Origin: Kitasatospora sp. NBC_00458
GTDB lineage: Bacteria > Actinomycetota > Actinomycetes > Streptomycetales > Streptomycetaceae
Length of the DNA stretch: 64,000 nucleotides
Direction: 5' to 3'
Assembly (NCBI RefSeq): GCF_036013975.1
Contig: NZ_CP107904.1
Span: forward strand, 2,356,001 to 2,420,000
Position 1 is the stretch's first letter; each line of letters begins with the position of its first letter. Position numbers and translations under genes: made by a program. The notes under the pieces are model-generated. The model was not told the origin of the DNA. It saw only the letters and a program-made list of their open reading frames with translations, and ran no database searches. Shown piece by piece: positions 1 through 64,000 of the stretch.

Positions 1-149
1 CGCAGGAGGCAGATGCCCGCGACCGCGTGGCCGCGCACCAGTTGCGGGCGCAGCGGCCCGGGGAGCAGGCGGGCCACGGCGTCGGGGGCGACCCGGTAGT
101 TCACCAGGAGCCGCCGTTCGACGACGCTGGACAGGTGCGGCTGCCTCAT
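1..149 (-). CDS. DUF2071-type protein, N-terminal part only
   Basis: The reading frame starts at an ATG at 147-149 and leaves the window at its left edge, so only about 49 residues are visible. The start, with motifs such as RRLLVNYRV and LLPGPLRPQLV, resembles the N-terminus of DUF2071 (acetoacetate-decarboxylase-like fold) proteins. I recognise the family by pattern only, and no enzymatic role is established for it. The ATG overlaps the TGA of the upstream arsR gene as ATGA, so the two should be translationally coupled and controlled by the same operator. The coupling suggests the ArsR protein regulates this gene. Confidence 0.6.
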   Translation of the reverse strand, partial: MRQPHLSSVVERRLLVNYRVAPDAVARLLPGPLRPQLVRGHAVAGICLL

Positions 150-478
150 GATCCCTCGTTCTGCGGGCCGGGGCGCCACTTGGTGTGGCGCAGGACGATC
201 TGCTCGGGGCAGACGGCGCTGAGGAACCGGCCGATGCAGGTGGCCAGCCGGTCCTCGGCCAGTGCGTAGAGGATCCGGTTGCCGTCGCGGCGCTCGGTGA
301 CCAGGCCGGCCCCCTTGAGCACGCCGAGGTGGCGCGAGATGGACGGCGCGCTGATCGCGAACCTGCTCGCGATCTCGCCCGCCGCGAGTTCGCCGCCCCT
401 GAGGTCCTCCAGGATCTGGCGCCTCGTCGGGTCGGCGAGGGCGCGGAAGGCCCCTGCCTCGTCCTGGGCTTCTGTCAT
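146..478 (-). CDS. ArsR/SmtB-family winged-helix repressor
   Basis: This 110-residue protein has the standard ArsR layout. A FRALADPTRRQILEDL helix opens the domain, followed by a helix-turn-helix around residues 30-60 (AGEIASRFAISAPSISRHLGVLKGAGLV) and a beta-wing with ERRDGNRILYAL. I see no ArsR-type paired-cysteine metal site in the recognition helix; the two cysteines near residues 81 and 89 are in the C-terminal helix. It probably represses its own two-gene unit, since a perfect palindrome lies 2 bp before its ATG. No Shine-Dalgarno sequence fits in that space, so the mRNA may be leaderless. The effector is unknown. Confidence 0.9.
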   Translation of the reverse strand: MTEAQDEAGAFRALADPTRRQILEDLRGGELAAGEIASRFAISAPSISRHLGVLKGAGLVTERRDGNRILYALAEDRLATCIGRFLSAVCPEQIVLRHTKWRPGPQNEGS

Positions 479-480
479 GG

Positions 481-510
481 TAGATATTTAGCACATTAGC
501 TAAATATCTA
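481..510. promoter_or_regulatory. ArsR operator, perfect inverted repeat
   Basis: Two perfect 12-bp arms, TAGATATTTAGC and its reverse complement, are separated by the 6-bp spacer ACATTA. This AT-rich 30 bp stands out sharply from the GC-rich surroundings. It begins 2 bp upstream of the arsR ATG (start at 478, minus strand). A bound dimer would therefore cover the promoter or transcript start, which fits autorepression. The match to the adjacent regulator is inferred from position. Confidence 0.85.
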
Positions 511-613
511 AAAGGCTCATCGTTCGATCGGGCAGCCGGGCGGACAGCCGGAGAGGGGGACCGCCGGGCAGGACTCCGCCGGCCGAGCGGGCAAGCCGGG
601 GCGCGCGCACGCG

Positions 614-648
614 GAAGTGCCCCCCGCCGGTCCGGCGGGGGGCACTTC
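614..648. terminator. Strong hairpin terminator
   Basis: Perfect 17-bp arms (614-630 and 632-648) flank a single central base, so the real loop is formed by a few central bases. It lies 48 bp past the stop of the lipoprotein gene that reads leftwards from 1668 and protects the arsR promoter from read-through. There is no T-tract, as is usual in this type of genome. Confidence 0.8.
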
Positions 649-696
649 ACGACGCTTCACGACACGTCGGGGCTGCGGTACAGGCCGCGGCCACGA

Positions 697-1668
697 CTAC
701 GGCTGCGGGAAGGCCTCCTCGTCCACGTCGCTGGTCTTCGCGTTCCCGCCGACCTTCGCAGTCAGCGTGATCGACCAGGTGGTGGCCGTCCGGCCGGTCT
801 CGTAGGACAGGGTGTCGTCGAACTTCGTGTAGGAGCAGTTCTGGGTGAACATCTTCAGCGTCGGGTCCCAGTCGATCCCGTCGGAGAAGAACACGTCGTA
901 CGTGCCGTCCTCGATGCCGTCGATCGACGCCTTCTTCCCCTTGCCGACGTACAGCGAGTGGACCGCCTTGTTGTTCTGGGAGAGCGACACGACCGAGTCG
1001 GAGCTGCCGCCCGTGTTGTCGACCTCCAGCCCGCCCTCGCCGCGCAGGCGGCCCTTGCGGACCATGGTGCCGTTGTCGAGCGAGCGGGCCTGCAGCGGCG
1101 GGGTCTGCGGGACGGCGAAGGTGGTCGGGTAGCCGGCGGCGGTCATCTGGGCGAGTGCGAGGGGCACCCCCTTGAGACCCTCGGAGAGCCCGACCTCGGC
1201 GAAGGCCGAGGACGTGGTGCAGACGCTCTTCGACTTGATGTCGGTGCGGACCTTGGTGAGGTCGGTGGAGAGCTGGGAGAGCGCGGTCGCCAGCTGGCGC
1301 CGGACGGTGGTGACGGTGTCCGGCTCGCCGGCCAGGGCCAGGCCGCTGCTGGCGGAGTTGGCCGCGGTCGCCGCCTCCTGGAGCGCGGTGGCGAAGTTGT
1401 CGATGCTCCCGGCCGGGTTGAGCTTGGCCAGCGCGGCGTTGACCGGGTCGACGTAGCCGGCCAGCACCGGGCCGTACGGGGGCTTGGTGGGTGTCGGCGT
1501 CGGGGTCGGGGTCGGCGTGGGGGTCGGCGTGGACGCGGCCGTGGACGCCGGGGCGCTGTCGGTCCGGCCGCCGGAGGCGTCCGTGCTGCCGGAGCTGCCG
1601 CCGGAACACGCCGTCAGCAGCAGTGCGGTCGTGCCGGCGGCCAGGCCGACCTTGGTGAAGGACTTCAT
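697..1668 (-). CDS. Exported lipoprotein of unknown function
   Basis: I start the gene at ATG 1666-1668 because it is preceded by GGGGAAG and opens a clear lipoprotein signal peptide (MKSFTKVGLAAGTTALLLTAC) with the lipid-attachment Cys at residue 21. The mature protein of about 300 residues has a Ser/Gly stretch, a short Thr-Pro repeat linker encoded by GTCGGG-type hexamers near 1490-1530, then a helical part and a C-terminal part rich in beta and Asp/Gly. I do not recognise a named domain. It should sit on the outer face of the membrane. It is transcribed divergently from the esterase gene at 1854. Confidence 0.8.
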   Translation of the reverse strand: MKSFTKVGLAAGTTALLLTACSGGSSGSTDASGGRTDSAPASTAASTPTPTPTPTPTPTPTKPPYGPVLAGYVDPVNAALAKLNPAGSIDNFATALQEAATAANSASSGLALAGEPDTVTTVRRQLATALSQLSTDLTKVRTDIKSKSVCTTSSAFAEVGLSEGLKGVPLALAQMTAAGYPTTFAVPQTPPLQARSLDNGTMVRKGRLRGEGGLEVDNTGGSSDSVVSLSQNNKAVHSLYVGKGKKASIDGIEDGTYDVFFSDGIDWDPTLKMFTQNCSYTKFDDTLSYETGRTATTWSITLTAKVGGNAKTSDVDEEAFPQP

Positions 1669-1853
1669 GCCGCTTCCCCCGGAACTCTCTCGGTACTCTC
1701 TCGTGCACGCTCCGTGCACTCTGCAATCCCCGCGGACATGATCCCGACCCGACGAGACGCGGTCAACAGGGCGCACAAGCGGCGCATCGGATCGTATAGG
1801 GGGCGCACGAGGGGCGCGCCGGCCGGGCCCGAGGGTCAACTACGATCGGGCAG

Positions 1854-2978
1854 GTGTTGAGCCTCACGGGAATGCCCCTCCAGATCATCGCCGCCGTCGT
1901 CGCGATCGGCGTCTTCGCCGCCACGATGTGGCTCTGGCCGAGATTCGGCGGGCGCGGGTGGAAGGCCTGGTCGGGGCGGATCGGGGCGTTCTTCGCCACC
2001 CAGATCGCGGTCCTGGCCGCCATGGGTCTGATCGCCAACGGCTACTTCGGCTTCTACAGCTCCTGGAGCGACCTGCTGGGCACCAACGGCAAGCCCGGCA
2101 CGGTCGTCGACCACCAGCCGAACGCCGCCGCGTCCCTCTCGGTCACGGGCGAGAAGAACATGTACTCGGCGCAGGGCTCGGCCCGCGACCGCTCCGGGCT
2201 GATCCAGGAGGTCGCCGTCAAGGGCTCGGCGAGCGGCCTGAGCAGCGACGCCTACGTCTACCTCCCCCCGCAGTACTTCCAGCCGGAGTACGCGCAGCAG
2301 AAGTTCCCGATGGCACTGGTGCTGGCCGGCTACCCGGGGTCGGCGGAGAAGCTCATCTCGCTGATGCAGTACCCGGCGTCCGCCCTCACCGCGATCGAGG
2401 AGAAGAAGCTCCCGCCGACCGTCCTGGTGCTGATGCGCCCGACGCTGGTCGGCAACCGCGACACCGAGTGCATGGACGTCCCCGGCGGGCCCCAGGTGGA
2501 GACCTTCTTCACCAGCGACCTGCCGAAGGCCCTGGCCGGCAACTACCGGATCGGCACCGACCCGGCCAACCGCGCGGTGATCGGCAACTCCACCGGCGGC
2601 TACTGCGCGCTCAAGTTCGCGCTGCGCAAGCCCGACGCCTACCGGGCCGCCGTCTCCCTCTCCGGCTACTACACCGCGCCGATCGACGAGACCACCGGCG
2701 ACCTGTTCGGCGGCAACGACCGCCTGAAGCAGGAGAACGACCTGGTCTGGCGGCTGAAGAACAAGCCCGCCGAACCCGTCGCCCTCCTGCTCGCCACCAG
2801 CTACGACGAGAACAACTACGAGGGCACCCAGGCGATGGTCGAGTCCTTCAAGGCGCCGACCAAGCTCTCCACCATCACCCTGGACACCGGCGGGCACAAC
2901 TTCCACACCTGGACCCGCGAGATCCCGCCCGCCCTGGAGTGGCTGGGCAAGCACCTGACGATGCCGCAGTCCGCCTGA
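1854..2978 (+). CDS. Membrane-anchored alpha/beta hydrolase (esterase D/antigen 85-like)
   Basis: This 374-residue protein begins with two hydrophobic helices (about residues 9-28 and 44-64) that should anchor it, followed by an extracytoplasmic alpha/beta hydrolase domain. The nucleophile elbow reads GNSTGG with Ser246, and a C-terminal GGHNFHTW supplies the likely catalytic His. PMALVLAGYPGS forms the oxyanion-side strand. The architecture matches putative esterases of the FbpA/esterase D type. The substrate is unknown and may be an envelope ester. The start is GTG at 1854; an in-frame ATG at 1872 is a possible alternative, since no strong ribosome-binding site precedes either. Confidence 0.8.
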   Translation: MLSLTGMPLQIIAAVVAIGVFAATMWLWPRFGGRGWKAWSGRIGAFFATQIAVLAAMGLIANGYFGFYSSWSDLLGTNGKPGTVVDHQPNAAASLSVTGEKNMYSAQGSARDRSGLIQEVAVKGSASGLSSDAYVYLPPQYFQPEYAQQKFPMALVLAGYPGSAEKLISLMQYPASALTAIEEKKLPPTVLVLMRPTLVGNRDTECMDVPGGPQVETFFTSDLPKALAGNYRIGTDPANRAVIGNSTGGYCALKFALRKPDAYRAAVSLSGYYTAPIDETTGDLFGGNDRLKQENDLVWRLKNKPAEPVALLLATSYDENNYEGTQAMVESFKAPTKLSTITLDTGGHNFHTWTREIPPALEWLGKHLTMPQSA

Positions 2979-3241
2979 CCGGCGGCGCCCCACCGGGCCG
3001 ACCGGACACCCGAGACCGGCGCACTGGACCCGCCGGCGGTCCGACGTTCCGGCAGACCGACGGTCCGGCAGACCGGCGCGCCGCAGGGCCCGGACGGACC
3101 GTCCGCCCATCCGACCGTCAGACCGACCGCCCACGAACGGCCGACCGGGCGTTGCGCCGTCCGGGCGGTCGACACAGGATCACAGGCGGCTCACACCCCC
3201 GTCTCACGTTTCTCTCAGTCGGGCGCCCGAACGTATCGCCC

Positions 3242-5965
3242 ATGACCACGACCAGCTTCTCCCCGCCGGCCGGCGAACCCTGGCCGGAGGCCGCGAACTA
3301 CCCGCCGCCGCAACTGCCGCCCGCCGGGCCGCCGGGGCCGGCCGGCCCCGGCGCCGAGGCCCCGGAGGCGCGGCCCGCCGCACCGCCGCTCTTCCCGGAG
3401 CTCCCGCTGCCGCCCGTCGGGCCGAAGGGCCCGGCGTCCTGGGCCGGCCGGCTGCGCACCCTGCCGGCCCGGACCTGGCGCGGGCGCGCGGAGGACCCGC
3501 GCTGGGTCAGGCCCGCGCTGCTCGCGCTGCTGGCCGCGACCGCCGTCCTCTACCTCTGGGGCCTGTCGGCCTCGGGCTGGGCCAACGCCTTCTACTCGGC
3601 CGCGGCCCAGGCCGGCAGCGAGAGCTGGAAGGCCTTCTTCTACGGCTCCTCGGACGCCGGGAACTTCATCACCGTCGACAAGCCGCCCCTCGCGCTCTGG
3701 CCGATGGCGCTCTCGGCCCGGATCTTCGGGCTCTCCTCCTGGTCGCTGCTGGCCCCGCAGGCGCTGATGGCCGTGGGCACCGTCGCCGCCCTGTACGCGA
3801 CGGTGCGCCGCCGCTTCTCCCCGACTGCCGGGCTGCTGGCGGGCGTCGCCCTGGCGCTGACCCCGGTGGCGGCGCTGATGTTCCGCTTCAACAACCCGGA
3901 CGCACTGCTGGTGCTCCTGCTCACCCTGGCCGCGTACGGGCTGGTGCGGGCGACCGAGACGGCGAGCACCGGGTGGCTGGTGTTCACCGGGGTGATGTTC
4001 GGGCTGGCCTTCCTGACCAAGACGCTGCAGGCGTTCCTGGTGCTGCCCGCCTTCGCGGTGGTCTACCTGGTGGCGGCTCCGACCGGGCTCTGGCGGCGGG
4101 TCCGCCAGCTGCTGACCGCCGGACTGGCGATGGTGGTCGCGGGCGGCTGGTGGGTGGCGGTGGTCGAGCTGGTACCGGCCTCGGCCCGCCCGTACGTCGG
4201 CGGCTCGCAGGACAACAGCTTCCTCTCCCTCACCTTCGGCTACAACGGTCTCGGCCGGCTCAACGGCAACGAGACCGGCAGCGTCGGCGGGGGCGGCCGG
4301 GCCCAGTTCCCGGCCGGACTGGAGGCACCTGCCGGCGGCGCGCCCGGCGCGATGCGCGGCGGTGGCGGCTGGGGCGAGACCGGCATCACCCGGATGTTCG
4401 ACGGCGACATCGGCGGGCAGATCGCCTGGCTGATGCCGGCCGCGCTGATCCTGCTCCTCCTCGGCCTCTGGGCGACCCGCCGCTACGCCCGGACCGACAC
4501 CGCGCGGTCGGCCTTCCTGGTCTGGGGCGGCTGGCTGCTCTGCACGGCGCTGACCTTCAGCTTCATGTCGGGGATCTTCCACCAGTACTACACGGTGGCG
4601 CTGGCCCCGGCGGTCGCGGCGCTGGTCGGCATGGGCGTCGACGGCCTCTGGCGGGCCCGGCACCGGCTGCCGTACGCGGCGGTGCTGGCGGGGACGCTGG
4701 CGGTGACGGTGTCCTGGGCGTTCGTCCTGCTGGGCCGGAGCCCGGACTTCCTGCCCTGGCTACGCTGGACGGTGCTGGTCGGCGGGCTGGTGTCGGCGGC
4801 CGCGCTGCTCGCCGCCGGGCCGCTGACCGCCCGGTTCGCGGACCGCGCGGACGGGCCCGCGGGGGCCGCACCCGTCGCGGACGACGCGCACGGGACGGAC
4901 AGGGTGCACGGGGCGGACGGGGCGGACGGTGCGCACGACCGTCCGGGCCACGGCCGCCGGGGCCACCGGCTCGCCGGGCGGCTGACCACGGTGGCGGGTC
5001 TGGCGGGTGCCGCCGCGGCGCTGGGCGGTCCGGCCGCGTACGCGGTGGACACCGTCAACACCCCGCACACCGGCTCGATCGTGACGGCCGGACCGGCGGT
5101 CTCGGGCGGGTTCGGCCCGGGCGGCGGCATGCGGCGCGTCGGCCCCGGCGGGCCGGGCGGCGAGGGCGCGTTCTGGCTCAACGGCCGACAGGTCTCGCCC
5201 CCGCAGGGCGGTGTGCAGGGCCTCCCGCCGCAGGGCGGCCGGGCGGGCCGGGGCGGTGCCGGGCAGGGCGTCTACGGTTTCATGGGCGGACCCGGCGGCA
5301 TGGGCGGGCTGCTCAACGGCGCCAAGGTGAGCGACGAGGCCGCCGCCCTGTTGAAGCAGGACGCCGACCGCTACCGCTGGACCGCCGCGACCAGCGGCTC
5401 GCAGAACGCCGCCAGCTACCAACTCGCCTCCGGTGAACCGGTGATGGCGCTCGGCGGCTTCAACAGCAGCGACCCGTCGCTCACCCTGAGCGCCTTCCAG
5501 CAGTACGTGAAGGAGGGCAAGGTGCACTGGTTCATCGCCGGCGGCGGCCCGCAGCGGGCGATCGGCGGGGGAACGGGCACGACGGGAACGGACGGCACGG
5601 GAACGGGTGGCACGGGAACGGGTGGCACGGGAACGGACGGCACGGGAACGGGTGGCACGGGCACGGCGGGAACGGACGGCACGAACCCGGGCGGCCCCGG
5701 CCGCAACGGCGCGGGTCCGGGCGCGGGCTCGGTGGGCACGCCCCCGAACGGCACCGACCCGAACAGCCCCGGCACCGACGGCACCGGCACCGACCCGAAC
5801 AGCCCCGGCACCGGCGCGCCGGTCGGAGGCGTGGTGACGCCGGGCGGCGTCGGCACGTCGGAGTCGCAGACCGCGCAGATCGAGAGCTGGGTGACGAGCC
5901 ACTACACCGCGCGGACGGTCGGCGGCACGACCTTCTACGACCTCACCCAGCCGCCCACCTCCTGA
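3242..5965 (+). CDS. PMT/ArnT-type (GT39 clan) membrane glycosyltransferase with long C-terminal tail
   Basis: The 907-residue protein has a Pro-rich cytosolic N-terminus (about 90 residues), then a multi-spanning membrane core. The core contains motifs of the ArnT/PMT glycosyltransferases, including the acidic first loop (FITVDKPPLALWPMALSARIFG) and RFNNPDALLVLLLTLAAYGLVRA. These enzymes move sugars from polyprenyl phosphate to extracytoplasmic acceptors. After the last helices comes an outer domain (about residues 690-770), then a low-complexity Gly-Thr/Asp-Pro tail and a short folded end. I place the start at ATG 3242; the frame is open far upstream only because of GC bias. The 263 bp before it hold tandem GACCG-rich repeats and no gene. 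Confidence 0.85.
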   Translation: MTTTSFSPPAGEPWPEAANYPPPQLPPAGPPGPAGPGAEAPEARPAAPPLFPELPLPPVGPKGPASWAGRLRTLPARTWRGRAEDPRWVRPALLALLAATAVLYLWGLSASGWANAFYSAAAQAGSESWKAFFYGSSDAGNFITVDKPPLALWPMALSARIFGLSSWSLLAPQALMAVGTVAALYATVRRRFSPTAGLLAGVALALTPVAALMFRFNNPDALLVLLLTLAAYGLVRATETASTGWLVFTGVMFGLAFLTKTLQAFLVLPAFAVVYLVAAPTGLWRRVRQLLTAGLAMVVAGGWWVAVVELVPASARPYVGGSQDNSFLSLTFGYNGLGRLNGNETGSVGGGGRAQFPAGLEAPAGGAPGAMRGGGGWGETGITRMFDGDIGGQIAWLMPAALILLLLGLWATRRYARTDTARSAFLVWGGWLLCTALTFSFMSGIFHQYYTVALAPAVAALVGMGVDGLWRARHRLPYAAVLAGTLAVTVSWAFVLLGRSPDFLPWLRWTVLVGGLVSAAALLAAGPLTARFADRADGPAGAAPVADDAHGTDRVHGADGADGAHDRPGHGRRGHRLAGRLTTVAGLAGAAAALGGPAAYAVDTVNTPHTGSIVTAGPAVSGGFGPGGGMRRVGPGGPGGEGAFWLNGRQVSPPQGGVQGLPPQGGRAGRGGAGQGVYGFMGGPGGMGGLLNGAKVSDEAAALLKQDADRYRWTAATSGSQNAASYQLASGEPVMALGGFNSSDPSLTLSAFQQYVKEGKVHWFIAGGGPQRAIGGGTGTTGTDGTGTGGTGTGGTGTDGTGTGGTGTAGTDGTNPGGPGRNGAGPGAGSVGTPPNGTDPNSPGTDGTGTDPNSPGTGAPVGGVVTPGGVGTSESQTAQIESWVTSHYTARTVGGTTFYDLTQPPTS
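5571..5684 (+). repeat. 15-bp tandem repeat encoding Gly-Thr tail
   Basis: Variants of the unit GGCACGGGAACGGGT recur in tandem inside the glycosyltransferase gene and encode GTGTG/GTDGT repeats near its C-terminus. The sequence is imperfect but in frame throughout. It probably forms a flexible extracellular linker and is a likely site of length variation between strains. Confidence 0.8.
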
Positions 5966-6039
5966 CCCTTGCCGGTCGCCGGGCCGGAACAGGCCGGCGG
6001 AGACCGGACGACACCGGATCCCCGGGGCGGGGAACAGCA

Positions 6040-6083
6040 GGGGCGCGGCACGGCACTCGGGTCCGAGTACCGTGCCGCGCCCC
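6040..6083. terminator. Bidirectional terminator hairpin
   Basis: Perfect 14-bp arms GGGGCGCGGCACGG (6040-6053) and its complement (6070-6083) enclose a partly paired loop, CACTCGG..CCGAGTA. It lies between the convergent glycosyltransferase gene (end 5965) and the decayed hydrolase (end 6132) and can serve both strands. Confidence 0.8.
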
Positions 6084-6131
6084 TTCCGCACGCCAGGTCA
6101 CCCTTGACCGCGGGTCACCCCTCCCCGCGGG

Positions 6132-6452
6132 TCACCCCGCGGCGTCGGTCGCGCAGCGCGTCCCGGCGGCCGGCACGGCACCGTCGATCAGGTAGGCGTC
6201 CACCGAGGCCCGGATGCACGCGCTCCAGCCGTAGCCGGTGTGCCCGTCGCCCTCGCGGGTGAGCAGGACGGCGTTGCCGAGCTGGGCGGCGAGCTTCTCC
6301 GCCGACGCGTACGGCGTGGCCGCGTCGCCGGTGGAGCCGACGACGACGATGGGGGCCGCGCTCTTCGAGGCGATCGGGTGCGCCTTCTCGGCCGAACGGA
6401 ACGGCCAGGTGCGGCAGTCCGGGTCGAACAGCGCCGAGCCCGGCTCGTGCCG
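6132..6452 (-). pseudogene. C-terminal remnant of a TAP-like (S33) alpha/beta hydrolase
   Basis: Translating the minus strand from 6452 to the TGA at 6132-6134 gives about 106 residues that match the C-terminal end of Streptomyces tripeptidyl-aminopeptidase-type hydrolases. Recognisable parts are the CRTWPF segment, PIVVVGSTGDAATPYASAEKLA with the catalytic Asp, and LLTREGDGHTGYGWSAC with the catalytic His. The nucleophile Ser and the first three quarters of the enzyme are missing. An in-frame TAG (6453-6455) directly precedes the homologous part and there is no plausible start codon. It is a truncated, inactive remnant, apparently broken at about 6453, just downstream of the HNH gene. Confidence 0.8.
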
Positions 6453-6490
6453 CTAATGAATCGTTTCCTCGCCTACCGATCGGCCGCCGG

Positions 6491-7255
6491 TCAGCCGCCG
6501 CACTGCTGCAGCATGGCCTTCTTGTCCGCCTCGGTGACGGGCAGTTGGTACTTCAGCGAGACCTGGGCGAACCGCACCGCGTACGCGCACCGGATCTCCG
6601 GGGCGGCGGGGAGCCAGGCGGACGGCCCGGAGTCGCCCTTGGAGGCGTTCTGCGAACCGTCGGCCGGGATCAGGTTGAGCGGGTCGTTGGCGATCTGCAC
6701 GCGCTTCGCCTTGTCCCACGTGGCCGCGCCCATCTGCCAGTCGTAGGAGAGGGGCATCACGTGGTCGATCTGTATCTTCGAGGCCTGCTGCTTGGACCAC
6801 TGCACCGTCCGGCCGGTGTACGGGTCGTGGATGGTCATCGAGGTGACCACGCAGGAGGAGCCGTCCTTGCGCTCGACCGCCGTACCGTCCCTGGCCAGCA
6901 GGTCGTTGCGGGTGTCGCAGTTGTTGTGGCCGCCGGGGACGCCGTCCACGTTGTCGGTCCAGGCCGGGCCGAACTCGTTGCGGTCGTAGCCGTCCTTCGG
7001 GCCGGTCCGGGCGGTGGCGACCCCGGCTATCAGCTCGCGCCCGGCCGCAAGGTCCGCGGGCGAAGTCAGCGGGGCCAGGCCGGGCTTGGTGCCGTCGGGG
7101 TTCTGCAGCGGGCTGGTGGCCGGACCGGCGGCGCCGACCGGACCGGCGGGGGTCGCGCCACCGGTCGGCTTCCCGGCGCCGGAACAGCCGGTCAGCGCCA
7201 GGGCGGACAGCAGGAGGACGGTGGCGGCGGACAGGGCGGTGCGGCGGGCGGACAC
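6491..7255 (-). CDS. HNH-family (DUF1524/GmrSD C-terminal-like) nuclease lipoprotein
   Basis: A GTG start at 7253-7255 follows a GGGGAGT ribosome-binding site and opens a lipoprotein signal (LSALALTGC, lipid Cys24). After a low-complexity linker, the domain from about residue 60 to the end carries the HNH signature: IDHVMPL with Asp164-His165, the NDPLNL segment and NASKG with Asn203/Lys206. Proteins of this kind are secreted DNases in Streptomyces; anchoring suggests action at the cell surface on extracellular DNA. An in-frame upstream ATG at 7312 would spoil the signal peptide, so I rejected it. Confidence 0.85.
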   Translation of the reverse strand: MSARRTALSAATVLLLSALALTGCSGAGKPTGGATPAGPVGAAGPATSPLQNPDGTKPGLAPLTSPADLAAGRELIAGVATARTGPKDGYDRNEFGPAWTDNVDGVPGGHNNCDTRNDLLARDGTAVERKDGSSCVVTSMTIHDPYTGRTVQWSKQQASKIQIDHVMPLSYDWQMGAATWDKAKRVQIANDPLNLIPADGSQNASKGDSGPSAWLPAAPEIRCAYAVRFAQVSLKYQLPVTEADKKAMLQQCGG

Positions 7256-7420
7256 GGAGGACTCCCCAGGTGGCGGGCGGCTGACGGCGCACCAGCAGAC
7301 CAGCCGCCCCACACCCGGTCAAGGGGGCACAACACGGAGCATTTCGATCATGGCGAACGTCACATGCCGCGCGGGACGCGCCGCCCCGGGAACAGCGCAC
7401 CCGGGACCCCGCCCCGCCCC

Positions 7421-8554
7421 TCAGCCGCCGATCGCCGACATCGGCCGGGCCGGACGGACGAACCCCGCGGCGCCGATCGCGTGCCCCGGTCCCTTCCCGG
7501 CGATCGCGGCCCGCCACGCGGCCTCGATGCGGGCGTCGTCGGCCCCGCCCCGGAGCAGCGCACGCAGGTCCGACTCCTCGGTGGCGAAGAGGCAGTTGCG
7601 CAACTGGCCGTCGGCGGTGAGCCGGACGCGGTCGCAGCCGCCGCAGAACGGGCGGGTGACCGAGGCGATCACGCCGACCACGGTGTCCGTCCCGGCGATC
7701 CGCCACTCCTCCGCCGGCGGCGTGGCGCGCCCCGCGGACCCGTCGCGCCACGCAGGCCCGGCGGTCCGCCCGCCGGGCCCGACGGCCCCGGAAGCCCCGG
7801 CGCTCCCCTCGCTCCCTTCACTCCCCTCCGCCCCCGGAGTCCCGGCGGACCGCCCCGCCCCGGCGGGCCCGCCGACCGGGAGCAGCTCCCAGCGGGCGCC
7901 GAGCACGGCGAGGATCTCGTCCGCGGTGACCATCCGGCCGCGGTCCCAGGCGCCCTGCGCGTCCAGCGGCATGGACTCGATGAACCGCATCCGGTAGCCG
8001 TGCCCGGCGGCGAACTCCACCAGCGGGACGAGCTCGTCGTCGTTGACGCCGCGCACCGGCACCGCGTTGACCTTGACCGGGTCGAGGCCGGCGGCCCGCG
8101 CCGCGGCCAGGCCCGCGAACACGTCGGCGATCCGGTCCCGGCGGGTGATCGCCGCGTACCGCTCGGGGCGCAGGGTGTCCAGGCTGACGTTGACCCGGTG
8201 CAGGCCCGCCGCCTTCAGCTCGCCGGCGGTGCGGGCCAGCCCGATGCCGTTGGTGGTCAGGGACACCTCGGGGCCGAGCTCGGTGATCCGCCGGACGAGG
8301 CCGGGCAGGCCGCGCCGGAGCAGCGGTTCGCCGCCGGTGAGGCGGACGGAGGCGATCCCGAGGCGCCGCACCGCGATCCGCACCAGCCGGACCACCTCGT
8401 CGTCACCGAGCGCCTCGTCCTTGGGCAGCCAGGCGAGCCCCTCCGCCGGCATGCAGTAGGTGCAGCGCAGGTTGCAGCGGTCGGTGAGCGAGACCCGCAG
8501 GTCGGTGTGGACCCTGCCGTAGCGGTCGACCAGCGGGCGCGGTGCGGTGTTCAT
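7421..8554 (-). CDS. moaA: GTP 3',8-cyclase MoaA
   Basis: MoaA performs the first step of molybdenum-cofactor synthesis, rearranging GTP with a radical-SAM reaction. The N-terminal cluster motif is CNLRCTYC (Cys27, Cys31, Cys34). The second 4Fe-4S site includes CGGCDRVRLTADGQLRNCLF, and the protein ends in the required Gly-Gly. At 377 residues it is some 45 longer than usual. The extra part is a Gly/Ser/Pro-rich insertion (about residues 235-285) between the barrel and the C-terminal cluster. The start is ATG 8552-8554. It is divergent from a MobA-like gene at 8701, and both may serve molybdoenzymes. Confidence 0.95.
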   Translation of the reverse strand: MNTAPRPLVDRYGRVHTDLRVSLTDRCNLRCTYCMPAEGLAWLPKDEALGDDEVVRLVRIAVRRLGIASVRLTGGEPLLRRGLPGLVRRITELGPEVSLTTNGIGLARTAGELKAAGLHRVNVSLDTLRPERYAAITRRDRIADVFAGLAAARAAGLDPVKVNAVPVRGVNDDELVPLVEFAAGHGYRMRFIESMPLDAQGAWDRGRMVTADEILAVLGARWELLPVGGPAGAGRSAGTPGAEGSEGSEGSAGASGAVGPGGRTAGPAWRDGSAGRATPPAEEWRIAGTDTVVGVIASVTRPFCGGCDRVRLTADGQLRNCLFATEESDLRALLRGGADDARIEAAWRAAIAGKGPGHAIGAAGFVRPARPMSAIGG

Positions 8555-8700
8555 CGGCCCAGTACAGGGGCGGCGGCGCGGAAACTCCAGCGGCCGAACC
8601 GCCGGGCCGCGGGCGCTCCCCGCCGGGCCGGGTTGTGGATTCGTCCAAGAACGGCCGGCCGGGGCTGCGGTGCGCCCGGCGGGGCGGGCAGGCTGGGCGT

Positions 8701-9318
8701 ATGCAGAACGCGGGGCCCGTGCGGGGCGAGGACGCGGTCGCCGCGCTGGTGCTGGCCGCCGGTGGCGGGCGGCGGCTGGGCGGGCGGCCGAAGGCGCTGG
8801 TGCCGTACCGGAGGCGGCCGCTGGTGGAGCACGCCGCGGCGGCGGCGCGGGCCGGTGGCTGCCGGGAGGTGACGGTGGTGGTGGGCGCGGCCCGGGACCG
8901 GGTCCGGTCGCTGGCGCACCTGCCGGGCTGCCGGCTGGTGGCCAACCCGGACTGGGAGTCCGGGATGGGTTCCTCGCTGCGGGTCGGGCTGGCCGCGCTG
9001 GCGCCGGGGACGCCGGCCGTGCTGGTGATGCTGGTGGACACGCCCGGGGTGGGCGCGGCGGCGGTGGCCCGGTTGCTGGCGGCGCACCGGGCGGGCGCGG
9101 AGCTGGCCGCGGCGGCGTACGGGGGGCGGCGGGGGCATCCGGTGCTGATCGGGTCGCGGTACTTCGCCGAGGCGGTGGCGGGGGCGTCCGGGGACGCGGG
9201 CGCGCGGGCTCTGTTGGGGGCGCACGCCTCGGATATCGCGCTGGTGGAGTGCGCCGACGTCGCCACTCCGGACGACCTGGACACCCCCGCCGACCTCGCG
9301 CGTTGGGGTGCGGGATGA
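8701..9318 (+). CDS. MobA/MocA-like nucleotidyltransferase
   Basis: The 205-residue protein has the Rossmann-like NTP-transferase fold. LVLAAGGGRRLGGRPKALVPY is the nucleotide-binding loop with its conserved Lys, and VMLVDTPGV supplies the metal-binding Asp. Such proteins cytidylylate or guanylylate molybdopterin, or act on other cofactors; which one cannot be told from sequence alone. The position opposite moaA favours a role in molybdenum-cofactor maturation. The last Asp/Asp-rich segment (DVATPDDLDTPADL) is typical of the MocA branch. The ATG at 8701 has only a weak ribosome-binding site. Confidence 0.8.
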   Translation: MQNAGPVRGEDAVAALVLAAGGGRRLGGRPKALVPYRRRPLVEHAAAAARAGGCREVTVVVGAARDRVRSLAHLPGCRLVANPDWESGMGSSLRVGLAALAPGTPAVLVMLVDTPGVGAAAVARLLAAHRAGAELAAAAYGGRRGHPVLIGSRYFAEAVAGASGDAGARALLGAHASDIALVECADVATPDDLDTPADLARWGAG

Positions 9319-9507
9319 CGCCTGCGCCGCGCGTCATCGAACGGATCCCCCTCAAGGGTGGAACCGCTCTCCTCCTCCCCGCCGAGGAATCGAGCGCACA
9401 CCCCTGATTCCTCCCTGAGGATTGCCGCATTCCGCGCCGCGGCCCGCACGTTTCGGGGAGCATGGGACACGTCCCTCCTCCCCCGATTCGAACGGACGGT
9501 GCCCGCG

Positions 9508-10377
9508 ATGGCCGGACTGCCCGACGACTTCACCGGACACGACCCGGCCGGGCGCGGCCCGGGCGCGGGGGGTGGCGCCCGGGCGATCCGCTGCCCCGCC
9601 TGCCGACGGGAGCACCTGTACGAGCCGCCGTCGCTGCCCTGCCCCTGCGGTGCCTCGCTGAAGGTTCCGCTGCTGCGCGGGGGCGTGCCGGTGCAGGTCC
9701 GGTTCCGGTCCTGGGAGGACTCCTGGCTGAGCATGCGATGCCCGCACTGCGGGCGCTCCGACCAGTGGCCGCAGCCCGAGTTCACCTGCAACTGCGGGGC
9801 CACCGTCCGGCTCCCGGTGGACCGCACGACCCGGCTGGGAGGCGGCTCGGCCACCGGGCCGCTGGGCGCCGCGGCGGGGCCGCGCGCCTCCCACCCGTAC
9901 CCGGCGCGGCCGGCCCAGCCGCTGGACGCCCCGCCGGTGCCGGCGCCGCCGGGCGGCTCCGGCGGAACGGCCACGCCGTGGCGTCGGCGGGCCCCGTTCC
10001 GCCCGCACCCGGTGCGGACCTCGCAGGACGCGGTGTTCACCGCCGCCCGCTACCTGGAGTGGCTGGGCTTCGACGACCTGGAGCTGACCGAGGCTCAGGA
10101 GCGCGACGGGGTGACCCTGCTGGGCAGCCGGATGGTCGCCCAGGTGGACACCTGGACCGAGCCGGCGGACGTGAAGTCGGTCGAGTGCCTCTGGCTGCAG
10201 ACCCTGCACGCCGAGGAGATGGCCGCCGCGATGTTCACTCTTGCGGGCTATTCGCACCAGGCCACGGTGCGCGGGGAGCAGCTGCTGGTGGCCCTGTTCA
10301 GCCTGGACCTGGCCGGGGTGCCGCAGCCCGCCAACGGTGCCGCCGAGGCCCTGATGGAGACCGGCTGGACGTCCTGA
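9508..10377 (+). CDS. Double zinc-ribbon protein with restriction-endonuclease-like C-terminal region
   Basis: This 289-residue protein is not one I can name. The N-terminal third carries two zinc-binding modules, CPACRREH..CPCG and CPHCG..CNCG, then a Pro/Gly linker. The last 120 residues (from AVFTAARYLEWLGFDDLELT) contain a spaced acidic/Lys pattern around VDTWTEPADVKSVECLWLQ and resemble Mrr-type nuclease-like domains found in many actinobacterial proteins. This similarity is weak and inferred. I take ATG 9508; a GTG at 9499 is an alternative. The 189 bp before it hold no gene I can see. A nucleic-acid-linked role is possible. Confidence 0.65.
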   Translation: MAGLPDDFTGHDPAGRGPGAGGGARAIRCPACRREHLYEPPSLPCPCGASLKVPLLRGGVPVQVRFRSWEDSWLSMRCPHCGRSDQWPQPEFTCNCGATVRLPVDRTTRLGGGSATGPLGAAAGPRASHPYPARPAQPLDAPPVPAPPGGSGGTATPWRRRAPFRPHPVRTSQDAVFTAARYLEWLGFDDLELTEAQERDGVTLLGSRMVAQVDTWTEPADVKSVECLWLQTLHAEEMAAAMFTLAGYSHQATVRGEQLLVALFSLDLAGVPQPANGAAEALMETGWTS

Positions 10378-10585
10378 GCCGCCGTTCGGACCCGATCGGC
10401 CTTCCGCCCGACGGGCCGCTGATCGTTTAGACGAAAACCCGCCCGAGCGCAACAACCTCCGCTCGTGATCTGGTGCACAAGCTCGCCCCCGTGTTGAATT
10501 GCCGCCACAGCGCGGGCCCGGGGCGTGTCTTGCCACGAGGGGAAGGGTCCGCGTCCTGCTGGATGGCGCGCACAAGGAGGTGGCG

Positions 10586-11431
10586 TTGTCGGAGCACGGA
10601 TGGGGCCCTAGCGGCCGGGACGGGCGGGGGCGGGCGACCGCACCCCAGGAGCCGGGGGACACCGTGTGGCGGCTGCGGTCCCGGGCGTGCTGGAAGGAGG
10701 CCGCGGAACTGCTGCGCCCGGCCGCCGAACGGGATCCGACGGTGGCCCTGGTCCGGGCCGAACTCCTGATCGAGCAGTGCCTGTTCACCGCCGCGAACTG
10801 GGCCCAGGCGGAACAGGCGCTCCGGCTCGCCGAGGCGGGGTCGACCTCCACCGAGCAGCGCGCGGCGGCGTCCTGCGCACGCGGCTTCCTGGCGTACGTG
10901 GCCAGCGTGCTGGGCGCACGCGACCGGCTCGACGAGGCCCAGGCGGCGCTGGGCCGTACCTCCGCACTGCTGCCGCCGGACGCCCCAGGCCGTCCGCTGC
11001 TGGACTTCCGCCGCGGGCTGGTCGCGGAGAACCTGCTGCGCGACCCGACGGCGGCCTGGATCGCCTACCGCCGGGCGCACGACGGTGCCGGCGAGCGGGG
11101 GGACGAGCTGTTGCGCTCCTCCACCTGGCGGCACCTGGCCGCACTCGCCCTGGCGGCCGGCGACCGCGAGCGGGCCCGCGAGGGGTTCGAGGCCTCGCTG
11201 CGGCTGCGCGAACAACTGGGCTTCACGGTCGGGGTGGCGCCCGCGCTGGCGGCACTGGCCGAGGTCTCGGAGCCGGCCGAGGCCGTCCGGCTGCGGGCCG
11301 AGGCGGCGCGGCTGGTGAAGGCGCTCGGCGGCGTCCCGGTCTGGCTCTCGCGCCAGCTGAGCGCGGTGCGCGCGCCGGGCGCTCCCCCGGACGGACGCAT
11401 CGGGAGGCAGGCCCAGGGGCCGATCAGCTAA
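10586..11431 (+). CDS. TPR-repeat protein
   Basis: I use a TTG start at 10586 because AAGGAGG lies exactly five bases before it; the longer frame starting at 10499 has no such site. The 281-residue product is almost all helical, with tetratricopeptide-like hairpins (for example LAALALAAGDRERAREGFEASLRLREQLG). It has no signal peptide or catalytic motif and is probably a scaffold or regulator. Its TAA (11429-11431) overlaps the iron-box-like site described next. It shares direction with the FhuF-type gene downstream, but a hairpin and 214 bp separate them. Confidence 0.75.
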   Translation: MSEHGWGPSGRDGRGRATAPQEPGDTVWRLRSRACWKEAAELLRPAAERDPTVALVRAELLIEQCLFTAANWAQAEQALRLAEAGSTSTEQRAAASCARGFLAYVASVLGARDRLDEAQAALGRTSALLPPDAPGRPLLDFRRGLVAENLLRDPTAAWIAYRRAHDGAGERGDELLRSSTWRHLAALALAAGDRERAREGFEASLRLREQLGFTVGVAPALAALAEVSEPAEAVRLRAEAARLVKALGGVPVWLSRQLSAVRAPGAPPDGRIGRQAQGPIS

Positions 11432-11447
11432 GGTGACCCTAACCTGG
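11429..11447. promoter_or_regulatory. Iron-box-like DmdR/IdeR site
   Basis: Read on the minus strand the 19 bp are CCAGGTTAGGGTCACCTTA. That agrees at 15 of 19 positions with the actinobacterial DmdR1/IdeR iron box TTAGGTTAGGCTCACCTAA, as I recall it. The site overlaps the stop codon of the TPR gene and lies about 200 bp before a ferric-siderophore-reductase-type gene, which is the class of gene this regulator represses when iron is plentiful. Confidence 0.7.
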
Positions 11448-11470
11448 CCGGGTCGAGCAGTGACCCGGCC
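11446..11470. terminator. Short hairpin after TPR gene
   Basis: The 9-bp arms GGCCGGGTC and GACCCGGCC with a 7-base loop follow the TPR stop codon and touch the end of the iron-box-like site. It may terminate the TPR transcript, or form a leader hairpin if fhuF transcription starts upstream of it. Confidence 0.6.
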
Positions 11471-11645
11471 GGGTTCGCCTTGCCGTTCCCGGGCTCCGCC
11501 AGGCCCCCGTCGGCCGGGCCCGGACGTGCGGTGCGGCGACGGCGAGGCACACCCCCCGGGTGCGCCGGCGGCGGCGGGCGCCCCGGCCGGGCGCGGGAGC
11601 GGGCGGTCCGGCACGGGCTCCGGTCGACCCGATGGGGCCCGCACC

Positions 11646-12683
11646 ATGACCGTGAGCAGCACCCGGCCCGGCCCCGCGCCGCACGCCACCACCGCCGAAG
11701 CGGCTCCCGCCCCGCCACCGTCACGACCCGTCACCACCGCCCCGGCGGACGCGCCGGGGACCTCCCCGCCCCGGACCCCGGCGGCCGCGCCCGGAATCGC
11801 ACCGGGCGCCGCACCGGGCGCCGCCGCCTACCGGCGGCTCGGCGAACTCATGCCGGCCCTCCGGGTGCACTGCGCCCCGCCGCGCACCGGCCGGGGCTGG
11901 ATCGCCGGAGCCGACCTGCTGGACCGCCCGGAGGCCCTGCGCGACCTGATCTCCCACGACGTCCGGCAGGGCCTGGCGCGCTACGGGCAGCCGCTGCGCC
12001 CGGACGTGGCGGCCGGGTTCGGCCTGCACCGGTTCGTCTGGCCGGTCGCCCTGCTGTTCACCCTGCCGTGGTTCCTGGAGCGCCGGGTGCCGCTGCTCAC
12101 CCCCGCCGACGTCTCGATCCGGCGCCGCACCGGCGAGCTGACGGTCCGTCCCGGCCCGTTCGTCTGCCTGCCGGACGACCCGGCGGCCACCCTCGCGGCC
12201 GCCCTCGCGGCCGCCCCGTGGACCCCGGGCGGACCCGCCCCGGTGGCCGCGCCCGCGGGTGCCGGGCACCGGACCGGCGTCCGCACGGTGCCCGACGAGG
12301 TGGCGCTGGCCGGCGAACTGCGCTCCGCCCTGGCCGACTTCCTGACCCCGGTGCTGGCGGCCTTCCGGCCGGAGGTGCGACGCGGTCCCCGCACGCTCTG
12401 GGCGATGGCGACGGACGCCGTGGTCGAGGGCCTCTGGCACGCCGCCGGGCTGCTCGACGAGGAGGAACGCGCCCGTGCGGAGCTGTCCGCGCTGCTCGCG
12501 CCGGGGTTGAACGACGCCTGCCCGGCGCCGGATCGCGCGCCCTTCGCGCCGGGCGCCGGATTCACCGCCCCCGCGTCCGGCTCCCCGGTTCACTCCGACC
12601 GGTGCCGGGCCAGTTGCTGCCTCGTGTACACCGTCCGGGCCGAGGAGATGTGTGCGGGCTGCCCCCGCGTCACGCGAGGTTGA
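11646..12683 (+). CDS. FhuF-type ferric siderophore reductase (2Fe-2S)
   Basis: The C-terminal end carries the unusual FhuF iron-sulfur motif CRASCCLVYTVRAEEMCAGCP: a Cys-Cys pair followed by Cys-X2-Cys about 10 residues later. FhuF proteins reduce ferric siderophores in the cytoplasm to release iron. The 345-residue protein has an Ala/Pro-rich N-terminal 60 residues that looks disordered, then a helical domain with LHRFVWPVALLFTLPWFLERRVP. The start at ATG 11646 is the first ATG in the frame; a start further in, after the disordered part, cannot be excluded. The iron-box-like site at 11429-11447 suggests induction when iron is scarce. Confidence 0.85.
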   Translation: MTVSSTRPGPAPHATTAEAAPAPPPSRPVTTAPADAPGTSPPRTPAAAPGIAPGAAPGAAAYRRLGELMPALRVHCAPPRTGRGWIAGADLLDRPEALRDLISHDVRQGLARYGQPLRPDVAAGFGLHRFVWPVALLFTLPWFLERRVPLLTPADVSIRRRTGELTVRPGPFVCLPDDPAATLAAALAAAPWTPGGPAPVAAPAGAGHRTGVRTVPDEVALAGELRSALADFLTPVLAAFRPEVRRGPRTLWAMATDAVVEGLWHAAGLLDEEERARAELSALLAPGLNDACPAPDRAPFAPGAGFTAPASGSPVHSDRCRASCCLVYTVRAEEMCAGCPRVTRG

Positions 12684-12835
12684 CGGCGGTCCCCTGGGTA
12701 CGGCGGGGGGCGGGCCCGCTATTCCGGGAAATACCGACGCAGAAATAATAGGACGATGCGACTTATCCCCCGCCAGAAATCCCTCTCGCCAGCGCATTGA
12801 CAGCGAATCAGCCATTCTCCGGCCGGGCATCGGTC

Positions 12836-13957
12836 ATGATGGTCCCCGCCATCACGGCGCAGGAATTGCGACGCAGGAAAGCGAGGCTGGTCCAGGCGAT
12901 GAAATTGTCCGACATACCGCTTGGTTGGGCCGTCACCGGCGTTGCGGTGCTGCTGGTCAGCGCCCTGCTGGTGGCCCTGGCCCGGAGCCGGGGATCCGCC
13001 ACCGGATCGGGTGCCGCGGATTCCTGGGAGCGTTCCGAGGAACGCCGCCGCCGCAAGGAGTCCCTGTACGGCGGGGCCTCGTACACGCTGCTGTTCTGCT
13101 GCGCGGCCGTCGCCGCCGCGCTCTCCTTCCACGGGCTGGTCGGTTTCGGGGTGCAGAACCTCAACCTCTCCGGCGGGTGGGAGTACCTGGTCCCGTTCGG
13201 CCTCGACGGGGCGGCGATGTTCTGCTCGGTCCTCGCCGTCCGCGAGGCCAGCCACGGCGACGCCGCGCTCGGCTCCCGGCTGCTGGTCTGGCTCTTCGCC
13301 GGCGCCTCGGCCTGGTTCAACTGGGTGCACGCCCCGCGCGGCTTCGGCCACGCCGGCGCACCGCAGTTCTTCGCGGGGATGTCGCTCTCGGCCGCCGTGC
13401 TGTTCGACCGGGCGCTGAAGCAGACCCGCCGGGCCGCCCTGCGCGAACAGGGGCTGGTCCCCCGCCCGCTGCCGCAGATCCGGATCGTCCGCTGGATGCG
13501 CGCGCCGCGCGAGACCTACGCGGCCTGGTCGCTGATGCTGCTGGAGGGCGTGCGGAGCCTGGACGAGGCGGTCGACGAGGTCCGCGAGGACAAGCGCGAG
13601 AAGGCGCTGGACAAGGAGCGGCGCAAGCTCGCCGGCCGCCGCGAGCGGGCCGAGATCCGGGCGATCAACCGCACCCACAGCGTCTGGCGCCAGCGCGGCG
13701 GCGGCTCGTCAGCGGGCGCCCGGCAGCTGGAGCCCGGCCCGGAGTCCGCCATAGCGGGCGGCCCCGGCGGCACCGGGGCCGTCGACGGCGCGTCCGCCGA
13801 GGGCACGGCCGTCGAGGGGACGCCGGCGCAGCCGGGCCTGCCGGCCCGCCCCGAGCGGCGCACCGTCGACCTCACCATGGAGGAGGACACCGTGGCCCTG
13901 CCCCGGCTGGACTCGCTGGAGCGCAAGCTGAAGGACCTGGAGCAGCAGTTCGGCTGA
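12836..13957 (+). CDS. DUF2637 (SpdB-like) membrane protein
   Basis: A hydrophobic helix near the start is followed by a block of helices (YTLLFCCAAVAAALSFHGLVGFG, VPFGLDGAAMFCSVLAVREA, LLVWLFAGASAWFNWVHA) that is the DUF2637 signature, a domain also seen in plasmid-spread proteins. The C-terminal half is charged, with a Lys/Arg/Glu-rich coiled-coil-like stretch (DEVREDKREKALDKERRKL) and a disordered tail. The function is unknown. ATG 12836, the adjacent ATG 12839 and ATG 12899 are all possible starts, and none has a good ribosome-binding site. The frame is open back to a TTG at 12797. Confidence 0.8.
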   Translation: MMVPAITAQELRRRKARLVQAMKLSDIPLGWAVTGVAVLLVSALLVALARSRGSATGSGAADSWERSEERRRRKESLYGGASYTLLFCCAAVAAALSFHGLVGFGVQNLNLSGGWEYLVPFGLDGAAMFCSVLAVREASHGDAALGSRLLVWLFAGASAWFNWVHAPRGFGHAGAPQFFAGMSLSAAVLFDRALKQTRRAALREQGLVPRPLPQIRIVRWMRAPRETYAAWSLMLLEGVRSLDEAVDEVREDKREKALDKERRKLAGRRERAEIRAINRTHSVWRQRGGGSSAGARQLEPGPESAIAGGPGGTGAVDGASAEGTAVEGTPAQPGLPARPERRTVDLTMEEDTVALPRLDSLERKLKDLEQQFG

Positions 13958-14080
13958 GGCCCCCGGTCCCGCAGGTCCCCCCGGTCCCCCGGTCCCCCGG
14001 GTCCCGGCGGCCGACGGCGCCGCCCTCGGCCGCCGGGTCCGACACGGCCCGGCCCGGGTCGGCCCCGACCCCGGCCCCGG

Positions 14081-16360
14081 TCAGCCCTCGGCCGCCCCGG
14101 CGGCGGTCGCCGCGACGGCCGGGGCCACCGTGAGCTCGAACCACATCCGCTTGCCCGAGCCCCGCGGCTCCACGCCCCAGCCGTCGGCCATCGCCTCGAC
14201 CAGCATCAGCCCGCGCCCGGAGGAGGCCTGCTCCCCCGGCGTGCGGCGGGTCGGCCAGAGGTCCGACTCGTCCTCCACCTCGACCCGCAGCCGGGCCCGG
14301 CCGCCGTCCGCGGCCGGCTCCCGGTAGAGCCGGGCGGTGAACATCGCGTCCCGGTCGGTGTGCCGGATCGCGTTGGTGACCAGCTCGGAGGAGAGCAGCT
14401 CGGCCGTGTCGATCAGCTCGGCCACGCCCCAGCGGCGCAGCGCGTCGCGCAGTTCGGCGCGGACCTCGGAGATCCGGGCCAGGTCGGCCTGGCCGATCCG
14501 GCGGCGCAGCTGCTGGGCCGCGAGGCCGCCCTCGGGACCGTCCCAGCGCAGCAGCAGGAGCGCTATGTCGTCCTCGCGCTCGCTGGAGTCGGCGGCCTGG
14601 GAGGCGATCCGGTCGGCCAGTACCTCCAGCGGGTCGCGGCCGGCCCGCACCGGGTCGGCGAGCGGTTCGGCGAGCACCGAGGTGAGCCGGGCGATGCCCT
14701 CGTCGAGGTCCATGCCGCGCGACTCGACCAGGCCGTCGGTGCAGAGCAGTACGGTCTCGCCCGGGTCGAGGCTGAACCGGGTGACCCGGTACTCCTCGTC
14801 CGGGGCGATGCCCAGCGGCAGCCCTCCGGCGACCGGGACGGAGGTCGCGGTGCCGTCCGCGCGCCGGACCACCGGGTCGAGGTGGCCGGCCCGGACGGCG
14901 TAGACGACGCCGTAGTCGACGTTGACCTCGGCGTAGGTGCAGGTGGCGAAGTGGTCGGTGTCGAGGTCGGCGAGGAACCGGGAGGCGCGGGCCATCACCG
15001 CGGCGGGCGGGTGGCCCTCGGCGGCGTAGGCGCGCAGGGCGATCCGGAGCTGGCCCATGATGCCGGCCGCGTGCACGTCGTGGCCCTGGACGTCGCCGAT
15101 CACCAGGCCGACGTGGCCGCCGGGCAGCGGGACGACGTCGTACCAGTCGCCGCCGATCTGCAGGCCCGAGCCGGCCGCCAGGTAGCGGACGGCGGTGGTG
15201 ACGCCGGGCACCGAGGGGACGGTGCGCGGCAGCATGACCCGCTGGAGGCCGGCCGCCAGCTCGTGCTCGGCGTCGTGCAGCCGGGCCCGGGCGAGCGACT
15301 GGGCGACCAGGCCGCCGAGGGTGGAGAGCAGGGTGCGCTCGTCGGCGTCGAGCTGGCGGTCGTCGTCGAAGCTGACCACGCAGACGCCGATCGCCCGGCC
15401 GCTGGCCACCAGCGGCAGGAAGGCCCAGGAGCTGCGGCTGGTCCGGCGGGTCTGCTCCCAGACGTCCGGGTAGCGCTCGCGGTACTCCTCGCGGCTGGCG
15501 CAGAAGACCGGCGCACGGTTGCGCAGCGACTCGGCGGCCGGGTGGGCCGGCGGCAGCACCGAGCGGTCGTAGCCGGCCAGCTCCTCGGCGCGGTAGCCGG
15601 AGGCGCCGAGGATCTGCACCCGGCCGGCCTCGAACGAGGCCAGCACCAGGCCGTCCGGCGGCAGGCCGGGGAGCGGCAGTTCGGTGAAGACCCGGGCGAC
15701 GTCGCGGACGGTGACGGCTTCGGAGAGGGCCCGGGCGGCCTCCTTGATGAAGCGGGAGCGCTCCTCGCGCAGCAGGGCCATCCGGTCGGCGCGGTCGCGC
15801 TTGTGCAGTTCGACGGTGGCGTCCCAGACGAAGCCGACCATCCGGGAGGCGCGGCCGAAGGCGTCGGCGAGGACCCGGCCGCGGAAGCGGACGGCCCGCA
15901 TGGTGCCGCTCGGGCCGACCGTGCGGTAGTAGGCGCCGCACTGGCCGAGCTCGGCGACGGCGCGCTCGACCCGGCGCCGCACCACGGGGGCGTCCTCGGG
16001 GTGGAGCAGGGCCAGGAAGGAGGCGGAGGTGCGGTCGAAGCGGCCCTTGTCCGCCGTTTCCAGGCCGACGATCGTGCAGGCCCGCTGGTCGCCCTCCAGG
16101 ACGTCGCGGCGGATGTCCCAGTCGAAGGAGCCGATGCCGTTGGCCGCCATCGCCGGTTCCAGCCAGTCCGGCGTGGAGTCGCTCTGGGAGACCGGCAGGC
16201 CACCGGAGAGCATCGGCGCCAGCCGCCCGGCGGCCAGGCCGGGAGCGGTGCGCAGCGCGTGCCGCCGGGCCGTCTGGGCGGGGGGCCTGGTCCGCCCCGA
16301 CCCGGTGGTGGACGGGCCGGGCGGGAGGGCGGGCCCCGGTGACTCGGGCTCTGTGGGCAT
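14081..16360 (-). CDS. PAS-GAF-PP2C(SpoIIE)-HATPase phosphatase/anti-sigma regulator
   Basis: The 759-residue protein has four modules in order. A PAS-like sensor spans about residues 70-180 and a GAF domain about 200-360. A SpoIIE/RsbU PP2C phosphatase follows at about 380-610, with GGDWYDVVPL and DDIALLLLRW metal-site motifs. A C-terminal GHKL ATPase (about 635-750) has SSELVTNAIRHT and GRGLMLVEAMADGWGV. Such fusions, frequent in Streptomyces, control anti-sigma antagonist and sigma factor switching in response to signals. ATG 16360 follows an AGGAG. It lies downstream of the small ATP-binding gene, with 262 bp between, including an imperfect inverted repeat at 16591-16610. Confidence 0.92.
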   Translation of the reverse strand: MPTEPESPGPALPPGPSTTGSGRTRPPAQTARRHALRTAPGLAAGRLAPMLSGGLPVSQSDSTPDWLEPAMAANGIGSFDWDIRRDVLEGDQRACTIVGLETADKGRFDRTSASFLALLHPEDAPVVRRRVERAVAELGQCGAYYRTVGPSGTMRAVRFRGRVLADAFGRASRMVGFVWDATVELHKRDRADRMALLREERSRFIKEAARALSEAVTVRDVARVFTELPLPGLPPDGLVLASFEAGRVQILGASGYRAEELAGYDRSVLPPAHPAAESLRNRAPVFCASREEYRERYPDVWEQTRRTSRSSWAFLPLVASGRAIGVCVVSFDDDRQLDADERTLLSTLGGLVAQSLARARLHDAEHELAAGLQRVMLPRTVPSVPGVTTAVRYLAAGSGLQIGGDWYDVVPLPGGHVGLVIGDVQGHDVHAAGIMGQLRIALRAYAAEGHPPAAVMARASRFLADLDTDHFATCTYAEVNVDYGVVYAVRAGHLDPVVRRADGTATSVPVAGGLPLGIAPDEEYRVTRFSLDPGETVLLCTDGLVESRGMDLDEGIARLTSVLAEPLADPVRAGRDPLEVLADRIASQAADSSEREDDIALLLLRWDGPEGGLAAQQLRRRIGQADLARISEVRAELRDALRRWGVAELIDTAELLSSELVTNAIRHTDRDAMFTARLYREPAADGGRARLRVEVEDESDLWPTRRTPGEQASSGRGLMLVEAMADGWGVEPRGSGKRMWFELTVAPAVAATAAGAAEG

Positions 16361-16622
16361 GCTGCTCCTGCCGCTGCCGTGGCGGACCGCGCCGACCGTC
16401 CGGACGGGCCGCGTGGCGGTGTGGTGGGTGGTGCTCGGTGGGTCGGTGCCGACGGACGATGGTCAGTCGAGGTGGGGTTTCCCCGCCGCTTCTCGCACGT
16501 GGACACACATTCCCACCATCCTGGCCAATGTTCGGCCCAGCGGCAATGGCAACGGGCCGGAAATCTTGGCGTCGACCTTGGGTTCCGGGCATCGTTCGAC
16601 AGCGAACGGTGTTCCGGTCGGG

Positions 16623-17171
16623 TCAGGCCGGGGCCGAGGCCAGCTCGAACCAGGTGACCTTGCCGTCGCCGCGGAGGTGGACGCCCCAGGAGTCGGCCAG
16701 TGCCTCGACCAGCAGCAGCCCGCGGCCCGAGGTGGCGTACTCGGCGTTCGGGTCGCGCCGGCGGCCGGGCAGCCGGGCGGTGCCGTCCTGGACCTCGATC
16801 CGCAGCCGCAGGTCGGCGGTGAGCACCGCGTCGAAGACGGCGCCCTGACCGGTGTGCTGCAGCGCGTTGGTGACCAGCTCGGAGGAGAGCAGCTCGGCCG
16901 TGTCGGCCAGCTCCGGCACGCCCCAGTGGGCGAGGGCGGCGCGCAGCCTCCGGCGGACCGCGGCGACGGCGACCAGGTCGGCCGCCTCGACGGCGAGGTG
17001 GAGCCGGCGGTGCAGCGCGCACCCCGGGGCCGGCACGCCCTGGCGGGCCGCGCCGGTGGCGCCCGCCGTGCCGGCGGTGCTCGTGGCGGCGGCCGTGCCG
17101 CCCTGTCCCATGGGCCGGAAAACGCCCCCCGAACCCGTCCGCTGCCGCGGGAATCGCGACTGTCCGTCCAT
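16623..17171 (-). CDS. RsbW-like ATP-binding (GHKL) regulatory protein
   Basis: The 182-residue protein is a stand-alone HATPase_c domain of the anti-sigma kinase type. It has the N-box motif SSELVTNALQHT and the G-box GRGLLLVEALADSWGV, preceded by an Ala/Gly-rich N-terminal 50 residues. Its ATPase part is closely similar to the C-terminal domain of the neighbouring large phosphatase, which suggests duplication and a shared pathway. I start at ATG 17169-17171; an upstream in-frame GTG at 17249 would add a disordered extension only. Confidence 0.85.
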   Translation of the reverse strand: MDGQSRFPRQRTGSGGVFRPMGQGGTAAATSTAGTAGATGAARQGVPAPGCALHRRLHLAVEAADLVAVAAVRRRLRAALAHWGVPELADTAELLSSELVTNALQHTGQGAVFDAVLTADLRLRIEVQDGTARLPGRRRDPNAEYATSGRGLLLVEALADSWGVHLRGDGKVTWFELASAPA

Positions 17172-17622
17172 CACCCCTGCCCCCGCCCTCGCTCCGGGGC
17201 CCCGGGCCGGATCCCCCGCCGGCCGGGTGGCCCCCCTCGTTCTGACCACCCATCCTCATGCCCACCTTTCGGCATTTGGAACAGTGCACGGGCGATCACC
17301 TGGGGTGAAAGGGGCACGGGGCCGTTGGCGTGATCCAACTGCCCTCGGCGGACAGGTTTGCGAAGCATACGAGCCGTTTTCGAGCCCTGCCGCCCGGCCG
17401 CGCCCGCGACACGCCCGGTCCGATCGCGGCTCCCGGCGAGCCGAACGGCGCCGGAGCCGCAACGCTGGACAGGGCGGCCGGGTCCGGGTTCAATGGCCGA
17501 GGATGTTTGAACGGCGTTCTAACTTCGCATCCGAACGCCCGGAGGCACCGAGAACCCGCCCCGGCCACCCCCACCCCCCATTCCTCACCCCCACCCCTCC
17601 CGGCGACCGCGAGCGAGGAACC
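17172..17622. other. Divergent intergenic region, 451 bp
   Basis: This region separates the ATP-binding regulator from the urease-like genes and holds no gene I can support. It contains a less GC-rich patch around 17500-17530 with nested inverted repeats: GGATG..CATCC enclosing GAAC-GGC-GTTC. That patch could be an operator for the urease-like operon, about 100 bp before ureAB. No regulator can be assigned to it. Confidence 0.5.
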
Positions 17623-18333
17623 GTGCGACTGACCCCCACCGAGCGGGACCGGCTGCTGATCTTCACAGCAGCCGAGCTGGCCCGCGCCCGCCGCGCCCGA
17701 GGCCTGCGCCTCAACATCCCCGAAGCCACCGCACTGATCGCGGACACCGTCTGCGAGGCCGCCCGCGACGGCCGGCGCCTCGCCGAGGCCGTCGAGGCCG
17801 GCCGCTCGGTGCTCGGCGCCGACGACGTGCTGCCCGGCGTGCCCGACGTGGTCACCGTGGTCCAGGTCGAGGCGGTCTTCGAGGACGGCACCCGCCTGGC
17901 CGTGGTAGACGACCCCTTCCGGGGCGCCGGCTCGCTCGGCGACGAGGCCCCCGGCGGCGCGCTGGCCGGCGACGGCGCGGGCTACGACCCGGTCGAGGAG
18001 ACGGTCGTGCTGCCCGTCCACAACACCTCGGCGGTGCCGATCTCGGTCACCTCGCACTTCCACTTCTTCGAGGCCAACCCGCGGCTGGCCTTCGACCGCG
18101 CCGCCGCGTACGGCACCCACCTCGCGGTGCCGGCCGGCTCCTCGGTCCGCTTCGACCCGGGCGCCACCGTCGAGGTCGGCCTCGTCCCGATCGGCGGCGG
18201 GCGGGTCGCGATCGGCTTCGCGGGCCTGGTGGACGGCCCGCTGGACGCGCCCGGCGCCCGGGAGGCCGCGCTGGCCAAGGCCCGCGCCACCGGGTACCTC
18301 ACCGGCTTCGACGACGCGGAGGTCGAGTCGTGA
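17623..18333 (+). CDS. ureAB: Urease gamma-beta fusion subunit
   Basis: One 236-residue polypeptide contains a UreA-like gamma domain (about residues 1-100; LTPTERDRLLIFTAAELARARRARGLRLNIPEA) joined to a UreB-like beta domain (about 125-236; VLPVHNTSAVPISVTSHFHFFEANPRLAFDR). Fusions of this kind occur in actinobacteria. The gamma and beta parts form the structural scaffold around the nickel-bearing alpha subunit. The GTG at 17623 is preceded by GAGGAA. The stop overlaps the ureC start as GTGA, so both subunits are made in equal amounts. No ureD, E, F or G accessory gene is in the window. Confidence 0.92.
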   Translation: MRLTPTERDRLLIFTAAELARARRARGLRLNIPEATALIADTVCEAARDGRRLAEAVEAGRSVLGADDVLPGVPDVVTVVQVEAVFEDGTRLAVVDDPFRGAGSLGDEAPGGALAGDGAGYDPVEETVVLPVHNTSAVPISVTSHFHFFEANPRLAFDRAAAYGTHLAVPAGSSVRFDPGATVEVGLVPIGGGRVAIGFAGLVDGPLDAPGAREAALAKARATGYLTGFDDAEVES

Positions 18334-20051
18334 ACGCCATCAGCCCGCACGACTACATCTCCGTGCACGGCCCCCGGGCCGGGGACCGGGTCCGGCTCGG
18401 CGACTCCGGCCTGATCGTCCGGGTCGAGTCCGACTCGCAGGCACCGGGCGACGAGTTCCTGGCCGGCTTCGGCAAGACCGCCCGCGACGGCCTCCACCTC
18501 AAGCCCGCCGCCGTCCGCGACACCTGCGACGTGGTGATCAGCAACGTCCTGGTGATCGACGCGGTGCTGGGCGTCCGGAAGACCTCGATCGGCCTGATCG
18601 GCGGCCGGATCGCCTCGATCGGCCGGGCCGGCAACCCGGACACCCTGGACGGCGTGGACGTGGTGGTCGGCACCGGCACGACGATCGTCTCCGGCGAGGG
18701 CCTGATCGCCACCGCCGGCGCCATCGACACCCACGTGCACCTGCTGTCGCCGCGGATCATGGAGGCCTCCCTGGCCTCCGGCGTGACCACGATCATCGGC
18801 CAGGAGTTCGGCCCGGTCTGGGGCGTCGGCGTCAACTCGCCCTGGGCCCTGCGGCACGCCTTCAACGCCTTCGACGCCTGGCCGGTCAACATCGGCTTCC
18901 TCGGCCGGGGCTCCTCCTCCGACCCGGCGCCGCTGGTCGAGGCCCTCGCCGAGGGCGGCGCCTCCGGCTTCAAGGTGCACGAGGACATGGGCGCGCACAC
19001 CCGCGCGCTGGACACCGCGCTGCGCGTCGCCGAGGAGTACGACGTCCAGGTCGCCCTGCACACCGACGGCCTCAACGAGTGCCTCTCCGTCGAGGACACC
19101 CTCAGGGTGCTGGAGGGCCGCACCATCCACGCCTTCCACATCGAGGGCTGCGGCGGCGGGCACGTCCCCAACGTCCTCAAGATGGCCGGCGTCCCCAACG
19201 TCATCGGCTCCTCCACCAACCCGACCCTGCCCTTCGGCCGGGACGCGCTCGGCGAGCACTTCGGCATGATCGTCTCCGCCCACGACCTCAAGACCGACCT
19301 GCCCGGCGACGCCGCGATGGCCCGCGACCGCATCCGCGCCGGCACCATGGGCGCCGAGGACGTCCTGCACGACCTCGGGGTCATCGGCATCACCTCCTCC
19401 GACGCCCAGGGCATGGGCCGCGCCGGCGAGACCGTCCGCCGCACCTTCGCCATGGCCGGCAAGATGAAGGCCGAGCTCGGCCCCCTCGACGGCACCGGCT
19501 CCTACGGCACCACCGAGGGCGGCGACGACAACGAGCGCGTCCTGCGCTACATCGCCAAGCTCACCGTCAACCCGGCCATCGCCCATGGCCTGGCCCACGA
19601 GGTCGGCTCCATCGAGGTCGGCAAGCTCGCCGACATCGTGCTGTGGCGCCCCGACCACTTCGGCGCCAAGCCCCAGCTCGTCCTCAAGTCCGGCTTCCCC
19701 GCCTACGGCGTCGTCGGGGACCCCAACGCCTCCACCGACCGCTGCGAACCCCTCGTCCTGGGGCCGCAGTTCGGCGCCCACGGCGCCACCGCCGCCGACA
19801 TCTCGGTCGCCTTCGTCTCCCAGGCCGCGGCCGACGGCGCCTACCTCGACCGGGCCGCGGACGGCCTGCCCACCCGGCGCCGGCGCGTCGGCGTCCGGGG
19901 CACCCGCGGCATCGGCCCCGCCGACATGGTCCGCAACGCCCGGACCGGCCGCGTCGACGTCACCGAGACCGGCCTGGTCTCGCTGGACGGCGCCCCGCTG
20001 CGCTCCGAGCCCGCCGACAGCGTGTCGCTCAGCCGCCTCTACTTCCTCTGA
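18330..20051 (+). CDS. ureC: Urease alpha-subunit homologue, divergent
   Basis: The 573-residue protein keeps every nickel ligand of urease: His135, His137, the carbamylated Lys215, His244, His270 and Asp358. It also keeps catalytic His318 (His320 of Klebsiella) and Arg334. Two features depart from classical ureases. The mobile-flap cysteine is Ala317 (MVCHHLD is IVSAHDL here). The loop that lines the urea pocket (GGGTGPAxGTxATTCTPG in the enzyme I compare with) is rewritten and about four residues shorter (GQEFGPVWGVGVNSPW, residues 157-172). Hydrolysis of urea is therefore likely in chemistry but not certain in substrate. It is translationally coupled to ureAB and followed by agmatine deiminase. 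Confidence 0.9.
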   Translation: MNAISPHDYISVHGPRAGDRVRLGDSGLIVRVESDSQAPGDEFLAGFGKTARDGLHLKPAAVRDTCDVVISNVLVIDAVLGVRKTSIGLIGGRIASIGRAGNPDTLDGVDVVVGTGTTIVSGEGLIATAGAIDTHVHLLSPRIMEASLASGVTTIIGQEFGPVWGVGVNSPWALRHAFNAFDAWPVNIGFLGRGSSSDPAPLVEALAEGGASGFKVHEDMGAHTRALDTALRVAEEYDVQVALHTDGLNECLSVEDTLRVLEGRTIHAFHIEGCGGGHVPNVLKMAGVPNVIGSSTNPTLPFGRDALGEHFGMIVSAHDLKTDLPGDAAMARDRIRAGTMGAEDVLHDLGVIGITSSDAQGMGRAGETVRRTFAMAGKMKAELGPLDGTGSYGTTEGGDDNERVLRYIAKLTVNPAIAHGLAHEVGSIEVGKLADIVLWRPDHFGAKPQLVLKSGFPAYGVVGDPNASTDRCEPLVLGPQFGAHGATAADISVAFVSQAAADGAYLDRAADGLPTRRRRVGVRGTRGIGPADMVRNARTGRVDVTETGLVSLDGAPLRSEPADSVSLSRLYFL

Positions 20052-20085
20052 CTTCCCCTGACTTCGCCTGACTTCCTCTGACGCC
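20047..20085 (+). repeat. 10-bp tandem repeat at ureC 3' end
   Basis: Four copies of a CTGACTTCCC-like unit (the last is degenerate) begin at the ureC stop codon and run into the spacer before the agmatine deiminase gene. Each unit carries a TGA. A run of GACCGAC repeats follows. The function is unknown; it may be slippage-derived spacer. Confidence 0.6.
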
Positions 20086-20131
20086 GACCGACCCGACCGA
20101 CCCCGACCGCCCTCCTCCCAAGGACACGAAG

Positions 20132-21175
20132 ATGACCAGCCCCACCCCCGCCTCCCTCGGCTACCGGATGCCCGCCGAGTGGCACCCGCACGAGCGCACC
20201 TGGATGGCCTTCCCCACCGACAACCCGACCTTCGACACCCCCGAGCACCTGCATGCGGCGCGCGAGGCCTGGGCGGCGGTCGCCAACACCGTCGTGCGGT
20301 ACGAGCCGGTGACCCTGGTCGTCAACACCGGCGGGACGGCGGAGGCGCGCAAGTACGTCGCCGAGCAGGTCGAGATCGTCGAGCGCCCGCTGGACGACGC
20401 CTGGATGCGCGACATCGGCCCGTCCTTCCTCGTCGACGGCGAGGGCGGCCTGGCCGCCGCCGACTGGGTCTTCAACGGCTGGGGCGCCCAGTCCTGGGCC
20501 CGCTGGGAGAACGACCAGCACGTCGCCGAGCACGTCAGCGAGCTGACCGGGGTCCGGCGGTTCGCCTCGCGGCTGATCAACGAGGGCGGCGGCATCCACG
20601 TCGACGGCGAGGGCACCGTGCTGGTCACCGAGACCGTCCAGCTCGGCGAGGGCCGCAACGCCGACTGGACCAAGGAGGAGGTCGAGGCCGAGCTGCACGC
20701 CTTCCTCGGCACCACCAAGGCCGTCTGGCTGCCGCGCGGACTCACCCGCGACTACGACGAGTTCGGCACCCGCGGCCACATCGACATCGTCGCCTCCTTC
20801 GTCCGCCCGGGCGTCGTGGTCGCCCACGTCCAGCCCGACCCGGCGCACCCCGACCACGAGGTGTGCAAGGAACTGGTCGGGATCCTGCGCGCCTCCACGG
20901 ACGCCCGCGGCCGGCAGCTGGAGGTCATCGAACTCCCCGCCCCCACCGTCCTGCTGGACGAGGACGGCGAGCCGGTCGACTACTCCTACATCAACCACTA
21001 CGTCGCCAACGGCGTCGTCGTCCTCTGCGCCTTCGACGACCCGCGCGACGAGGAGGCCGCCGCGGTCCTCCGCGAGGCCTACCCCGGCCGCACGGTCGAG
21101 CTGGTCGACGCCCGCGAGATCTTCGCCAACGGCGGCGGGATCCACTGCATCACCCAGCAGCAGCCGAAGGCCTGA
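20132..21175 (+). CDS. aguA: Agmatine deiminase
   Basis: The 347-residue protein belongs to the PAD/agmatine deiminase family, which hydrolyses agmatine to N-carbamoylputrescine and ammonia. The guanidine-modifying motifs are present: DDAWMRDIGP with the substrate Asp, GHIDIVASF with the catalytic His, and the nucleophile Cys339 in GGGIHCITQQ. AAGGA precedes ATG 20132. It lies 80 bp after the urease-like alpha gene in the same direction, so co-transcription is likely. Its product carries a ureido group, which makes the pairing with a divergent urease-like enzyme notable. Related peptidyl-arginine deiminases are the only close alternative. Confidence 0.93.
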   Translation: MTSPTPASLGYRMPAEWHPHERTWMAFPTDNPTFDTPEHLHAAREAWAAVANTVVRYEPVTLVVNTGGTAEARKYVAEQVEIVERPLDDAWMRDIGPSFLVDGEGGLAAADWVFNGWGAQSWARWENDQHVAEHVSELTGVRRFASRLINEGGGIHVDGEGTVLVTETVQLGEGRNADWTKEEVEAELHAFLGTTKAVWLPRGLTRDYDEFGTRGHIDIVASFVRPGVVVAHVQPDPAHPDHEVCKELVGILRASTDARGRQLEVIELPAPTVLLDEDGEPVDYSYINHYVANGVVVLCAFDDPRDEEAAAVLREAYPGRTVELVDAREIFANGGGIHCITQQQPKA

Positions 21176-21185
21176 CCTCCGCACC

Positions 21186-21223
21186 GCTGTGCCCGGCCGC
21201 CGGAAGCGGCGGCCGGGCACAGC
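21186..21223. terminator. Bidirectional terminator hairpin
   Basis: Perfect 16-bp arms (GCTGTGCCCGGCCGCC and its complement) enclose a 6-base loop, 10 bp after the agmatine deiminase stop. It lies between that gene and a small convergent gene and should end both transcripts. Confidence 0.88.
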
Positions 21224-21236
21224 GGCGGGTGGCCGC

Positions 21237-21461
21237 CTACCGGTGGTACCTCCCCAGGTCGTCGGTGGTGAGGCCGTGGGTGCTGTGCATCGCGATGGAG
21301 CTGTAGGAGGAGCGGAGGGCCCGCAGCTGGGCCAGCCGCTCCCGCTCGGCGAGGACGCCGTCGAGGTTCTCGGTGGGGCGACCGCTCCGGCGGTGCAGGA
21401 GGAACGCCAGTCCGGTCACGATCACCGCCAGCCCCGCGAACAGGGCGATCAGTGCGGCCAT
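21237..21461 (-). CDS. Small single-span membrane protein
   Basis: This 74-residue protein has one N-terminal membrane helix (ALIALFAGLAVIVTGLAFLLH), a basic cytosolic edge (RRSGRPTEN), an amphipathic helix (LAERERLAQLRALRSSY) and a C-terminal tail ending GLTTDDLGRYHR. GAGGGGG precedes the start, and either ATG 21461 or GTG 21467 could be used. I do not recognise the family. It is convergent with agmatine deiminase and divergent from the TetR gene at 21639, so it could be a TetR target. The amphipathic helix suggests a membrane-bound partner or regulator. Confidence 0.75.
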   Translation of the reverse strand: MAALIALFAGLAVIVTGLAFLLHRRSGRPTENLDGVLAERERLAQLRALRSSYSSIAMHSTHGLTTDDLGRYHR

Positions 21462-21638
21462 GGACACCCCCTCGGGTCGGGTTCGTGCTGCCGGTCGGGA
21501 TGATTGGTACGTACCCGTAGGAACACCGTCCGAACCCGTTCCCGTCCCGCTCCGTGGCGCCCCGGACACGGCCGGTATCGTGAAGGGCCGCCGCGGGTCT
21601 CCCGTGCGCGCCGCACAGGCACCAGAGGAGCAGGACAG

Positions 21639-22247
21639 ATGGCGGACCCCCGCCCGCGCCGACCGGCGCGCCCCCGCGAGGAGGTCTTCGCCACCGCGCG
21701 GGCCGCGATCGCCGAACACGGGCTGGCCGGGCTCACCATGGCAAGCCTCGGCAGACAGCTCCAGATGAGCGCCGGCCACCTGCTCTACTACTTCGGCAGC
21801 AAGGACCAGCTCCTGCTGGAGACCCTCCGCTGGAGCGAGGAGCAGCTCGGCGCCCGCCGCCACGACGTGCTCACCGACACCACCAGGGACACCTGGGAGC
21901 GGCTCGCCGGGTACGCCGGGCTCTACCTGCCCGAGGGGCCCGGCGACCCGCGCTGGATCCTCTGGGTCGAGGTGTGGGGCCGCTCCCCCGCCAGCGAGGA
22001 ACTGCGGCAGGGCCAGCTGGAGATCGAGGCCCCCTGGCAGGCCGACCTGGTCGCCCTGATCGAGGAGGGCACCGCCGCCGGCCGCTTCGGCCCCGGCGAC
22101 GCCGCCGAACGCGCCAGCCAGATCCGCGCCCTGCTCGACGGCCTCGCCGTCCCGCTCGCCCTCGGCCTCACCGGTGCCCGCCGCACCCGCGCCCTCCACC
22201 TCGCCCGGTCCGCCTGCGGCACCCTGCTGGCCGCGGCGCCCGCCTGA
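21639..22247 (+). CDS. TetR-family regulator
   Basis: The 202-residue protein has a TetR helix-turn-helix at about residues 12-55 (VFATARAAIAEHGLAGLTMASLGRQLQMSAGHLLYYFGSKDQLL) and a helical effector domain of the AcrR-C type with LYLPEGPGDPRWILWVEVWGRSP. GAGGAG precedes ATG 21639. It is divergent from the 74-residue membrane gene. The neighbourhood suggests that it may sense a nitrogen compound or polyamine and control the urease-like/agmatine set, but I see no shared palindrome that would prove it. Confidence 0.88.
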   Translation: MADPRPRRPARPREEVFATARAAIAEHGLAGLTMASLGRQLQMSAGHLLYYFGSKDQLLLETLRWSEEQLGARRHDVLTDTTRDTWERLAGYAGLYLPEGPGDPRWILWVEVWGRSPASEELRQGQLEIEAPWQADLVALIEEGTAAGRFGPGDAAERASQIRALLDGLAVPLALGLTGARRTRALHLARSACGTLLAAAPA

Positions 22248-22290
22248 GCGGGCCCCGGGCGGCCCCCGCGACCGGGCCCGGGCGGCCCGG

Positions 22291-24165
22291 CTACTCCGTC
22301 CAGACCGCGGCGGCGGTGCGGTCGTCCGCGTAGCCCTTGGCGCGGACCTGGACCTGGCGCAGGAAGTCCACCGTGCCCGGCGGGTGCGGGTGCGCCCAGT
22401 GCGAGGCCAGGAAGTGCGCGACCGCCGGCTCGTCGGCGATCGGGCGGGCCAGGCCCGGGGCGCAGAGCAGCAGGATGTCACCCGGCGTCGCCGGGACCAT
22501 CCGGAAGCGGAACGGGCGCGGACCCGGCGACTGCCCCTCGGGCACCGGCGGCTGACCGTCCGGGTGGTGCAGCAGCCGGGCCGCGTACGCGTCGATCCAG
22601 TGCCCCGAACGCAGCAGGTACAGCCCGCCCGGCCCCACCCCGAACGCCGCGCGGTACCCGGCCGCCGGGTCGAGCGGGAGCAGCATGCAGTGCAGCGAGA
22701 CGGGCGACGGCTCGGCCTCCGCGTCCGGTCCGGCCCCGGGCACCGCGTCCGGTACGAGCGCGCGCAGCGGGGCCGCCGCCCCGGTGGAGAGCCGCTGGAG
22801 TCCGTAGCGGAGCCGGTCCCGGGCACCGTCGCGCAGGTCGGCGGCGAGGCCGGGGCGGCTGCGGCCGATCGCGCCGGCCAGCTGCCGGCAGGACTCGGCG
22901 GCCGCGGTGGCGACCTCCTCCGGGGTGGGCCCGCCGGCCGGGCCGGGCCGGTCGAAGCCGGCGAGCACGGCGAGCAGCAGGCCGTCTGCCCCCTCCCCGA
23001 ACCGGGTCACCAGCAGGGCGTCGCGCCGGGGCTCGCCCCGGTAGCGGGCCGAGTCGCCGCGGACCGAGGCGGCGCGCAGGGTGGTGGCGGCGTACTGCGC
23101 GCCCTCCAGCACGGTGTCGGCGACGACGGAGCCCAGCGCGCCCGGGTCCGCCTCCGGCACGGCGGTCGGCTCGGGCCCGTACGTGGGCGGCCGCTCGCCG
23201 ACGTGCGGGACGGCGGGCGCGGTGCCGCTTCGCCCGGCCCGGACGGCGGGACGGGGCGCGGGCGGCGCGGGGGCGGGTGCGGGCGGCGCGGGGACGGCCG
23301 GCGCGGGGGCCGGGGTGGGGTGCTCCACGACGACCGGCTCGGGGGCCGCTTCGGGCTCAGGCTCGGGCTCAGGTTCGGGTTCGGGTTCGGGCTCGGGTAC
23401 GGGTTCGGGCTCAGGTACGGGTTCGGGCGCGCGTTCAGGGGTCGGCTCGGGGGCCGGGGCGGGCTGCTCGGGGGCCGTCGGCACCGCCTCGGACACCGGT
23501 TCCACCACCGGCGTCGGCCCCGGTCCTGCCTCGGCCCCGGGCTTGGGCCGGGGTTCCGGCACGCGGGCGGCGGCCGGGTCCGGGGTCCGCGGGTCGGTGC
23601 GCTCCGCCGCTGGTCCGGGCTCCGCCGCCGGTCGGAACTCCGCGCCCGCCTCCCGCTCCACCGCCGGTACCCGTTCCGGTGTCCCGGACCGCTGCGCCGA
23701 ACCGTCCTCCGCCCAGGCGGGGGCCGGGAAGCGGCGGGTCTCGTGCGGCTCCGGACCCTGCGGGCTGATCACGCCGACCGCCGTGTCGAACCAGTCGTCG
23801 ATGCTGTCCCGCTCCAGCACCTGGGTGTCGGCCGCCGGATCCGCCTCGACCGGCACGGCAGGCACGGCCCTCTCCGGCTCGGCCGCCACCTCCGCCCCCT
23901 CGACACCGGCCCCTTCGACACCGGCCGTCTCCGGACCGGCCGTCTCCGGACCGGCCGCCTCCGGAGCGGCCGGAGCCGGTGCCGGGTCCCCGCCCCTCTG
24001 GTGCCCGATCAGTCCGGCCGCCGTCTCGAACCAGTCGTCGACACTGCCCTCCCCCGGGGTCGCGTCCGGGGTGTCGGGAAGGGTGCCCGCCGGGCCCGCG
24101 TAGACCGCGTCCCACCAGCCGTCGTCCGGCCGGGGCTGCTGCGCGGGTGCACCCTGCTTGGTCAT
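22291..24165 (-). CDS. PP2C-like protein with duplicated DDWF motif and Pro-Glu tract
   Basis: The 624-residue protein starts at ATG 24165 after AGGAG. The N-terminal half is disordered and contains a duplicated motif: SVDDWFETAAGLI at about residue 41 and SIDDWFDTAVGVI at about residue 119. A long Pro/Glu tract (PEPEP repeats) and Ala/Pro runs follow. The last 260 residues resemble a PP2C phosphatase (ARYRGEPRRDALLVTRFGEGADGLLLAVLAG and PGDILLLCAPGLARP), but the first metal-binding Asp motif is altered, so catalysis is doubtful. It may be a signalling or adaptor protein. It is convergent with the TetR gene, with 43 bp between. Confidence 0.75.
   Translation of the reverse strand: MTKQGAPAQQPRPDDGWWDAVYAGPAGTLPDTPDATPGEGSVDDWFETAAGLIGHQRGGDPAPAPAAPEAAGPETAGPETAGVEGAGVEGAEVAAEPERAVPAVPVEADPAADTQVLERDSIDDWFDTAVGVISPQGPEPHETRRFPAPAWAEDGSAQRSGTPERVPAVEREAGAEFRPAAEPGPAAERTDPRTPDPAAARVPEPRPKPGAEAGPGPTPVVEPVSEAVPTAPEQPAPAPEPTPERAPEPVPEPEPVPEPEPEPEPEPEPEPEAAPEPVVVEHPTPAPAPAVPAPPAPAPAPPAPRPAVRAGRSGTAPAVPHVGERPPTYGPEPTAVPEADPGALGSVVADTVLEGAQYAATTLRAASVRGDSARYRGEPRRDALLVTRFGEGADGLLLAVLAGFDRPGPAGGPTPEEVATAAAESCRQLAGAIGRSRPGLAADLRDGARDRLRYGLQRLSTGAAAPLRALVPDAVPGAGPDAEAEPSPVSLHCMLLPLDPAAGYRAAFGVGPGGLYLLRSGHWIDAYAARLLHHPDGQPPVPEGQSPGPRPFRFRMVPATPGDILLLCAPGLARPIADEPAVAHFLASHWAHPHPPGTVDFLRQVQVRAKGYADDRTAAAVWTE
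23341..23436 (-). repeat. 6-bp tandem repeat encoding Pro-Glu tract
   Basis: Units like CGGGCT, CAGGTT and CGGGTA (plus-strand reading) repeat in frame inside the PP2C-like gene. On the coding strand they give a PEPEP tract. Such tracts act as stiff linkers and change length easily. Confidence 0.8.
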
Positions 24166-24446
24166 CTGGCGGCTCCTGGTCGTTCCGTGGTCGCGCCGCC
24201 CCCGGCGGGCCGGGCTCGACGTCATTGTCTCCAAGGGCAACGACGCTGTCCGGGTTTCGACGACAACCACACCCACATCGGCCGATAACGATCACCGGGT
24301 TCGCCGTCCGTTTCGCTTCCGTTCCTCCCGTGCTCGACCGAACCGCCCCGACCAGGGTGTTTCCGGGGGATTCCGGCCCGTCGGCCGCCGAAAGTGAGAG
24401 ACCGGGAGGGGGCTCGCTTCACTCGTTCGGCTGATTAAATGTGCGC

Positions 24447-25001
24447 ATGACCGCGTCGGCCCCCAGCACCTCCCGACCGGGGAGGGCCGTACTCACGGGC
24501 CGCCCGGTGGGCGTGCTGTGGATCCTGCTGCTGGCCGGACTGCTCACGGCCCTGCCGTGCGCGGGCCACGCCAGGGCGGTCACGACCGAGCGGCCGGACG
24601 CACCGGTGGCCGCCCCGGCCGGTCCGCTGGCCGGTCCGCCGACCGGCCTCCGCATCGCGTCGGCCACCGCCGCCGCGGCGGTCACCGGCCACCGGCACCA
24701 CACCGCCACCGGCCCGGACGGCACGCCGCAGACCGTCGGCGAGCGCGTCCGCGCGGAGAGCCACCGGCACTGGACGTGGTGCTCGGTCGACGGCGATCCG
24801 CCGCACCGCGACAACGGCTGCTCCGGTCACCCGTACTGCGCCCAGGACGCCCAGCTCCCCAATCCGCCGCCGCACCCGCAACCCGCCGCGGCGCCCCTGC
24901 CGGCGTCCCCCGAGGCGCCGCCCCGGGTGGTGCCCGCAGGGCTGCTGGTCGGCCCGCACCCCGCGCCCGACCTGCACGAACTCCAAGTACACCGGTCCTG
25001 A
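24447..25001 (+). CDS. Putative exported His/Pro-rich protein
   Basis: The product of about 184 residues starts with a basic segment and one hydrophobic helix (PVGVLWILLLAGLLTALPCAGHA) that reads as a signal peptide. The rest is rich in Ala, Pro and His (TGHRHHTATG, SHRHWTWCSVDGDPPHRDNGCSGHPYCAQ), with three Cys and several His that could bind a metal. I do not recognise it. ATG 24447 or GTG 24441 could be the start; neither has a strong ribosome-binding site. The 281 bp before it hold no gene I can support. It precedes the DUF3105-DUF305 pair in the same direction. Confidence 0.6.
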   Translation: MTASAPSTSRPGRAVLTGRPVGVLWILLLAGLLTALPCAGHARAVTTERPDAPVAAPAGPLAGPPTGLRIASATAAAAVTGHRHHTATGPDGTPQTVGERVRAESHRHWTWCSVDGDPPHRDNGCSGHPYCAQDAQLPNPPPHPQPAAAPLPASPEAPPRVVPAGLLVGPHPAPDLHELQVHRS

Positions 25002-25143
25002 GCGGAACCCGCCGCCGGCCCTCCCCCGCCTCCCGCCCGCGCTCCGGCGCGAGTCGGCGGACGGACGGGACCGGCGGATCCGCCCCATCCCGCCATCTCT
25101 TCAGACCGCCGCGCCCGATGCGCGGTGGGGACAAGGACACCAC

Positions 25144-25821
25144 ATGGGTTCCGCCTCCAAGCAGTCCAAGGCACCGTCGAACAAGCCGGGCGGCAAGCAG
25201 GCCAGCGCCGACCGCCGGGCCCGGATCGCCGAGCTGCGCGCCGCCGAGCAGCGCCGCGACCGCCGCAACAAGGTGCTCGCCGGGTCGATCGCCGGCGTGC
25301 TGGTGATCGCCGCGATAGCCACCGGCACGTGGATCGTGGTGGACGCCAACAAGGACAAGAAGGCCAAGGAGGTCGCCGCCAGCGCCCCGATCGACGGCGT
25401 GCAGACCTTCGGCGAGCTGACCCGCAACCACGTCAAGGAGAAGGTCACCTACGCGCAGACCCCGCCGGTCGGCGGCGACCACAACGCGATCTGGCTGGAC
25501 TGCATGGGCACCGTCTACGACCAGCCGGTCGAGAACGAGCGCGCCGTCCACTCGCTGGAGCACGGCGCGGTCTGGGTGACCTACAACAGCAAGGCCACGC
25601 CGGAGGACGTCAAGGCCCTCTCGGACAAGGTGAAGGCCACCCCGTACTCGCTGATGAGCCCCTACCCGGACGAGCAGGGCACCATCACCCTGAACGCCTG
25701 GTCGACCCAGCTGGTCGTGGACAGCGCCTCCGACCCGCGGGTGGAGAAGTTCTTCACCAAGTACGTCCAGGGCAAGCAGACCCAGGAGCCCGGGGCCTCC
25801 TGCACCATGGGCGCGATGTGA
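25144..25821 (+). CDS. DUF3105 membrane-anchored protein
   Basis: This 225-residue protein has a Lys/Arg-rich cytosolic start, a single membrane helix (about residues 45-68) and an outer DUF3105 domain. Conserved DUF3105 features are VTYAQTPPVGGDHNAIWLDCMGTVYDQPV and HSLEHGAVWVTY, with His, Asp and Cys residues that could form a metal or redox site, and a late Cys near SCTMGAM. The function is unestablished. AAGGA precedes ATG 25144. It is coupled by GTGA to the DUF305 gene, a frequent partnership. Confidence 0.85.
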   Translation: MGSASKQSKAPSNKPGGKQASADRRARIAELRAAEQRRDRRNKVLAGSIAGVLVIAAIATGTWIVVDANKDKKAKEVAASAPIDGVQTFGELTRNHVKEKVTYAQTPPVGGDHNAIWLDCMGTVYDQPVENERAVHSLEHGAVWVTYNSKATPEDVKALSDKVKATPYSLMSPYPDEQGTITLNAWSTQLVVDSASDPRVEKFFTKYVQGKQTQEPGASCTMGAM

Positions 25822-26540
25822 CCGCCCCCGGCACCACACCGGGCCTCACACCCGGCGGGGAGGACGCGGAGGAGGACGCCGCCCCGGCGGCCGCCCCGCG
25901 CAAGCGGCTCTGGTGGCCGGCTGCGCTGGCCGCCTCGCTCGCCCTCGCGCTCGGCGTGCCGGCCCTGGTGGCCGGCAGCACGTCGGCGTCCGGCTCCTCC
26001 TCGGTCTCCGCACCGGCGGACGACTCCCCGGAGGCCGGGTTCGCCCGCGACATGGCGACCCACCACCAGCAGGCGGTGGACCTGTCGTTCATCGTCCGCG
26101 ACCGGACCTCGGACGAGCACACCCGCACGCTCGCCTTCGACATCATCAACACCCAGGCCAACCAGCGCGGCATGATGATGGGCTGGCTCGACCAGTGGGG
26201 GCTCCCGCAGCACTCGCCGGCCAAGCCGATGGCGTGGATGGGCATGAAGCACGGCTACGAGCCGCACGACGGCTCGCTGATGCCCGGCATGGCCACCAAC
26301 ACCCAGCTCACCAAGCTCCGTTCGCTGAACGGGCGGGACGCCGAGGTGCTCTTCCTGCAGCTGATGCTGGAGCACCACAAGGGCGGCGTGGAGATGGCCC
26401 AGGGCTACGTCGACGTGGCGAAGAACGAGACCGAGAAGCGGCTCGCCCAGTCGATGGTGGCGGGGCAGACGTCGGAGATCCAGCTGATGACCGACATGCT
26501 CGGGGAACGCGGCTCGGCCCCCGGCGTGCCCGCCTCCTGA
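25818..26540 (+). CDS. DUF305 exported ferritin-like protein
   Basis: The 240-residue protein has one membrane helix (WWPAALAASLALALGVPALVAG) and a DUF305 four-helix domain with the paired motifs FARDMATHHQQAVDLS and LQLMLEHHKGGVEMAQGYV. The His/Glu/Met-rich faces suggest metal binding, and members often neighbour copper genes. The GTG start overlaps the stop of the DUF3105 gene. The role is unknown. An extracytoplasmic metal-handling or redox complex formed with DUF3105 is an inference. Confidence 0.88.
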   Translation: MTAPGTTPGLTPGGEDAEEDAAPAAAPRKRLWWPAALAASLALALGVPALVAGSTSASGSSSVSAPADDSPEAGFARDMATHHQQAVDLSFIVRDRTSDEHTRTLAFDIINTQANQRGMMMGWLDQWGLPQHSPAKPMAWMGMKHGYEPHDGSLMPGMATNTQLTKLRSLNGRDAEVLFLQLMLEHHKGGVEMAQGYVDVAKNETEKRLAQSMVAGQTSEIQLMTDMLGERGSAPGVPAS

Positions 26541-26548
26541 CCGACGGC

Positions 26549-26594
26549 ACGGCCGGGGCGGCGGACGGGTGATCCCGTCCGCCGCCCCGGCCGT
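26549..26594. terminator. Very strong bidirectional terminator
   Basis: Perfect 21-bp arms with the 4-base loop TGAT lie 8 bp past the DUF305 stop and 8 bp before the end of the convergent MFS gene. It should stop transcription from both sides. Confidence 0.9.
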
Positions 26595-26602
26595 TTCCGT
26601 GC

Positions 26603-28255
26603 TCAGCGGCGCGCCGACGCCCGGTCCGCGGACGGGGCGGCGGCCGGAGTGGCGGACGGAGTGGTGGACGGAGTGGTGGCCACCGGCCGGTCCGGCGCCG
26701 GCCGGCCACCGAGCGGACGTTCCCGGACCGGCCGGGTGAGCACCACCGCGAGGCCGGCCACCGCGGCCAGGACGAGCAGCACCGACCGGCCGCCGAGCGC
26801 CGGTCCCGCCAGGTGGACGCCGAGCACCGGCAGCGCGGTGCCGAGCGCCGTACCGAGGCTGCGGGCCATGTTGACCATGCCGCCGCCGACCGCCGAGCAC
26901 TCCGCCGGGATCGCCCGCATCACCAGCGCGTTGTTGGCGGGCAGCAGCACGCCCAGCCCCCAGCCGACGACCGCCAGGGGCACGGCGAGCAGCTTGGCGG
27001 GTGCACCGACCGCCGGGAGCAGCGCGCAGCACAGCAGGCCCGCCCCGGCGAGCCCGGCGCCGAACCGGCAGCGGGCCACGTCCGACCAGCCGCGCGGCAG
27101 CAGCGCGCCGCCGACCGTCGCGGCCACCGCGAACGCGGCCGGGAGCACGGTGATCACCAGGCCCGCCCGGGCGGTCGGCAGGCCGGACTCCGCGAGCAGT
27201 ACCGGAGCCAGCACCAACGGGCAGAACAGCAGCAGGTACCCGATCAGCGAGACCCCGAGGCCGGGCCGGACGCCGGGGGTGTTGACCAGCCCGGGCGCGA
27301 GGATCGGCCGGGCGGCCCGCCGCTCCCGGCGGACCAGGCCGAGCGCGAGCAGGACGGCGGCGGCGGACAGCCCGGCCACCGCCCAGCCGGGCAGCGGCAG
27401 GCCGGAGGCGGCGGAGAGGGCGAGCAGCAGCGCGGTGGACGAGCCGGCGAGCAGCAGCAGACCGGGCAGGTCGAAGCGGCCGCCGTCGGCGTCGGGTCCG
27501 ACCCCCCGGCGCGGGTGCGGGAGCCGGACGGCGGGCGCGGGCCCGGCCGCGGGCGCGGGACGGGCCGCGGGGAGGACGCCGGGGGCCGGGGCACCGGGGG
27601 CCGGGGCCTGAACGGGCGGGGCGCCGGTCCGGGTCCGGGGCAGCAGGAACCAGCCGGCCGCGATGCCGACCAGGCTGATCGGCACGTTGATCCAGAACAC
27701 CCAGCGCCAGGAGGCGTGCTCGACCATGAGCCCGCCGAGGCCGGGTCCGAGCGCGAGTCCCAGTCCCTGGGCGGCGGCCTGGACGCCGAGCGCCCGCCGC
27801 ATCGCGTGTCCTGGCACGCCGCGCGCGACCAGGGCGACGCTGTTGGCCTGCATCATCGCGCCGCCGACCGCCTGGACCGCCCGGCACGCGACCAGCGTCC
27901 CGAGTCCGCCGGCGAGTCCGGCGCCGAGTGAGGCGAGGCCGAAGACGGCGAACCCCCCGAGGTAGACGGTCTTGCGGCCGACCAGGTCGGAGAGGCGTCC
28001 GACCGGTGCGAGCAGTGCCACCAGGACGAGCAGGTAGGCGAGGGCGACCCACTCGACGGCGGCGAACCCGGCGTGGAAGTGGCGTTGGAGGTCGGGGTAG
28101 ACGAGGGCGGTGACGCTGGCGGTCAGCTGACCGAGGAACGCGCCGAGGCAGACGGTGGCGACGGCGAGCCAGTGGGCGTACCGCCGGCGGGCTATGCCGC
28201 GCGGCCGGGGACGCTCGGTGAGCAGCCGGCCGGCGAGGGTGGACGCGGCGTTCAT
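26603..28255 (-). CDS. MFS drug exporter, DHA2 (14-span) type
   Basis: This 550-residue protein has about 14 predicted spans and the MFS A-motif GRLSDLVGRKTVYLGG, with the antiporter-type segment GLALGPGLGGLMV (motif C). A Pro/Ala-rich loop interrupts the middle (about residues 205-260). These transporters expel drugs or metabolites in exchange for protons. It is divergent from a MarR regulator at 28418, and an imperfect palindrome directly upstream of its ATG (28255) is the expected operator. The substrate cannot be told. Confidence 0.9.
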   Translation of the reverse strand: MNAASTLAGRLLTERPRPRGIARRRYAHWLAVATVCLGAFLGQLTASVTALVYPDLQRHFHAGFAAVEWVALAYLLVLVALLAPVGRLSDLVGRKTVYLGGFAVFGLASLGAGLAGGLGTLVACRAVQAVGGAMMQANSVALVARGVPGHAMRRALGVQAAAQGLGLALGPGLGGLMVEHASWRWVFWINVPISLVGIAAGWFLLPRTRTGAPPVQAPAPGAPAPGVLPAARPAPAAGPAPAVRLPHPRRGVGPDADGGRFDLPGLLLLAGSSTALLLALSAASGLPLPGWAVAGLSAAAVLLALGLVRRERRAARPILAPGLVNTPGVRPGLGVSLIGYLLLFCPLVLAPVLLAESGLPTARAGLVITVLPAAFAVAATVGGALLPRGWSDVARCRFGAGLAGAGLLCCALLPAVGAPAKLLAVPLAVVGWGLGVLLPANNALVMRAIPAECSAVGGGMVNMARSLGTALGTALPVLGVHLAGPALGGRSVLLVLAAVAGLAVVLTRPVRERPLGGRPAPDRPVATTPSTTPSATPAAAPSADRASARR

Positions 28256-28262
28256 ACGGCGA

Positions 28263-28285
28263 AATATATCGGATACAGATATGTT
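28263..28285. promoter_or_regulatory. Probable MarR operator
   Basis: AATATATC and GATATGTT form an imperfect inverted repeat (7 of 8 positions) around a 7-bp spacer, in an AT-rich patch 7 bp upstream of the MFS start codon. A second pair, two direct copies of CGATCTGA, lies at 28293-28316. Location between exporter and MarR gene supports an operator role. Confidence 0.65.
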
Positions 28286-28417
28286 CTCTCTACGATCTGA
28301 TCGGCATGCGATCTGACCACAGTTGACCAGGGACGATCGCTACCGACCGGCACCGACCGCCGCAGACCGCGTCCCGACCGTCCGGGACCGTCCGTACCAG
28401 GCGCTACGCTGTCCGCC

Positions 28418-28933
28418 ATGCCGTCGTCACCACCCGTTCCCGAACCCGCCGCCGGACCGGCCGCCGCCGGCCACCAGGAGCCGGAGACCGCGGCGGTCGA
28501 ACGCGCCCGGCGGCTCACCGACGTGGTCACCCGGCTCCGCCGCACCCTGCGCAGCAGCATCCGGACCGACTACCCCTGGGAGTCCCTGCCGATGGCGCAG
28601 GTCGAACTCCTCCAGACGCTTGCCGCCGCCCCGCTGCGCGTCGGCGAACTCGCCGCCCGCCAGCGGCTCGCCCCGAACACCGTCAGCGGCCTGGTCGGCA
28701 AGCTGCTGGAGGCCGGGTTCGTCGACCGCCAGGCCGACCCCGGCGACCGCCGCACCGCCCGGATCGCCCTCACCCCGGCCGGCCGGCGCCAGCTCGACGA
28801 CTGGCAGCACGCCCACGAGCGCCGCATCGCCACCGCGCTCGACGCCCTCTCCCCCGACGACCGCGACGCCGTCATGCACGCCCTGCCCGCCCTGGAGAAC
28901 CTCGCCCGGGCACTGGCCGAACCGGCCTCCTGA
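28418..28933 (+). CDS. MarR-family regulator
   Basis: The 171-residue protein has a MarR winged helix: LPMAQVELLQTLAAAPLRVGELAARQRLAPNTVSGLVGKLLEAGFV, followed by the wing DPGDRRTARIALTPAGRRQLDDW. A 30-residue Pro/Ala-rich N-terminus precedes it. It is divergent from the MFS exporter, the classical arrangement in which the drug or metabolite releases the repressor and induces the pump. Confidence 0.9.
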   Translation: MPSSPPVPEPAAGPAAAGHQEPETAAVERARRLTDVVTRLRRTLRSSIRTDYPWESLPMAQVELLQTLAAAPLRVGELAARQRLAPNTVSGLVGKLLEAGFVDRQADPGDRRTARIALTPAGRRQLDDWQHAHERRIATALDALSPDDRDAVMHALPALENLARALAEPAS

Positions 28934-28992
28934 GCAGGACACCACCGGGAAACCCGGTCGCCGGCGCCCGCGCCGCCGACTACCGTCCGGAC

Positions 28993-29511
28993 ATGGATCC
29001 CGCACTGCTCCGACTCGAACCCTGGACCGACGCCGACCTCGGCCTGCTGCGCAGGATCAACACCCCGCGGATGCGCGCCCACGTCGGCGGCCCGGAGAGC
29101 GAGGAGCAGATGCTCGCCCGCCACCGCCGCTACCTGGACTTCGTCCCGTCCGGCACCGGCTGCATGTACCGCGTCGTCCTGGAGCCCGAGGGCGTGGACG
29201 TCGGCAGCGTCGGCTACGCCGAGCGCAGCTGGCAGGGCGCGACCGTCTACGAGATGGGCTGGAACGTCCTCCCGCCCCACCAGGGCCGGGGCATCGCCGC
29301 GGTCGCGGCCCGCGCCGCGGTGGACGCCGCCGCCCGCACGGCCCGCCACCCCTTCCTGCACGCCTTCCCGTCCGTCGGCCACCCCGCCTCCAACGCCGTC
29401 TGCCGCAGGGCAGGCTTCACCCTCGTCGGCGAGACCGACTTCGAGTTCCCGCCCGGCCGGTGGATGCGCAGCAACGACTGGCGGGTGGAGCTGGCCACGG
29501 CCGGCGGATGA
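28993..29511 (+). CDS. GNAT-family acetyltransferase (RimJ/RimL-like)
   Basis: This 172-residue protein has the GNAT acetyl-CoA motif in VLPPHQGRGIAAVAARAAVDAAA and a late SNAVCRRAGFTLVGETDFEFPPG segment, as in acetyltransferases of the RimJ/RimL group. The substrate is unknown. It follows the MarR gene by 59 bp on the same strand and could be co-transcribed, but no functional link is evident. Confidence 0.88.
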   Translation: MDPALLRLEPWTDADLGLLRRINTPRMRAHVGGPESEEQMLARHRRYLDFVPSGTGCMYRVVLEPEGVDVGSVGYAERSWQGATVYEMGWNVLPPHQGRGIAAVAARAAVDAAARTARHPFLHAFPSVGHPASNAVCRRAGFTLVGETDFEFPPGRWMRSNDWRVELATAGG

Positions 29512-29653
29512 CGGTGCCGTCCCGCACGACCGGCGGCTCGATCCGGTCCGACCCGTGGACCCGGATCCACCCGAGGGCGCACCCTGCCCCGCCGTCGTGG
29601 CCCCCGCCTCCCGGCCCGGGCCGAGAGGCGGCCCGCCGAGCGGCGCGGCCGTC

Positions 29654-29690
29654 CTGACGGCCGGCGCCCCGCGCTCTCCCCGGCCGTCAG
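29654..29690. terminator. Terminator at 3' end of ogt
   Basis: Perfect 11-bp arms (CTGACGGCCGG and complement) with a 15-base loop overlap the stop codon of the methyltransferase gene and lie in the gap to the convergent GNAT gene. Confidence 0.65.
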
Positions 29691-30301
29691 AACAGGGCGC
29701 CGCTCTCCAGGTCCAGCAGCCAGCGCTTGCGGTCCGTCCCCGCGGCGAAGCCGGTGAGGGCGCCGTTGGCCCCGAGGACCCGGTGGCAGGGGCGGACGAT
29801 GAGCAGCGGGTTGGCACCGACCGCGCCGCCGACCGCGCGGACGGCCCGCGGGGACTCGCCGGCCAGAGCGGCGAGCTGGCCGTAGGTGACGGTCTCGCCG
29901 TACGGGATCCGGTCCAGGGCGGCCCAGATCCGGCGGCGGAACTCGGTGCCCACGGGGGCGAGCGGGAAGTCGAACCGGGTGCGCTCCCCGGCGAAGTACG
30001 CGGTCAGCTGGGCCACCGGCTCGGCCAGCGCGTCCGGGTCGTGCTCCCAGTCGTCGGCGGGCTCGGCGAGCGCGTACTTCTGGCCGGGGGCCGTGACGGT
30101 GGCCAGCGCGGCCGGACCGCCGTCCGCGGGCCGGACACCGCTGAGCATCAGCCGCCCGAACGGGCTCTCCATGAAGGTGAAGACGGTGGTGCCGGTACCG
30201 GTGGCGGTCATCTCGGTCGTGCTCCTCCCGGTGGCGGTCGCCTCGGTGCCGGTCGTCGCGGTGGCGATCGTCTCGGTGACGGTCTTCTCGGTGGTGCTCA
30301 T
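29687..30301 (-). CDS. ogt: Methylated-DNA--protein-cysteine methyltransferase
   Basis: The enzyme removes alkyl groups from O6-alkylguanine to its own cysteine in the motif PCHRVLGANGALTGFAAG. The fold is complete from TFMESPFGRLMLSG to the end. The first 40 residues are a Thr/Ala/Glu-rich repeat extension encoded by a GC-rich repetitive tract (30190-30300) and look disordered. The true start could be an inner ATG before FTFMESPFG. Only two bases separate it from the stop of alkA upstream, so both repair genes are one operon. Confidence 0.92.
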   Translation of the reverse strand: MSTTEKTVTETIATATTGTEATATGRSTTEMTATGTGTTVFTFMESPFGRLMLSGVRPADGGPAALATVTAPGQKYALAEPADDWEHDPDALAEPVAQLTAYFAGERTRFDFPLAPVGTEFRRRIWAALDRIPYGETVTYGQLAALAGESPRAVRAVGGAVGANPLLIVRPCHRVLGANGALTGFAAGTDRKRWLLDLESGALF

Positions 30302-30303
30302 CG

Positions 30304-31818
30304 TCAGGTGTTCTCCGTTCCAGTGCTGAGCTCGTCGGCCGGGCCCGCCCAGAGGCGGTGGAGTGCGTAGGAGCGCCAGGGGGCCCAGGCCTCGGCGGTC
30401 CGGGCGGCGGACTTCGGGTCGCCCGCGGCGCCGAGCCGGAGCAGTCCGTGCTTGACGCCGATGTCGGTCGGCAGGAAGACGTCGGGGTCGGCCAGGGCCC
30501 GCATCCGCAGGTAGCCGACGGTCCACGGGCCGATGCCGGGGAGCGCGAGCAGCCGCGCCGCCGTCTCCTCCCGGTCGACGCCGCCGTCGAGCCGGACGAC
30601 GCCCTCGGCGAGGGCGGCGCAGAGGCCCGTGAGCGCCCGCCGCCGGGCGGCCGGCATCGCGAAGTCCTCGGGGTCGGCGACCGCGAGGGCGGCCGCGGTC
30701 GGGAAGAGCAGCCGCAGCCCGCCGCTGGGCTCCGGCAGCGCCCGGCCGTACTTCTCGGCGAGCCGGCCGGCCAGGGTCCGGGCCGCGGCGACGGTGACCT
30801 GCTGGCCGAGGACGGCCCGGACCGCCAGCTCGTGCCCGTCGACGTGACCGGGCGAGCGCAGCCCGGGGCGGGCCCGGACCAGCGGCCCCAGCAGCGGGTC
30901 GGCGCCGAGCTGGTCGTCGACCGCGAGCGGGTCGGCGTCCAGGTCGAACAGGATCCGCAGGCGCTGGACGGCGGTCGGCAGGTCCCGCAGGTCGGTGAGG
31001 AACAGCCGGCAGTCCAGCCAGCCGCGGGCACGCGGCTCCGCGGGGCCGAGGCCGTCCACCTCGGCGATGCCGTGGCCGTAGGGGAGCGCGAGGGTGCGGC
31101 GGTAGGTGCGGACGCCGGTCCGCGGGCCGGGCACGACCTCCTCGACACCGGGGACGGCGCGCAGGGCGAGGAATTCGATCAGGTGGTCGCTGTCGAGGGC
31201 GCCCCGGTAGGCGAGCCGCAGCGCGAGGCCGCCGGCCGGGGTGGCGGTCCGCCGGCCGGCGGTGACCTCGGCGCGCAGTCCGCTCGGGGTGCGGTCGTAC
31301 ACCTCGCGGACGGTGTCGTTGAACTGCCGCACCGAGGCGAAGCCGGACGCGAAGGCGATCTCGGTGACCGGCAGCTCGGTGGTCTGGAGCAGCAGCCGCG
31401 CGGTCTGGGCGCGGCGGGCCCGGGCCAGGGCGATCGGGCCGGCGCCGAGTTCGGCGGTGAGCTGGCGCTGGAGCTGGCGGGAGCTGTAGCCGAGGCGCTG
31501 GGCCAGGCCCGCGACGCCCTCGCGGTCCACGATGCCGTCGCCGATCAGCCGCATCGCCCGGCCGACCAGGTCGGCGCGGTGGTTCCACTCCGGCGAGCCG
31601 GGGACGGAGTCCGGGCGGCAGCGCCGGCAGGCCCGGAAGCCGGCGTTCTGGGCGGCGGCGGCACTCGGGTAGAAGGTGCAGTTGACGCGCTTGGGGGTCA
31701 CGGCCGGGCAGCTCGGCCGGCAGTAGATGCCGGTCGAGGTGACAGCCGTGAAGAAGACGCCGTCGAAGCGGGCGTCCCGGCTGTCCACGGCCCGGTACCG
31801 GATGTCGTCGTCGATCAC
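30304..31818 (-). CDS. alkA: AlkA: Ada-type sensor, AraC HTH and DNA-3-methyladenine glycosylase
   Basis: The 504-residue fusion has three parts. An N-terminal Ada zinc-methyltransferase domain carries Cys33, Cys37, Cys64 and Cys67, of which Cys33 is the likely methyl acceptor from phosphotriesters. An AraC helix-turn-helix pair follows (about residues 85-185). An AlkA glycosylase with the helix-hairpin-helix GPD motif LPGIGPWTVGYLRMRALADPDVFLPTDIG ends the protein, and its Asp is catalytic. The protein should both sense methylation and activate its own operon with ogt. The start is GTG 31818; the upstream frame is open only by GC bias. Confidence 0.93.
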   Translation of the reverse strand: MIDDDIRYRAVDSRDARFDGVFFTAVTSTGIYCRPSCPAVTPKRVNCTFYPSAAAAQNAGFRACRRCRPDSVPGSPEWNHRADLVGRAMRLIGDGIVDREGVAGLAQRLGYSSRQLQRQLTAELGAGPIALARARRAQTARLLLQTTELPVTEIAFASGFASVRQFNDTVREVYDRTPSGLRAEVTAGRRTATPAGGLALRLAYRGALDSDHLIEFLALRAVPGVEEVVPGPRTGVRTYRRTLALPYGHGIAEVDGLGPAEPRARGWLDCRLFLTDLRDLPTAVQRLRILFDLDADPLAVDDQLGADPLLGPLVRARPGLRSPGHVDGHELAVRAVLGQQVTVAAARTLAGRLAEKYGRALPEPSGGLRLLFPTAAALAVADPEDFAMPAARRRALTGLCAALAEGVVRLDGGVDREETAARLLALPGIGPWTVGYLRMRALADPDVFLPTDIGVKHGLLRLGAAGDPKSAARTAEAWAPWRSYALHRLWAGPADELSTGTENT

Positions 31819-32061
31819 GCTGTCCAGTCTGCTGCACCGGACGGGTGTCGACTGGCGGAAATCGGACGCGACCGTCAGGACGCCGCAGGACCGACGGCGG
31901 AGCGGGCACGGGGACCGGTGGCAGGACGGGTGGCAGGACCGGTGGCGGGGTGACCGCGGGGCCGCCGCCGGGCGGGCGGAAAACCACGCGCCACCGGACG
32001 GCGGGGCGGCTACGCTGCGCACGATCCAGCCCCCGGCCCGCCCACGCCCCGAGGAGACCGC

Positions 32062-32517
32062 ATGCCCGAGCAGCCCTACACCGGACCGGACGACCCGCGT
32101 ATCACCGGCCTGCGGGTGGAGGAGTTCGCCTTCCCCGGTCCGCTCCGGGACGAGCTGGTCGCCGCGGTGCTCTCCGGTGCCAAGACCAGCACCACCGGGC
32201 TGCTCGCCGAGTACGAGCACGAGGGCGAGCCGCTGCCCCGGGCCGGCGCCCGGGGCGCGGTCGTCGACTCGGCCGGGCAGGTCGTCGCGGTGACCGAGAC
32301 GACGGACGTCCGGGTCGTCCCGCTCGGCGAGGTCGGTCTGCAGCACGCCCTGGACGAGGGCGAGGGCTATACGACGGTCGCCGGGTGGCGGACCGCGCAC
32401 GAGGGGTTCTGGCACGGTGCCGAGCTGCGCGCCGCCCTCGGCGACCCGGGCTTCACCGTGGACGACGCGACGCCGGTCGTGCTGGAGCGGTTCCGGCTGG
32501 TGGCCGACCTCCGCTGA
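32062..32517 (+). CDS. ASCH-domain protein
   Basis: This 151-residue protein is an ASCH domain: AAVLSGAKTSTTGLLAEYEHEGEPLPRAGARGAVVDSAGQVVAVTETTDVRVV, then the VGLQHALDEGEGYTTVAGWRTAHEGFWHGAE loop. ASCH proteins are a small RNA-binding-like fold of uncertain role; bacterial members of this layout can hydrolyse modified nucleosides. GAGGAG precedes ATG 32062. It is divergent from alkA and lies alone. Confidence 0.88.
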   Translation: MPEQPYTGPDDPRITGLRVEEFAFPGPLRDELVAAVLSGAKTSTTGLLAEYEHEGEPLPRAGARGAVVDSAGQVVAVTETTDVRVVPLGEVGLQHALDEGEGYTTVAGWRTAHEGFWHGAELRAALGDPGFTVDDATPVVLERFRLVADLR

Positions 32518-32600
32518 CGCCCGGACGGCGGTGGGGCAGGCGGGGTTGCCCGCCCGCCCCACCCCGCCCACCTCGCCCCGCCCCGCCGCAGGACCGGGCG

Positions 32601-33758
32601 TCAGCGCTTCACGGGACCTCCCACCGCGCGCATCGACTTCGTGACGGCCTTCCACTTCTTCAACCGGGCCGAGGCGAGCCGGGCGTCCGAACGGGAGGCG
32701 ATCCACTCGCTCTCCCGCTGGAGCTTGCGGTAGCTCTCCAGCCGGCGCTCCGGCAGGCTGCCGGCCTCCAGCGCGGCGAGCACCGCGCAGCCGGGCTCGC
32801 CCTGGTGGTTGCAGTCGTGGAAGCGGCAGTCCTCGGCCAGCTCCTCGATGTCGGCGAAGGCCAGTGCCACGCCCTCGCCGCCGTAGAGGCCGACCTCGCG
32901 GAGGCCGGGCGTGTCGATCAGCACCCCGCCGCCGGGCAGCGGGACCAGCTCGCGCGTGGTGGTGGTGTGCCGGCCCTTCTGGTCGACGGCCCGGGCCTGC
33001 TGGACGGTCATCACGTCGGCCCCGGCGAGCACGTTGGTCAGGGTCGACTTGCCGACACCGGACTGTCCGATCACGGCGGTGGTGCCGGGCGTGCAGGCGC
33101 GCAGCACGTCCACCCCCTCGCCGGTCTCGGCGCTGACCACCAGCACGGTGACGCCGGGCGCCGCGGCCTCGACGTCGGCCCGGATGAAGTCGGCGTCGTC
33201 GACCAGGTCGGCCTTGGTGAGCACCACCAGCGGTTCGGCGCCGGACTCCCAGGCGAGGGCGAGGAAGCGCTCGATCCGGCCCAGGTCGGGCTCGGCGGCG
33301 AGCGAGGCGGCGATCACCACGGTGTCGACGTTGGCGGCCAGCACCTGGCCGTCGGACCGCTTGCCCGCCACCTTGCGGATGATCGCGGTGGAGCGCGGCA
33401 GCAGCGCCGCGACGGAGGCCATCGGCTGCGCCGCGAGGTCGACGGCGGCCCAGTCCCCGGTGCAGGGGCAGTTGATCATGTCGGCGTCGCCGACCTGCCG
33501 GGTGTCGGCCCGGACGGTGCGCAGCTCGCCGGTCCCGGGGTCGGTGAGGACGACGTCGCACTGGCCGCGGTCGACCCGGACGATCCGGGCGGGCGTCAGT
33601 CCGGCCTCGGCGAGCGGCGCGAACAGCTCGTCGAGCTCGGGCGTCCAGCCGTACCCGGCCGGCGGGGAGCCCGCGTCGGAGGGCGGCGGGGCCGGGAGGG
33701 AAGGGGTGGAGGAAGAAGAGGAAGAAGAGGAGGACGGAACGGAGGCAGCGTTGGACAA
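32601..33758 (-). CDS. rsgA: Ribosome small-subunit-dependent GTPase RsgA
   Basis: RsgA assists 30S maturation. The circularly permuted GTPase order is visible in TKADLV (G4), then GQSGVGKSTLTN (G1) and IDTPGLRE (G3), preceded by an OB-fold with GLTPARIVRVDRGQCDVV. A zinc knuckle, CRFHDCNHQGEPGC, follows, then the C-terminal helices. The 385-residue frame begins with a poly-Ser/Pro leader of about 35 residues. The TTG at 33758 is my best start because no ATG or GTG in frame lies nearby, but it has no convincing ribosome-binding site. A 23-codon ORF lies 64 bp upstream. Confidence 0.9.
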   Translation of the reverse strand: MSNAASVPSSSSSSSSSTPSLPAPPPSDAGSPPAGYGWTPELDELFAPLAEAGLTPARIVRVDRGQCDVVLTDPGTGELRTVRADTRQVGDADMINCPCTGDWAAVDLAAQPMASVAALLPRSTAIIRKVAGKRSDGQVLAANVDTVVIAASLAAEPDLGRIERFLALAWESGAEPLVVLTKADLVDDADFIRADVEAAAPGVTVLVVSAETGEGVDVLRACTPGTTAVIGQSGVGKSTLTNVLAGADVMTVQQARAVDQKGRHTTTTRELVPLPGGGVLIDTPGLREVGLYGGEGVALAFADIEELAEDCRFHDCNHQGEPGCAVLAALEAGSLPERRLESYRKLQRESEWIASRSDARLASARLKKWKAVTKSMRAVGGPVKR

Positions 33759-33822
33759 CGCAGTGGGCCCTTCGGGAGGAAAGTGATCCCGCCGGGCTGC
33801 GGCTGTACGCGCGAGGGCTGTG

Positions 33823-33894
33823 TCAGCCGGCGGCCGGCAGGGAGAGGTGGATGCGGGCGCTGCCCAGGGCAGCCGTCGTGACAGTCGTGGCCAC
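33823..33894 (-). CDS. Short ORF (23 aa) upstream of rsgA
   Basis: A GTG at 33892-33894 sits exactly 8 bases after a perfect AGGAGG and opens 23 codons ending in TGA at 33823. The product, MATTVTTAALGSARIHLSLP with a final AAG, is neutral to basic with no signal peptide. The ideal ribosome-binding site, contrasting with the weak start of rsgA, suggests it is translated. Its place 64 bp before rsgA suggests a leader peptide, but I recognise no codon run that would explain attenuation. The 230 bp upstream to 34124 carry no gene on this strand. Confidence 0.6.
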   Translation of the reverse strand: MATTVTTAALGSARIHLSLPAAG

Positions 33895-34124
33895 GGGACT
33901 CACCTCCTGCTTTCTCTCCTCGGACCGGCAACGGCACGGTCCGAACCGGACACCGGACACGCTAGCGGCCCCGCGCGGCGGTGCCAACCGATTTACCGGG
34001 CGCCTCCTCCCGGCGCCGGACGGTCCGGCCGGCGCCGCCGCGTGCGGTCACCCCGGCCGGACCGCAACCGCCGCGCACTGCGCACCGGTCACCCGGACGG
34101 CGGGCGCGCTCCCGGTCCGCCCGG

Positions 34125-35450
34125 CTACCGCCGCTGGTCCCACGGCGGGCGGGGCGGGTGGCCGGGGACGGGGTACGGCGGAGGCGGCGGGGCCACCGGG
34201 TACTCCGGGGGCGGGGCGACCGGCCGGTCGCTGTCCGGCGGGGGCGGGGCGGGGCGGTGGTGCGGGCCGCCGCCGCGCGCGGTGATCCGGCCCCGGACGT
34301 TCTCGGCGGCCATCACGTCGGCCCACCGCTCGGGGTACTCCGAGGGGACGTCGAGGTCCTCGCCCTCGTCCTCCCAGTGCTCCTCCTCGCCGCCCTCGGC
34401 GAGGCCCAGCTCGCGCGCCCGGCGGGCCCGCTCGACGGCGCGGCGGGCGGCCACCTCGCGGACCACGGCGGCGGCCGCCTCCTCGTGGGCGCGCTCGTTC
34501 TCGGCGCGGGCGTCGGCGGTCTCCAGGGTGGGCCAGCGGCGGTCTATGGCGGCGTTCATCGCGGCGCCGATGAGCACCGCGAGCGCCACCACGAAGATCC
34601 AGAGCAGCACCGCGACCGGCGCCGCGAGCGAGCCGTACACCGAGTGGCCCTCGATGGAGCTGACCAGGTAGAGGCGGAGCGCGACGCTGCAGAAGACCAG
34701 CACCACCAGGGCGACCAGGGCGCCAGGGATGTCCTCGCGCCAGGGCGTGGAGACCGGCACCGCGAGGTGGTAGAGGGTGGTCAGCGCGACGATCAGCAGC
34801 AGGATGGCGAACGGCCAGTAGGCGGCCTTGGCCAGTCCGGCGATGCCGGGGACGGCGTTCATCACCAGTCCGGGCCCGGCCATCAGCAGCGGCAGGACCA
34901 GTGAGCCGATCGCCAGCGCGCCGAGGTAGAGGCCGAGTGACATCAGGCGCGTCTTGACGATGCCCCGCTTGCCGTCGAGCCCGTACATCACGGTGATGGT
35001 GTCGATGAAGATGTAGAGCGCCCGGGAGCCGGACCAGAGCGACAGCAGGAAGCCGATCGAGATCAGGTCGGGCCTGGTCTCGCCGAAGACCTTGGCCAGC
35101 AGCGGCTGCACGACCTCCGTGATGGAGGAGTCGGACAGCACCGTCCCGGCGGCCTTGATGATGTCGGCCTTGAGGTTGTCGATGGTGCCGGCGCCGAGGA
35201 AGTCGTCGAGGTAGCCGAGGGTGCCGGCGAGGCAGAGCAGCAGCGGCGGGATGGAGAGGAGGGTGAAGAACGCCGCCTCCGCCGCGAGTCCGGTGACCCG
35301 GTACTCGACACAGGTGTTGGTGGTGTCCTTGACCAGGGCCCAGGCGGTGGTCCGCCAGGTGACCTGCCTGGCCGCCCGCCGGGAACCCTTGCCCCGACGA
35401 CGGGAGGGCCGCTCGGGGTTCGGTCTGGTCGTTTCGCCTGCTGCTTGCAC
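34125..35450 (-). CDS. YihY/BrkB-family membrane protein
   Basis: The 441-residue protein has the YihY core of six spans. It starts at TGLAAEAAFFTLLSIPPLLLCLAGTLGYL and includes LISIGFLLSLWSGSRALYIFIDTITVMYGL and VYGSLAAPVAVLLWIFVVALAVLIGAAMNAAIDRRWP. The function is unproved; it is not RNase BN. The last 130 residues are cytosolic, with a long charged helix and a Pro-rich tail. GTG 35450 has no ribosome-binding site, and the mRNA may be leaderless. Confidence 0.88.
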   Translation of the reverse strand: MQAAGETTRPNPERPSRRRGKGSRRAARQVTWRTTAWALVKDTTNTCVEYRVTGLAAEAAFFTLLSIPPLLLCLAGTLGYLDDFLGAGTIDNLKADIIKAAGTVLSDSSITEVVQPLLAKVFGETRPDLISIGFLLSLWSGSRALYIFIDTITVMYGLDGKRGIVKTRLMSLGLYLGALAIGSLVLPLLMAGPGLVMNAVPGIAGLAKAAYWPFAILLLIVALTTLYHLAVPVSTPWREDIPGALVALVVLVFCSVALRLYLVSSIEGHSVYGSLAAPVAVLLWIFVVALAVLIGAAMNAAIDRRWPTLETADARAENERAHEEAAAAVVREVAARRAVERARRARELGLAEGGEEEHWEDEGEDLDVPSEYPERWADVMAAENVRGRITARGGGPHHRPAPPPPDSDRPVAPPPEYPVAPPPPPYPVPGHPPRPPWDQRR

Positions 35451-35808
35451 AGGGCTAACGGTATCGGGCCGTGACCGGTCCGCTGATCTGCCATGGCACG
35501 GAGCGTTCGTTCGAGCGGCCGTTCGAACCTCCCGACCCGCCCCGACGCCGCCCCCGGCACCCCGCCCTCGACCTCCGGCCCTCCCCCGCGGCCGTCCCCG
35601 GCGGCCGGCCGCCGGACACCCACCGGCCGTGCGGCGGCCGCCAGTCGGCGATCCGCCGGCCCCGTGCCGACCATCCGTCGGCGATCCGCCGCGGGGGCCG
35701 GATCCGGGGAGCGGCGGGAACGCTCGAACATCCCAGCATTCGAAACCTTCAGGTCCAGAATACGGACGTTAGTGGACCGCGAGTCGTGCTCCGTGCGAAT
35801 CTCTTGCC
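35451..35808. other. Intergenic region upstream of the sulfur operon
   Basis: These 358 bp separate the YihY gene from the sulfur-assimilation leader ORF. I see no gene. The last 100 bp, with CATTCGAAACCTTCAGG and AATACGGACGTTAGTGG, are less GC-rich and likely hold the operon promoter, but I cannot fix the -10 and -35 elements. Confidence 0.5.
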
Positions 35809-35892
35809 ATGCCGAGCGCCGGAACCACCCTAGTAGGTCGACTTCACGTCGATCTCCTTCGCGTGTCCAGCGCCATCTGTCCGGTGACCTGA
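35809..35892 (+). CDS. Cysteine-type leader peptide (27 aa) of the sulfur operon
   Basis: ATG 35809 opens 27 codons ending in TGA. The peptide reads MPSAGTTLVGRLHVDLLRVS followed by SAICPVT. The RLHVDLLRV-X-S-A-x-C pattern is the hallmark of the small actinobacterial leader peptides found before sulfite reductase and other sulfur genes. I recall cysteine-responsive attenuation reported for related ORFs in mycobacteria. A single Cys codon lies four codons before the stop. There is no Shine-Dalgarno, so leaderless translation is likely. It lies 198 bp before the sulfite reductase start, which leaves room for alternative mRNA folds. Confidence 0.75.
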   Translation: MPSAGTTLVGRLHVDLLRVSSAICPVT

Positions 35893-36090
35893 GCCCTACC
35901 CCGCTGCCACCCACCGCACCCGGCGCCACCACTCCGCCGTCCCCGCCGACGCGGACCCGCAGGCGCCCGCCCGGTCACCGGTCACTGCTTCGCAGGCCTT
36001 GAGAACCCGCAGGTCACAGCAGCACCGAACCGCCGAGCACGCCCAGCGACCCACCCGGCGTCAGAGCCACCTGCCCCGAAGGACTTCACC

Positions 36091-37815
36091 ATGGCCACCA
36101 CTCCCGAGACCGCCGAGCCCACGGCCGCCGCCGCCCCCGCGCGCCGCCCCGCCGCGCCTCGCAAGGTGACCCGCCACCGCGGTGAGGGCCAGTGGGGCAT
36201 GGGCCACTTCACCCCCCTGAACGCCAACGAGCAGTTCAAGAAGGACGACGACGGTCTCAACGTACGGACACGTATTGAGACGATCTACGCGCACCGGGGC
36301 TTCGACTCGATCGACCCGGCCGACCTCCGCGGCCGGATGCGCTGGTGGGGCCTCTACACCCAGCGCAAGGAGGGGATCGACGGCGGCAAGACCGCGATCC
36401 TCGACCCGCACGAGCTCGACGCCGAGTACTTCATGCTCCGCGTCCGCATCGACGGCGGCCGGCTGACCGTCGCCCAGCTCCGCGCCGTCGCCGAGGTCTC
36501 CCAGGAGTACGGCCGCAACACCGCCGACCTGACCGACCGGCAGAACGTCCAGTACCACTGGATCCGGATCGAGGACGTCCCCTCCATCTGGCAGAAGCTG
36601 GAGGCCGTCGGCCTCTCCACCACCGAGGCCTGCGGCGACACCCCGCGCGTCATCCTCGGCTCCCCGGTGGCCGGCATCGCCGAGGACGAGATCATCGACG
36701 GCACCCCCGCCATCGACGAGATCCAGCGCCGGTTCATCGGCAACAAGGACTTCTCCAACCTGCCACGCAAGTTCAAGTCCGCCGTCTCCGGCTCCCCGCT
36801 GCTGGACGTCGCACACGAGATCAACGACATCGCCTTCGTCGGCGTGGTCCACCCCGAGCACGGCCCCGGCTTCGACCTCTGGGTCGGCGGCGGGCTCTCC
36901 ACCAACCCCAAGCTCGGCGTCCGGCTCGGCGCCTGGGTCCCGCTGGACGAGGTCGCCGACGTCTACGGCGGCGTCATCGGCATCTTCCGCGACTACGGCT
37001 ACCGCCGGCTGCGCAACCGCGCCCGGCTGAAGTTCCTGGTCGCCGACTGGGGCGTGGAGAAGTTCCGCCGGGTGCTGGAGGAGGAGTACCTCAAGTACGA
37101 GCTCGTCGACGGTCCCGCACCGGCGGAGCCCAGCGGCCGCTGGCGCGACCACGTCGGCGTGCACCGGCAGAAGGACGGCCGCTACTACGTCGGCTTCGCG
37201 CCGCGCGTCGGCCGCGTCGACGGCAAGCTGCTCGGCCGGATCGCCGACCTCGCCGAGGCCCACGGCAGCGACCGGCTGCGCACCACCGCCGAGCAGAAGA
37301 TGATCGTCCTCGACATCGCCGAGGACCGGGTCGAGTCGCTGGTGGCCGGCCTGGAGGCGCTGGACCTGCGGGTCACCCCCTCCCCGTTCCGCCGCGGCAC
37401 CATGGCCTGCACCGGCATCGAGTACTGCAAGCTCGCCATCGTCGAGACCAAGGAGCGCGGCCGCACGCTCATCGACGAGCTGGAGAAGCGCCTCCCCGAC
37501 TTCGAGGAGCCGCTCACCATCAACATCAACGGCTGCCCGAACGCCTGCGCCCGCATCCAGGTCGCCGACATCGGCCTCAAGGGCCAGCTGGTGACGGACG
37601 AGCAGGGCAACCAGGTCGAGGGCTACCAGGTGCACCTGGGCGGCGCGCTCGGGCTGGAGGCCGGGTTCGGCCGCAAGGTCCGCGGCCTCAAGGTCACCAA
37701 GGAGGGCCTGCCCGACTACGTCGAGCGCGTCCTGACCCGCTACCAGGCCGACCGCGCCGAGGGCGAGCGGTTCGCGCAGTGGGCGGCCCGCGCCGGCGAG
37801 GAGCAGCTCTCGTGA
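36091..37815 (+). CDS. sirA: Ferredoxin-dependent assimilatory sulfite reductase
   Basis: This 574-residue enzyme reduces sulfite to sulfide in six electrons. It has the two duplicated nitrite/sulfite reductase ferredoxin-like halves and the siroheme/4Fe-4S binding cysteines in CTGIEYCKLAIVE and NGCPNACARIQVADIG. The presence of a cysteine-synthesis operon around it makes sulfite, not nitrite, the likely substrate. GAAGGA precedes ATG 36091. The next gene overlaps it by GTGA. A sirohydrochlorin chelatase at the far end of the operon can supply siroheme. Confidence 0.95.
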   Translation: MATTPETAEPTAAAAPARRPAAPRKVTRHRGEGQWGMGHFTPLNANEQFKKDDDGLNVRTRIETIYAHRGFDSIDPADLRGRMRWWGLYTQRKEGIDGGKTAILDPHELDAEYFMLRVRIDGGRLTVAQLRAVAEVSQEYGRNTADLTDRQNVQYHWIRIEDVPSIWQKLEAVGLSTTEACGDTPRVILGSPVAGIAEDEIIDGTPAIDEIQRRFIGNKDFSNLPRKFKSAVSGSPLLDVAHEINDIAFVGVVHPEHGPGFDLWVGGGLSTNPKLGVRLGAWVPLDEVADVYGGVIGIFRDYGYRRLRNRARLKFLVADWGVEKFRRVLEEEYLKYELVDGPAPAEPSGRWRDHVGVHRQKDGRYYVGFAPRVGRVDGKLLGRIADLAEAHGSDRLRTTAEQKMIVLDIAEDRVESLVAGLEALDLRVTPSPFRRGTMACTGIEYCKLAIVETKERGRTLIDELEKRLPDFEEPLTININGCPNACARIQVADIGLKGQLVTDEQGNQVEGYQVHLGGALGLEAGFGRKVRGLKVTKEGLPDYVERVLTRYQADRAEGERFAQWAARAGEEQLS

Positions 37816-38024
37816 GCGAGCGTGCGGCACCCTTCTTCTGCCCCTACTGCGGCGACGAGGACCTGCGGCCCTCCGAGGCCGGGCACGGCGCCTGGGAGTG
37901 CCACGGCTGCCGCCGGGCCTTCCAGCTGAAGTTCCTCGGCCTGCTCTCCCCGGCCAACGGGGGCCAGGCCGACGCGACCCGGACCGGCGGGGGGAGCGCA
38001 CCGCATGACCACCACGACCGCTGA
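37812..38024 (+). CDS. Small zinc-ribbon protein between sirA and cysH
   Basis: This 70-residue ORF starts at a GTG overlapping the sirA stop. It has a zinc ribbon built from FFCPYCGDEDL and WECHGCRRAFQLKFLGL, then a His-ending tail, and overlaps the cysH start by 20 bases. It fits the small Zn-ribbon proteins typically inserted between sirA and cysH in streptomycetes. The role is unproved; its tight coupling suggests a part in the sulfite or APS reductase system, for example as an electron or metal carrier. Confidence 0.82.
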   Translation: MSERAAPFFCPYCGDEDLRPSEAGHGAWECHGCRRAFQLKFLGLLSPANGGQADATRTGGGSAPHDHHDR

Positions 38025-38709
38025 CGACCACGGGGCACTGGCCGAGAAGGCCGGCCGGGAGCTGGAGGAGGCCACCCCGCAGGAGATCCTGCGCTGGGCG
38101 GCCGACACCTTCGGCAAGCGGTTCTGCGTCACCTCCTCGATGGAGGACGCCGTCGTCGCCCACCTCGCCTCGTCGGTCCTCCCCGGCGTGGACGTGGTCT
38201 TCCTGGACACCGGCTACCACTTCCCGGAGACCATCGGCACCCGGGACGCGGTGGCGGCGGTGATGCCGGTCAACGTCATCACGCTCACCCCGAAGCTGAC
38301 CGTGGCCGAGCAGGACGCCGAGTACGGGCCGCGCCTGCACGACCGCGACCCGGACCTGTGCTGCTCGCTGCGGAAGGTCGAGCCGCTCAACCGCGGCCTG
38401 GGCGGCTACGACGCCTGGGCCACCGGGCTGCGCCGCGACGAGTCGCCGAGCAGGGCCGGCACCCCGGTGGTCTCCTGGGACGCCAGACGCCGCAAGGTCA
38501 AGATCGCCCCGATCGCCCGCTGGACCCAGGACGACGTGGACGCCTACGTGAACGCCAACGGCGTGCTGCTCAACCCGCTGCTGTGGGAGGGCTACACCTC
38601 GATCGGCTGTTCGCCGCTCTCCTGCACCCGCAAGCCGGGCGAAGGCGAGGACGCCCGCTCCGGCCGCTGGTCCGGGACCGGCAAGACCGAGTGCGGCATC
38701 CACCTCTGA
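38005..38709 (+). CDS. cysH: Phosphoadenylyl/adenylyl-sulfate reductase CysH, variant Cys motif
   Basis: CysH reduces APS or PAPS to sulfite. Signature parts are VFLDTGYHFPET, the Cys119-Cys120 pair (DLCCSLRKVEPL), and the catalytic C-terminus KTECGIHL with Cys230. The 4Fe-4S type is confirmed by the Cys-Cys pair. The second pair, however, reads IGCSPLSCTRKP, that is Cys202-X4-Cys207, instead of the family's Cys-X2-Cys (GCxPCT). Two extra residues therefore sit inside the cluster site. It may be tolerated or may weaken the cluster. The gene overlaps the zinc-ribbon ORF by 20 bases. Confidence 0.93.
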   Translation: MTTTTADDHGALAEKAGRELEEATPQEILRWAADTFGKRFCVTSSMEDAVVAHLASSVLPGVDVVFLDTGYHFPETIGTRDAVAAVMPVNVITLTPKLTVAEQDAEYGPRLHDRDPDLCCSLRKVEPLNRGLGGYDAWATGLRRDESPSRAGTPVVSWDARRRKVKIAPIARWTQDDVDAYVNANGVLLNPLLWEGYTSIGCSPLSCTRKPGEGEDARSGRWSGTGKTECGIHL

Positions 38710-38799
38710 GCCGTCTAGGGGCTTCCCTGGGGGCTTCCGCAGGGCCGCCCCGCAGCACATGATCGATCGTCACACCCCATCCCGTCTGGAGAAGTCACC

Positions 38800-39399
38800 G
38801 TGAGCACAGTCCACACCCCGGCCGCCGACGGAGCCGCAGAGGCGGCCCGTGCGGCCGCCATCTGCGAGCGCGGCGCCACGGTGTGGCTGACCGGGCTGCC
38901 GAGCGCCGGCAAGACCACGCTCGCCTTCGCCCTGGCCGAGCGGCTGCGCGCCGAGGGCCACCGGGTCGAGGTCCTGGACGGCGACGAGATCCGCGAGTTC
39001 CTCTCCAAGGGCCTCGGCTTCACCCGCGAGGACCGGCACACCAACGTCACCCGGATCGGCTTCGTCGCCGAGAAGCTCGCCGCCAACGGCGTCAAGGTGC
39101 TCGCCCCGGTGATCGCCCCCTTCGCCGACTCCCGCGCCGCGGTCCGCGAGCGGCACGCCGCGAACGGCACCGCGTTCCTGGAGATCCACGTCGCCACCCC
39201 GGTCGAGCTCTGCGCCGAGCGCGACGTCAAGGGGCTGTACGCCAAGCAGGCCGCCGGGGAGATCTCGGGCCTGACAGGGGTAGACGACCCGTACGAGGCA
39301 CCGGAACATCCGGAGCTGCGGCTGCAGACCCAGGGCCGCGCGGTGGCCGAGTCCGCCGCCGAGCTTCACGCCTTCCTGACCGAGAGGGGCCTCGCATGA
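38800..39399 (+). CDS. cysC: Adenylyl-sulfate kinase
   Basis: The 199-residue kinase phosphorylates APS to PAPS. It has the P-loop GLPSAGKTT, the VLDGDEIREFLSKGLGFTREDR recognition segment and the C-terminal DDPYEAPEHPELRL. GGAGAA precedes GTG 38800. The 90 bp gap after cysH is the only substantial gap in this part of the operon. The last four bases overlap cysD (ATGA). Confidence 0.93.
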   Translation: MSTVHTPAADGAAEAARAAAICERGATVWLTGLPSAGKTTLAFALAERLRAEGHRVEVLDGDEIREFLSKGLGFTREDRHTNVTRIGFVAEKLAANGVKVLAPVIAPFADSRAAVRERHAANGTAFLEIHVATPVELCAERDVKGLYAKQAAGEISGLTGVDDPYEAPEHPELRLQTQGRAVAESAAELHAFLTERGLA

Positions 39400-40334
39400 C
39401 CACCGCGACCGACAGCCCGCTCCGCACCGACGACTCCCCCTTCGCGCTGTCCCACCTGGACGCGCTGGAGGCCGAGTCGGTGCACATCTTCCGCGAGGTC
39501 GCGGGGGAGTTCGAGCGCCCGGTGATCCTCTTCTCGGGCGGCAAGGACTCCATCGTCATGCTGCACCTGGCGCTCAAGGCCTTCTGGCCGGCCGCCGTGC
39601 CGTTCTCGCTGCTGCACGTCGACACCGGGCACAACTTCCCCGAGGTCATCGCCTACCGCGACCGCGTGGTGGCCGAGCACAACCTGCGCCTGCACGTCGC
39701 CCACGTCCAGGACTTCATCGACGACGGCCGGCTGCGCGAGCGCCCCGACGGCACCCGCAACCCGCTGCAGACCGTCCCGCTGCTGGACGCCATCGAGACG
39801 GGCCGCTTCGACGCCGTCTTCGGCGGCGGCCGCCGCGACGAGGAGAAGGCCCGCGCCAAGGAGCGGGTCTTCTCGCTGCGCGACGAGTTCGGCGCCTGGG
39901 ACCCGCGCCGCCAGCGCCCCGAGCTGTGGTCGCTCTACAACGGCCGGCACGCGGTCGGCGAGCACGTCCGCGTCTTCCCGCTCTCCAACTGGACCGAGCT
40001 GGACGTCTGGCAGTACATCGAGCGCGAGGGCATCGAGCTCCCGGAGATCTACTACGCCCACGAGCGCGACGTCTTCGCCCGCAACGGCATGTGGCTGACC
40101 GCCGGCGAGTGGGGCGGCCCCAAGGAGAACGAGCCGGTCCAGCGGCGGCTGATCCGCTACCGCACGGTCGGCGACATGTCCTGCACGGGCGCCGTCGACT
40201 CCGAGGCCACCGACATCCAGGCCGTCATCGCCGAGATCGCCGCCAGCCGCCTCACCGAGCGGGGCGCCACCCGCGCCGACGACAAGCTCTCCGAGGCCGC
40301 GATGGAAGACCGCAAGCGCGAGGGATACTTCTAA
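39396..40334 (+). CDS. cysD: Sulfate adenylyltransferase subunit CysD
   Basis: The 312-residue small subunit makes APS from sulfate and ATP. The PP-loop SGGKDSIVMLHLA and HVDTGHNFPEVIAYRD are clear, and the protein ends with the SEAAMEDRKREGYF tail. It overlaps cysC by ATGA and cysN by one base (TAATG), which couples synthesis of the heteromer. Confidence 0.95.
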   Translation: MTTATDSPLRTDDSPFALSHLDALEAESVHIFREVAGEFERPVILFSGGKDSIVMLHLALKAFWPAAVPFSLLHVDTGHNFPEVIAYRDRVVAEHNLRLHVAHVQDFIDDGRLRERPDGTRNPLQTVPLLDAIETGRFDAVFGGGRRDEEKARAKERVFSLRDEFGAWDPRRQRPELWSLYNGRHAVGEHVRVFPLSNWTELDVWQYIEREGIELPEIYYAHERDVFARNGMWLTAGEWGGPKENEPVQRRLIRYRTVGDMSCTGAVDSEATDIQAVIAEIAASRLTERGATRADDKLSEAAMEDRKREGYF

Positions 40335-41692
40335 TGAGCACCACCCAGACCGGCACGACCCAGACCGGCACCGCCACCTCCCTGCTGCGCTTCGCCACCG
40401 CCGGCTCCGTCGACGACGGCAAGTCCACCCTCGTCGGCCGGCTGCTGCACGACTCGAAGTCCGTGCTCGCCGACCAGCTGGAGGCCGTCGAGCACGCCTC
40501 CCGCAACCGCGGCCAGGAGGCGCCCGACCTCGCGCTGCTCACCGACGGCCTGCGCGCCGAGCGCGAGCAGGGCATCACCATCGACGTCGCCTACCGCTAC
40601 TTCGCCACCCCCCGGCGGCGGTTCATCCTCGCCGACACCCCGGGCCACGTGCAGTACACCCGGAACATGGTGACCGGCGCCTCCACCGCGGAGCTCGCCG
40701 TCGTCCTGGTCGACGCCCGCAACGGCGTCGTCGAGCAGACCCGCCGGCACGCCGCCGTCGCCGCGCTGCTGCGCGTGCCGCACGTCGTGCTGGCCGTCAA
40801 CAAGATGGACCTGGTCGACTACGCCGAGCCCGTCTTCGCGCGGATCGCCGAGGAGTTCACCGCCTACGCCGCCTCGCTCGGCGTCAAGGACGTGGTGGCC
40901 GTCCCGATCTCCGCCCTCGCCGGGGACAACGTCGTCGAACCCTCCGCCCACATGGACTGGTACGGCGGCCCGACCCTGCTGGAGCACCTGGAGACCGTCC
41001 CGGTCGGCAGCGACCCGAGCGTCGAGCCGGCCCGGTTCCCCGTCCAGTACGTGATCCGCCCGCAGACCGACGAGCACCCCGACTACCGCGGCTACGCCGG
41101 GCAGCTGGCCTCCGGCGTGCTGCGGGTCGGCGACCCGGTGACCGTGCTGCCCTCCGGCCACACCACCACCGTCGCCGGCATCGACGCGCTCGGCCGGGAG
41201 ACCGACATCGCCTGGGCCCCCCAGTCGGTGACCGTCCGCCTCGCCGACGACATCGACGTCTCGCGCGGCGACCTGATCTCGGCCGGCCCGGCCCCCGTCC
41301 CCACCAAGGACATCGAGGCCACCGTCAGCCACCTCAGCGAACGCCCCCTGCGCGCCGGCGACAAGGTGCTGCTCAAGCACACCACCCGCACCGTCCGCGC
41401 GCTGGTGAAGGAGGTCTCCTACCGGATCGACATCACCGCGCCGATCCGCGACGGGAAGCTCGGCCAGGGCTCCGGCGCCGAGGGGCTGAACGTCAACGAC
41501 ATCGGCCACGTGGTGCTCCGCACCGCCGAGCCGCTGGCCCTCGACGGCTACTCCGACAACCGCCGGACCGGATCGTTCCTGCTGATCGACCCGGCCGACG
41601 GCACCACCCTCACCGCCGGCATGGCGGGCGAGGCGTTCGACACCGTACGCAGCACCGACGCACCCGCATCCCAAGAGGAGGACTGGGTCTGA
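40334..41692 (+). CDS. cysN: Sulfate adenylyltransferase GTPase subunit CysN
   Basis: The 452-residue elongation-factor-like GTPase drives APS formation by CysD. G-motifs are GSVDDGKSTLVGRL, DTPGHVQYTRNMV and NKMDLVD. It is shorter than CysN-CysC fusions, in agreement with the separate cysC gene. Its TGA overlaps the ATG of a 36-codon ORF as TGATG. Confidence 0.95.
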   Translation: MSTTQTGTTQTGTATSLLRFATAGSVDDGKSTLVGRLLHDSKSVLADQLEAVEHASRNRGQEAPDLALLTDGLRAEREQGITIDVAYRYFATPRRRFILADTPGHVQYTRNMVTGASTAELAVVLVDARNGVVEQTRRHAAVAALLRVPHVVLAVNKMDLVDYAEPVFARIAEEFTAYAASLGVKDVVAVPISALAGDNVVEPSAHMDWYGGPTLLEHLETVPVGSDPSVEPARFPVQYVIRPQTDEHPDYRGYAGQLASGVLRVGDPVTVLPSGHTTTVAGIDALGRETDIAWAPQSVTVRLADDIDVSRGDLISAGPAPVPTKDIEATVSHLSERPLRAGDKVLLKHTTRTVRALVKEVSYRIDITAPIRDGKLGQGSGAEGLNVNDIGHVVLRTAEPLALDGYSDNRRTGSFLLIDPADGTTLTAGMAGEAFDTVRSTDAPASQEEDWV

Positions 41693-41802
41693 TGCCCAGC
41701 GAGGCGTTCTCGGGCATGGACAAGGAAGGCGGCCGCATCGGCAGCGGCGTCCTCGGCAGCGGCCAGGGCGGCCTGACGCGATGTGCGGGCCGACAGGGCT
41801 GA
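41692..41802 (+). CDS. Short ORF (36 aa) coupled to cysN
   Basis: An ATG overlapping the cysN stop opens 36 codons (MPSEAFSGMDKEGGRIGSGV, then a Gly-rich end with one Cys near residue 31). Coupling by TGATG suggests it is translated. The product has no known domain, and its stop lies inside the hairpin at 41792-41815. It could be a decayed start of a gene, a spacer or a leader for the transporter genes. Confidence 0.5.
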   Translation: MPSEAFSGMDKEGGRIGSGVLGSGQGGLTRCAGRQG

Positions 41803-41815
41803 CCCCAGCCCTGTC
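41792..41815. terminator. Hairpin between cysN and ssuA (terminator or attenuator)
   Basis: Perfect 10-bp arms GACAGGGCTG and CAGCCCTGTC with a 4-base loop. The stop codon of the 36-codon ORF lies in the first arm and loop, so a ribosome there would block the hairpin. This could reduce transcription of the transporter genes, or attenuate it. Confidence 0.7.
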
Positions 41816-41963
41816 ACCGGGCCGGCCGCTGTCCCGCCCCACAGCCGCGACAGCCGTGCCGACCCGGCTTGCCCGGCATCACCGATGCCGCACAAGCGCA
41901 ACCCGACCGATGTCCGCCCCGAGGCCGTCCCCTGACGGTCCGTCCGCGCGAAGGACTTCCACC

Positions 41964-43142
41964 ATGGCACCGAACCAGACTCTCCCGCACGGCCCGAATC
42001 CGCATACCCCGGCACGCCCCGCCGCCGGCCGGATCAGACGCTCCGCCGCGGCCGCCATAGCCGGCCTGACCGCCGTGGCACTGCTCTCCGCCTGCGGCTA
42101 CGGTTCGAAGAGCGACGACGACAAGCCCAAGAACCCGGCCCCGGCCGCGGGTTCCGCCTCCGGCAGCGCCGCGAAGCTGTCCGCCGACACGGTGAAGATC
42201 GGCTACTTCGCCAACCTCACCCACGGCACCCCGCTGGTCGGCCTCCAGGAGGGCATCCTCCAGAAGGAGCTGGGCGCCACCCAGATCAAGACCCAGGTCT
42301 TCAACGCGGGCCCGGCCGAGATCGAGGCGCTGAACGCCGGCTCCATCGACATCGGCTGGATCGGCCCCTCCCCGGCGATCAACGGCTACACCAAGTCCGA
42401 GGGCAAGTCGCTGAAGATCATCGGCGGTTCGGCCTCCGGCGGCGTCAAGCTGGTGGTCAACCCCGACAAGATCGCCACCCTGGACGACCTCAAGGGCAAG
42501 AAGATCGCCACCCCGCAGCTGGGCAACACCCAGGACGTGGCGCTCCTCAACTACCTGGCCGGCAAGGGCTACAAGGTCGACGCGCAGTCCGGCGCCGGCG
42601 ACGTCAGCGTGGTCCGCTCGGACAACAAGGTCACCCCGGACGCCTACAAGCAGGGCTCGATCGACGGCGCCTGGGTGCCCGAGCCGACCGCGTCCAAGCT
42701 GGTCACCCTCGGCGCGAAGGTCCTGCTCAACGAGAAGGACATCTGGCCGAACAAGCAGTTCGTCATCACCAACATCATCGTCTCGCAGAAGTTCCTGGCC
42801 GAGCACGCCGACGTGGTCGAGGCCGTCCTGCGCGGCTCCGTGACCACCAACGCCTTCATCAAGGCGAACCCGGACAAGGCCAAGGCCATCGCCAACGAGG
42901 CCATCAAGAAGGAAGCCGGCAACGCCCTGGAGCCGGCCATCCTCGACCCGGCCTGGGCCGACATCGAGTTCCTGGACGACCCGCTGGCCTCCACCCTGCA
43001 GACCGAGGCCGACAACGCGGTGACCGCCGGCCTGCTCAAGAAGCCCAACCTGGCCGGGATCTACGACCTCACTCCGCTCAACAAGGTGCTCAAGGAGAAG
43101 GGGCAGAGCCCCGTGGCGGACGCCGGACTCGGCACCAAGTAA
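41964..43142 (+). CDS. ssuA: Sulfonate/sulfate-type ABC transporter substrate-binding lipoprotein
   Basis: The 392-residue protein has a lipoprotein signal (AGLTAVALLSAC, Cys44), then an SsuA/NrtA/TauA periplasmic-binding-like fold (VKIGYFANLTHGTPLVGLQEG, IEALNAGSIDIGWIGPSPAINGY, VPEPTASKL). It likely captures aliphatic sulfonates or sulfate esters outside the membrane for use as a sulfur source. Nitrate or taurine would be alternatives, but the operon favours sulfur. GAAGGA precedes ATG 41964. Confidence 0.88.
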   Translation: MAPNQTLPHGPNPHTPARPAAGRIRRSAAAAIAGLTAVALLSACGYGSKSDDDKPKNPAPAAGSASGSAAKLSADTVKIGYFANLTHGTPLVGLQEGILQKELGATQIKTQVFNAGPAEIEALNAGSIDIGWIGPSPAINGYTKSEGKSLKIIGGSASGGVKLVVNPDKIATLDDLKGKKIATPQLGNTQDVALLNYLAGKGYKVDAQSGAGDVSVVRSDNKVTPDAYKQGSIDGAWVPEPTASKLVTLGAKVLLNEKDIWPNKQFVITNIIVSQKFLAEHADVVEAVLRGSVTTNAFIKANPDKAKAIANEAIKKEAGNALEPAILDPAWADIEFLDDPLASTLQTEADNAVTAGLLKKPNLAGIYDLTPLNKVLKEKGQSPVADAGLGTK

Positions 43143-43160
43143 CACCGCCCCGCGGTACCC

Positions 43161-43189
43161 CCGTGGGCGCGCCCGCGGCGCGCCCACGG
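43161..43189. terminator. Hairpin after ssuA
   Basis: Perfect 13-bp arms (CCGTGGGCGCGCC and complement) with loop CGC begin 18 bp after the ssuA stop. It is likely a partial terminator, so that the binding protein is made in excess over ATPase and permease. Confidence 0.75.
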
Positions 43190-43295
43190 CGCCCAAGCCC
43201 CGCGGTCCGGAACCCCGCCCGCCCGGTCGATGCCCGCTCGATGCCCCGAGTACGGCCCCGGGCGGGGCCCGGACCCCGGCTCCCTCCGTCACCAT

Positions 43296-43323
43296 CCCTC
43301 CCGTCCGCCGGCGGACGGGAGGG
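43296..43323. terminator. Inverted repeat just before ssuB
   Basis: Perfect 14-bp arms (CCCTCCCGTCCGCC and its complement) adjoin each other; the effective loop is formed by the central bases. It ends 32 bp before the ssuB ATG. It may be an additional terminator or an RNA fold that protects or blocks the ssuB ribosome-binding site. Confidence 0.65.
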
Positions 43324-43355
43324 GCCCGAGACCACACCACGCAGGAGGTGTCCGG

Positions 43356-44159
43356 ATGACTCCGGCACTGACCACCTCGGACGACGCCGTCGGCGTCGGC
43401 ACCCGCGACGGCGCACCGGCCGTCCGGATCTCGCACGTGCACAAGTCCTTCGGCCGTCCCGGCGCGCAGACGCACGTCCTGGACGACATCACCCTCGACG
43501 TCGCGCCGGGCGAGTTCGTCACGCTGCTCGGCGCCTCGGGCTGCGGCAAGTCCACCCTGCTCAACCTGGTCGCCGGTCTCGACGCGCCCACCGCGGGCAC
43601 CATCGAGGTTCCCGGGGGACGCCCCGCGCTGATGTTCCAGGAACACGCGCTCTTCCCCTGGCTCACGGCCGGCCGGAACATCGAACTCGCCCTCAAGCTC
43701 GCCGGCGTCCCCCGGGCCGAGCGCCGGGCCGAGGCCGAGCGGCTGCTCGAACTCGTCCGCCTCCAGGGCTCCCACGGCAAGCGCGTGCACGAGCTCTCCG
43801 GCGGCATGCGCCAGCGCGTCGCGCTCGCCCGCGCGCTCGCCCAGGGCGGCTCCCTGCTGCTCATGGACGAGCCGTTCGCCGCCCTCGACGCCATCACCCG
43901 CGACGTCCTGCACGACGAGATCACCCGGATCTGGGCCGAGCGCAAGCTCTCGATCCTCTTCGTCACCCACAACGTGCGGGAGGCCGTCCGGCTCGCCCAG
44001 CGCGTGGTCCTGCTCTCCTCCCGCCCCGGCCGGGTCGCCCGCGAGTGGCGGATCGACCTGCCGCAGCCCCGCCGGATCGAGTCCTCCGGCGTCGCCGACC
44101 TGTCCATCGAGATCACCGAAGAACTGCGTGGGGAGATCCGCCGCCATGGCCAGCACTGA
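43356..44159 (+). CDS. ssuB: Sulfonate-type ABC transporter ATPase
   Basis: The 267-residue ATPase has Walker A GASGCGKST, the signature LSGGMRQRVALARALA and Walker B LLLMDEPFAALD. AGGAGG precedes ATG 43356. It couples ATP hydrolysis to import by the adjacent permease, with which it overlaps by 14 bases. Confidence 0.92.
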   Translation: MTPALTTSDDAVGVGTRDGAPAVRISHVHKSFGRPGAQTHVLDDITLDVAPGEFVTLLGASGCGKSTLLNLVAGLDAPTAGTIEVPGGRPALMFQEHALFPWLTAGRNIELALKLAGVPRAERRAEAERLLELVRLQGSHGKRVHELSGGMRQRVALARALAQGGSLLLMDEPFAALDAITRDVLHDEITRIWAERKLSILFVTHNVREAVRLAQRVVLLSSRPGRVAREWRIDLPQPRRIESSGVADLSIEITEELRGEIRRHGQH

Positions 44160-45048
44160 CACCACGCCGATCCTGGACAAGGCCCCGGGCGGCGACACCG
44201 CCGACGTGGGCGCCGGCCTCGACGCGCTCGACGCCGTCAGCACCCAGCGCAACTCCCTCGCGGACACCCTGCGGCAGAAGGCGCTGCCGCCCCTGCTCGG
44301 CGTGCTCCTGGTACTCGCCCTCTGGCAGGGCGCCTACAGCCTCGAACTGACCAGCTCCTACAAGCTGCCCAGCCCCGCCGACGTCGCACGGGCCGCCCAG
44401 GACCTGTGGTCCGCCGGCACGCTGTTCTCGATCATCTGGACCAGCGTCTGGCGCGGCCTCTCCGGCTTCGTCGTCGCCGTCGCCATCGGCACCCCGATCG
44501 GCCTGGTCGTCGCCCGGGTCAAGCCCGTCCGGGCCGCCCTCGGACCGGTCCTCTCCGGCCTCCAGTCGCTGCCCTCCGTCGCCTGGGTCCCGGCCGCCGT
44601 CATCTGGCTCGGCATCAACGACTCGATGATGTACGCCGTCATCCTGCTCGGTGCCGTCCCCTCCATAGCCAACGGCCTGGTGGCCGGCATCGACCAGGTG
44701 CCGCCGCTGTTCCTGCGGGCCGGCCGCACCCTCGGTGCCACCGGCCTCAACGGCGCCCGCCACATCCTGCTCCCCGCCGCGCTGCCCGGCTACCTGGCCG
44801 GCCTCAAGCAGGGCTGGGCGTTCTCCTGGCGCTCGCTGATGGCCGCCGAGCTCGTCGCCTCCTCCCCCGACCTGGGCCTCGGCCTCGGCCGGTACCTGGA
44901 GAACCAGCGCGAGTTCTCCGACATGGCCGGCGTCCTGCTCGGCATCATCCTCATCCTGTTCGTCGGCATCGCCATCGAACTGCTCGTCTTCACCCCGGTC
45001 GAGCGCCGGGTCCTGCGCAACCGCGGCCTGCTGGCCGCCGTCAAGTAA
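44146..45048 (+). CDS. ssuC: Sulfonate-type ABC transporter permease
   Basis: The 300-residue protein has about six spans and the BPD-transport inner-membrane signature (ARTLGATGLNGARHILLPAALPGYLAGLKQGWAFSWRSLMAAELV). The ATG overlaps ssuB by 14 bases. Together with the lipoprotein and ATPase it forms one importer. Confidence 0.9.
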   Translation: MASTDTTPILDKAPGGDTADVGAGLDALDAVSTQRNSLADTLRQKALPPLLGVLLVLALWQGAYSLELTSSYKLPSPADVARAAQDLWSAGTLFSIIWTSVWRGLSGFVVAVAIGTPIGLVVARVKPVRAALGPVLSGLQSLPSVAWVPAAVIWLGINDSMMYAVILLGAVPSIANGLVAGIDQVPPLFLRAGRTLGATGLNGARHILLPAALPGYLAGLKQGWAFSWRSLMAAELVASSPDLGLGLGRYLENQREFSDMAGVLLGIILILFVGIAIELLVFTPVERRVLRNRGLLAAVK

Positions 45049-45059
45049 GGCCGCTCCGC

Positions 45060-45848
45060 ATGGACGAAGGCCGGCTGTCCGCCGCCCCCGCCACCCCGGT
45101 GGCGGCGGGCAGCCCCGCCCTGCTGCTGATCGCCCACGGCAGCCGCGACGCCCGGCACGCCGCCACCGTCGCCGACCTGGTCGCCCGGGTCCGCGCGCTG
45201 CGCCCCGGCCTCGACGTCGCCACCGCGTACCTCGACCACTGCGCGCCGCGGATCCCGCAGGTGGTCTCCCGGCTGGGCTCCGCCGCGGTGGCCGTGCCGC
45301 TGCTCCTCAACCGGGCCTTCCACGCCAAGAACGACATCCCCGCCGCCCTGCGCGCGGCCGGCGCCACGCTGCCGACGGCCGATGTCCTCGGCCCGTCCCC
45401 GCTGCTGCTGGCCGCCCTCGACCGCCGCCTCGCGGAGGCCGGTCCCGAGCTCGCCTCCGCGGCCGTCCGGGCCCGCACGGGTGTCGTCCTGGCCGCCGCC
45501 GGCTCCTCCGACCCGGCCGCCGACGCCGCGACGCGAGCCGTCGCCGCGCAATGGCGCCGCACCCGCGGCTGGGCCGCCGTCGAGGTCGCCTACGCCTCGG
45601 CCGAGGGCCCCCGCGTCCCCGACGCCCTCGCCGCGCTGCGCCGCGCCGGCGTCCGGCGGACCGCCGTCGCCCCCTACCTGCTCGCCCCCGGCCGGCTCCC
45701 CGACCGCATCGCCGGGGCCGCCGCCGACGCCGGAGCCGACCTCCTCGCCGAGGTCCTCGGCGCCGCCCCCGAGATCGCCCGCCTCCTGCTCACCCGCTAC
45801 GACGCGGCCCTGACGGAACTCCGCACCGCCCCGGCCCTGACCGCCTGA
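45060..45848 (+). CDS. Sirohydrochlorin chelatase (CbiX/SirB-like)
   Basis: The 262-residue protein has the two-domain CbiX/SirB pattern: LLLIAHGSRDARHAATVADL with the catalytic His, AFHAKNDIPAA, and a second half beginning VVLAAAGSSDPAADAATRAV. It inserts iron or cobalt in sirohydrochlorin. Here, 11 bp after the permease and in one operon with sulfite reductase, siroheme formation is the likely job. The start is ATG 45060. A perfect 21-bp hairpin covers its stop. Confidence 0.9.
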   Translation: MDEGRLSAAPATPVAAGSPALLLIAHGSRDARHAATVADLVARVRALRPGLDVATAYLDHCAPRIPQVVSRLGSAAVAVPLLLNRAFHAKNDIPAALRAAGATLPTADVLGPSPLLLAALDRRLAEAGPELASAAVRARTGVVLAAAGSSDPAADAATRAVAAQWRRTRGWAAVEVAYASAEGPRVPDALAALRRAGVRRTAVAPYLLAPGRLPDRIAGAAADAGADLLAEVLGAAPEIARLLLTRYDAALTELRTAPALTA

Positions 45849-45888
45849 TTGCGGAGCCCCCGGCCTCGCCGGGGGCTCCGCAATCAGG
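45844..45888. terminator. Terminator of the sulfur operon
   Basis: Perfect 21-bp arms with the 3-base loop CTC cover the chelatase stop codon and the 3' end of the VapC remnant. It should end the transcript that begins near 35800. Confidence 0.93.
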
Positions 45889-46066
45889 AGTGGTCCAGGT
45901 TGCTGTGCTCGCCGAGCTCCGGAGCGTACCCGGCCACGGTCCGGTAGTCGGCGTCGTCGTGCAGAACGGTGAGCCCGTGGTGCGCCGCCGTCGCCGCGAT
46001 CACGAGGTCGACGGCCGAGGCGCTGCGATGCCGACCGCCGAGGGCCGTCCGCCGCCGCACGGTGTC
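45884..46066 (-). pseudogene. VapC/PIN-domain toxin remnant
   Basis: Minus-strand translation gives 60 residues typical of the C-terminal half of PIN-domain RNase toxins: RSASAVDLVIAATAAHHGLTVLHDDADYRTVAGYAPELGEHSN, with the late active-site Asp residues. No plausible start, N-terminal PIN part or partner antitoxin gene is present, and upstream codons diverge. It is a broken toxin gene. Confidence 0.75.
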
Positions 46067-46197
46067 GATCCAGCACCCGGCATTCTTGGCGCCTCCGTCG
46101 TATCGATGGTGGTTCTGTACATTCGACTACACGCCACCAACATCGCACCGGGGGCGGGACCTGTCGCGCCGGGCCCCCGTGAACCCGGCGCGACGGG

Positions 46198-46518
46198 TCA
46201 GTCGGCGGTCCCGAGGTGGACGGTGACCAGGCCCGCGGTGATCAGGGCGAGACCGGCGAGGGCCACCGGGGACGGCGTCTCGTGGCGCAGCACCACTCCG
46301 GTCAGAACGGCGCCGACGGTGCCGATGCCGGTGAACACGGCGTACGAGGTGCCGACCGGGAGGTCCTGGAGGGCGCGCGAGAGCAGGTAGACCGCGCCGC
46401 ACATCAGGACGAGGCAGAGCAGGGTCTGCGGGAGCCGGGTGAACCCGTCGGTGGGCTTGATGGACTGCGCCCAGGCGATCTCCACCGCTCCCGCCAGCAG
46501 CAGCCAGATCCACGGCAC
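46198..46518 (-). CDS. SMR-family multidrug efflux protein (EmrE/QacE-like)
   Basis: The 106-residue protein has four spans and the essential Glu13 in LLAGAVEIAWAQSIK. Such dimers exchange protons for cationic drugs. GGGAGGG precedes GTG 46518, 4 bp past the azoreductase stop, so both form one operon under the divergent TetR. Confidence 0.92.
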   Translation of the reverse strand: MPWIWLLLAGAVEIAWAQSIKPTDGFTRLPQTLLCLVLMCGAVYLLSRALQDLPVGTSYAVFTGIGTVGAVLTGVVLRHETPSPVALAGLALITAGLVTVHLGTAD

Positions 46519-46522
46519 GGCG

Positions 46523-47191
46523 TCAGCCCTCCCTCGGGATGCGGTGGCCGACCAGCTCGGCGCCGCGCTCCCGGGCCCGGCGGAGGGCGTCGGCGGCCGA
46601 CTCCCGGTGCTGGGCGGTCCGGCCGGCCAGGGCGGGGTCGACCAGCGAGTTGACCAGTTCGGCGGCGATGACCTCGCCGTCCTCGACCGCGTAGTGGCCG
46701 CGGACGAAGTCGAGCAGGTAGCGGCCGTTGTGGTCGTAGGGCTCGCGGGGGGTGCCGGGCCCGTAGGCGCCACCGCGGGCGGCGACGACCACGAACCTGC
46801 GGGGCGCGAGGACCATCTTGGGGAAGGTCACCTGGTCGATCCAGGCCTTGAGCGCGGCGGGTATGCCGAAGTTGTACATCGGCGCGCCGATCAGCACCGC
46901 GTCCGCCGCGACGAGTTCGTCGAGCAGCGGCCGGACGACCGCCCAGGCCTCCCGTTCCCGCTCGGTGCGGACGGCTTCGGAGTAGTCGTCGATCTCGGTG
47001 ATGCCCTCGCGCAGCAGGGTGTCGCAGATCCGGGTCCAGCCCTCGCGGATCGGCGGCGGCGGGTCGGCGGCGAGGTCGCGGTGGACGACCTCGCCGCCGC
47101 CCGCCCGCCAGGAGTCCGCGAAGGCTTCGCCGAGGCGGCGGGTGAAGGAGTCGGAGCGCGCGCTGCTGTCGAGGTGCAGGAGTCGGGACAT
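46523..47191 (-). CDS. FMN-dependent NADH-azoreductase-like flavoprotein
   Basis: The 222-residue protein belongs to the flavodoxin-2 fold: LLHLDSSARSDSFTRRL for the FMN phosphate, and LIGAPMYNFGIPAALKAWIDQV for the isoalloxazine. It likely reduces quinones or azo compounds. The GGGGG ribosome-binding site precedes ATG 47191. It is the first gene of an operon with the SMR pump and is divergent from a TetR regulator; the two operators between fit joint control in response to a toxic electrophile or dye. Confidence 0.9.
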   Translation of the reverse strand: MSRLLHLDSSARSDSFTRRLGEAFADSWRAGGGEVVHRDLAADPPPPIREGWTRICDTLLREGITEIDDYSEAVRTEREREAWAVVRPLLDELVAADAVLIGAPMYNFGIPAALKAWIDQVTFPKMVLAPRRFVVVAARGGAYGPGTPREPYDHNGRYLLDFVRGHYAVEDGEVIAAELVNSLVDPALAGRTAQHRESAADALRRARERGAELVGHRIPREG

Positions 47192-47247
47192 GGTGAACCC
47201 CCAGGCGGAGACGGGTGCGGCGAGGACGGGACATCAGGCGGGAGATC

Positions 47248-47268
47248 AAGTGGACACACTGTCCGCTT
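47248..47268. promoter_or_regulatory. TetR operator, distal copy
   Basis: AAGTGGAC-N5-GTCCGCTT is a nearly perfect (one mismatch) palindrome that matches the core of the stronger site at 47281-47323, with the same 5-bp spacer. It lies 57 bp before the azoreductase start and is probably the operator for the azoreductase-SMR operon. Confidence 0.8.
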
Positions 47269-47280
47269 AGCCCGGGACCC

Positions 47281-47323
47281 ACCGTAGAACGAAGTGGACC
47301 AGCTGTCCACTTCGTTCTACGGT
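47281..47323. promoter_or_regulatory. TetR operator, perfect 19-bp arms
   Basis: ACCGTAGAACGAAGTGGAC and its exact reverse complement flank the 5-bp spacer CAGCT. It ends 6 bp before the TetR ATG at 47330 and covers its ribosome-binding region. It shares the AAGTGGAC-N5 core with the upstream site and is most likely the autoregulatory operator. As RNA it would also form a hairpin. Confidence 0.88.
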
Positions 47324-47329
47324 GAGGCC

Positions 47330-47980
47330 ATGACGGAACTCCCGATGGCCGACGGCCCCCCGCCCCGCGAGCGGGCCGACGCCGCCCGCAACCGGGCCAA
47401 GGTCCTCGCCGCCGCCGAGCGGCTCTTCGCGGCGGACGACCCGGCCGCCGTCACCATGGACGACATCGCCAGGGCCGCCGGCATCGGCCGCGGCACCCTC
47501 TACCGCCGCTACCCGGACCGCGCGTCGATCGCCCGCGCCCTCCTCGACGAGCACGAACGGGCCCTCCAGGAACAGGTGCTGCGCGGCGCCCCGCCGCTCG
47601 GCCCGGGCGACGCGGCGGGCGGCGGGACGGGCGGGGCACCGCCGGCCCCGGCCGAACGACTGGCCGCCTTCTACGGGGCGATGGTCGGGCTGCTGGAGAC
47701 CCACGTCCACCTGGTCCTCGGCGCGGAGACCGGCCTCGCCCGCTACCGGACCGGCGCCTACGCGTTCTGGCGGCTGCACGTCGCCCACCTCGCCCGGCAG
47801 GCGGGCCTGGCGGACCCGGAGACCCTCGCCGACCAGCTCCTCGCACCGCTCGCCCCCGAGCTCTTCCGCCACCAGCGCGACGGCGGGCTCACCCCGGACC
47901 GGATCACCGCCGGCCTCGCCGCCCTCGCCCACGGCGTCCTCGGCGGGTCCGGCGGACCCGCCGGACGCCCGGGACCCTAG
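47330..47980 (+). CDS. TetR-family regulator of azoreductase-SMR operon
   Basis: The 216-residue protein has a TetR domain at about residues 20-70 (RAKVLAAAERLFAADDPAAVTMDDIARAAGIGRGTLYRRYPDRASIARALL) and a helical ligand domain. GGTGAGG precedes ATG 47330; an earlier in-frame ATG at 47294 lies inside the operator and is unlikely. The paired palindromes at 47248 and 47281 identify its own and its divergent target promoter. Confidence 0.9.
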   Translation: MTELPMADGPPPRERADAARNRAKVLAAAERLFAADDPAAVTMDDIARAAGIGRGTLYRRYPDRASIARALLDEHERALQEQVLRGAPPLGPGDAAGGGTGGAPPAPAERLAAFYGAMVGLLETHVHLVLGAETGLARYRTGAYAFWRLHVAHLARQAGLADPETLADQLLAPLAPELFRHQRDGGLTPDRITAGLAALAHGVLGGSGGPAGRPGP

Positions 47981-48013
47981 GATCCGGCTTCGGGACGGCC
48001 CCGGACACGCGAA

Positions 48014-48057
48014 GGGGCGGCGCGGGCGCCTCCGGTCGGAGGTGCCCGCGCCGCCCC
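48014..48057. terminator. Bidirectional terminator
   Basis: Perfect 14-bp outer arms GGGGCGGCGCGGGC and complement enclose an inner paired stretch. It lies between the convergent TetR gene (end 47980) and the lectin gene (end 48081). Confidence 0.85.
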
Positions 48058-48080
48058 GGTGCCGGCGGGTGCGGTGCGGA

Positions 48081-48806
48081 TCAGGCGGGGACGTGCCAGA
48101 CCTGGTTCTCGGCGCCGTTGCAGTCCCAGATGCCGAGCTGGTTGCCGTTGGTGGCGACGAAGCCGAGGTTGTCCAGGCAGCGGCCGGACGCCGGGTTGAG
48201 GATCGAGCCGTCGGCCCGGACCTGCCACTGCTGGGCACCGGTGCCGTTGCAGGTGTACAGCTGGACCTTGGTGCCGTTGGCGGTGCCGGCGCCGGTGACG
48301 TCCATGCACTTGTTGAACGCCCGGATGGTGCCGTCCACCGCGACCTTCCACTGCTGGGCGTTGGTGCCGTTGCAGTCGTAGATCTGCACCGGGGTGCGGT
48401 CGTTGCTGCTGGCGCCCTTCACGTCCACGCACTTGCCCAGGTAGCCGGTGATCGGGCCGACCGGGCCGGCGGGCTGGGGCGGGAGCTTGCCGCCGAAGGC
48501 GACCTGCGGGAAGAGGACGGTGTCGTTGACGCTGCAGGAGGCGACCGCGACGCCGTCGCCGACGACCACGCCGCCGACGGCGGGCCGGGAGAACCGCGCG
48601 GTGTGGTCGGCGTTCCACCACTCACAGGTGGCGCTGACCCACCAGGTCTGCAGCGGGTCGATGCCGGAACACTGGCCGTAGGCGTTCCAGCCCGCGACGT
48701 AGGCGGAACAGCCCCCGGCGGCCTGGGCGGCGGAGGCCGGTGAGGCGAGCGAGGCGGCCGCGCCGAGGAGGGCGGCGCTGGACAGCAGGGCGGCGGTACG
48801 ACGCAT
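48081..48806 (-). CDS. Secreted ricin-B-lectin protein with Cys-rich N-terminal domain (copy 1)
   Basis: The 241-residue protein has a Sec signal (MRRTAALLSSAALLGAAASLA.. ASA) and a compact N-terminal domain (about residues 31-110) with four Cys and the motif YGQCSGIDPLQTW. A beta-trefoil with three QxW repeats follows (DCNGTNAQQW, TCNGTGAQQW, DCNGAENQVW). The trefoil should bind galactose- or xylan-like sugars. I do not recognise the N-terminal domain; it recurs in the lectin at 49309. GAAGGA precedes ATG 48806. There is no catalytic domain, so it is a secreted binding protein. Confidence 0.85.
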   Translation of the reverse strand: MRRTAALLSSAALLGAAASLASPASAAQAAGGCSAYVAGWNAYGQCSGIDPLQTWWVSATCEWWNADHTARFSRPAVGGVVVGDGVAVASCSVNDTVLFPQVAFGGKLPPQPAGPVGPITGYLGKCVDVKGASSNDRTPVQIYDCNGTNAQQWKVAVDGTIRAFNKCMDVTGAGTANGTKVQLYTCNGTGAQQWQVRADGSILNPASGRCLDNLGFVATNGNQLGIWDCNGAENQVWHVPA

Positions 48807-49095
48807 CGGAAGGTCCTTCCGGAGACGGGTGGGCCGGATCGACACTCCTGCCGCAGCGGTGTTCTGACGGTGCGGCAGTTGTGCGGGTTGCGTGAAAGCC
48901 TCAGCCGGGTCACGGCGGCCGTCAATGGCCGCCGTCCGGTATCCGCCAACCCTCCGTCCACGGAGCGGCACCGGCCCCGGGGTGGACGGACCACCCGGGA
49001 CCAGCGGCCGCGCCGGGGCCGGGCCGCAGCCGGACCGGGCCCGGCGGCCCGGGCGATCCGTCCGGAAAGCGCTCCCCCGGAGCCCCTTCCGTCCG

Positions 49096-49290
49096 CCAGG
49101 CGGGGACGTGCCGGTTCCGGTCCTCCGGGCCGTTGCGGTTCCGGCCGTTCGTGCCGTCGCGCGCGAGGGCCCGGACGGGCGTGCGGTCCGCGCCCGCCCC
49201 TCCCTGCACGTCGACGCGTTTGCCCGCGTCACCGGACATCGGACCGAGCGGACCGGTCGGACCAAGCGGACCGAGCGGACCGGCCGGGAC
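49096..49290 (-). pseudogene. Decayed third ricin-lectin copy
   Basis: The minus-strand frame between the two lectin genes reads GPMSGDAGKRVDVQG-GAGADRTPV..RDGTNGRN and NGPEDRNRHVPAW. It aligns with GPITGYLGKCVDVKG-ASSNDRTPV..CNGTNAQQ and NGAENQVWHVPA of the lectin at 48081. The structural Cys and QxW tryptophans are replaced and a central part is deleted. A GPLGP-type tandem repeat, GGACCGAGC, sits at its N-terminal side (49230-49285). It is a gene relic, not a coding gene. The rest of 48807-49308 holds no other gene I can support. Confidence 0.65.
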
Positions 49291-49308
49291 GCGGGATCCG
49301 CGCACCCG

Positions 49309-50124
49309 TCAGGAGGGCAGGGACCAGAGCTGGTTGGCTCCGCCCGTGCAGTCCCAGAGCACCAGCTGGTTGCCGTTGGTCGGGTCGGCCCCCGGGACGG
49401 TCAGGCACCGGTTGGACTGCGGGTTGACGAACTGGCCGTCCGGCTGCCGGTACCACACCTGGGCGGCGGTGCCGTTGCAGAGGAGGAGCTGCACCTTGGT
49501 GCCGTTGGCCGTACCGCCGCCGGCCGCGTCCATGCACTTGCCCAGCGCCTTGACGGTTCCGCCGACGGGCAGCCGCCAGATCTGGCCGGCCGCGCCGGTG
49601 CAGTCGCCGATCTGCACCTTCGTCCCGTCCTCGGGGCTGCCGTTCCGGAGTTCCATGCACTTGCCCGCGAGTCCGGTGATCCGGCCCGGCGGGAGGACCG
49701 GACCGGCCTGCTCCGGCGGCAGGAGGTAGCCGAGGAGGATCCGCACGTCGACGAAGTGGCCCGGACTGCACTCCACGGAGGTGGCGGTGTTGCCGACGAT
49801 CACCGAGCTGTTGACGTAGAACTCGTAGACCCGGCCGTTGAGGGTCCACGCGCAGCGGGCCTGGAGTGTCCAGGTCTGGAGCGGGTCGATCCCGGTGCAC
49901 TCCCCGAACTGCCTCGGTTCGCCGATGACGGCATAGGTGCGGCAGCCGGCGGGCGCGGAGGCCGGGGAGGCCGCGGGGGCCTCCGGAGCGGAGGCGGCCG
50001 CCGCAGGCGCTCCGGGAGCGGAGGCGAGGGCGGCCGAAGGCGCGGCGAGGGCGGCCGAAGGCGCGGCGAGGGCGGCGGCCACCGCCAGGAGGAGAGCCGC
50101 GAGCAGGGTCGGGGCACGACGCAT
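49309..50124 (-). CDS. Secreted ricin-B-lectin protein with Cys-rich N-terminal domain (copy 2)
   Basis: The 271-residue paralogue of the lectin at 48081 has a signal peptide, a 30-residue Ala/Ser/Pro stalk and an N-terminal domain (about residues 58-140) with four Cys and the shared motif FGECTGIDPLQTW. A trefoil with three QxW repeats (DCTGAAGQIW, LCNGTAAQVW, DCTGGANQLW) follows. AAGGG precedes ATG 50124; an upstream ATG at 50166 would bury the signal. It is a likely extracellular carbohydrate-binding protein. Confidence 0.85.
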   Translation of the reverse strand: MRRAPTLLAALLLAVAAALAAPSAALAAPSAALASAPGAPAAAASAPEAPAASPASAPAGCRTYAVIGEPRQFGECTGIDPLQTWTLQARCAWTLNGRVYEFYVNSSVIVGNTATSVECSPGHFVDVRILLGYLLPPEQAGPVLPPGRITGLAGKCMELRNGSPEDGTKVQIGDCTGAAGQIWRLPVGGTVKALGKCMDAAGGGTANGTKVQLLLCNGTAAQVWYRQPDGQFVNPQSNRCLTVPGADPTNGNQLVLWDCTGGANQLWSLPS

Positions 50125-50282
50125 CGAAGGATCCCTTCCGGGCCGCGGGAACTTCCAACTCGACACCTTGTCGGTCGAGTTGACTGGTCGACAGATTCTC
50201 CGGGGCCGCCGGCCAGCCTGGGGGATCGACCGCCCGGCGTCAACGTGTCCTCGCGGACTTCCTCCCCCCCCGGGGGGAACGC

Positions 50283-50324
50283 CGAACGGCCCGGCTCCCC
50301 CGCGGAGGGGAGCCGGGCCGTTCG
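50283..50324. terminator. Terminator of the helicase gene
   Basis: Perfect 18-bp arms with a 6-base loop lie 40 bp past the stop of the leftward helicase gene and separate it from the lectin promoter. Confidence 0.88.
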
Positions 50325-50364
50325 TGACCGGGCGTCGTGCCCGGGCCGTTCGCGACCGGGTCGG

Positions 50365-52086
50365 TCAGTCGGCCTGGCGGCGCTGCCGGCCGGTGCCGTA
50401 GTTGGAGCCGGACTTGGCGCCGCTGCCGGGCTTGGCCCGGCCGGAGGAGCGGCCGATGAAGCCGGCCGCCTGGCGGGAGCCGCCGCCGCCCTGGCCGCCC
50501 TGGCCGCCACCGGAGCCGGAGGCGCCGGCGCCGAGGCGCTGCTTCGGCCGGGGGCGGCGCGGGTTGCCGTTCATGTCGACGTCGGCGGGCAGCGCGGAAC
50601 GCTTGCCGGGACGGCGGCGCGGGGCGGCGGAGGACTTGCCCTCGGCCGCGGGCGCGGCCGCCGGGACGGGCACGGCCAGGGTGACCGGGACGCCGCTGGG
50701 AGTGCGGGCGCCGGTGATCCGGGTCAGCTCGGCGTCGCCGGGGCGGATCCTGGTGGTGGTCGGGCGGATGCCGGCCACCGTCATCAGCCGGTTGACCTCG
50801 CGGCGCTGGTCCGGCAGGACCAGGGTGACCACGGTGCCGGACTCGCCGGCCCGGGCGGTGCGGCCGCCGCGGTGCAGGTAGTCCTTGTGGTCGATCGGCG
50901 GGTCGACGTTGACGACCAGGTCGAGGCCGTCGATGTGGATGCCGCGGGCGGCGACGTTGGTGGCGATCAGCGCGGTGACGAGGCCGTCGCGGAACTGGTC
51001 GAGCACCCGGTTGCGCTGCGGCTGGGACTTGCCGCCGTGCAGGGCGGCGGCCTTCACACCGGTGGCGAGCAGCTGCTTGGCGAGGCGGTCCGCACCGTGC
51101 TTGGTGTGCACGAACATGATCACGCGCCCCTCGCGGGAGGCGATGTGGGCGGCGGCGGAGGCCTTGTCGGCCTGCTCCAGCTGGAGCAGGTGGTGGTCCA
51201 TGGTGGTCACGGCGCCGGCCGAGGGGTCCACCGAGTGGGTCACCGGGTCGGTCAGGAAGCGCTTGACCAGGCGGTCGACGTTGCGGTCCAGGGTGGCGGA
51301 GAACAGCATCCGCTGCCCGCCCTCGGCGACCTGCTCCAGCAGCTTGGTGACCTGCGGCAGGAAGCCCATGTCGGCCATCTGGTCGGCCTCGTCCAGCACG
51401 GTGATCGCGACGTCGGAGAGGTTGACGTCACCTCGGCCGATCAGGTCGTCCAGCCGGCCGGGGGTGGCGACCAGGACCTCGGCGCCGCGCCGGACGGCGT
51501 TGGCCTGCCGGGTGATCGACATGCCGCCGACGACGGTGGCGATCCGCAGGTTGACCGCGGTGGCGTACGGCGTGAGCGCCTCGGTCACCTGCTGGGCCAG
51601 CTCGCGGGTCGGCGTCAGGACGAGCGCCAGCGGGTGGCGGGCATCGGCGCGCTTGCCGGCGGTGCGGGCGAGCACCGGAAGGCCGAAGGCGAGGGTCTTG
51701 CCGGAGCCGGTGCGGCCGCGACCGAGCACGTCGCGGCCGGCGATCGAGTCGGGCAGGGTGGCCGCCTGGATCGGGAACGGCTCGGTGACGCCCTCGCGGG
51801 TGAGCGCGCTCAGGATGCCCTTGGGCAGCTCCAGCTCGGCGAAGCTCGCCGCCGGGGGCCGGGCCGGGGTGCCCTCGACGACGGTGAAGTCGGCGGCCTC
51901 GGCGACCCGGGGCGCGTTGCGGCGCGGGGTGCGGGGGGCGCCGCCGCCGCGGGGTCCGCCGGAGCGGGCGCCCTCGGTGCGGGGCGCGCCGGTGCGCGGG
52001 GCGCCGCCGGAGCGGCTGCTGCCGCCGGCGTTGCGGGGCTTGCGGGTGCGACCGCCGTCGCGGGGCGGCTGGGCAGGGGTGGTCAC
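50365..52086 (-). CDS. DEAD-box RNA helicase
   Basis: The 573-residue helicase has the core motifs: Q-motif region with PFPIQAATLP, Walker A GRTGSGKT, PTRELAQQV, VLDEADQM, FSATL and HGGKSQPQR-type helicase motif, and GRTARAGESG. Gly/Arg-rich low-complexity N- and C-terminal tails (RGG-like) suit RNA binding. Such enzymes help cold-shock RNA folding and ribosome assembly; the cold-shock gene lies directly upstream. GTG 52086 follows GGAGAA. Confidence 0.93.
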   Translation of the reverse strand: MTTPAQPPRDGGRTRKPRNAGGSSRSGGAPRTGAPRTEGARSGGPRGGGAPRTPRRNAPRVAEAADFTVVEGTPARPPAASFAELELPKGILSALTREGVTEPFPIQAATLPDSIAGRDVLGRGRTGSGKTLAFGLPVLARTAGKRADARHPLALVLTPTRELAQQVTEALTPYATAVNLRIATVVGGMSITRQANAVRRGAEVLVATPGRLDDLIGRGDVNLSDVAITVLDEADQMADMGFLPQVTKLLEQVAEGGQRMLFSATLDRNVDRLVKRFLTDPVTHSVDPSAGAVTTMDHHLLQLEQADKASAAAHIASREGRVIMFVHTKHGADRLAKQLLATGVKAAALHGGKSQPQRNRVLDQFRDGLVTALIATNVAARGIHIDGLDLVVNVDPPIDHKDYLHRGGRTARAGESGTVVTLVLPDQRREVNRLMTVAGIRPTTTRIRPGDAELTRITGARTPSGVPVTLAVPVPAAAPAAEGKSSAAPRRRPGKRSALPADVDMNGNPRRPRPKQRLGAGASGSGGGQGGQGGGGSRQAAGFIGRSSGRAKPGSGAKSGSNYGTGRQRRQAD

Positions 52087-52179
52087 GGGTTCTCCGTCCG
52101 TCGGTCAACAGCCCCTTTCAGGGGGCTGCCCGGCCGTCGGGAAAGGAGTGCGCCGCCCCGGCCGTTCGGCGGCATGGAC

Positions 52180-52209
52180 GAGGGCCCGCACCGTGCGGTA
52201 CGGGCCCTC
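52180..52209. terminator. Hairpin after cold-shock gene
   Basis: Arms GAGGGCCCG (52180-52188) and complement (52201-52209) with a partly paired loop lie 37 bp past the csp stop, in the gap before the helicase start. It probably ends the csp transcript. Confidence 0.7.
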
Positions 52210-52245
52210 GCTACGCGAGATCGCGAGTCAGCTCGGAAGCCGGAC

Positions 52246-52449
52246 TCAGATGACGCGGATGTTCTCGGCCTGCGGGCCCTTCTGGCCCTGGGTCACGTCG
52301 AACTCGACCTTCTGACCCTCGACCAGCTCGCGGAAGCCCTGGGCGACGATGTTCGAGTAGTGGGCGAACACGTCCGGGCCGCCGGTCTCCTGCTCGATGA
52401 AGCCGAAGCCCTTTTCGCTGTTGAACCACTTCACGGTGCCGGTAGCCAT
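52246..52449 (-). CDS. cspA: CspA-family cold-shock protein
   Basis: This 67-residue OB-fold protein has both RNA-binding motifs, KGFGFIE and DVFAHYSN, and opens with the canonical [10 protein letters not shown]. It melts RNA structure. AGGAGA precedes ATG 52449. A leader with a terminator-like hairpin lies upstream. Such genes are highly expressed, and many streptomycete paralogues exist. Confidence 0.95.
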
Positions 52450-52545
52450 AACCGTCTCCTCTAACTGGGGCATCGGAGCCCACACCTCGTGGACCCCGTG
52501 TAGCCGCGATCCCCATCCGGAGACTGAAACACCGGACAAAACAAA

Positions 52546-52575
52546 TGCGCCTGTTGGTTGGGACCAGCAGGCGCA
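52546..52575 (-). promoter_or_regulatory. Terminator-like hairpin with U-rich tail in csp leader
   Basis: Read in csp direction, TGCGCCTGCTGGT and ACCAACAGGCGCA pair (one mismatch) around the loop CCCA, followed by TTTGTTTTGT. It is a classical intrinsic-terminator form, unusual in this GC-rich sequence, 97 bp before the csp start. It may be an attenuator or temperature-sensitive leader. It could also be a backup terminator for the MMPL gene upstream. Confidence 0.6.
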
Positions 52576-52707
52576 CACAAGCGTTCATGGGAACCAAAAC
52601 TGCAACTGGGTCGACTGTAGCACGGGCGCACCCCGATTGACCGGGGATTTTCTGCCCGACAGATCACGTTTGCAGCCCCTGGGAAAGGGGCAGCCGGCCG
52701 TCAACGC

Positions 52708-52743
52708 CGCACGCGGCGCCCGCCTGAGCGGACGCCGCGTGCG
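52708..52743. terminator. Terminator of MMPL gene
   Basis: Arms CGCACGCGGCG and complement (52708-52718, 52733-52743) enclose a partly paired loop, 66 bp past the MMPL stop. Confidence 0.75.
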
Positions 52744-52808
52744 TCGTGCGTGGTGCCCGTGCGCGCACGCCGTGCGTGCTGCGCCGTGCGCACCGGGTGA
52801 CCGTCCGG

Positions 52809-54995
52809 TCAGCGCCGTCCGGCCGTCTCCGGCAGGCCGTGCGCACCGTGCGGACCGCCCACCGGGGCGTGGCCGTCGTGGCCGGCGCCCGGGTCGCCGC
52901 CGTGGCCGGGCCACCAGGCCGCCCGGCCGACCAGCGCGGTGAGCGCCGGGGTGAAGAACATCGCCATCACGAAGGCGGCCAGGATGATGCCGAAGGCCAT
53001 CGCGAAGCCGAACTCCAGCATGAAGATGTTGCCCGCGAGCATGAACGTCCCGAACGACGCCGCCAGGATGAAGCCGGCCGCCGCGACGGTCGGACCGCCG
53101 TGGCGCAGCGCCTCCCGGGCCGCCTCGCGCGGGGAGCGGCCCTCGCGGGCCTCCTCGCGGAGTCGGGCGATGATCAGGATGTTGTAGTCGGTCCCGATCG
53201 CCACCACGAAGAGGTAGATCAGGATCGGCAGCATGAACATGATGCCGTGCTCGCCCTTGATGTTCTGGAACAGCAGGGTGGACGAGCCGAGGGTGGCGGT
53301 GAAGCCGAGGCCGACCGAGGCCATCAGGTACCAGGGGGCGACCACGCTGCGCAGCTGGAGTCCGAGGATCAGCAGGATCAGCAGACCCGCGATCGGGAAC
53401 ACCAGCTTGTAGTCGTGGCTCATCGCCAGGTTGATGTCCTTGTAGACGGCGGTCAGGCCGCCGACCTTGGCCTCGGTGCCGCTCGGCACCTGTGCGTGGG
53501 CGACGTCGCGCAGCTCGGTGAGGGTCTCGATCGCCTCGTTGCTGGACGGCTCGTTCTTGAGCAGGACGGTGAAGTCCGCCGTCGTGCCGTCCTCGCTGAC
53601 CTGGGGCTTCGGCGCGGCGCTGGCCACCCCGGGGACCGCGCCGAGCTTGGCGGCGTAGCCGTCGAACGCGGCCGGGTCGAGCTTGCCGCCGCTCTTGCTG
53701 GTCAGGTAGACGTGGCTCGGGTCGGCGGCGCCGGCCGAGAAGCCGTTGACCAGCTTGTCCTGGACGACCATCGACTCCTTGTCCTTGGGCATGGAGCTGC
53801 CCGCGAGGTCGAAGGTGCCGTTGTAGCCGAGGGCGCCGGCCGAGAGGGCCAGCAGCACGCCGCCGGAGGCCACCGCGACCAGGGCGGGGCGCTTCTGCAC
53901 CATGCGGCCGAGGGCGAGGAAGCGGGCGTCCTTCGGCTCGTTCATCCACTTCTTGCCGGGCCAGAAGACGGCGCGCGCCGGGATGACGGCGAGCAGGGCC
54001 GGGGCCAGGGTGAGCGAGGCGAAGGCGGTGACGACGACGGCGATGGCCAGGGCCGGGCCGAGCGCCTTGAACATGCCGAGGCTGGAGAGGATCAGCACCG
54101 CGAAGGCGACGGTGACCGCGCCGGCCGCGGAGGCGATGGCCTCGCCGACCCGGCCGACCGCGTTGGCGACGGCCTCCTTGCGGTCGTCGCCGGCTCGCAG
54201 CCGCTCCCGGTAGCGGAACGCCAGGAAGAGGAAGTAGTCGGTGCCGACGCCGAGCACGACGACGATCAGGATCGCCGACAGGACCGGTGTGCTCTCCAGG
54301 TTGAACGCCTTGGTGGCGTAGGCGATCAGGCCGTTGGCCGCCGGCATGGCGATGATCAGCGAGACCACGATCGGCAGCAGCCCGGCGAGGACGCTGCGGA
54401 AGATGATCCCGACGATGATCACGACCAGGACCAGGGTGGCCAGCGCGATCACGGCGTCGGCCGCGCCGGAGGACTCCTTCTGGTCGAGCGCCTGCGCGGC
54501 GGCGCCGCCCAGCTGGAACTTGACGTTGGTCCCGGAGGCGAGCGCCTTGCCCTCGTCACGGAGCTTCTTGGCGGTCTCGCCGAACTCGTCGGACTGCTGG
54601 GTGGCCTTGTCGATGGCGATCGGGGCCAGCGCGTACTTGCCGTCCTTGGACGTCGACTGCTCGCCGGCCGGGATGATCTTCTCGACGTGCTCGATCTTCT
54701 TGTCGGTGAGCCCCTGGACGATCTTGGCCATGGCGTCCTTGTCGGACGCGTCCATCGGGGCACCGTCGTTGCGCTCGAAGAGCGCGAGCGCGGACGGCGT
54801 GAAGCTGGCCGGGAACGCCTTCTCCTGGAGCACCGAGGCCTGGATGGACTCGTAGTGCTTGGGGAGGAACGAGGCCTCGTCGGTCTGGGCGGTGATCTTC
54901 GGGGCCGACGCGGCGATGGCGATCATCGCGACGACCCAGGCCGCGATCACCCACCAGGCGCGACGGACGACGAAATGTCCTAGTCGGTGGAACAT
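52809..54995 (-). CDS. MMPL-family RND exporter (copy 1)
   Basis: The 728-residue transporter has two repeats of one plus five spans with large outer loops. The conserved proton-relay motifs GVGTDYFLFLAFRYRE and AIGTDYNILIIARLRE are present in each half. MmpL-type proteins export lipids or drugs. The ATG is at 54995. The 535 bp upstream to the divergent second MMPL gene hold two related palindromes, likely operators for a repressor not in this window. A His/Gly-rich C-tail ends the protein. Confidence 0.9.
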   Translation of the reverse strand: MFHRLGHFVVRRAWWVIAAWVVAMIAIAASAPKITAQTDEASFLPKHYESIQASVLQEKAFPASFTPSALALFERNDGAPMDASDKDAMAKIVQGLTDKKIEHVEKIIPAGEQSTSKDGKYALAPIAIDKATQQSDEFGETAKKLRDEGKALASGTNVKFQLGGAAAQALDQKESSGAADAVIALATLVLVVIIVGIIFRSVLAGLLPIVVSLIIAMPAANGLIAYATKAFNLESTPVLSAILIVVVLGVGTDYFLFLAFRYRERLRAGDDRKEAVANAVGRVGEAIASAAGAVTVAFAVLILSSLGMFKALGPALAIAVVVTAFASLTLAPALLAVIPARAVFWPGKKWMNEPKDARFLALGRMVQKRPALVAVASGGVLLALSAGALGYNGTFDLAGSSMPKDKESMVVQDKLVNGFSAGAADPSHVYLTSKSGGKLDPAAFDGYAAKLGAVPGVASAAPKPQVSEDGTTADFTVLLKNEPSSNEAIETLTELRDVAHAQVPSGTEAKVGGLTAVYKDINLAMSHDYKLVFPIAGLLILLILGLQLRSVVAPWYLMASVGLGFTATLGSSTLLFQNIKGEHGIMFMLPILIYLFVVAIGTDYNILIIARLREEAREGRSPREAAREALRHGGPTVAAAGFILAASFGTFMLAGNIFMLEFGFAMAFGIILAAFVMAMFFTPALTALVGRAAWWPGHGGDPGAGHDGHAPVGGPHGAHGLPETAGRR

Positions 54996-55093
54996 GCTCG
55001 TAATGCCTCCTGGGCATGGTTCACCGCAGCCCTTGGGGGACGGGACGCCGGGCGACGGATCGAGACCGGCCCGGGGCCGTGCGGGGGCACAGC

Positions 55094-55115
55094 ACCTAGC
55101 CGGTCGGCAGGTAAG
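55094..55115. promoter_or_regulatory. Degenerate palindrome, probable operator
   Basis: ACCTAGCCGGTCGGCAGGTAAG holds the core GCCGGTCGGC, the same as the centre of the perfect palindrome 50 bp away (TGCCGACCGGC on the other strand). It is likely a second, weaker site for the same repressor. Confidence 0.6.
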
Positions 55116-55143
55116 TAGTCAGAGGGCATCATCCTACGACCGC

Positions 55144-55165
55144 TTGCTTGCCGACCGGCAAGCAA
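55144..55165. promoter_or_regulatory. Perfect 22-bp palindrome, probable TetR-type operator
   Basis: TTGCTTGCCG-AC-CGGCAAGCAA, two perfect 10-bp arms, lies about 150 bp before the leftward MMPL start. The form fits a TetR-family dimer site. No TetR gene adjoins, so the regulator is encoded elsewhere. Confidence 0.8.
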
Positions 55166-55530
55166 CCCCCGTAACCCTGTAGCCGATTCCCCCTGAGGCC
55201 GCCGAACGACGACCCTGGCCTATTTTCGCGCGCGCACGATGCCTATTCCCTCGTGCTCGGGGTGGAGACCGCTCCCCCTCAGGGTGGACTTTTTACCTAC
55301 CCGCAGGGAGGAGAACTCAGGGTTCCCTGGTAGGGAAAACCCCACCCCTCCCCCGAGGAAGACCACAGGGAAGACTCCCCCGCCAGCCGGATACTCCGTC
55401 AACCCCGGCTTCCCTACTGTCGATTGCGACGCCGGATCCGCAGCCGGCGCCCGAATCCGGCGGCGGACCACCGCCGCACACCCGGCCGCACCCCTCGTCA
55501 GGGCACCGGCCGCTCTCCCAGGGGGACCCC

Positions 55531-57798
55531 GTGAAGACCAAGCTCGGCATGGCCGCCGCGATGGGCGCCTGGAGCGCCCGGCACAGAAGGACGGCCGTCT
55601 TCGGCTGGCTGCTCTTCGTCGTCGCCACCGCGTTCCTCGGCGGCCTGCACGGAAGCACCGAGATCAAGGAGTCCGAGGCGATGCCCGGCCAGGTCTCCCG
55701 GGCCGCGAAGATCCTCGACGACGCCGGCCTCAAGTCCCCCGCCAGCGAGACCGTGCTGATCCAGAGCGCCTCCCTGACGTCCGACGCCCCCGCCTTCAAG
55801 GCCACCGTCGAGCAGGTGATCAAGGACGTCGGCGGCACCGGCAAGGCCTCCGACATCCGCTCCCCGTACGACACGAAGGCGATCTCCGCCGACGGCCGCT
55901 CCGTCCTCGTCCAGCTCACCGTCAAGGGCGACCACGACGAGGCCGCCGAGAACGTCACCGCGGTGATGGCCGCCGTCGACGCCGTACAGAAGCAGCACCC
56001 CGACCTCACCGTGGTCGAACTCGGCGACGCCAGCTCCGGCAAGTGGATCGACGAACAGTTCAGCGACGACTTCGCCCGCGCCGAGTGGACGGCCGTCCCG
56101 CTCGCCCTCGGCATCCTGCTGATCGCCTTCGGCGCACTGGTCGCCGCCGTCCTGCCGGTCGTCCTCGCCATCACCGCCTTCATCGCGGCCGGCGGACTGG
56201 TCGCCCTCAGCAGCGGACTCCTGCACACCAGCAACAACGCCAGCTCGGTGATGCTGCTGGTCGGCCTCGCCGTCGGCGTCGACTACTGCCTCTTCTACCT
56301 GCGCCGCGAGCGCGAGGAGCGGGCCGCCGGGCGCGACCTGGACACCGCCCTGAAGGTCGCCGCCGCCACCAGCGGCCGGGCCGTGCTGGTCTCCGGCGTC
56401 ACCGTGGTGGTCGCCATGGCCGGCATGTTCCTCACCGGCATCGCCGAGTTCCAGGCCATGGCCTACGCCACCATCGTGGTCGTGGTCACCGCCGTGCTCG
56501 GCTCGCTCACCGTGCTGCCCGCCCTGCTGTCCATGCTCGGCGACAAGGTCGACAGGGGCCGCGTCCCCCTCCTCCGCAAGCTCCGCAGCGCCGACGCCGC
56601 CACCACCGGCGGCCGGTTCTGGAACGCCGTCCTCACCCCCGTGCTGCGCCGCCCGCTGGCCGCCACCGTGCTCGCCGGCGCCGTCCTGCTCGGCCTGTCC
56701 GCGCCGCTGCTGACCATGCACACCGCCAACCTCACCTTCCAGCAGCAGCTGCCCGAGGGCAACCGGCTGGTCTCCGTCTCGCAGAAGATCGAGGCCGCCT
56801 TCCCCGGCAGCCCCGCCCCCGCCTCGGTCGTCATCAAGTCCGACGACATCGACTCCCCCGCGATGACCGCCGCGATCGCCGACCTCAAGGCGAAGGCCCT
56901 GGCCAGCGGGAGGATGCACGGCCCGGTGGACGTCACCGTCCACGCCCGGCAGAACGTCGCCACCGTCGACATCCCGCTCAACGGCACCGGCAACGACGAC
57001 GTCAGCAACGGCGCGCTCAAGACCCTCCGCGAGGAACTGGTGCCCGCCACCGTCCTCAAGGTGCCCGGCACCGAGGCGCCCGTCACCGGCCGCACCGCCG
57101 GCTCCTACGACTTCAACGCCAAGATGACCGGCTCGATGCCCCTGGTCTTCGGCTTCGTGGTCGCCTTCGCCTTCGCCCTGATGCTCACCTCGTTCCGCTC
57201 GCTGGCCGTCGCCGGCACCGCCGTGGTGCTCAACCTGCTCTCGGTCGGCGCCGCGTACGGCGTGCTCACCCTGGTCTTCCAGCACGGCGTCGGCGCCTCG
57301 CTGCTCGGCACGGCCGGGGTCGGCGCGGTCGAGTCCTGGGTGCCGCTCTTCCTCTTCGTGATCCTCTTCGGCCTCTCGATGGACTACCACGTCTTCGTGG
57401 TCTCCCGGATCAAGGAGGGCCACGACCGGGGCATGCCGACCCGCGCCGCCATCGCCCACGGCATCCGCTCCACGGCCGGGGTCGTCACCAGCGCCGCGGT
57501 GATCATGGTGGCGGTGTTCGCGGTCTTCGGCACCCTCTCCATGCAGGCGATGAAGCAGATGGGCGTCGGCCTCGCGGTCGCCGTGCTGATCGACGCCACG
57601 ATCATCCGCGCCGTACTGCTGCCCGCGGTGATGACCCTGCTCGGCGACCACAACTGGTACCTGCCCCGCTGGCTCGGCTGGCTGCCGAACCTCTCGCACG
57701 GCGAGACCTTCCCGCCGGTCGGCGCCCCCGACGCGGTGACCGGCCCGCCGGCCCCCGAGCCGGCCGCCCAGGCCCGGCACCGCCGGGTCGGGGTCTGA
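55531..57798 (+). CDS. MMPL-family RND exporter (copy 2)
   Basis: The 755-residue transporter has the same twofold layout as the divergent copy but is only distantly similar, with the motif variants AVGVDYCLFYLRRERE and GLSMDYHVFVVSRIKE. GTG 55531 follows GGGGG. The two divergent MMPL genes may export the same kind of envelope lipid or antibiotic, or may be alternatives. A perfect hairpin follows it. Confidence 0.9.
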   Translation: MKTKLGMAAAMGAWSARHRRTAVFGWLLFVVATAFLGGLHGSTEIKESEAMPGQVSRAAKILDDAGLKSPASETVLIQSASLTSDAPAFKATVEQVIKDVGGTGKASDIRSPYDTKAISADGRSVLVQLTVKGDHDEAAENVTAVMAAVDAVQKQHPDLTVVELGDASSGKWIDEQFSDDFARAEWTAVPLALGILLIAFGALVAAVLPVVLAITAFIAAGGLVALSSGLLHTSNNASSVMLLVGLAVGVDYCLFYLRREREERAAGRDLDTALKVAAATSGRAVLVSGVTVVVAMAGMFLTGIAEFQAMAYATIVVVVTAVLGSLTVLPALLSMLGDKVDRGRVPLLRKLRSADAATTGGRFWNAVLTPVLRRPLAATVLAGAVLLGLSAPLLTMHTANLTFQQQLPEGNRLVSVSQKIEAAFPGSPAPASVVIKSDDIDSPAMTAAIADLKAKALASGRMHGPVDVTVHARQNVATVDIPLNGTGNDDVSNGALKTLREELVPATVLKVPGTEAPVTGRTAGSYDFNAKMTGSMPLVFGFVVAFAFALMLTSFRSLAVAGTAVVLNLLSVGAAYGVLTLVFQHGVGASLLGTAGVGAVESWVPLFLFVILFGLSMDYHVFVVSRIKEGHDRGMPTRAAIAHGIRSTAGVVTSAAVIMVAVFAVFGTLSMQAMKQMGVGLAVAVLIDATIIRAVLLPAVMTLLGDHNWYLPRWLGWLPNLSHGETFPPVGAPDAVTGPPAPEPAAQARHRRVGV

Positions 57799-57822
57799 CC
57801 TTCCCCTCGGACCCCACGACCC

Positions 57823-57851
57823 GCCGGGCCCCGCGACACGCGGGGCCCGGC
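57823..57851. terminator. Terminator after MMPL copy 2
   Basis: Perfect 13-bp arms GCCGGGCCCCGCG and complement with loop ACA lie 25 bp past the stop. Confidence 0.88.
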
Positions 57852-57903
57852 ACCCGTTTGCCAGAATGATCGCCGTCTCCCCCCACCACGGAACGGACCC
57901 CCC

Positions 57904-58797
57904 ATGCTCCCCTTCGACGAGGGCCGGGCCCGGCTGATCCTCACCGACGCCTGCCGGTCCGCCGGCCTGCCCGCGCCCGACGGCGCCCGGCTGCTCGCGC
58001 TCGGCGAGAACGCCGTCTTCGACCTCGGCGACCCGGCCGTGGTCGCCAAGGTCGGCCGCGGCCCCGAACTCTCCGAGCGCACGCAGCGCGAACTCGCCGT
58101 CGCCGACTGGCTCGCCGGCCGGGGCATCCCGGTGGTCCGCCCGTACGACGCACTGCCCGCCGAACCCCGGTTCACCCACGGGCACCCCGTCACCTTCTGG
58201 CACCGGCTCCCGCCCGCCGTACGGCCCGCCCGGCCGGTCGACCTCGCGCCGCTGCTGGACGCCCTGCACCGGCTGCCCGACCCGCCCTTCCCGCTCCCCC
58301 GGCGCGACCTGCTCACCCCCGTCGAACGCTGGCTCGACTCCGCCGACGGGCACGTCGACCCGGCCGACGCCGCCTTCCTGCGGCAGCGCCGGGACTCCTT
58401 CGCCGCCGCCCTGCCCGACCTCGTCCCGCACCTGCCGACCGGGGTGATCCACGGCGACGCGCTCCCGCGCAACGTCCACGTCGGCCCGGACGGACCCGTC
58501 CTGCTCGACCTGGAGACCCTCTCCCGCGACCTGCGCGAGCACGACCTGGTGGTCCTGGCGCTCAGCCACGACCGGTACGGCGTCCCCGGCGAGGAGTACC
58601 GGGCGTTCACCGACGCGTACGGCTGGGACGTGCGCGAGTGGTCCGGCTTCGCGGTGCTGCGCGGGGCGCGCGAGACGGCCAGCGCCTCCTGGGTCGCCCA
58701 GCAGGTGCCGGGCAACCCGGCCGCGCTCGCCGAGTTCCGCCGCCGGGTGGACTCGCTGCGCGCGGGAGCGACGGAGGTGCGCTGGTACCCGTTCTGA
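57904..58797 (+). CDS. APH-family small-molecule kinase
   Basis: This 297-residue protein has the aminoglycoside-phosphotransferase fold: the catalytic loop VIHGDALPRNVHVG and the metal motif LLDLETLSRDLREHD. The N-lobe contains VVAKVGRG with the ATP Lys. The substrate could be an aminoglycoside, a macrolide, or a metabolite. Nothing here argues for resistance. Confidence 0.85.
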   Translation: MLPFDEGRARLILTDACRSAGLPAPDGARLLALGENAVFDLGDPAVVAKVGRGPELSERTQRELAVADWLAGRGIPVVRPYDALPAEPRFTHGHPVTFWHRLPPAVRPARPVDLAPLLDALHRLPDPPFPLPRRDLLTPVERWLDSADGHVDPADAAFLRQRRDSFAAALPDLVPHLPTGVIHGDALPRNVHVGPDGPVLLDLETLSRDLREHDLVVLALSHDRYGVPGEEYRAFTDAYGWDVREWSGFAVLRGARETASASWVAQQVPGNPAALAEFRRRVDSLRAGATEVRWYPF

Positions 58798-58952
58798 CGC
58801 GGCGGCGGGCGGGGCGCAGGCGCCCCGGGCCGTGGCGCTGAACGGCGGGCGGGCGGCGGGCGGTGCAACCCGGCCGGGGCCGCGGGCGTCTTACCGGACA
58901 GTCATCCTGACCGAGGATCGGCATCCGCCTCTGCACCTCAGGAGCCGCCGCC

Positions 58953-60011
58953 ATGCCGGAGCACACCGCCCCGCCGCGCCCCTCGTCCCCCGCCCGGCAC
59001 CGCCGACGACTCGTCGCAGGCTGCGCCGCGCTCGCCGCCTCACTGGCCCTGGCCGCCTGCGGCACCGCCAGCGGCGCGCTCCAGCCCCAGCCGAGCACGA
59101 CCACCGCCGCGTCCCCGCCGGCCCCGTCGGCCTCCTCCCCGGTCTCCCCGTCGGGTACGCCGTCGCCCGGTACGCCGTCCTCCGGTACGCCGTCGTCGGG
59201 TTCGCCGTCCTCCGCGGCCCCGGTGCCCGGCACACCGTCGGCCACCCTGCCGCCGACCGGGCCCACCACGCCGAGCGCGCCGAGCACGCCGCCCGCACCG
59301 AAGCCCACCCCGCCGAAGCCCGGCACCGCCGGACCCTCGACGCCCGGCCCCGGCAAGTCCACCACCGCCACGCCCAGGCCACCGGCGCCCCCGGCCCCCT
59401 CCACCGGGGTCCCCACCTCGGTCGTCCGCTCCACCGCGTCCGGCGGCCGGACGGTCGCGCTCACCTTCGACGACGGCCCCGGCCCGGCCACCGGCCAGGT
59501 CCTGGACCTGCTCGCCCAGTACCACGCCAAGGCGACGTTCTGCCTGGTCGGCAAGCAGGCCGCCGCCGGCCCGGCCACCGTCCGGCGGATCGTCGCGGCC
59601 GGACACCGGCTCTGCGACCACAGTGTCGACCACCCCCAGCCCTTCGCCGCGCTCTCCCACGAGCAGGCCGTCCACCAGATCGTCGACGCCGAGACGGCGA
59701 TCGTCCGGGCGGGCGGGCCGGGCACCGCGGTCGGCTGGTTCCGCGCCCCCGGCGGCGCGTTCACCGAGGACAACCAGCGGATAGCCGCCGACAACGGCCT
59801 CCGCCCGCTCGGCTGGTCGGTCGACCCCCGCGACTGGTCCCGCCCCGGGACGGCCGCGATCGTCTCCGCCGTCCAGTCGCAGCTCAAGCCCGGCGGCGTC
59901 GTCCTGCTCCACGACGGCGGCGGCGACCGCGGCCAGACCGTGGCCGCCCTCCGGCAACTGCTGCCCTGGCTGGCCGCCCAGGGCTACCGCTTCGACTTCC
60001 CGGCGAGCTGA
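58953..60011 (+). CDS. Polysaccharide deacetylase lipoprotein (CE4/NodB)
   Basis: A lipoprotein signal (LAASLALAAC, Cys36) is followed by a Ser/Pro/Thr-rich stalk of about 115 residues and a NodB domain. The domain contains the TFDDGPGP metal motif, the CDHSVDHP motif, RAPGG and LLHDGGG. Such enzymes remove acetyl groups from peptidoglycan, chitin or xylan at the cell surface. CAGGAG precedes ATG 58953. Confidence 0.93.
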   Translation: MPEHTAPPRPSSPARHRRRLVAGCAALAASLALAACGTASGALQPQPSTTTAASPPAPSASSPVSPSGTPSPGTPSSGTPSSGSPSSAAPVPGTPSATLPPTGPTTPSAPSTPPAPKPTPPKPGTAGPSTPGPGKSTTATPRPPAPPAPSTGVPTSVVRSTASGGRTVALTFDDGPGPATGQVLDLLAQYHAKATFCLVGKQAAAGPATVRRIVAAGHRLCDHSVDHPQPFAALSHEQAVHQIVDAETAIVRAGGPGTAVGWFRAPGGAFTEDNQRIAADNGLRPLGWSVDPRDWSRPGTAAIVSAVQSQLKPGGVVLLHDGGGDRGQTVAALRQLLPWLAAQGYRFDFPAS

Positions 60012-60066
60012 TCCGGCCACCTCCGCACCACCCGCCCCTTCACCCGGAAGGCCTAGACTCCGGGCC

Positions 60067-60969
60067 ATGGCCAACGATCAACTCGTGCCCCTCGGGCCGC
60101 GCCTGAGCAACGGTCGGCTCCTCGGACTGGTCGTGCTCGCCATCGGCACCGCGTCGGCCGGCTGGATCACCGGCACCGGGTTCGTCCGGGCCTTCGGCGA
60201 GGACGCCTGCGGACCCGAGCAGTCCTGCGGCGGCATCGGCGTCGCCGTCCACCTCGCCGGTGGCATCCTGGGCTGGCTGGCGGCCCTGGTCGGCACCGCC
60301 ACCACCGCGCACGGCGACGGCCCGCTGGACGGCGACTCGGCCACCTCCGACCGCGGCGTGCTGCTCGGCTGCCTCGCCCTCGGACTGGCCGGCGCCTCCT
60401 TCGCGAACAACACCTTCCACCCGTGGCCGCTCGCCCCGGTCGCCCCGCTCGCCCTGGCCACGGCCGGGCTCGACCGGTTCGCCGCCCGGCGGTGGCGCAC
60501 CGCACGGCTGGAACAGCACCGCAAGGCCGAACAGGAGCACCGACTGGCCGAGTTCGGCGTCACCGTCCCCGGTGTGGTGGTCGCCGTCGGCGGCGACGGC
60601 AGCCTCCAGGACGGGGATCCGGTGCTGCTCCTGACCGTCGAGTTCACCGCCGCCGGCACCGTCCACACCACCACCGTGACCGGCACCTTCCCCGGGCCCG
60701 GTGCCGGCGCCCCGCTCCGCGGCAGCCCCGCCGAGGTCCGTTACGACCCGGCCGATCCGGCGGTGGCCAGGGCCACCGTCACCGGCCCCGCCCCCGCCCC
60801 CGCCGACGCCGTCCCCGCGCCCGCCCCGGCCGCCGGAGCCGCCCCCGAGATCGTCGACGGCCTGGAGCGCCTCACCGCCCTGCACCGCCAAGGCGCCCTG
60901 GACGCAGCCGAATTCGCCCTCGCCAAGGCCCAGTTGCTCGGACGCGCCCCGGTGGACGAGCACCGTTGA
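60067..60969 (+). CDS. SHOCT-domain membrane protein (copy 1)
   Basis: The 300-residue protein has about four spans in its first 140 residues, a DUF3592-like segment (AEFGVTVPGVVVAVGGDG..VTVEFTAAG region) and a C-terminal SHOCT helix pair (DGLERLTALHRQGALDAAEFALAKAQLLG). SHOCT is an oligomerisation module. The function is unknown. It is a tandem paralogue of the next gene. GGAAGG precedes the start. Confidence 0.82.
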   Translation: MANDQLVPLGPRLSNGRLLGLVVLAIGTASAGWITGTGFVRAFGEDACGPEQSCGGIGVAVHLAGGILGWLAALVGTATTAHGDGPLDGDSATSDRGVLLGCLALGLAGASFANNTFHPWPLAPVAPLALATAGLDRFAARRWRTARLEQHRKAEQEHRLAEFGVTVPGVVVAVGGDGSLQDGDPVLLLTVEFTAAGTVHTTTVTGTFPGPGAGAPLRGSPAEVRYDPADPAVARATVTGPAPAPADAVPAPAPAAGAAPEIVDGLERLTALHRQGALDAAEFALAKAQLLGRAPVDEHR

Positions 60970-61081
60970 CCGCCGGCCCCGCGGGCCGCCACTCGCACGA
61001 CACCCCCGCGCCACGGCTGCTTTCCCCCGCAGAAAGGAACCGTCCACCTGGCCGACGCCCAAGCCGAACTAGCCTTCACGG

Positions 61082-61945
61082 ATGACGATCGAACGCCGGA
61101 TCACCGGCCCACGTCTGCTCGCCGTCATCCTCATGTGCTGCTTCGCCGCGGGGGCCGGCTGGCTCGGCACGACCGGACTGCTGCGGGTGCTCGCCTCGGA
61201 CCCGTGCGGTCACGAGACGGGCTGCAACCCCGACACCATGGCGCTGCAGCTCGTCGGCGGCCTGATGCTCTGGCTGGCCGCCATGCTGTGCGTGGCTGGC
61301 CTGGTCAACAGCGCCGACGAGAACGACCGCTGCCGTCGCATGTCGGCCGGCCTGACCTTCCCGCTCTGGTTCCTGCTGACCCTGGCCGGCGCCTACCCCG
61401 CCGACGGGACCACGCACCCCTGGCTGCTGATCCCGATCACCGTGCTGGCCCTGTTCGCCCTCCTCGTGGGCGTCCCCGCGGAACGGCGGGTGGCGCGCGA
61501 GACCGCGGTGCACCGCCGGGCCCGTCTCCTCAACCGGCGGCTGGTCGAGCACGGCGCGACCGTCCCCGGCACCGTCACCGCGCTCGCGGGAACGCCCGCC
61601 ACCGCCGCCCACCGGACCGGCCTGCGGCTCACCGTGCGGTACCGGACCCTCAAGGGCGAGGACCACGAGGCCACCCGGGCGGGCGAGTTCCCCTCCTACG
61701 CCCTGCCGCAGGTCGGCGACCGGGTGACCGTCCGCTACGACCCGCTGGCCCCGGGCGACGCCGAGTTCGCCGTCCGCCCGCCCGACGAGCAGCCCCGGGA
61801 CGCCGCGTCCGTCCTCGCCCGGGAGCTGGAGCGCCTCGCCGTGCTGCACCGCGAAGGCTCCCTGAGCAGCGAGGAGTTCGCCCTCGCCAAGGCCCGGCTG
61901 CTCACGTCCGTCCCGGAGGACGGCTACTCCACCGCGAGCCGGTAG
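61082..61945 (+). CDS. SHOCT-domain membrane protein (copy 2)
   Basis: The 287-residue paralogue of the preceding gene has the same layout: membrane helices, a small outer segment with paired Cys (DPCGHETGCNP), LVEHGATVPGTVTALAG, and the SHOCT end ELERLAVLHREGSLSSEEFALAKARLL. Its 3' end overlaps the convergent GNAT gene by 22 bp. The function is unknown. Confidence 0.82.
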   Translation: MTIERRITGPRLLAVILMCCFAAGAGWLGTTGLLRVLASDPCGHETGCNPDTMALQLVGGLMLWLAAMLCVAGLVNSADENDRCRRMSAGLTFPLWFLLTLAGAYPADGTTHPWLLIPITVLALFALLVGVPAERRVARETAVHRRARLLNRRLVEHGATVPGTVTALAGTPATAAHRTGLRLTVRYRTLKGEDHEATRAGEFPSYALPQVGDRVTVRYDPLAPGDAEFAVRPPDEQPRDAASVLARELERLAVLHREGSLSSEEFALAKARLLTSVPEDGYSTASR

Positions 61946-62409
61946 ACCTGCCGGGAGCCGCCCTCCGGGCCGGGCCCGGCCGGCTCGCCCGGCAGGAAGC
62001 CGAGCCGCTCGTAGAAGACCCGGGCACCACTGGCCACCGCACCCGGGTGGTCGGCGCCGAAGGTGACCACCTCCACCACGGCCGGCCCGCGGACGTACCG
62101 GCGCAGCGCCTCGTCCAGCAGTGCCCGCCCGACGCCCGTCCCCCGTGCCCGGGCCGCCACCACCAGCCAGTGCAGGTGGTGGTGGCCCTCCCCGCCGCGG
62201 CCGAACAGCAGCCCGCCGAGCGGGCCGTCGGTGTCAGTGCCGGTGTCGGTGTCACTTTCGGCGATCAGCGCGAGGCCGCCCTCGGCGCTTCTCGTCACCG
62301 CCCGGTGGAAGCCGGGCTCGGCCACCATCGGCCCGAACCACTCCTCCACCTCCCCCGCGAGTCCGAGGAAGGCGGGAAGGTCGACGTGCTCAGCCAGCCT
62401 GATGATCAT
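61924..62409 (-). CDS. GNAT-family acetyltransferase
   Basis: The 161-residue protein has the GNAT core LHWLVVAARARGTGVGRALLDEALRRY and the late ARVFYERLGFLPGE segment. A short TDTGTDTDG repeat lies in one loop (about residues 53-61), coded by a small tandem repeat. The substrate is unknown. The start is ATG 62409. It is convergent with, and overlaps, the SHOCT gene. Confidence 0.85.
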   Translation of the reverse strand: MIIRLAEHVDLPAFLGLAGEVEEWFGPMVAEPGFHRAVTRSAEGGLALIAESDTDTGTDTDGPLGGLLFGRGGEGHHHLHWLVVAARARGTGVGRALLDEALRRYVRGPAVVEVVTFGADHPGAVASGARVFYERLGFLPGEPAGPGPEGGSRQVYRLAVE

Positions 62410-62439
62410 CCCGGCAGTCTGCCAGGGACTGCGCGCCGG

Positions 62440-62965
62440 TGGTGCCGTTCCTCTCCGGCGGGCAGCCGTGACCGGCCCGGGCAGGCGCTCCGGGGCACGC
62501 CCGACGCACCGGCCCCACCGTCCGCCCTCAACGGCCGCACCCTCAGCCGCACCGGCGGCACGGGGACGGGCGCCGCGAGCGCGGGCCGTTCCCCCGGCCC
62601 CTGCCCGTACCGGGGCGGTGATGCCGCTCCCCTCCGGCGGGCCGGACGCGGGGCTCCCGGCGGGCAGCCGCGACCGGCCCCGACAAGCACTCCGGGGCAC
62701 GCCCGACACACCGGCCCCAACCGTCCGCCCTCGACAGCCGCACCCTCAGCCGCACCGGTGGCCGCGGGTGCGGTGCGGGGGACGGGCGCCGCAGGCGCGG
62801 GTCGGTCCCCCGGCCCCTGCCCGTACCCCCGCCGGTGGTGCCGCTCCCCTCCGGCGGGCCGGACGCACGGCCCCGCCGTCCGCCCTCGACGGCCGCACCC
62901 GCGACACGAGGACAGGCGGCCACGGGCGCGGGCCAGTCCCCCGGCCCCTGCCCGTACCGGGGCGG
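62440..62965. repeat. Imperfect tandem repeats, three units
   Basis: Three units start with TGCCG(C/T)TCC(C)CTCCGGCGGG at about 62440, 62630 and 62837 and end with CCGGCCCCTGCCCGTACC. Unit lengths are about 190, 207 and 125 bp; the last is internally deleted. The shared inner parts include GCTCCGGGGCACGCCCGAC and GTCCGCCCTC. I see no gene in 62410-63032. Frames through it are open only because of GC bias. The role is unknown. Confidence 0.7.
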
Positions 62966-63032
62966 CACAGCGGCCCCGGCGCCGGATTCACAGCGCAGGG
63001 GCCTCCGCGCGGGTGCCGTCAGCGCAGGGGCC

Positions 63033-63734
63033 TCAGCGCAGCGGCCAGCGGGGGTCGATGACGGCCTGCGGATCCTTGCCGCGGCGCAGCCAGGCCTGGA
63101 GGTCCTCGGCCCAGGCGCGGTGCCAGGCGATCTGCCGGGTGTGGAGTTCGGCGGGCGGGACGCTGCCGGCCTCGGCGGGGTAGCGCTCGCCGATGGCGAC
63201 GGCCACCAGGACGGCGGCGAGCGCGTCGCTGCCCGCCTCGTGGGCGTCGGTCAGCTCGACGCCGTACACCTCGCAGACCCGCTGGAGCGTCCGGGAGCCC
63301 TTGCGGTACTTGTCCACGGCCCGGTCGATGACCAGGGCGTCGAGGACCGGTCCGACCGGCCCGCCCAGGCGCTCGGCGAGCGGCGGCAGGCCGTGCCGGT
63401 GCAGCTCGGCGTCGAGCAGCGAGAGGTCGAAGGGAGCGTTGAAGGCGACCACCGGCCGGCCGGCGGCGAGCCGCTCGCAGAGGGCGGTGGCTATCTCGTC
63501 CACCGCCTCCTTGGCCGGGCGGCCCTTCGCGCGGGCGAGGTCGTCGCCGATGCCGTGGATCGCCTCGGCCTCGGCGGGGATCGGGATGCCCGGGTCGAGC
63601 AGCCATCCGGTGGCGCTCAGCCGGCGGGCCCCGACGGTGTCCACGAGGGCGGCCGTGACGATGCGGTCCACGGCCGGGTCGGTGCCCGTGGTCTCCAGGT
63701 CGAAGCCGACCAGTGGCTGCTGCCACCAGCTCAT
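63033..63734 (-). CDS. DEDD-family 3'-5' exonuclease (DnaQ/Orn-like)
   Basis: The 233-residue protein has the DEDDh motifs: VGFDLETTGTDP with the first Asp and Glu, FNAPFDLSLLDAEL, and DAHEAGSDALAAV with the last His-Asp pair. It removes nucleotides from DNA or RNA 3' ends. It has a stand-alone form, not fused to polymerase. ATG 63734 follows AAGGA. Confidence 0.92.
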   Translation of the reverse strand: MSWWQQPLVGFDLETTGTDPAVDRIVTAALVDTVGARRLSATGWLLDPGIPIPAEAEAIHGIGDDLARAKGRPAKEAVDEIATALCERLAAGRPVVAFNAPFDLSLLDAELHRHGLPPLAERLGGPVGPVLDALVIDRAVDKYRKGSRTLQRVCEVYGVELTDAHEAGSDALAAVLVAVAIGERYPAEAGSVPPAELHTRQIAWHRAWAEDLQAWLRRGKDPQAVIDPRWPLR

Positions 63735-63827
63735 AGGGGTGTGTCCTTCCGTCCTGCTGGTCGAAACAGCCCCTATCATCGCCCGCCCCTCCGACAATCC
63801 GGCCGGTGGGGCGGGCGGGAGCGGCGG

Positions 63828-64000
63828 TCAGGCCGCTCCGAGCAGGGTCCGGCCGAGCCAGTCGGAGGCGTCCCGGACGCCGGGCAGGACGTAGAAGTAG
63901 CCGCCTCCGGTGGGGCGGAGGAAGCGGGCCAGGGGCTCGTCGGCGAGCCGGTTCTGGACCGCCTCGAACTGGCGGACCACGTCCTGCTGGTAGCAGCAGA
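63828..64000 (-). CDS. Dyp-type peroxidase, C-terminal end only
   Basis: Minus-strand codons from the right edge to TGA 63828 give 56 residues: [20 protein letters not shown], then [20 protein letters not shown] and a final stretch. The RQFE-VQ-RL-DEPL-P-GGGYF-LPGV pattern matches the C-terminal end of dye-decolorising haem peroxidases. The start lies beyond 64000. Confidence 0.75.

Follow-up and report, generated by a model that had tools for sequence, protein, structure and literature searches.

Leader ORF and Downstream Genes

The window analyzed here is a stretch of 64,000 nucleotides from Kitasatospora sp. NBC_00458 (NZ_CP107904.1, positions 2,356,001 to 2,420,000, forward strand). It carries a short plus-strand ORF followed by ten plus-strand genes, which begin with sir, continue with a 70-aa CxxC ORF and the cysH, cysC, cysD and cysN genes, and end with an SsuA-family gene, the ATPase and permease genes of an ABC transporter, and a CbiX-family gene. 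The features of the locus are as follows:

35773..35802, + strand: promoter-like element TGGACC - 18 nt - GAATCT, separated by 6 nt from the leader ATG
35809..35892, + strand: leader peptide ORF MPSAGTTLVGRLHVDLLRVSSAICPVT (translation, NF042934 match, conservation)
35878..35880, + strand: TGT, the late Cys codon and codon 24 of the leader; proposed as the stall site (codon counts across leaders)
35893..36090, + strand: C-rich spacer of 198 nt from the leader stop to the sir start; no intrinsic terminator, no unusual fold
36010..36017, + strand: CAGGTCAC, complementary to the leader end GTGACCTG (35884-35891); candidate RNA pairing, Kitasatospora group only
36078..36083, + strand: Shine-Dalgarno (SD)-like GAAGGA of sir, read from the sequence
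36091..37815, + strand: sir, sulfite/nitrite reductase family (profile match; no NCBIfam equivalog cut-off reached)
37812..38024, + strand: 70-aa CxxC ORF overlapping sir and cysH (no Pfam match)
38005..38709, + strand: cysH, (phospho)adenylylsulfate reductase (profile match)
38800..39399, + strand: cysC, adenylylsulfate kinase (profile match)
39396..40334, + strand: cysD, sulfate adenylyltransferase small subunit (profile match)
40337..41692, + strand: cysN, sulfate adenylyltransferase large subunit (profile match)
41871..43142, + strand: SsuA-family substrate-binding protein (start anywhere in 41781-41964)
43356..44159, + strand: ABC transporter ATPase (SsuB-like)
44128..45048, + strand: ABC transporter permease (SsuC-like)
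45003..45848, + strand: CbiX-family protein, probable sirohydrochlorin chelatase (start uncertain)

The frame at 35809-35892 reads MPSAGTTLVGRLHVDLLRVSSAICPVT and is closed by TGA. In the profile search, it matched the NCBIfam family NF042934 (cis_reg_atten, "putative leader peptide") with 39.6 bits (E 2.6e-10, cut-off 27), all 19 model positions being aligned, which supports the assignment of the peptide to the actinobacterial leader-peptide class made in the preliminary description. The NF042936 model (Ms4527A Cys-rich leader) gave 20.1 bits on the same peptide, under its curated cut-off of 45, and comparison with Rfam returned one sub-threshold match, located on the opposite strand. The sole Cys codon of the leader, the 24th of 27, is TGT (35878-35880). 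A late Cys codon does stand, as had been proposed, in a leader ahead of a sulfur operon, and the sir, cys, ABC transporter and chelatase genes were all confirmed downstream. The transport function ascribed to this operon holds inasmuch as an ABC transporter is present; however, it belongs to the sulfonate (SsuA) family and is not a plain sulfate transporter.

Three intergenic gaps separate the downstream genes: 90 nt between cysH and cysC, about 90-270 nt between cysN and ssuA (the start of the latter being uncertain), and 213 nt between ssuA and ssuB. All three could hold promoters or other elements of internal control; therefore, control of the whole ten-gene set by a single Cys codon is a plausible hypothesis. 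In the ssuA-ssuB gap, there are two perfect inverted repeats (43161-43189 and 43296-43323, whose arms measure 13 and 14 nt), possibly acting as a partial stop or as an mRNA stabiliser, while the terminator scan called no plus-strand terminator there.

Distribution of the Leader Family

Eighty sir loci nearest to that of the window were chosen by sir protein similarity, the closest match being from Kitasatospora purpeofusca (96% identical). The leader was found upstream of sir in 79 of these 80 loci, with 88-261 nt between its stop codon and the beginning of the sir match; in L066, the one locus left over, only 110 nt of upstream sequence were at hand. Such a pattern indicates that the leader is not a chance ORF. 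The leader at 35809-35892 is a real feature and a member of a known, already annotated family; it is alike to other NF042934 members, and nothing excludes its membership. Public annotation uses the name "putative leader peptide", for example ahead of ABC transporter genes in the Streptomyces record NZ_CP108713.1.

Another sample comprised 30 loci of the class picked by sir and not by the leader. Here, the leader was found in 18 cases, while 2 of the 12 loci showing no leader had less than 160 nt of upstream sequence. NF042934 profile matches at E up to 0.001 were present in 144 of the 197 sampled genomes of the class (above the cut-off in 128), and a phylum-wide draw of 246 genomes yielded 14 genomes with a match at E up to 1e-4, all 14 from this same class. 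A class-wide set of 80 loci was taken from profile matches, mostly higher-scoring ones, and 77 of them were parsed by pattern. The three loci outside the pattern were L124, having TGT, L137, having no late Cys, and L163 (G021 contig 251), where two divergent family leaders, both with TGT, have their cores about 130 nt apart. Leader counts from these different samples share some loci and are not additive. In the retrieved stretches behind the 77 class leaders, the longest ORF encodes a rhodanese in 27 cases and a protein of the sulfite/nitrite reductase type in 13; luciferase-like monooxygenases account for 5 cases, and PLP enzymes and the PAPS reductase type for 4 each. Keeping in mind how many genomes of the class carry the family and how many sulfur genes it precedes, we might suppose that actinomycetes use it as a main switch of their sulfur assimilation.

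The leader had also been described as standing alone. This is true of the window, in which the profile at E up to 10 matched one place, but not of the genome as a whole, where further copies exist. At the same threshold, we obtained 21 matches genome-wide, of which ten were left out as partial matches or as lying inside long frames; 11 candidate copies, the one in the window included, were read, and 5 of them score above the cut-off. They precede mostly sulfur genes: following the ten other copies are cysM with a MoaD-like protein, a rhodanese, a cysteine dioxygenase-like gene, ssuE, an arylsulfatase-like gene, a 2OG-Fe(II) oxygenase, an SfnB-like oxidoreductase, a TIGR04028-like binding protein and an SsuD-like gene, with a LuxR-type regulator gene behind the weakest match. 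The copy ahead of the cysteine dioxygenase-like gene (L031, 7222091-7222147) has two TGT codons near its stop. Induction by cysteine shortage would be unexpected for such a gene, unless its product scavenges organic sulfur.

The Late Cysteine Codon

The late Cys is encoded by TGT in 80/80 sir-linked leaders (the window included), in 77/77 class-wide leaders, in 11/11 copies from the window's own genome, in 20/20 weaker profile matches from the window's own family, and in 18/18 leaders of the sample picked by sir. The searches were carried out at the protein level and, therefore, could not select the Cys codon. Two sir leaders in which an extra residue places the Cys one position further on keep TGT as well, and further leaders with a Cys at the late site contributed 13 TGT and one TGC. 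The TGC exception (L209) is a poly-Cys leader scoring 25.9 bits, below the NF042934 cut-off.

Other Cys codons follow quite a different usage. Around the 77 class peptides, they amount to 98 TGC vs. 29 TGT, a count that may include codons before the true starts; with the count begun five codons ahead of the VDL core, they are 86 TGC vs. 26 TGT. Cys codons at position -7 of the 77 peptides are TGC in 33 cases and TGT in 3, the ORFs downstream of the class leaders contain 237 TGC and 52 TGT, and eight genes of the window operon contain 16 TGC and a single TGT.

Two nucleotide-level candidates were tried and rejected. One was RNA pairing as the reason for the third-base U: the longest helix running through this base was 7.77, as compared with 7.29 when C was placed there and 7.92 in shuffled sequences. 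The other was a pyrimidine found directly after TGT in 74 of the 77 class leaders; Arg at this site is encoded by CGN in 40/40 cases, and since CGN dominates at other Arg sites too, we did not take this pyrimidine as a signal.

UGU is wobble-read by tRNA-Cys, whose anticodon is GCA, and would therefore be the more sensitive codon choice. We favour reading the near-fixation of TGT as a decoding effect. A rarer synonymous codon also serves as the regulatory one in the enterobacterial leu leader, with its rare CUA codons; unlike the window leader, the leu leader has a run of Leu codons and a terminator hairpin. What appears to be new here is the near-fixed TGT, otherwise the rarer codon, at the late Cys, together with the reuse of the peptide core described below. 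The literature searched, in which subscription papers were mostly not represented, contained no mention that we could find of a fixed UGU or of a conserved core. A synonymous codon nearly fixed across a class, while ordinary usage prevails elsewhere in the same peptides, turns codon and peptide sensitivity into a testable question, namely, what joint role codon choice and the nascent peptide play in the sensitivity of an amino-acid sensor.

Probable Leaderless Start and the Peptide Core

The promoter-like element of the window would start a transcript at or beside the ATG of the leader ORF, making it leaderless. Its GAATCT box is an imperfect match to the TANNNT of the family, and a consensus scan called no sigma-70-type site at the window leader. 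Across the 77 class leaders, a TANNNT box lies 6-8 nt before a start codon in 46 cases vs. 5.4 +/- 2.1 (maximum 11) in 200 shuffles, while SD-like motifs before the leaders are not enriched (12 vs. 18.8 +/- 3.7 in shuffles). Overall, as far as these motifs go, the leader family looks leaderless.

All 77 class leaders have R at -13, D at -9 and R at -6, giving the core R-x2-[VI]DL-x-R, although this figure is inflated because the profile that chose the sequences favours those very residues. Synonymous codons vary freely at these positions, with CGN and AGR for Arg and both codons for Asp, which points to selection on the peptide. Taken together, UGU and the invariant R/D/R suggest that the ribosome stalls at UGU with the help of the nascent peptide.

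In genomes of the window's family, five leaders have the core without the late Cys. Four of them are followed by a GST-like gene (no NCBIfam match), the fifth being L205. The GST-like gene was found at 29 places in 28 of 101 genomes, and 20 further upstream regions were taken. Eighteen of these 20 regions contain the core, and the late site is occupied by TGT in 3, by a stop codon in 3 and by another codon in 12. Sixteen of the 18 GST-linked leaders have a Cys at -4, encoded by TGC in 16/16 and by TGT in none. As a side observation, in L216-L235, L201, L202, L203 (+), L205 and L137 the core is RRHIDLxRVCSA or near it, mostly with no late Cys; many leaders that lack the late Cys lie ahead of GST-like genes and have a stop or a different codon at the late site.

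Proposed Mechanism and Its Alternatives

In our opinion, the locus is probably governed by a leaderless, cysteine-sensing leader peptide, stalling at whose UGU codon raises expression of the sulfur operon. The ribosome would start at the 5' end of the transcript and build a nascent chain with the core R-x2-[VI]DL-x-R, and would then have to decode the one UGU Cys codon just ahead of the stop. If charged tRNA-Cys runs short, the ribosome would stall at UGU (35878-35880) and expression of the sulfur operon would go up; when cysteine is plentiful, the ribosome would finish the leader and expression would go down. Both the stalling and the direction of the response are inferred from mycobacterial relatives.

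The primary paper on leaderless poly-cysteine short ORFs of mycobacteria is reportedly that of Canestrari et al. (2020). According to two other reports, such ORFs are cysteine-responsive and regulate by translational attenuation (PMC13236596, PMC9031893), and a Cys-rich uORF ahead of cysA2 is described in a third (PMC4633059). The window leader shares with the mycobacterial ORFs a family with a leaderless signature, the VDLxR core, a Cys near the stop and a position upstream of sulfur genes; it differs from them in having one Cys codon instead of a run and in falling below the NF042936 cut-off. Relatives from the same profile search do end in Cys runs, like the mycobacterial poly-Cys ORFs. Another comparable system is the uORFC-8-2 motif ahead of cysS in Rhodobacterales, where Cys codons in a short uORF were proposed to sense Cys-tRNA (PMC8632094). 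The motif described there has tandem Cys codons, mostly UGC, and an intrinsic terminator, whereas the window leader has one UGU and no terminator. For the NF042934 family itself, the part of the literature covered by our search yielded no experimental mechanism.

Several points stand against the leaderless-sensor reading: 12 of the 30 sir loci show no leader, one target is cysteine dioxygenase-like, L209 has TGC, a sub-class lacks the late Cys, the -10 box of the window is imperfect, and the in silico tests support no output step. The leader might instead be an arrest peptide responding to a free small molecule, in the way that TnaC responds to tryptophan, and not to charged tRNA-Cys. The conserved core would suit such a peptide, as would the GST-linked sub-class, which keeps the core while the late Cys is missing in 15 of 18 leaders. 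Still, we consider this improbable, since the late Cys, where retained, is always UGU except in L209, which fits a decoding step better, and since genes for biosynthesis have to be induced when cysteine is low, not when it is high. Returning to the cysteine sensor, it is tempting to extend it to a peptide-assisted, codon-specific one, in which the core would slow the ribosome and the wobble-read UGU would become limiting as charged tRNA-Cys falls, the core itself being a modular stall element with exchangeable triggers. The core would then be reused before GST-like genes, mostly with the late Cys lost and with a UGC Cys four codons earlier. We put this extension forward tentatively, as somewhat more likely to be wrong than right.

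As to how stalling would be passed on to the operon, candidates for the output step are unmasking of the SD, Rho-dependent termination or something else, and no single output mechanism is supported by the in silico tests. A classical attenuator of the trp type, with alternative hairpins and an intrinsic terminator, is very improbable. It would agree with a regulatory codon placed shortly before the stop, but neither an intrinsic terminator nor an alternative hairpin was found at the window leader: no intrinsic terminator was detected on the plus strand of 35600-46200, and the spacer contains no inverted repeats of at least 9 nt with arms within 60 nt. A search for alternative hairpins in 35800-36090, recommended in the preliminary description, came out negative, with fold z-scores of -1.22 and 0.00 and no terminator. 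Moreover, there is a single Cys codon, and the peptide is conserved beyond it.

Within the cysteine-sensor reading, translation attenuation, with leader RNA pairing to the SD region of sir and a ribosome stalled at Cys freeing the SD, is possible, but less likely than not. It is the mechanism credited to the relatives from M. smegmatis in PMC13236596 and PMC9031893, and in the window TCCTTCG (35855-35861) is able to pair with the sir SD. This pairing is not conserved, and we rejected it as a general candidate: it gave the best helix in only 7 of the 16 loci listed, Streptomyces leaders lack those codons, and in L043 CTT is changed to CTC in the leader while the SD is unchanged. Among the Streptomyces-side loci, 48 of 66 have a local SD hairpin vs. 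18% of shuffles, a comparison uncorrected for kinship, but it is absent from all 14 loci of the Kitasatospora group. In the latter group, the leader end, stop codon included, is able to pair with CAGGTCA of the spacer, the best helix exceeding shuffles in 13 of 14 loci vs. 18 of 64 in Streptomyces, where 37 of the 64 loci nevertheless have the motif CAG[GC]TCAGAG. Since the leader end would be covered by a ribosome standing at the Cys codon, a switch based on this pairing is possible. On the other hand, the pairing lies about 80 nt from sir, off the SD. No compensatory change was seen for it, and L048 has a changed leader end without a matching change in the spacer. Predicted access to the SD was the same with the ribosome at Cys (0.319) and at the stop (0.327; p 0.73, 80 sequences), and leader-spacer helices averaged over 80 loci were no longer than in shuffles.

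Rho attenuation, whereby a ribosome that has finished the leader exposes the C-rich spacer and a stalled one hinders Rho, seems to us rather unlikely as the output step. In its favour, C minus G is positive in the spacer after 75 of 77 class leaders vs. 26 of 77 stretches upstream of leaders, as well as in 80/80 sir-linked loci and in 8 of the 10 further copies of the own genome, and an intrinsic terminator is absent; the literature also cites a study dealing with Rho and uORFs in M. tuberculosis. However, C skew before sir genes without a detected leader was 0.151 (n=10) vs. 0.118 before those with a leader (n=18; p 0.34), and we dropped the C-rich spacer as specific evidence for Rho because the sequence before sir genes with no leader detected is C-rich too. 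At control genes, the skew was mild (positive in 10 of 15, mean 0.056). It is also hard to see how a spacer of 198 nt could be protected by a ribosome that stands at codon 24.

Finally, we would like to mention two minor observations on RNA pairing. The SD hairpin of the Streptomyces-side loci is of the GUCC-CGAA-GGAC type, as in L064, and the spacer of the window contains a second exact complementarity to the leader end, between 35881-35889 and 35973-35981.
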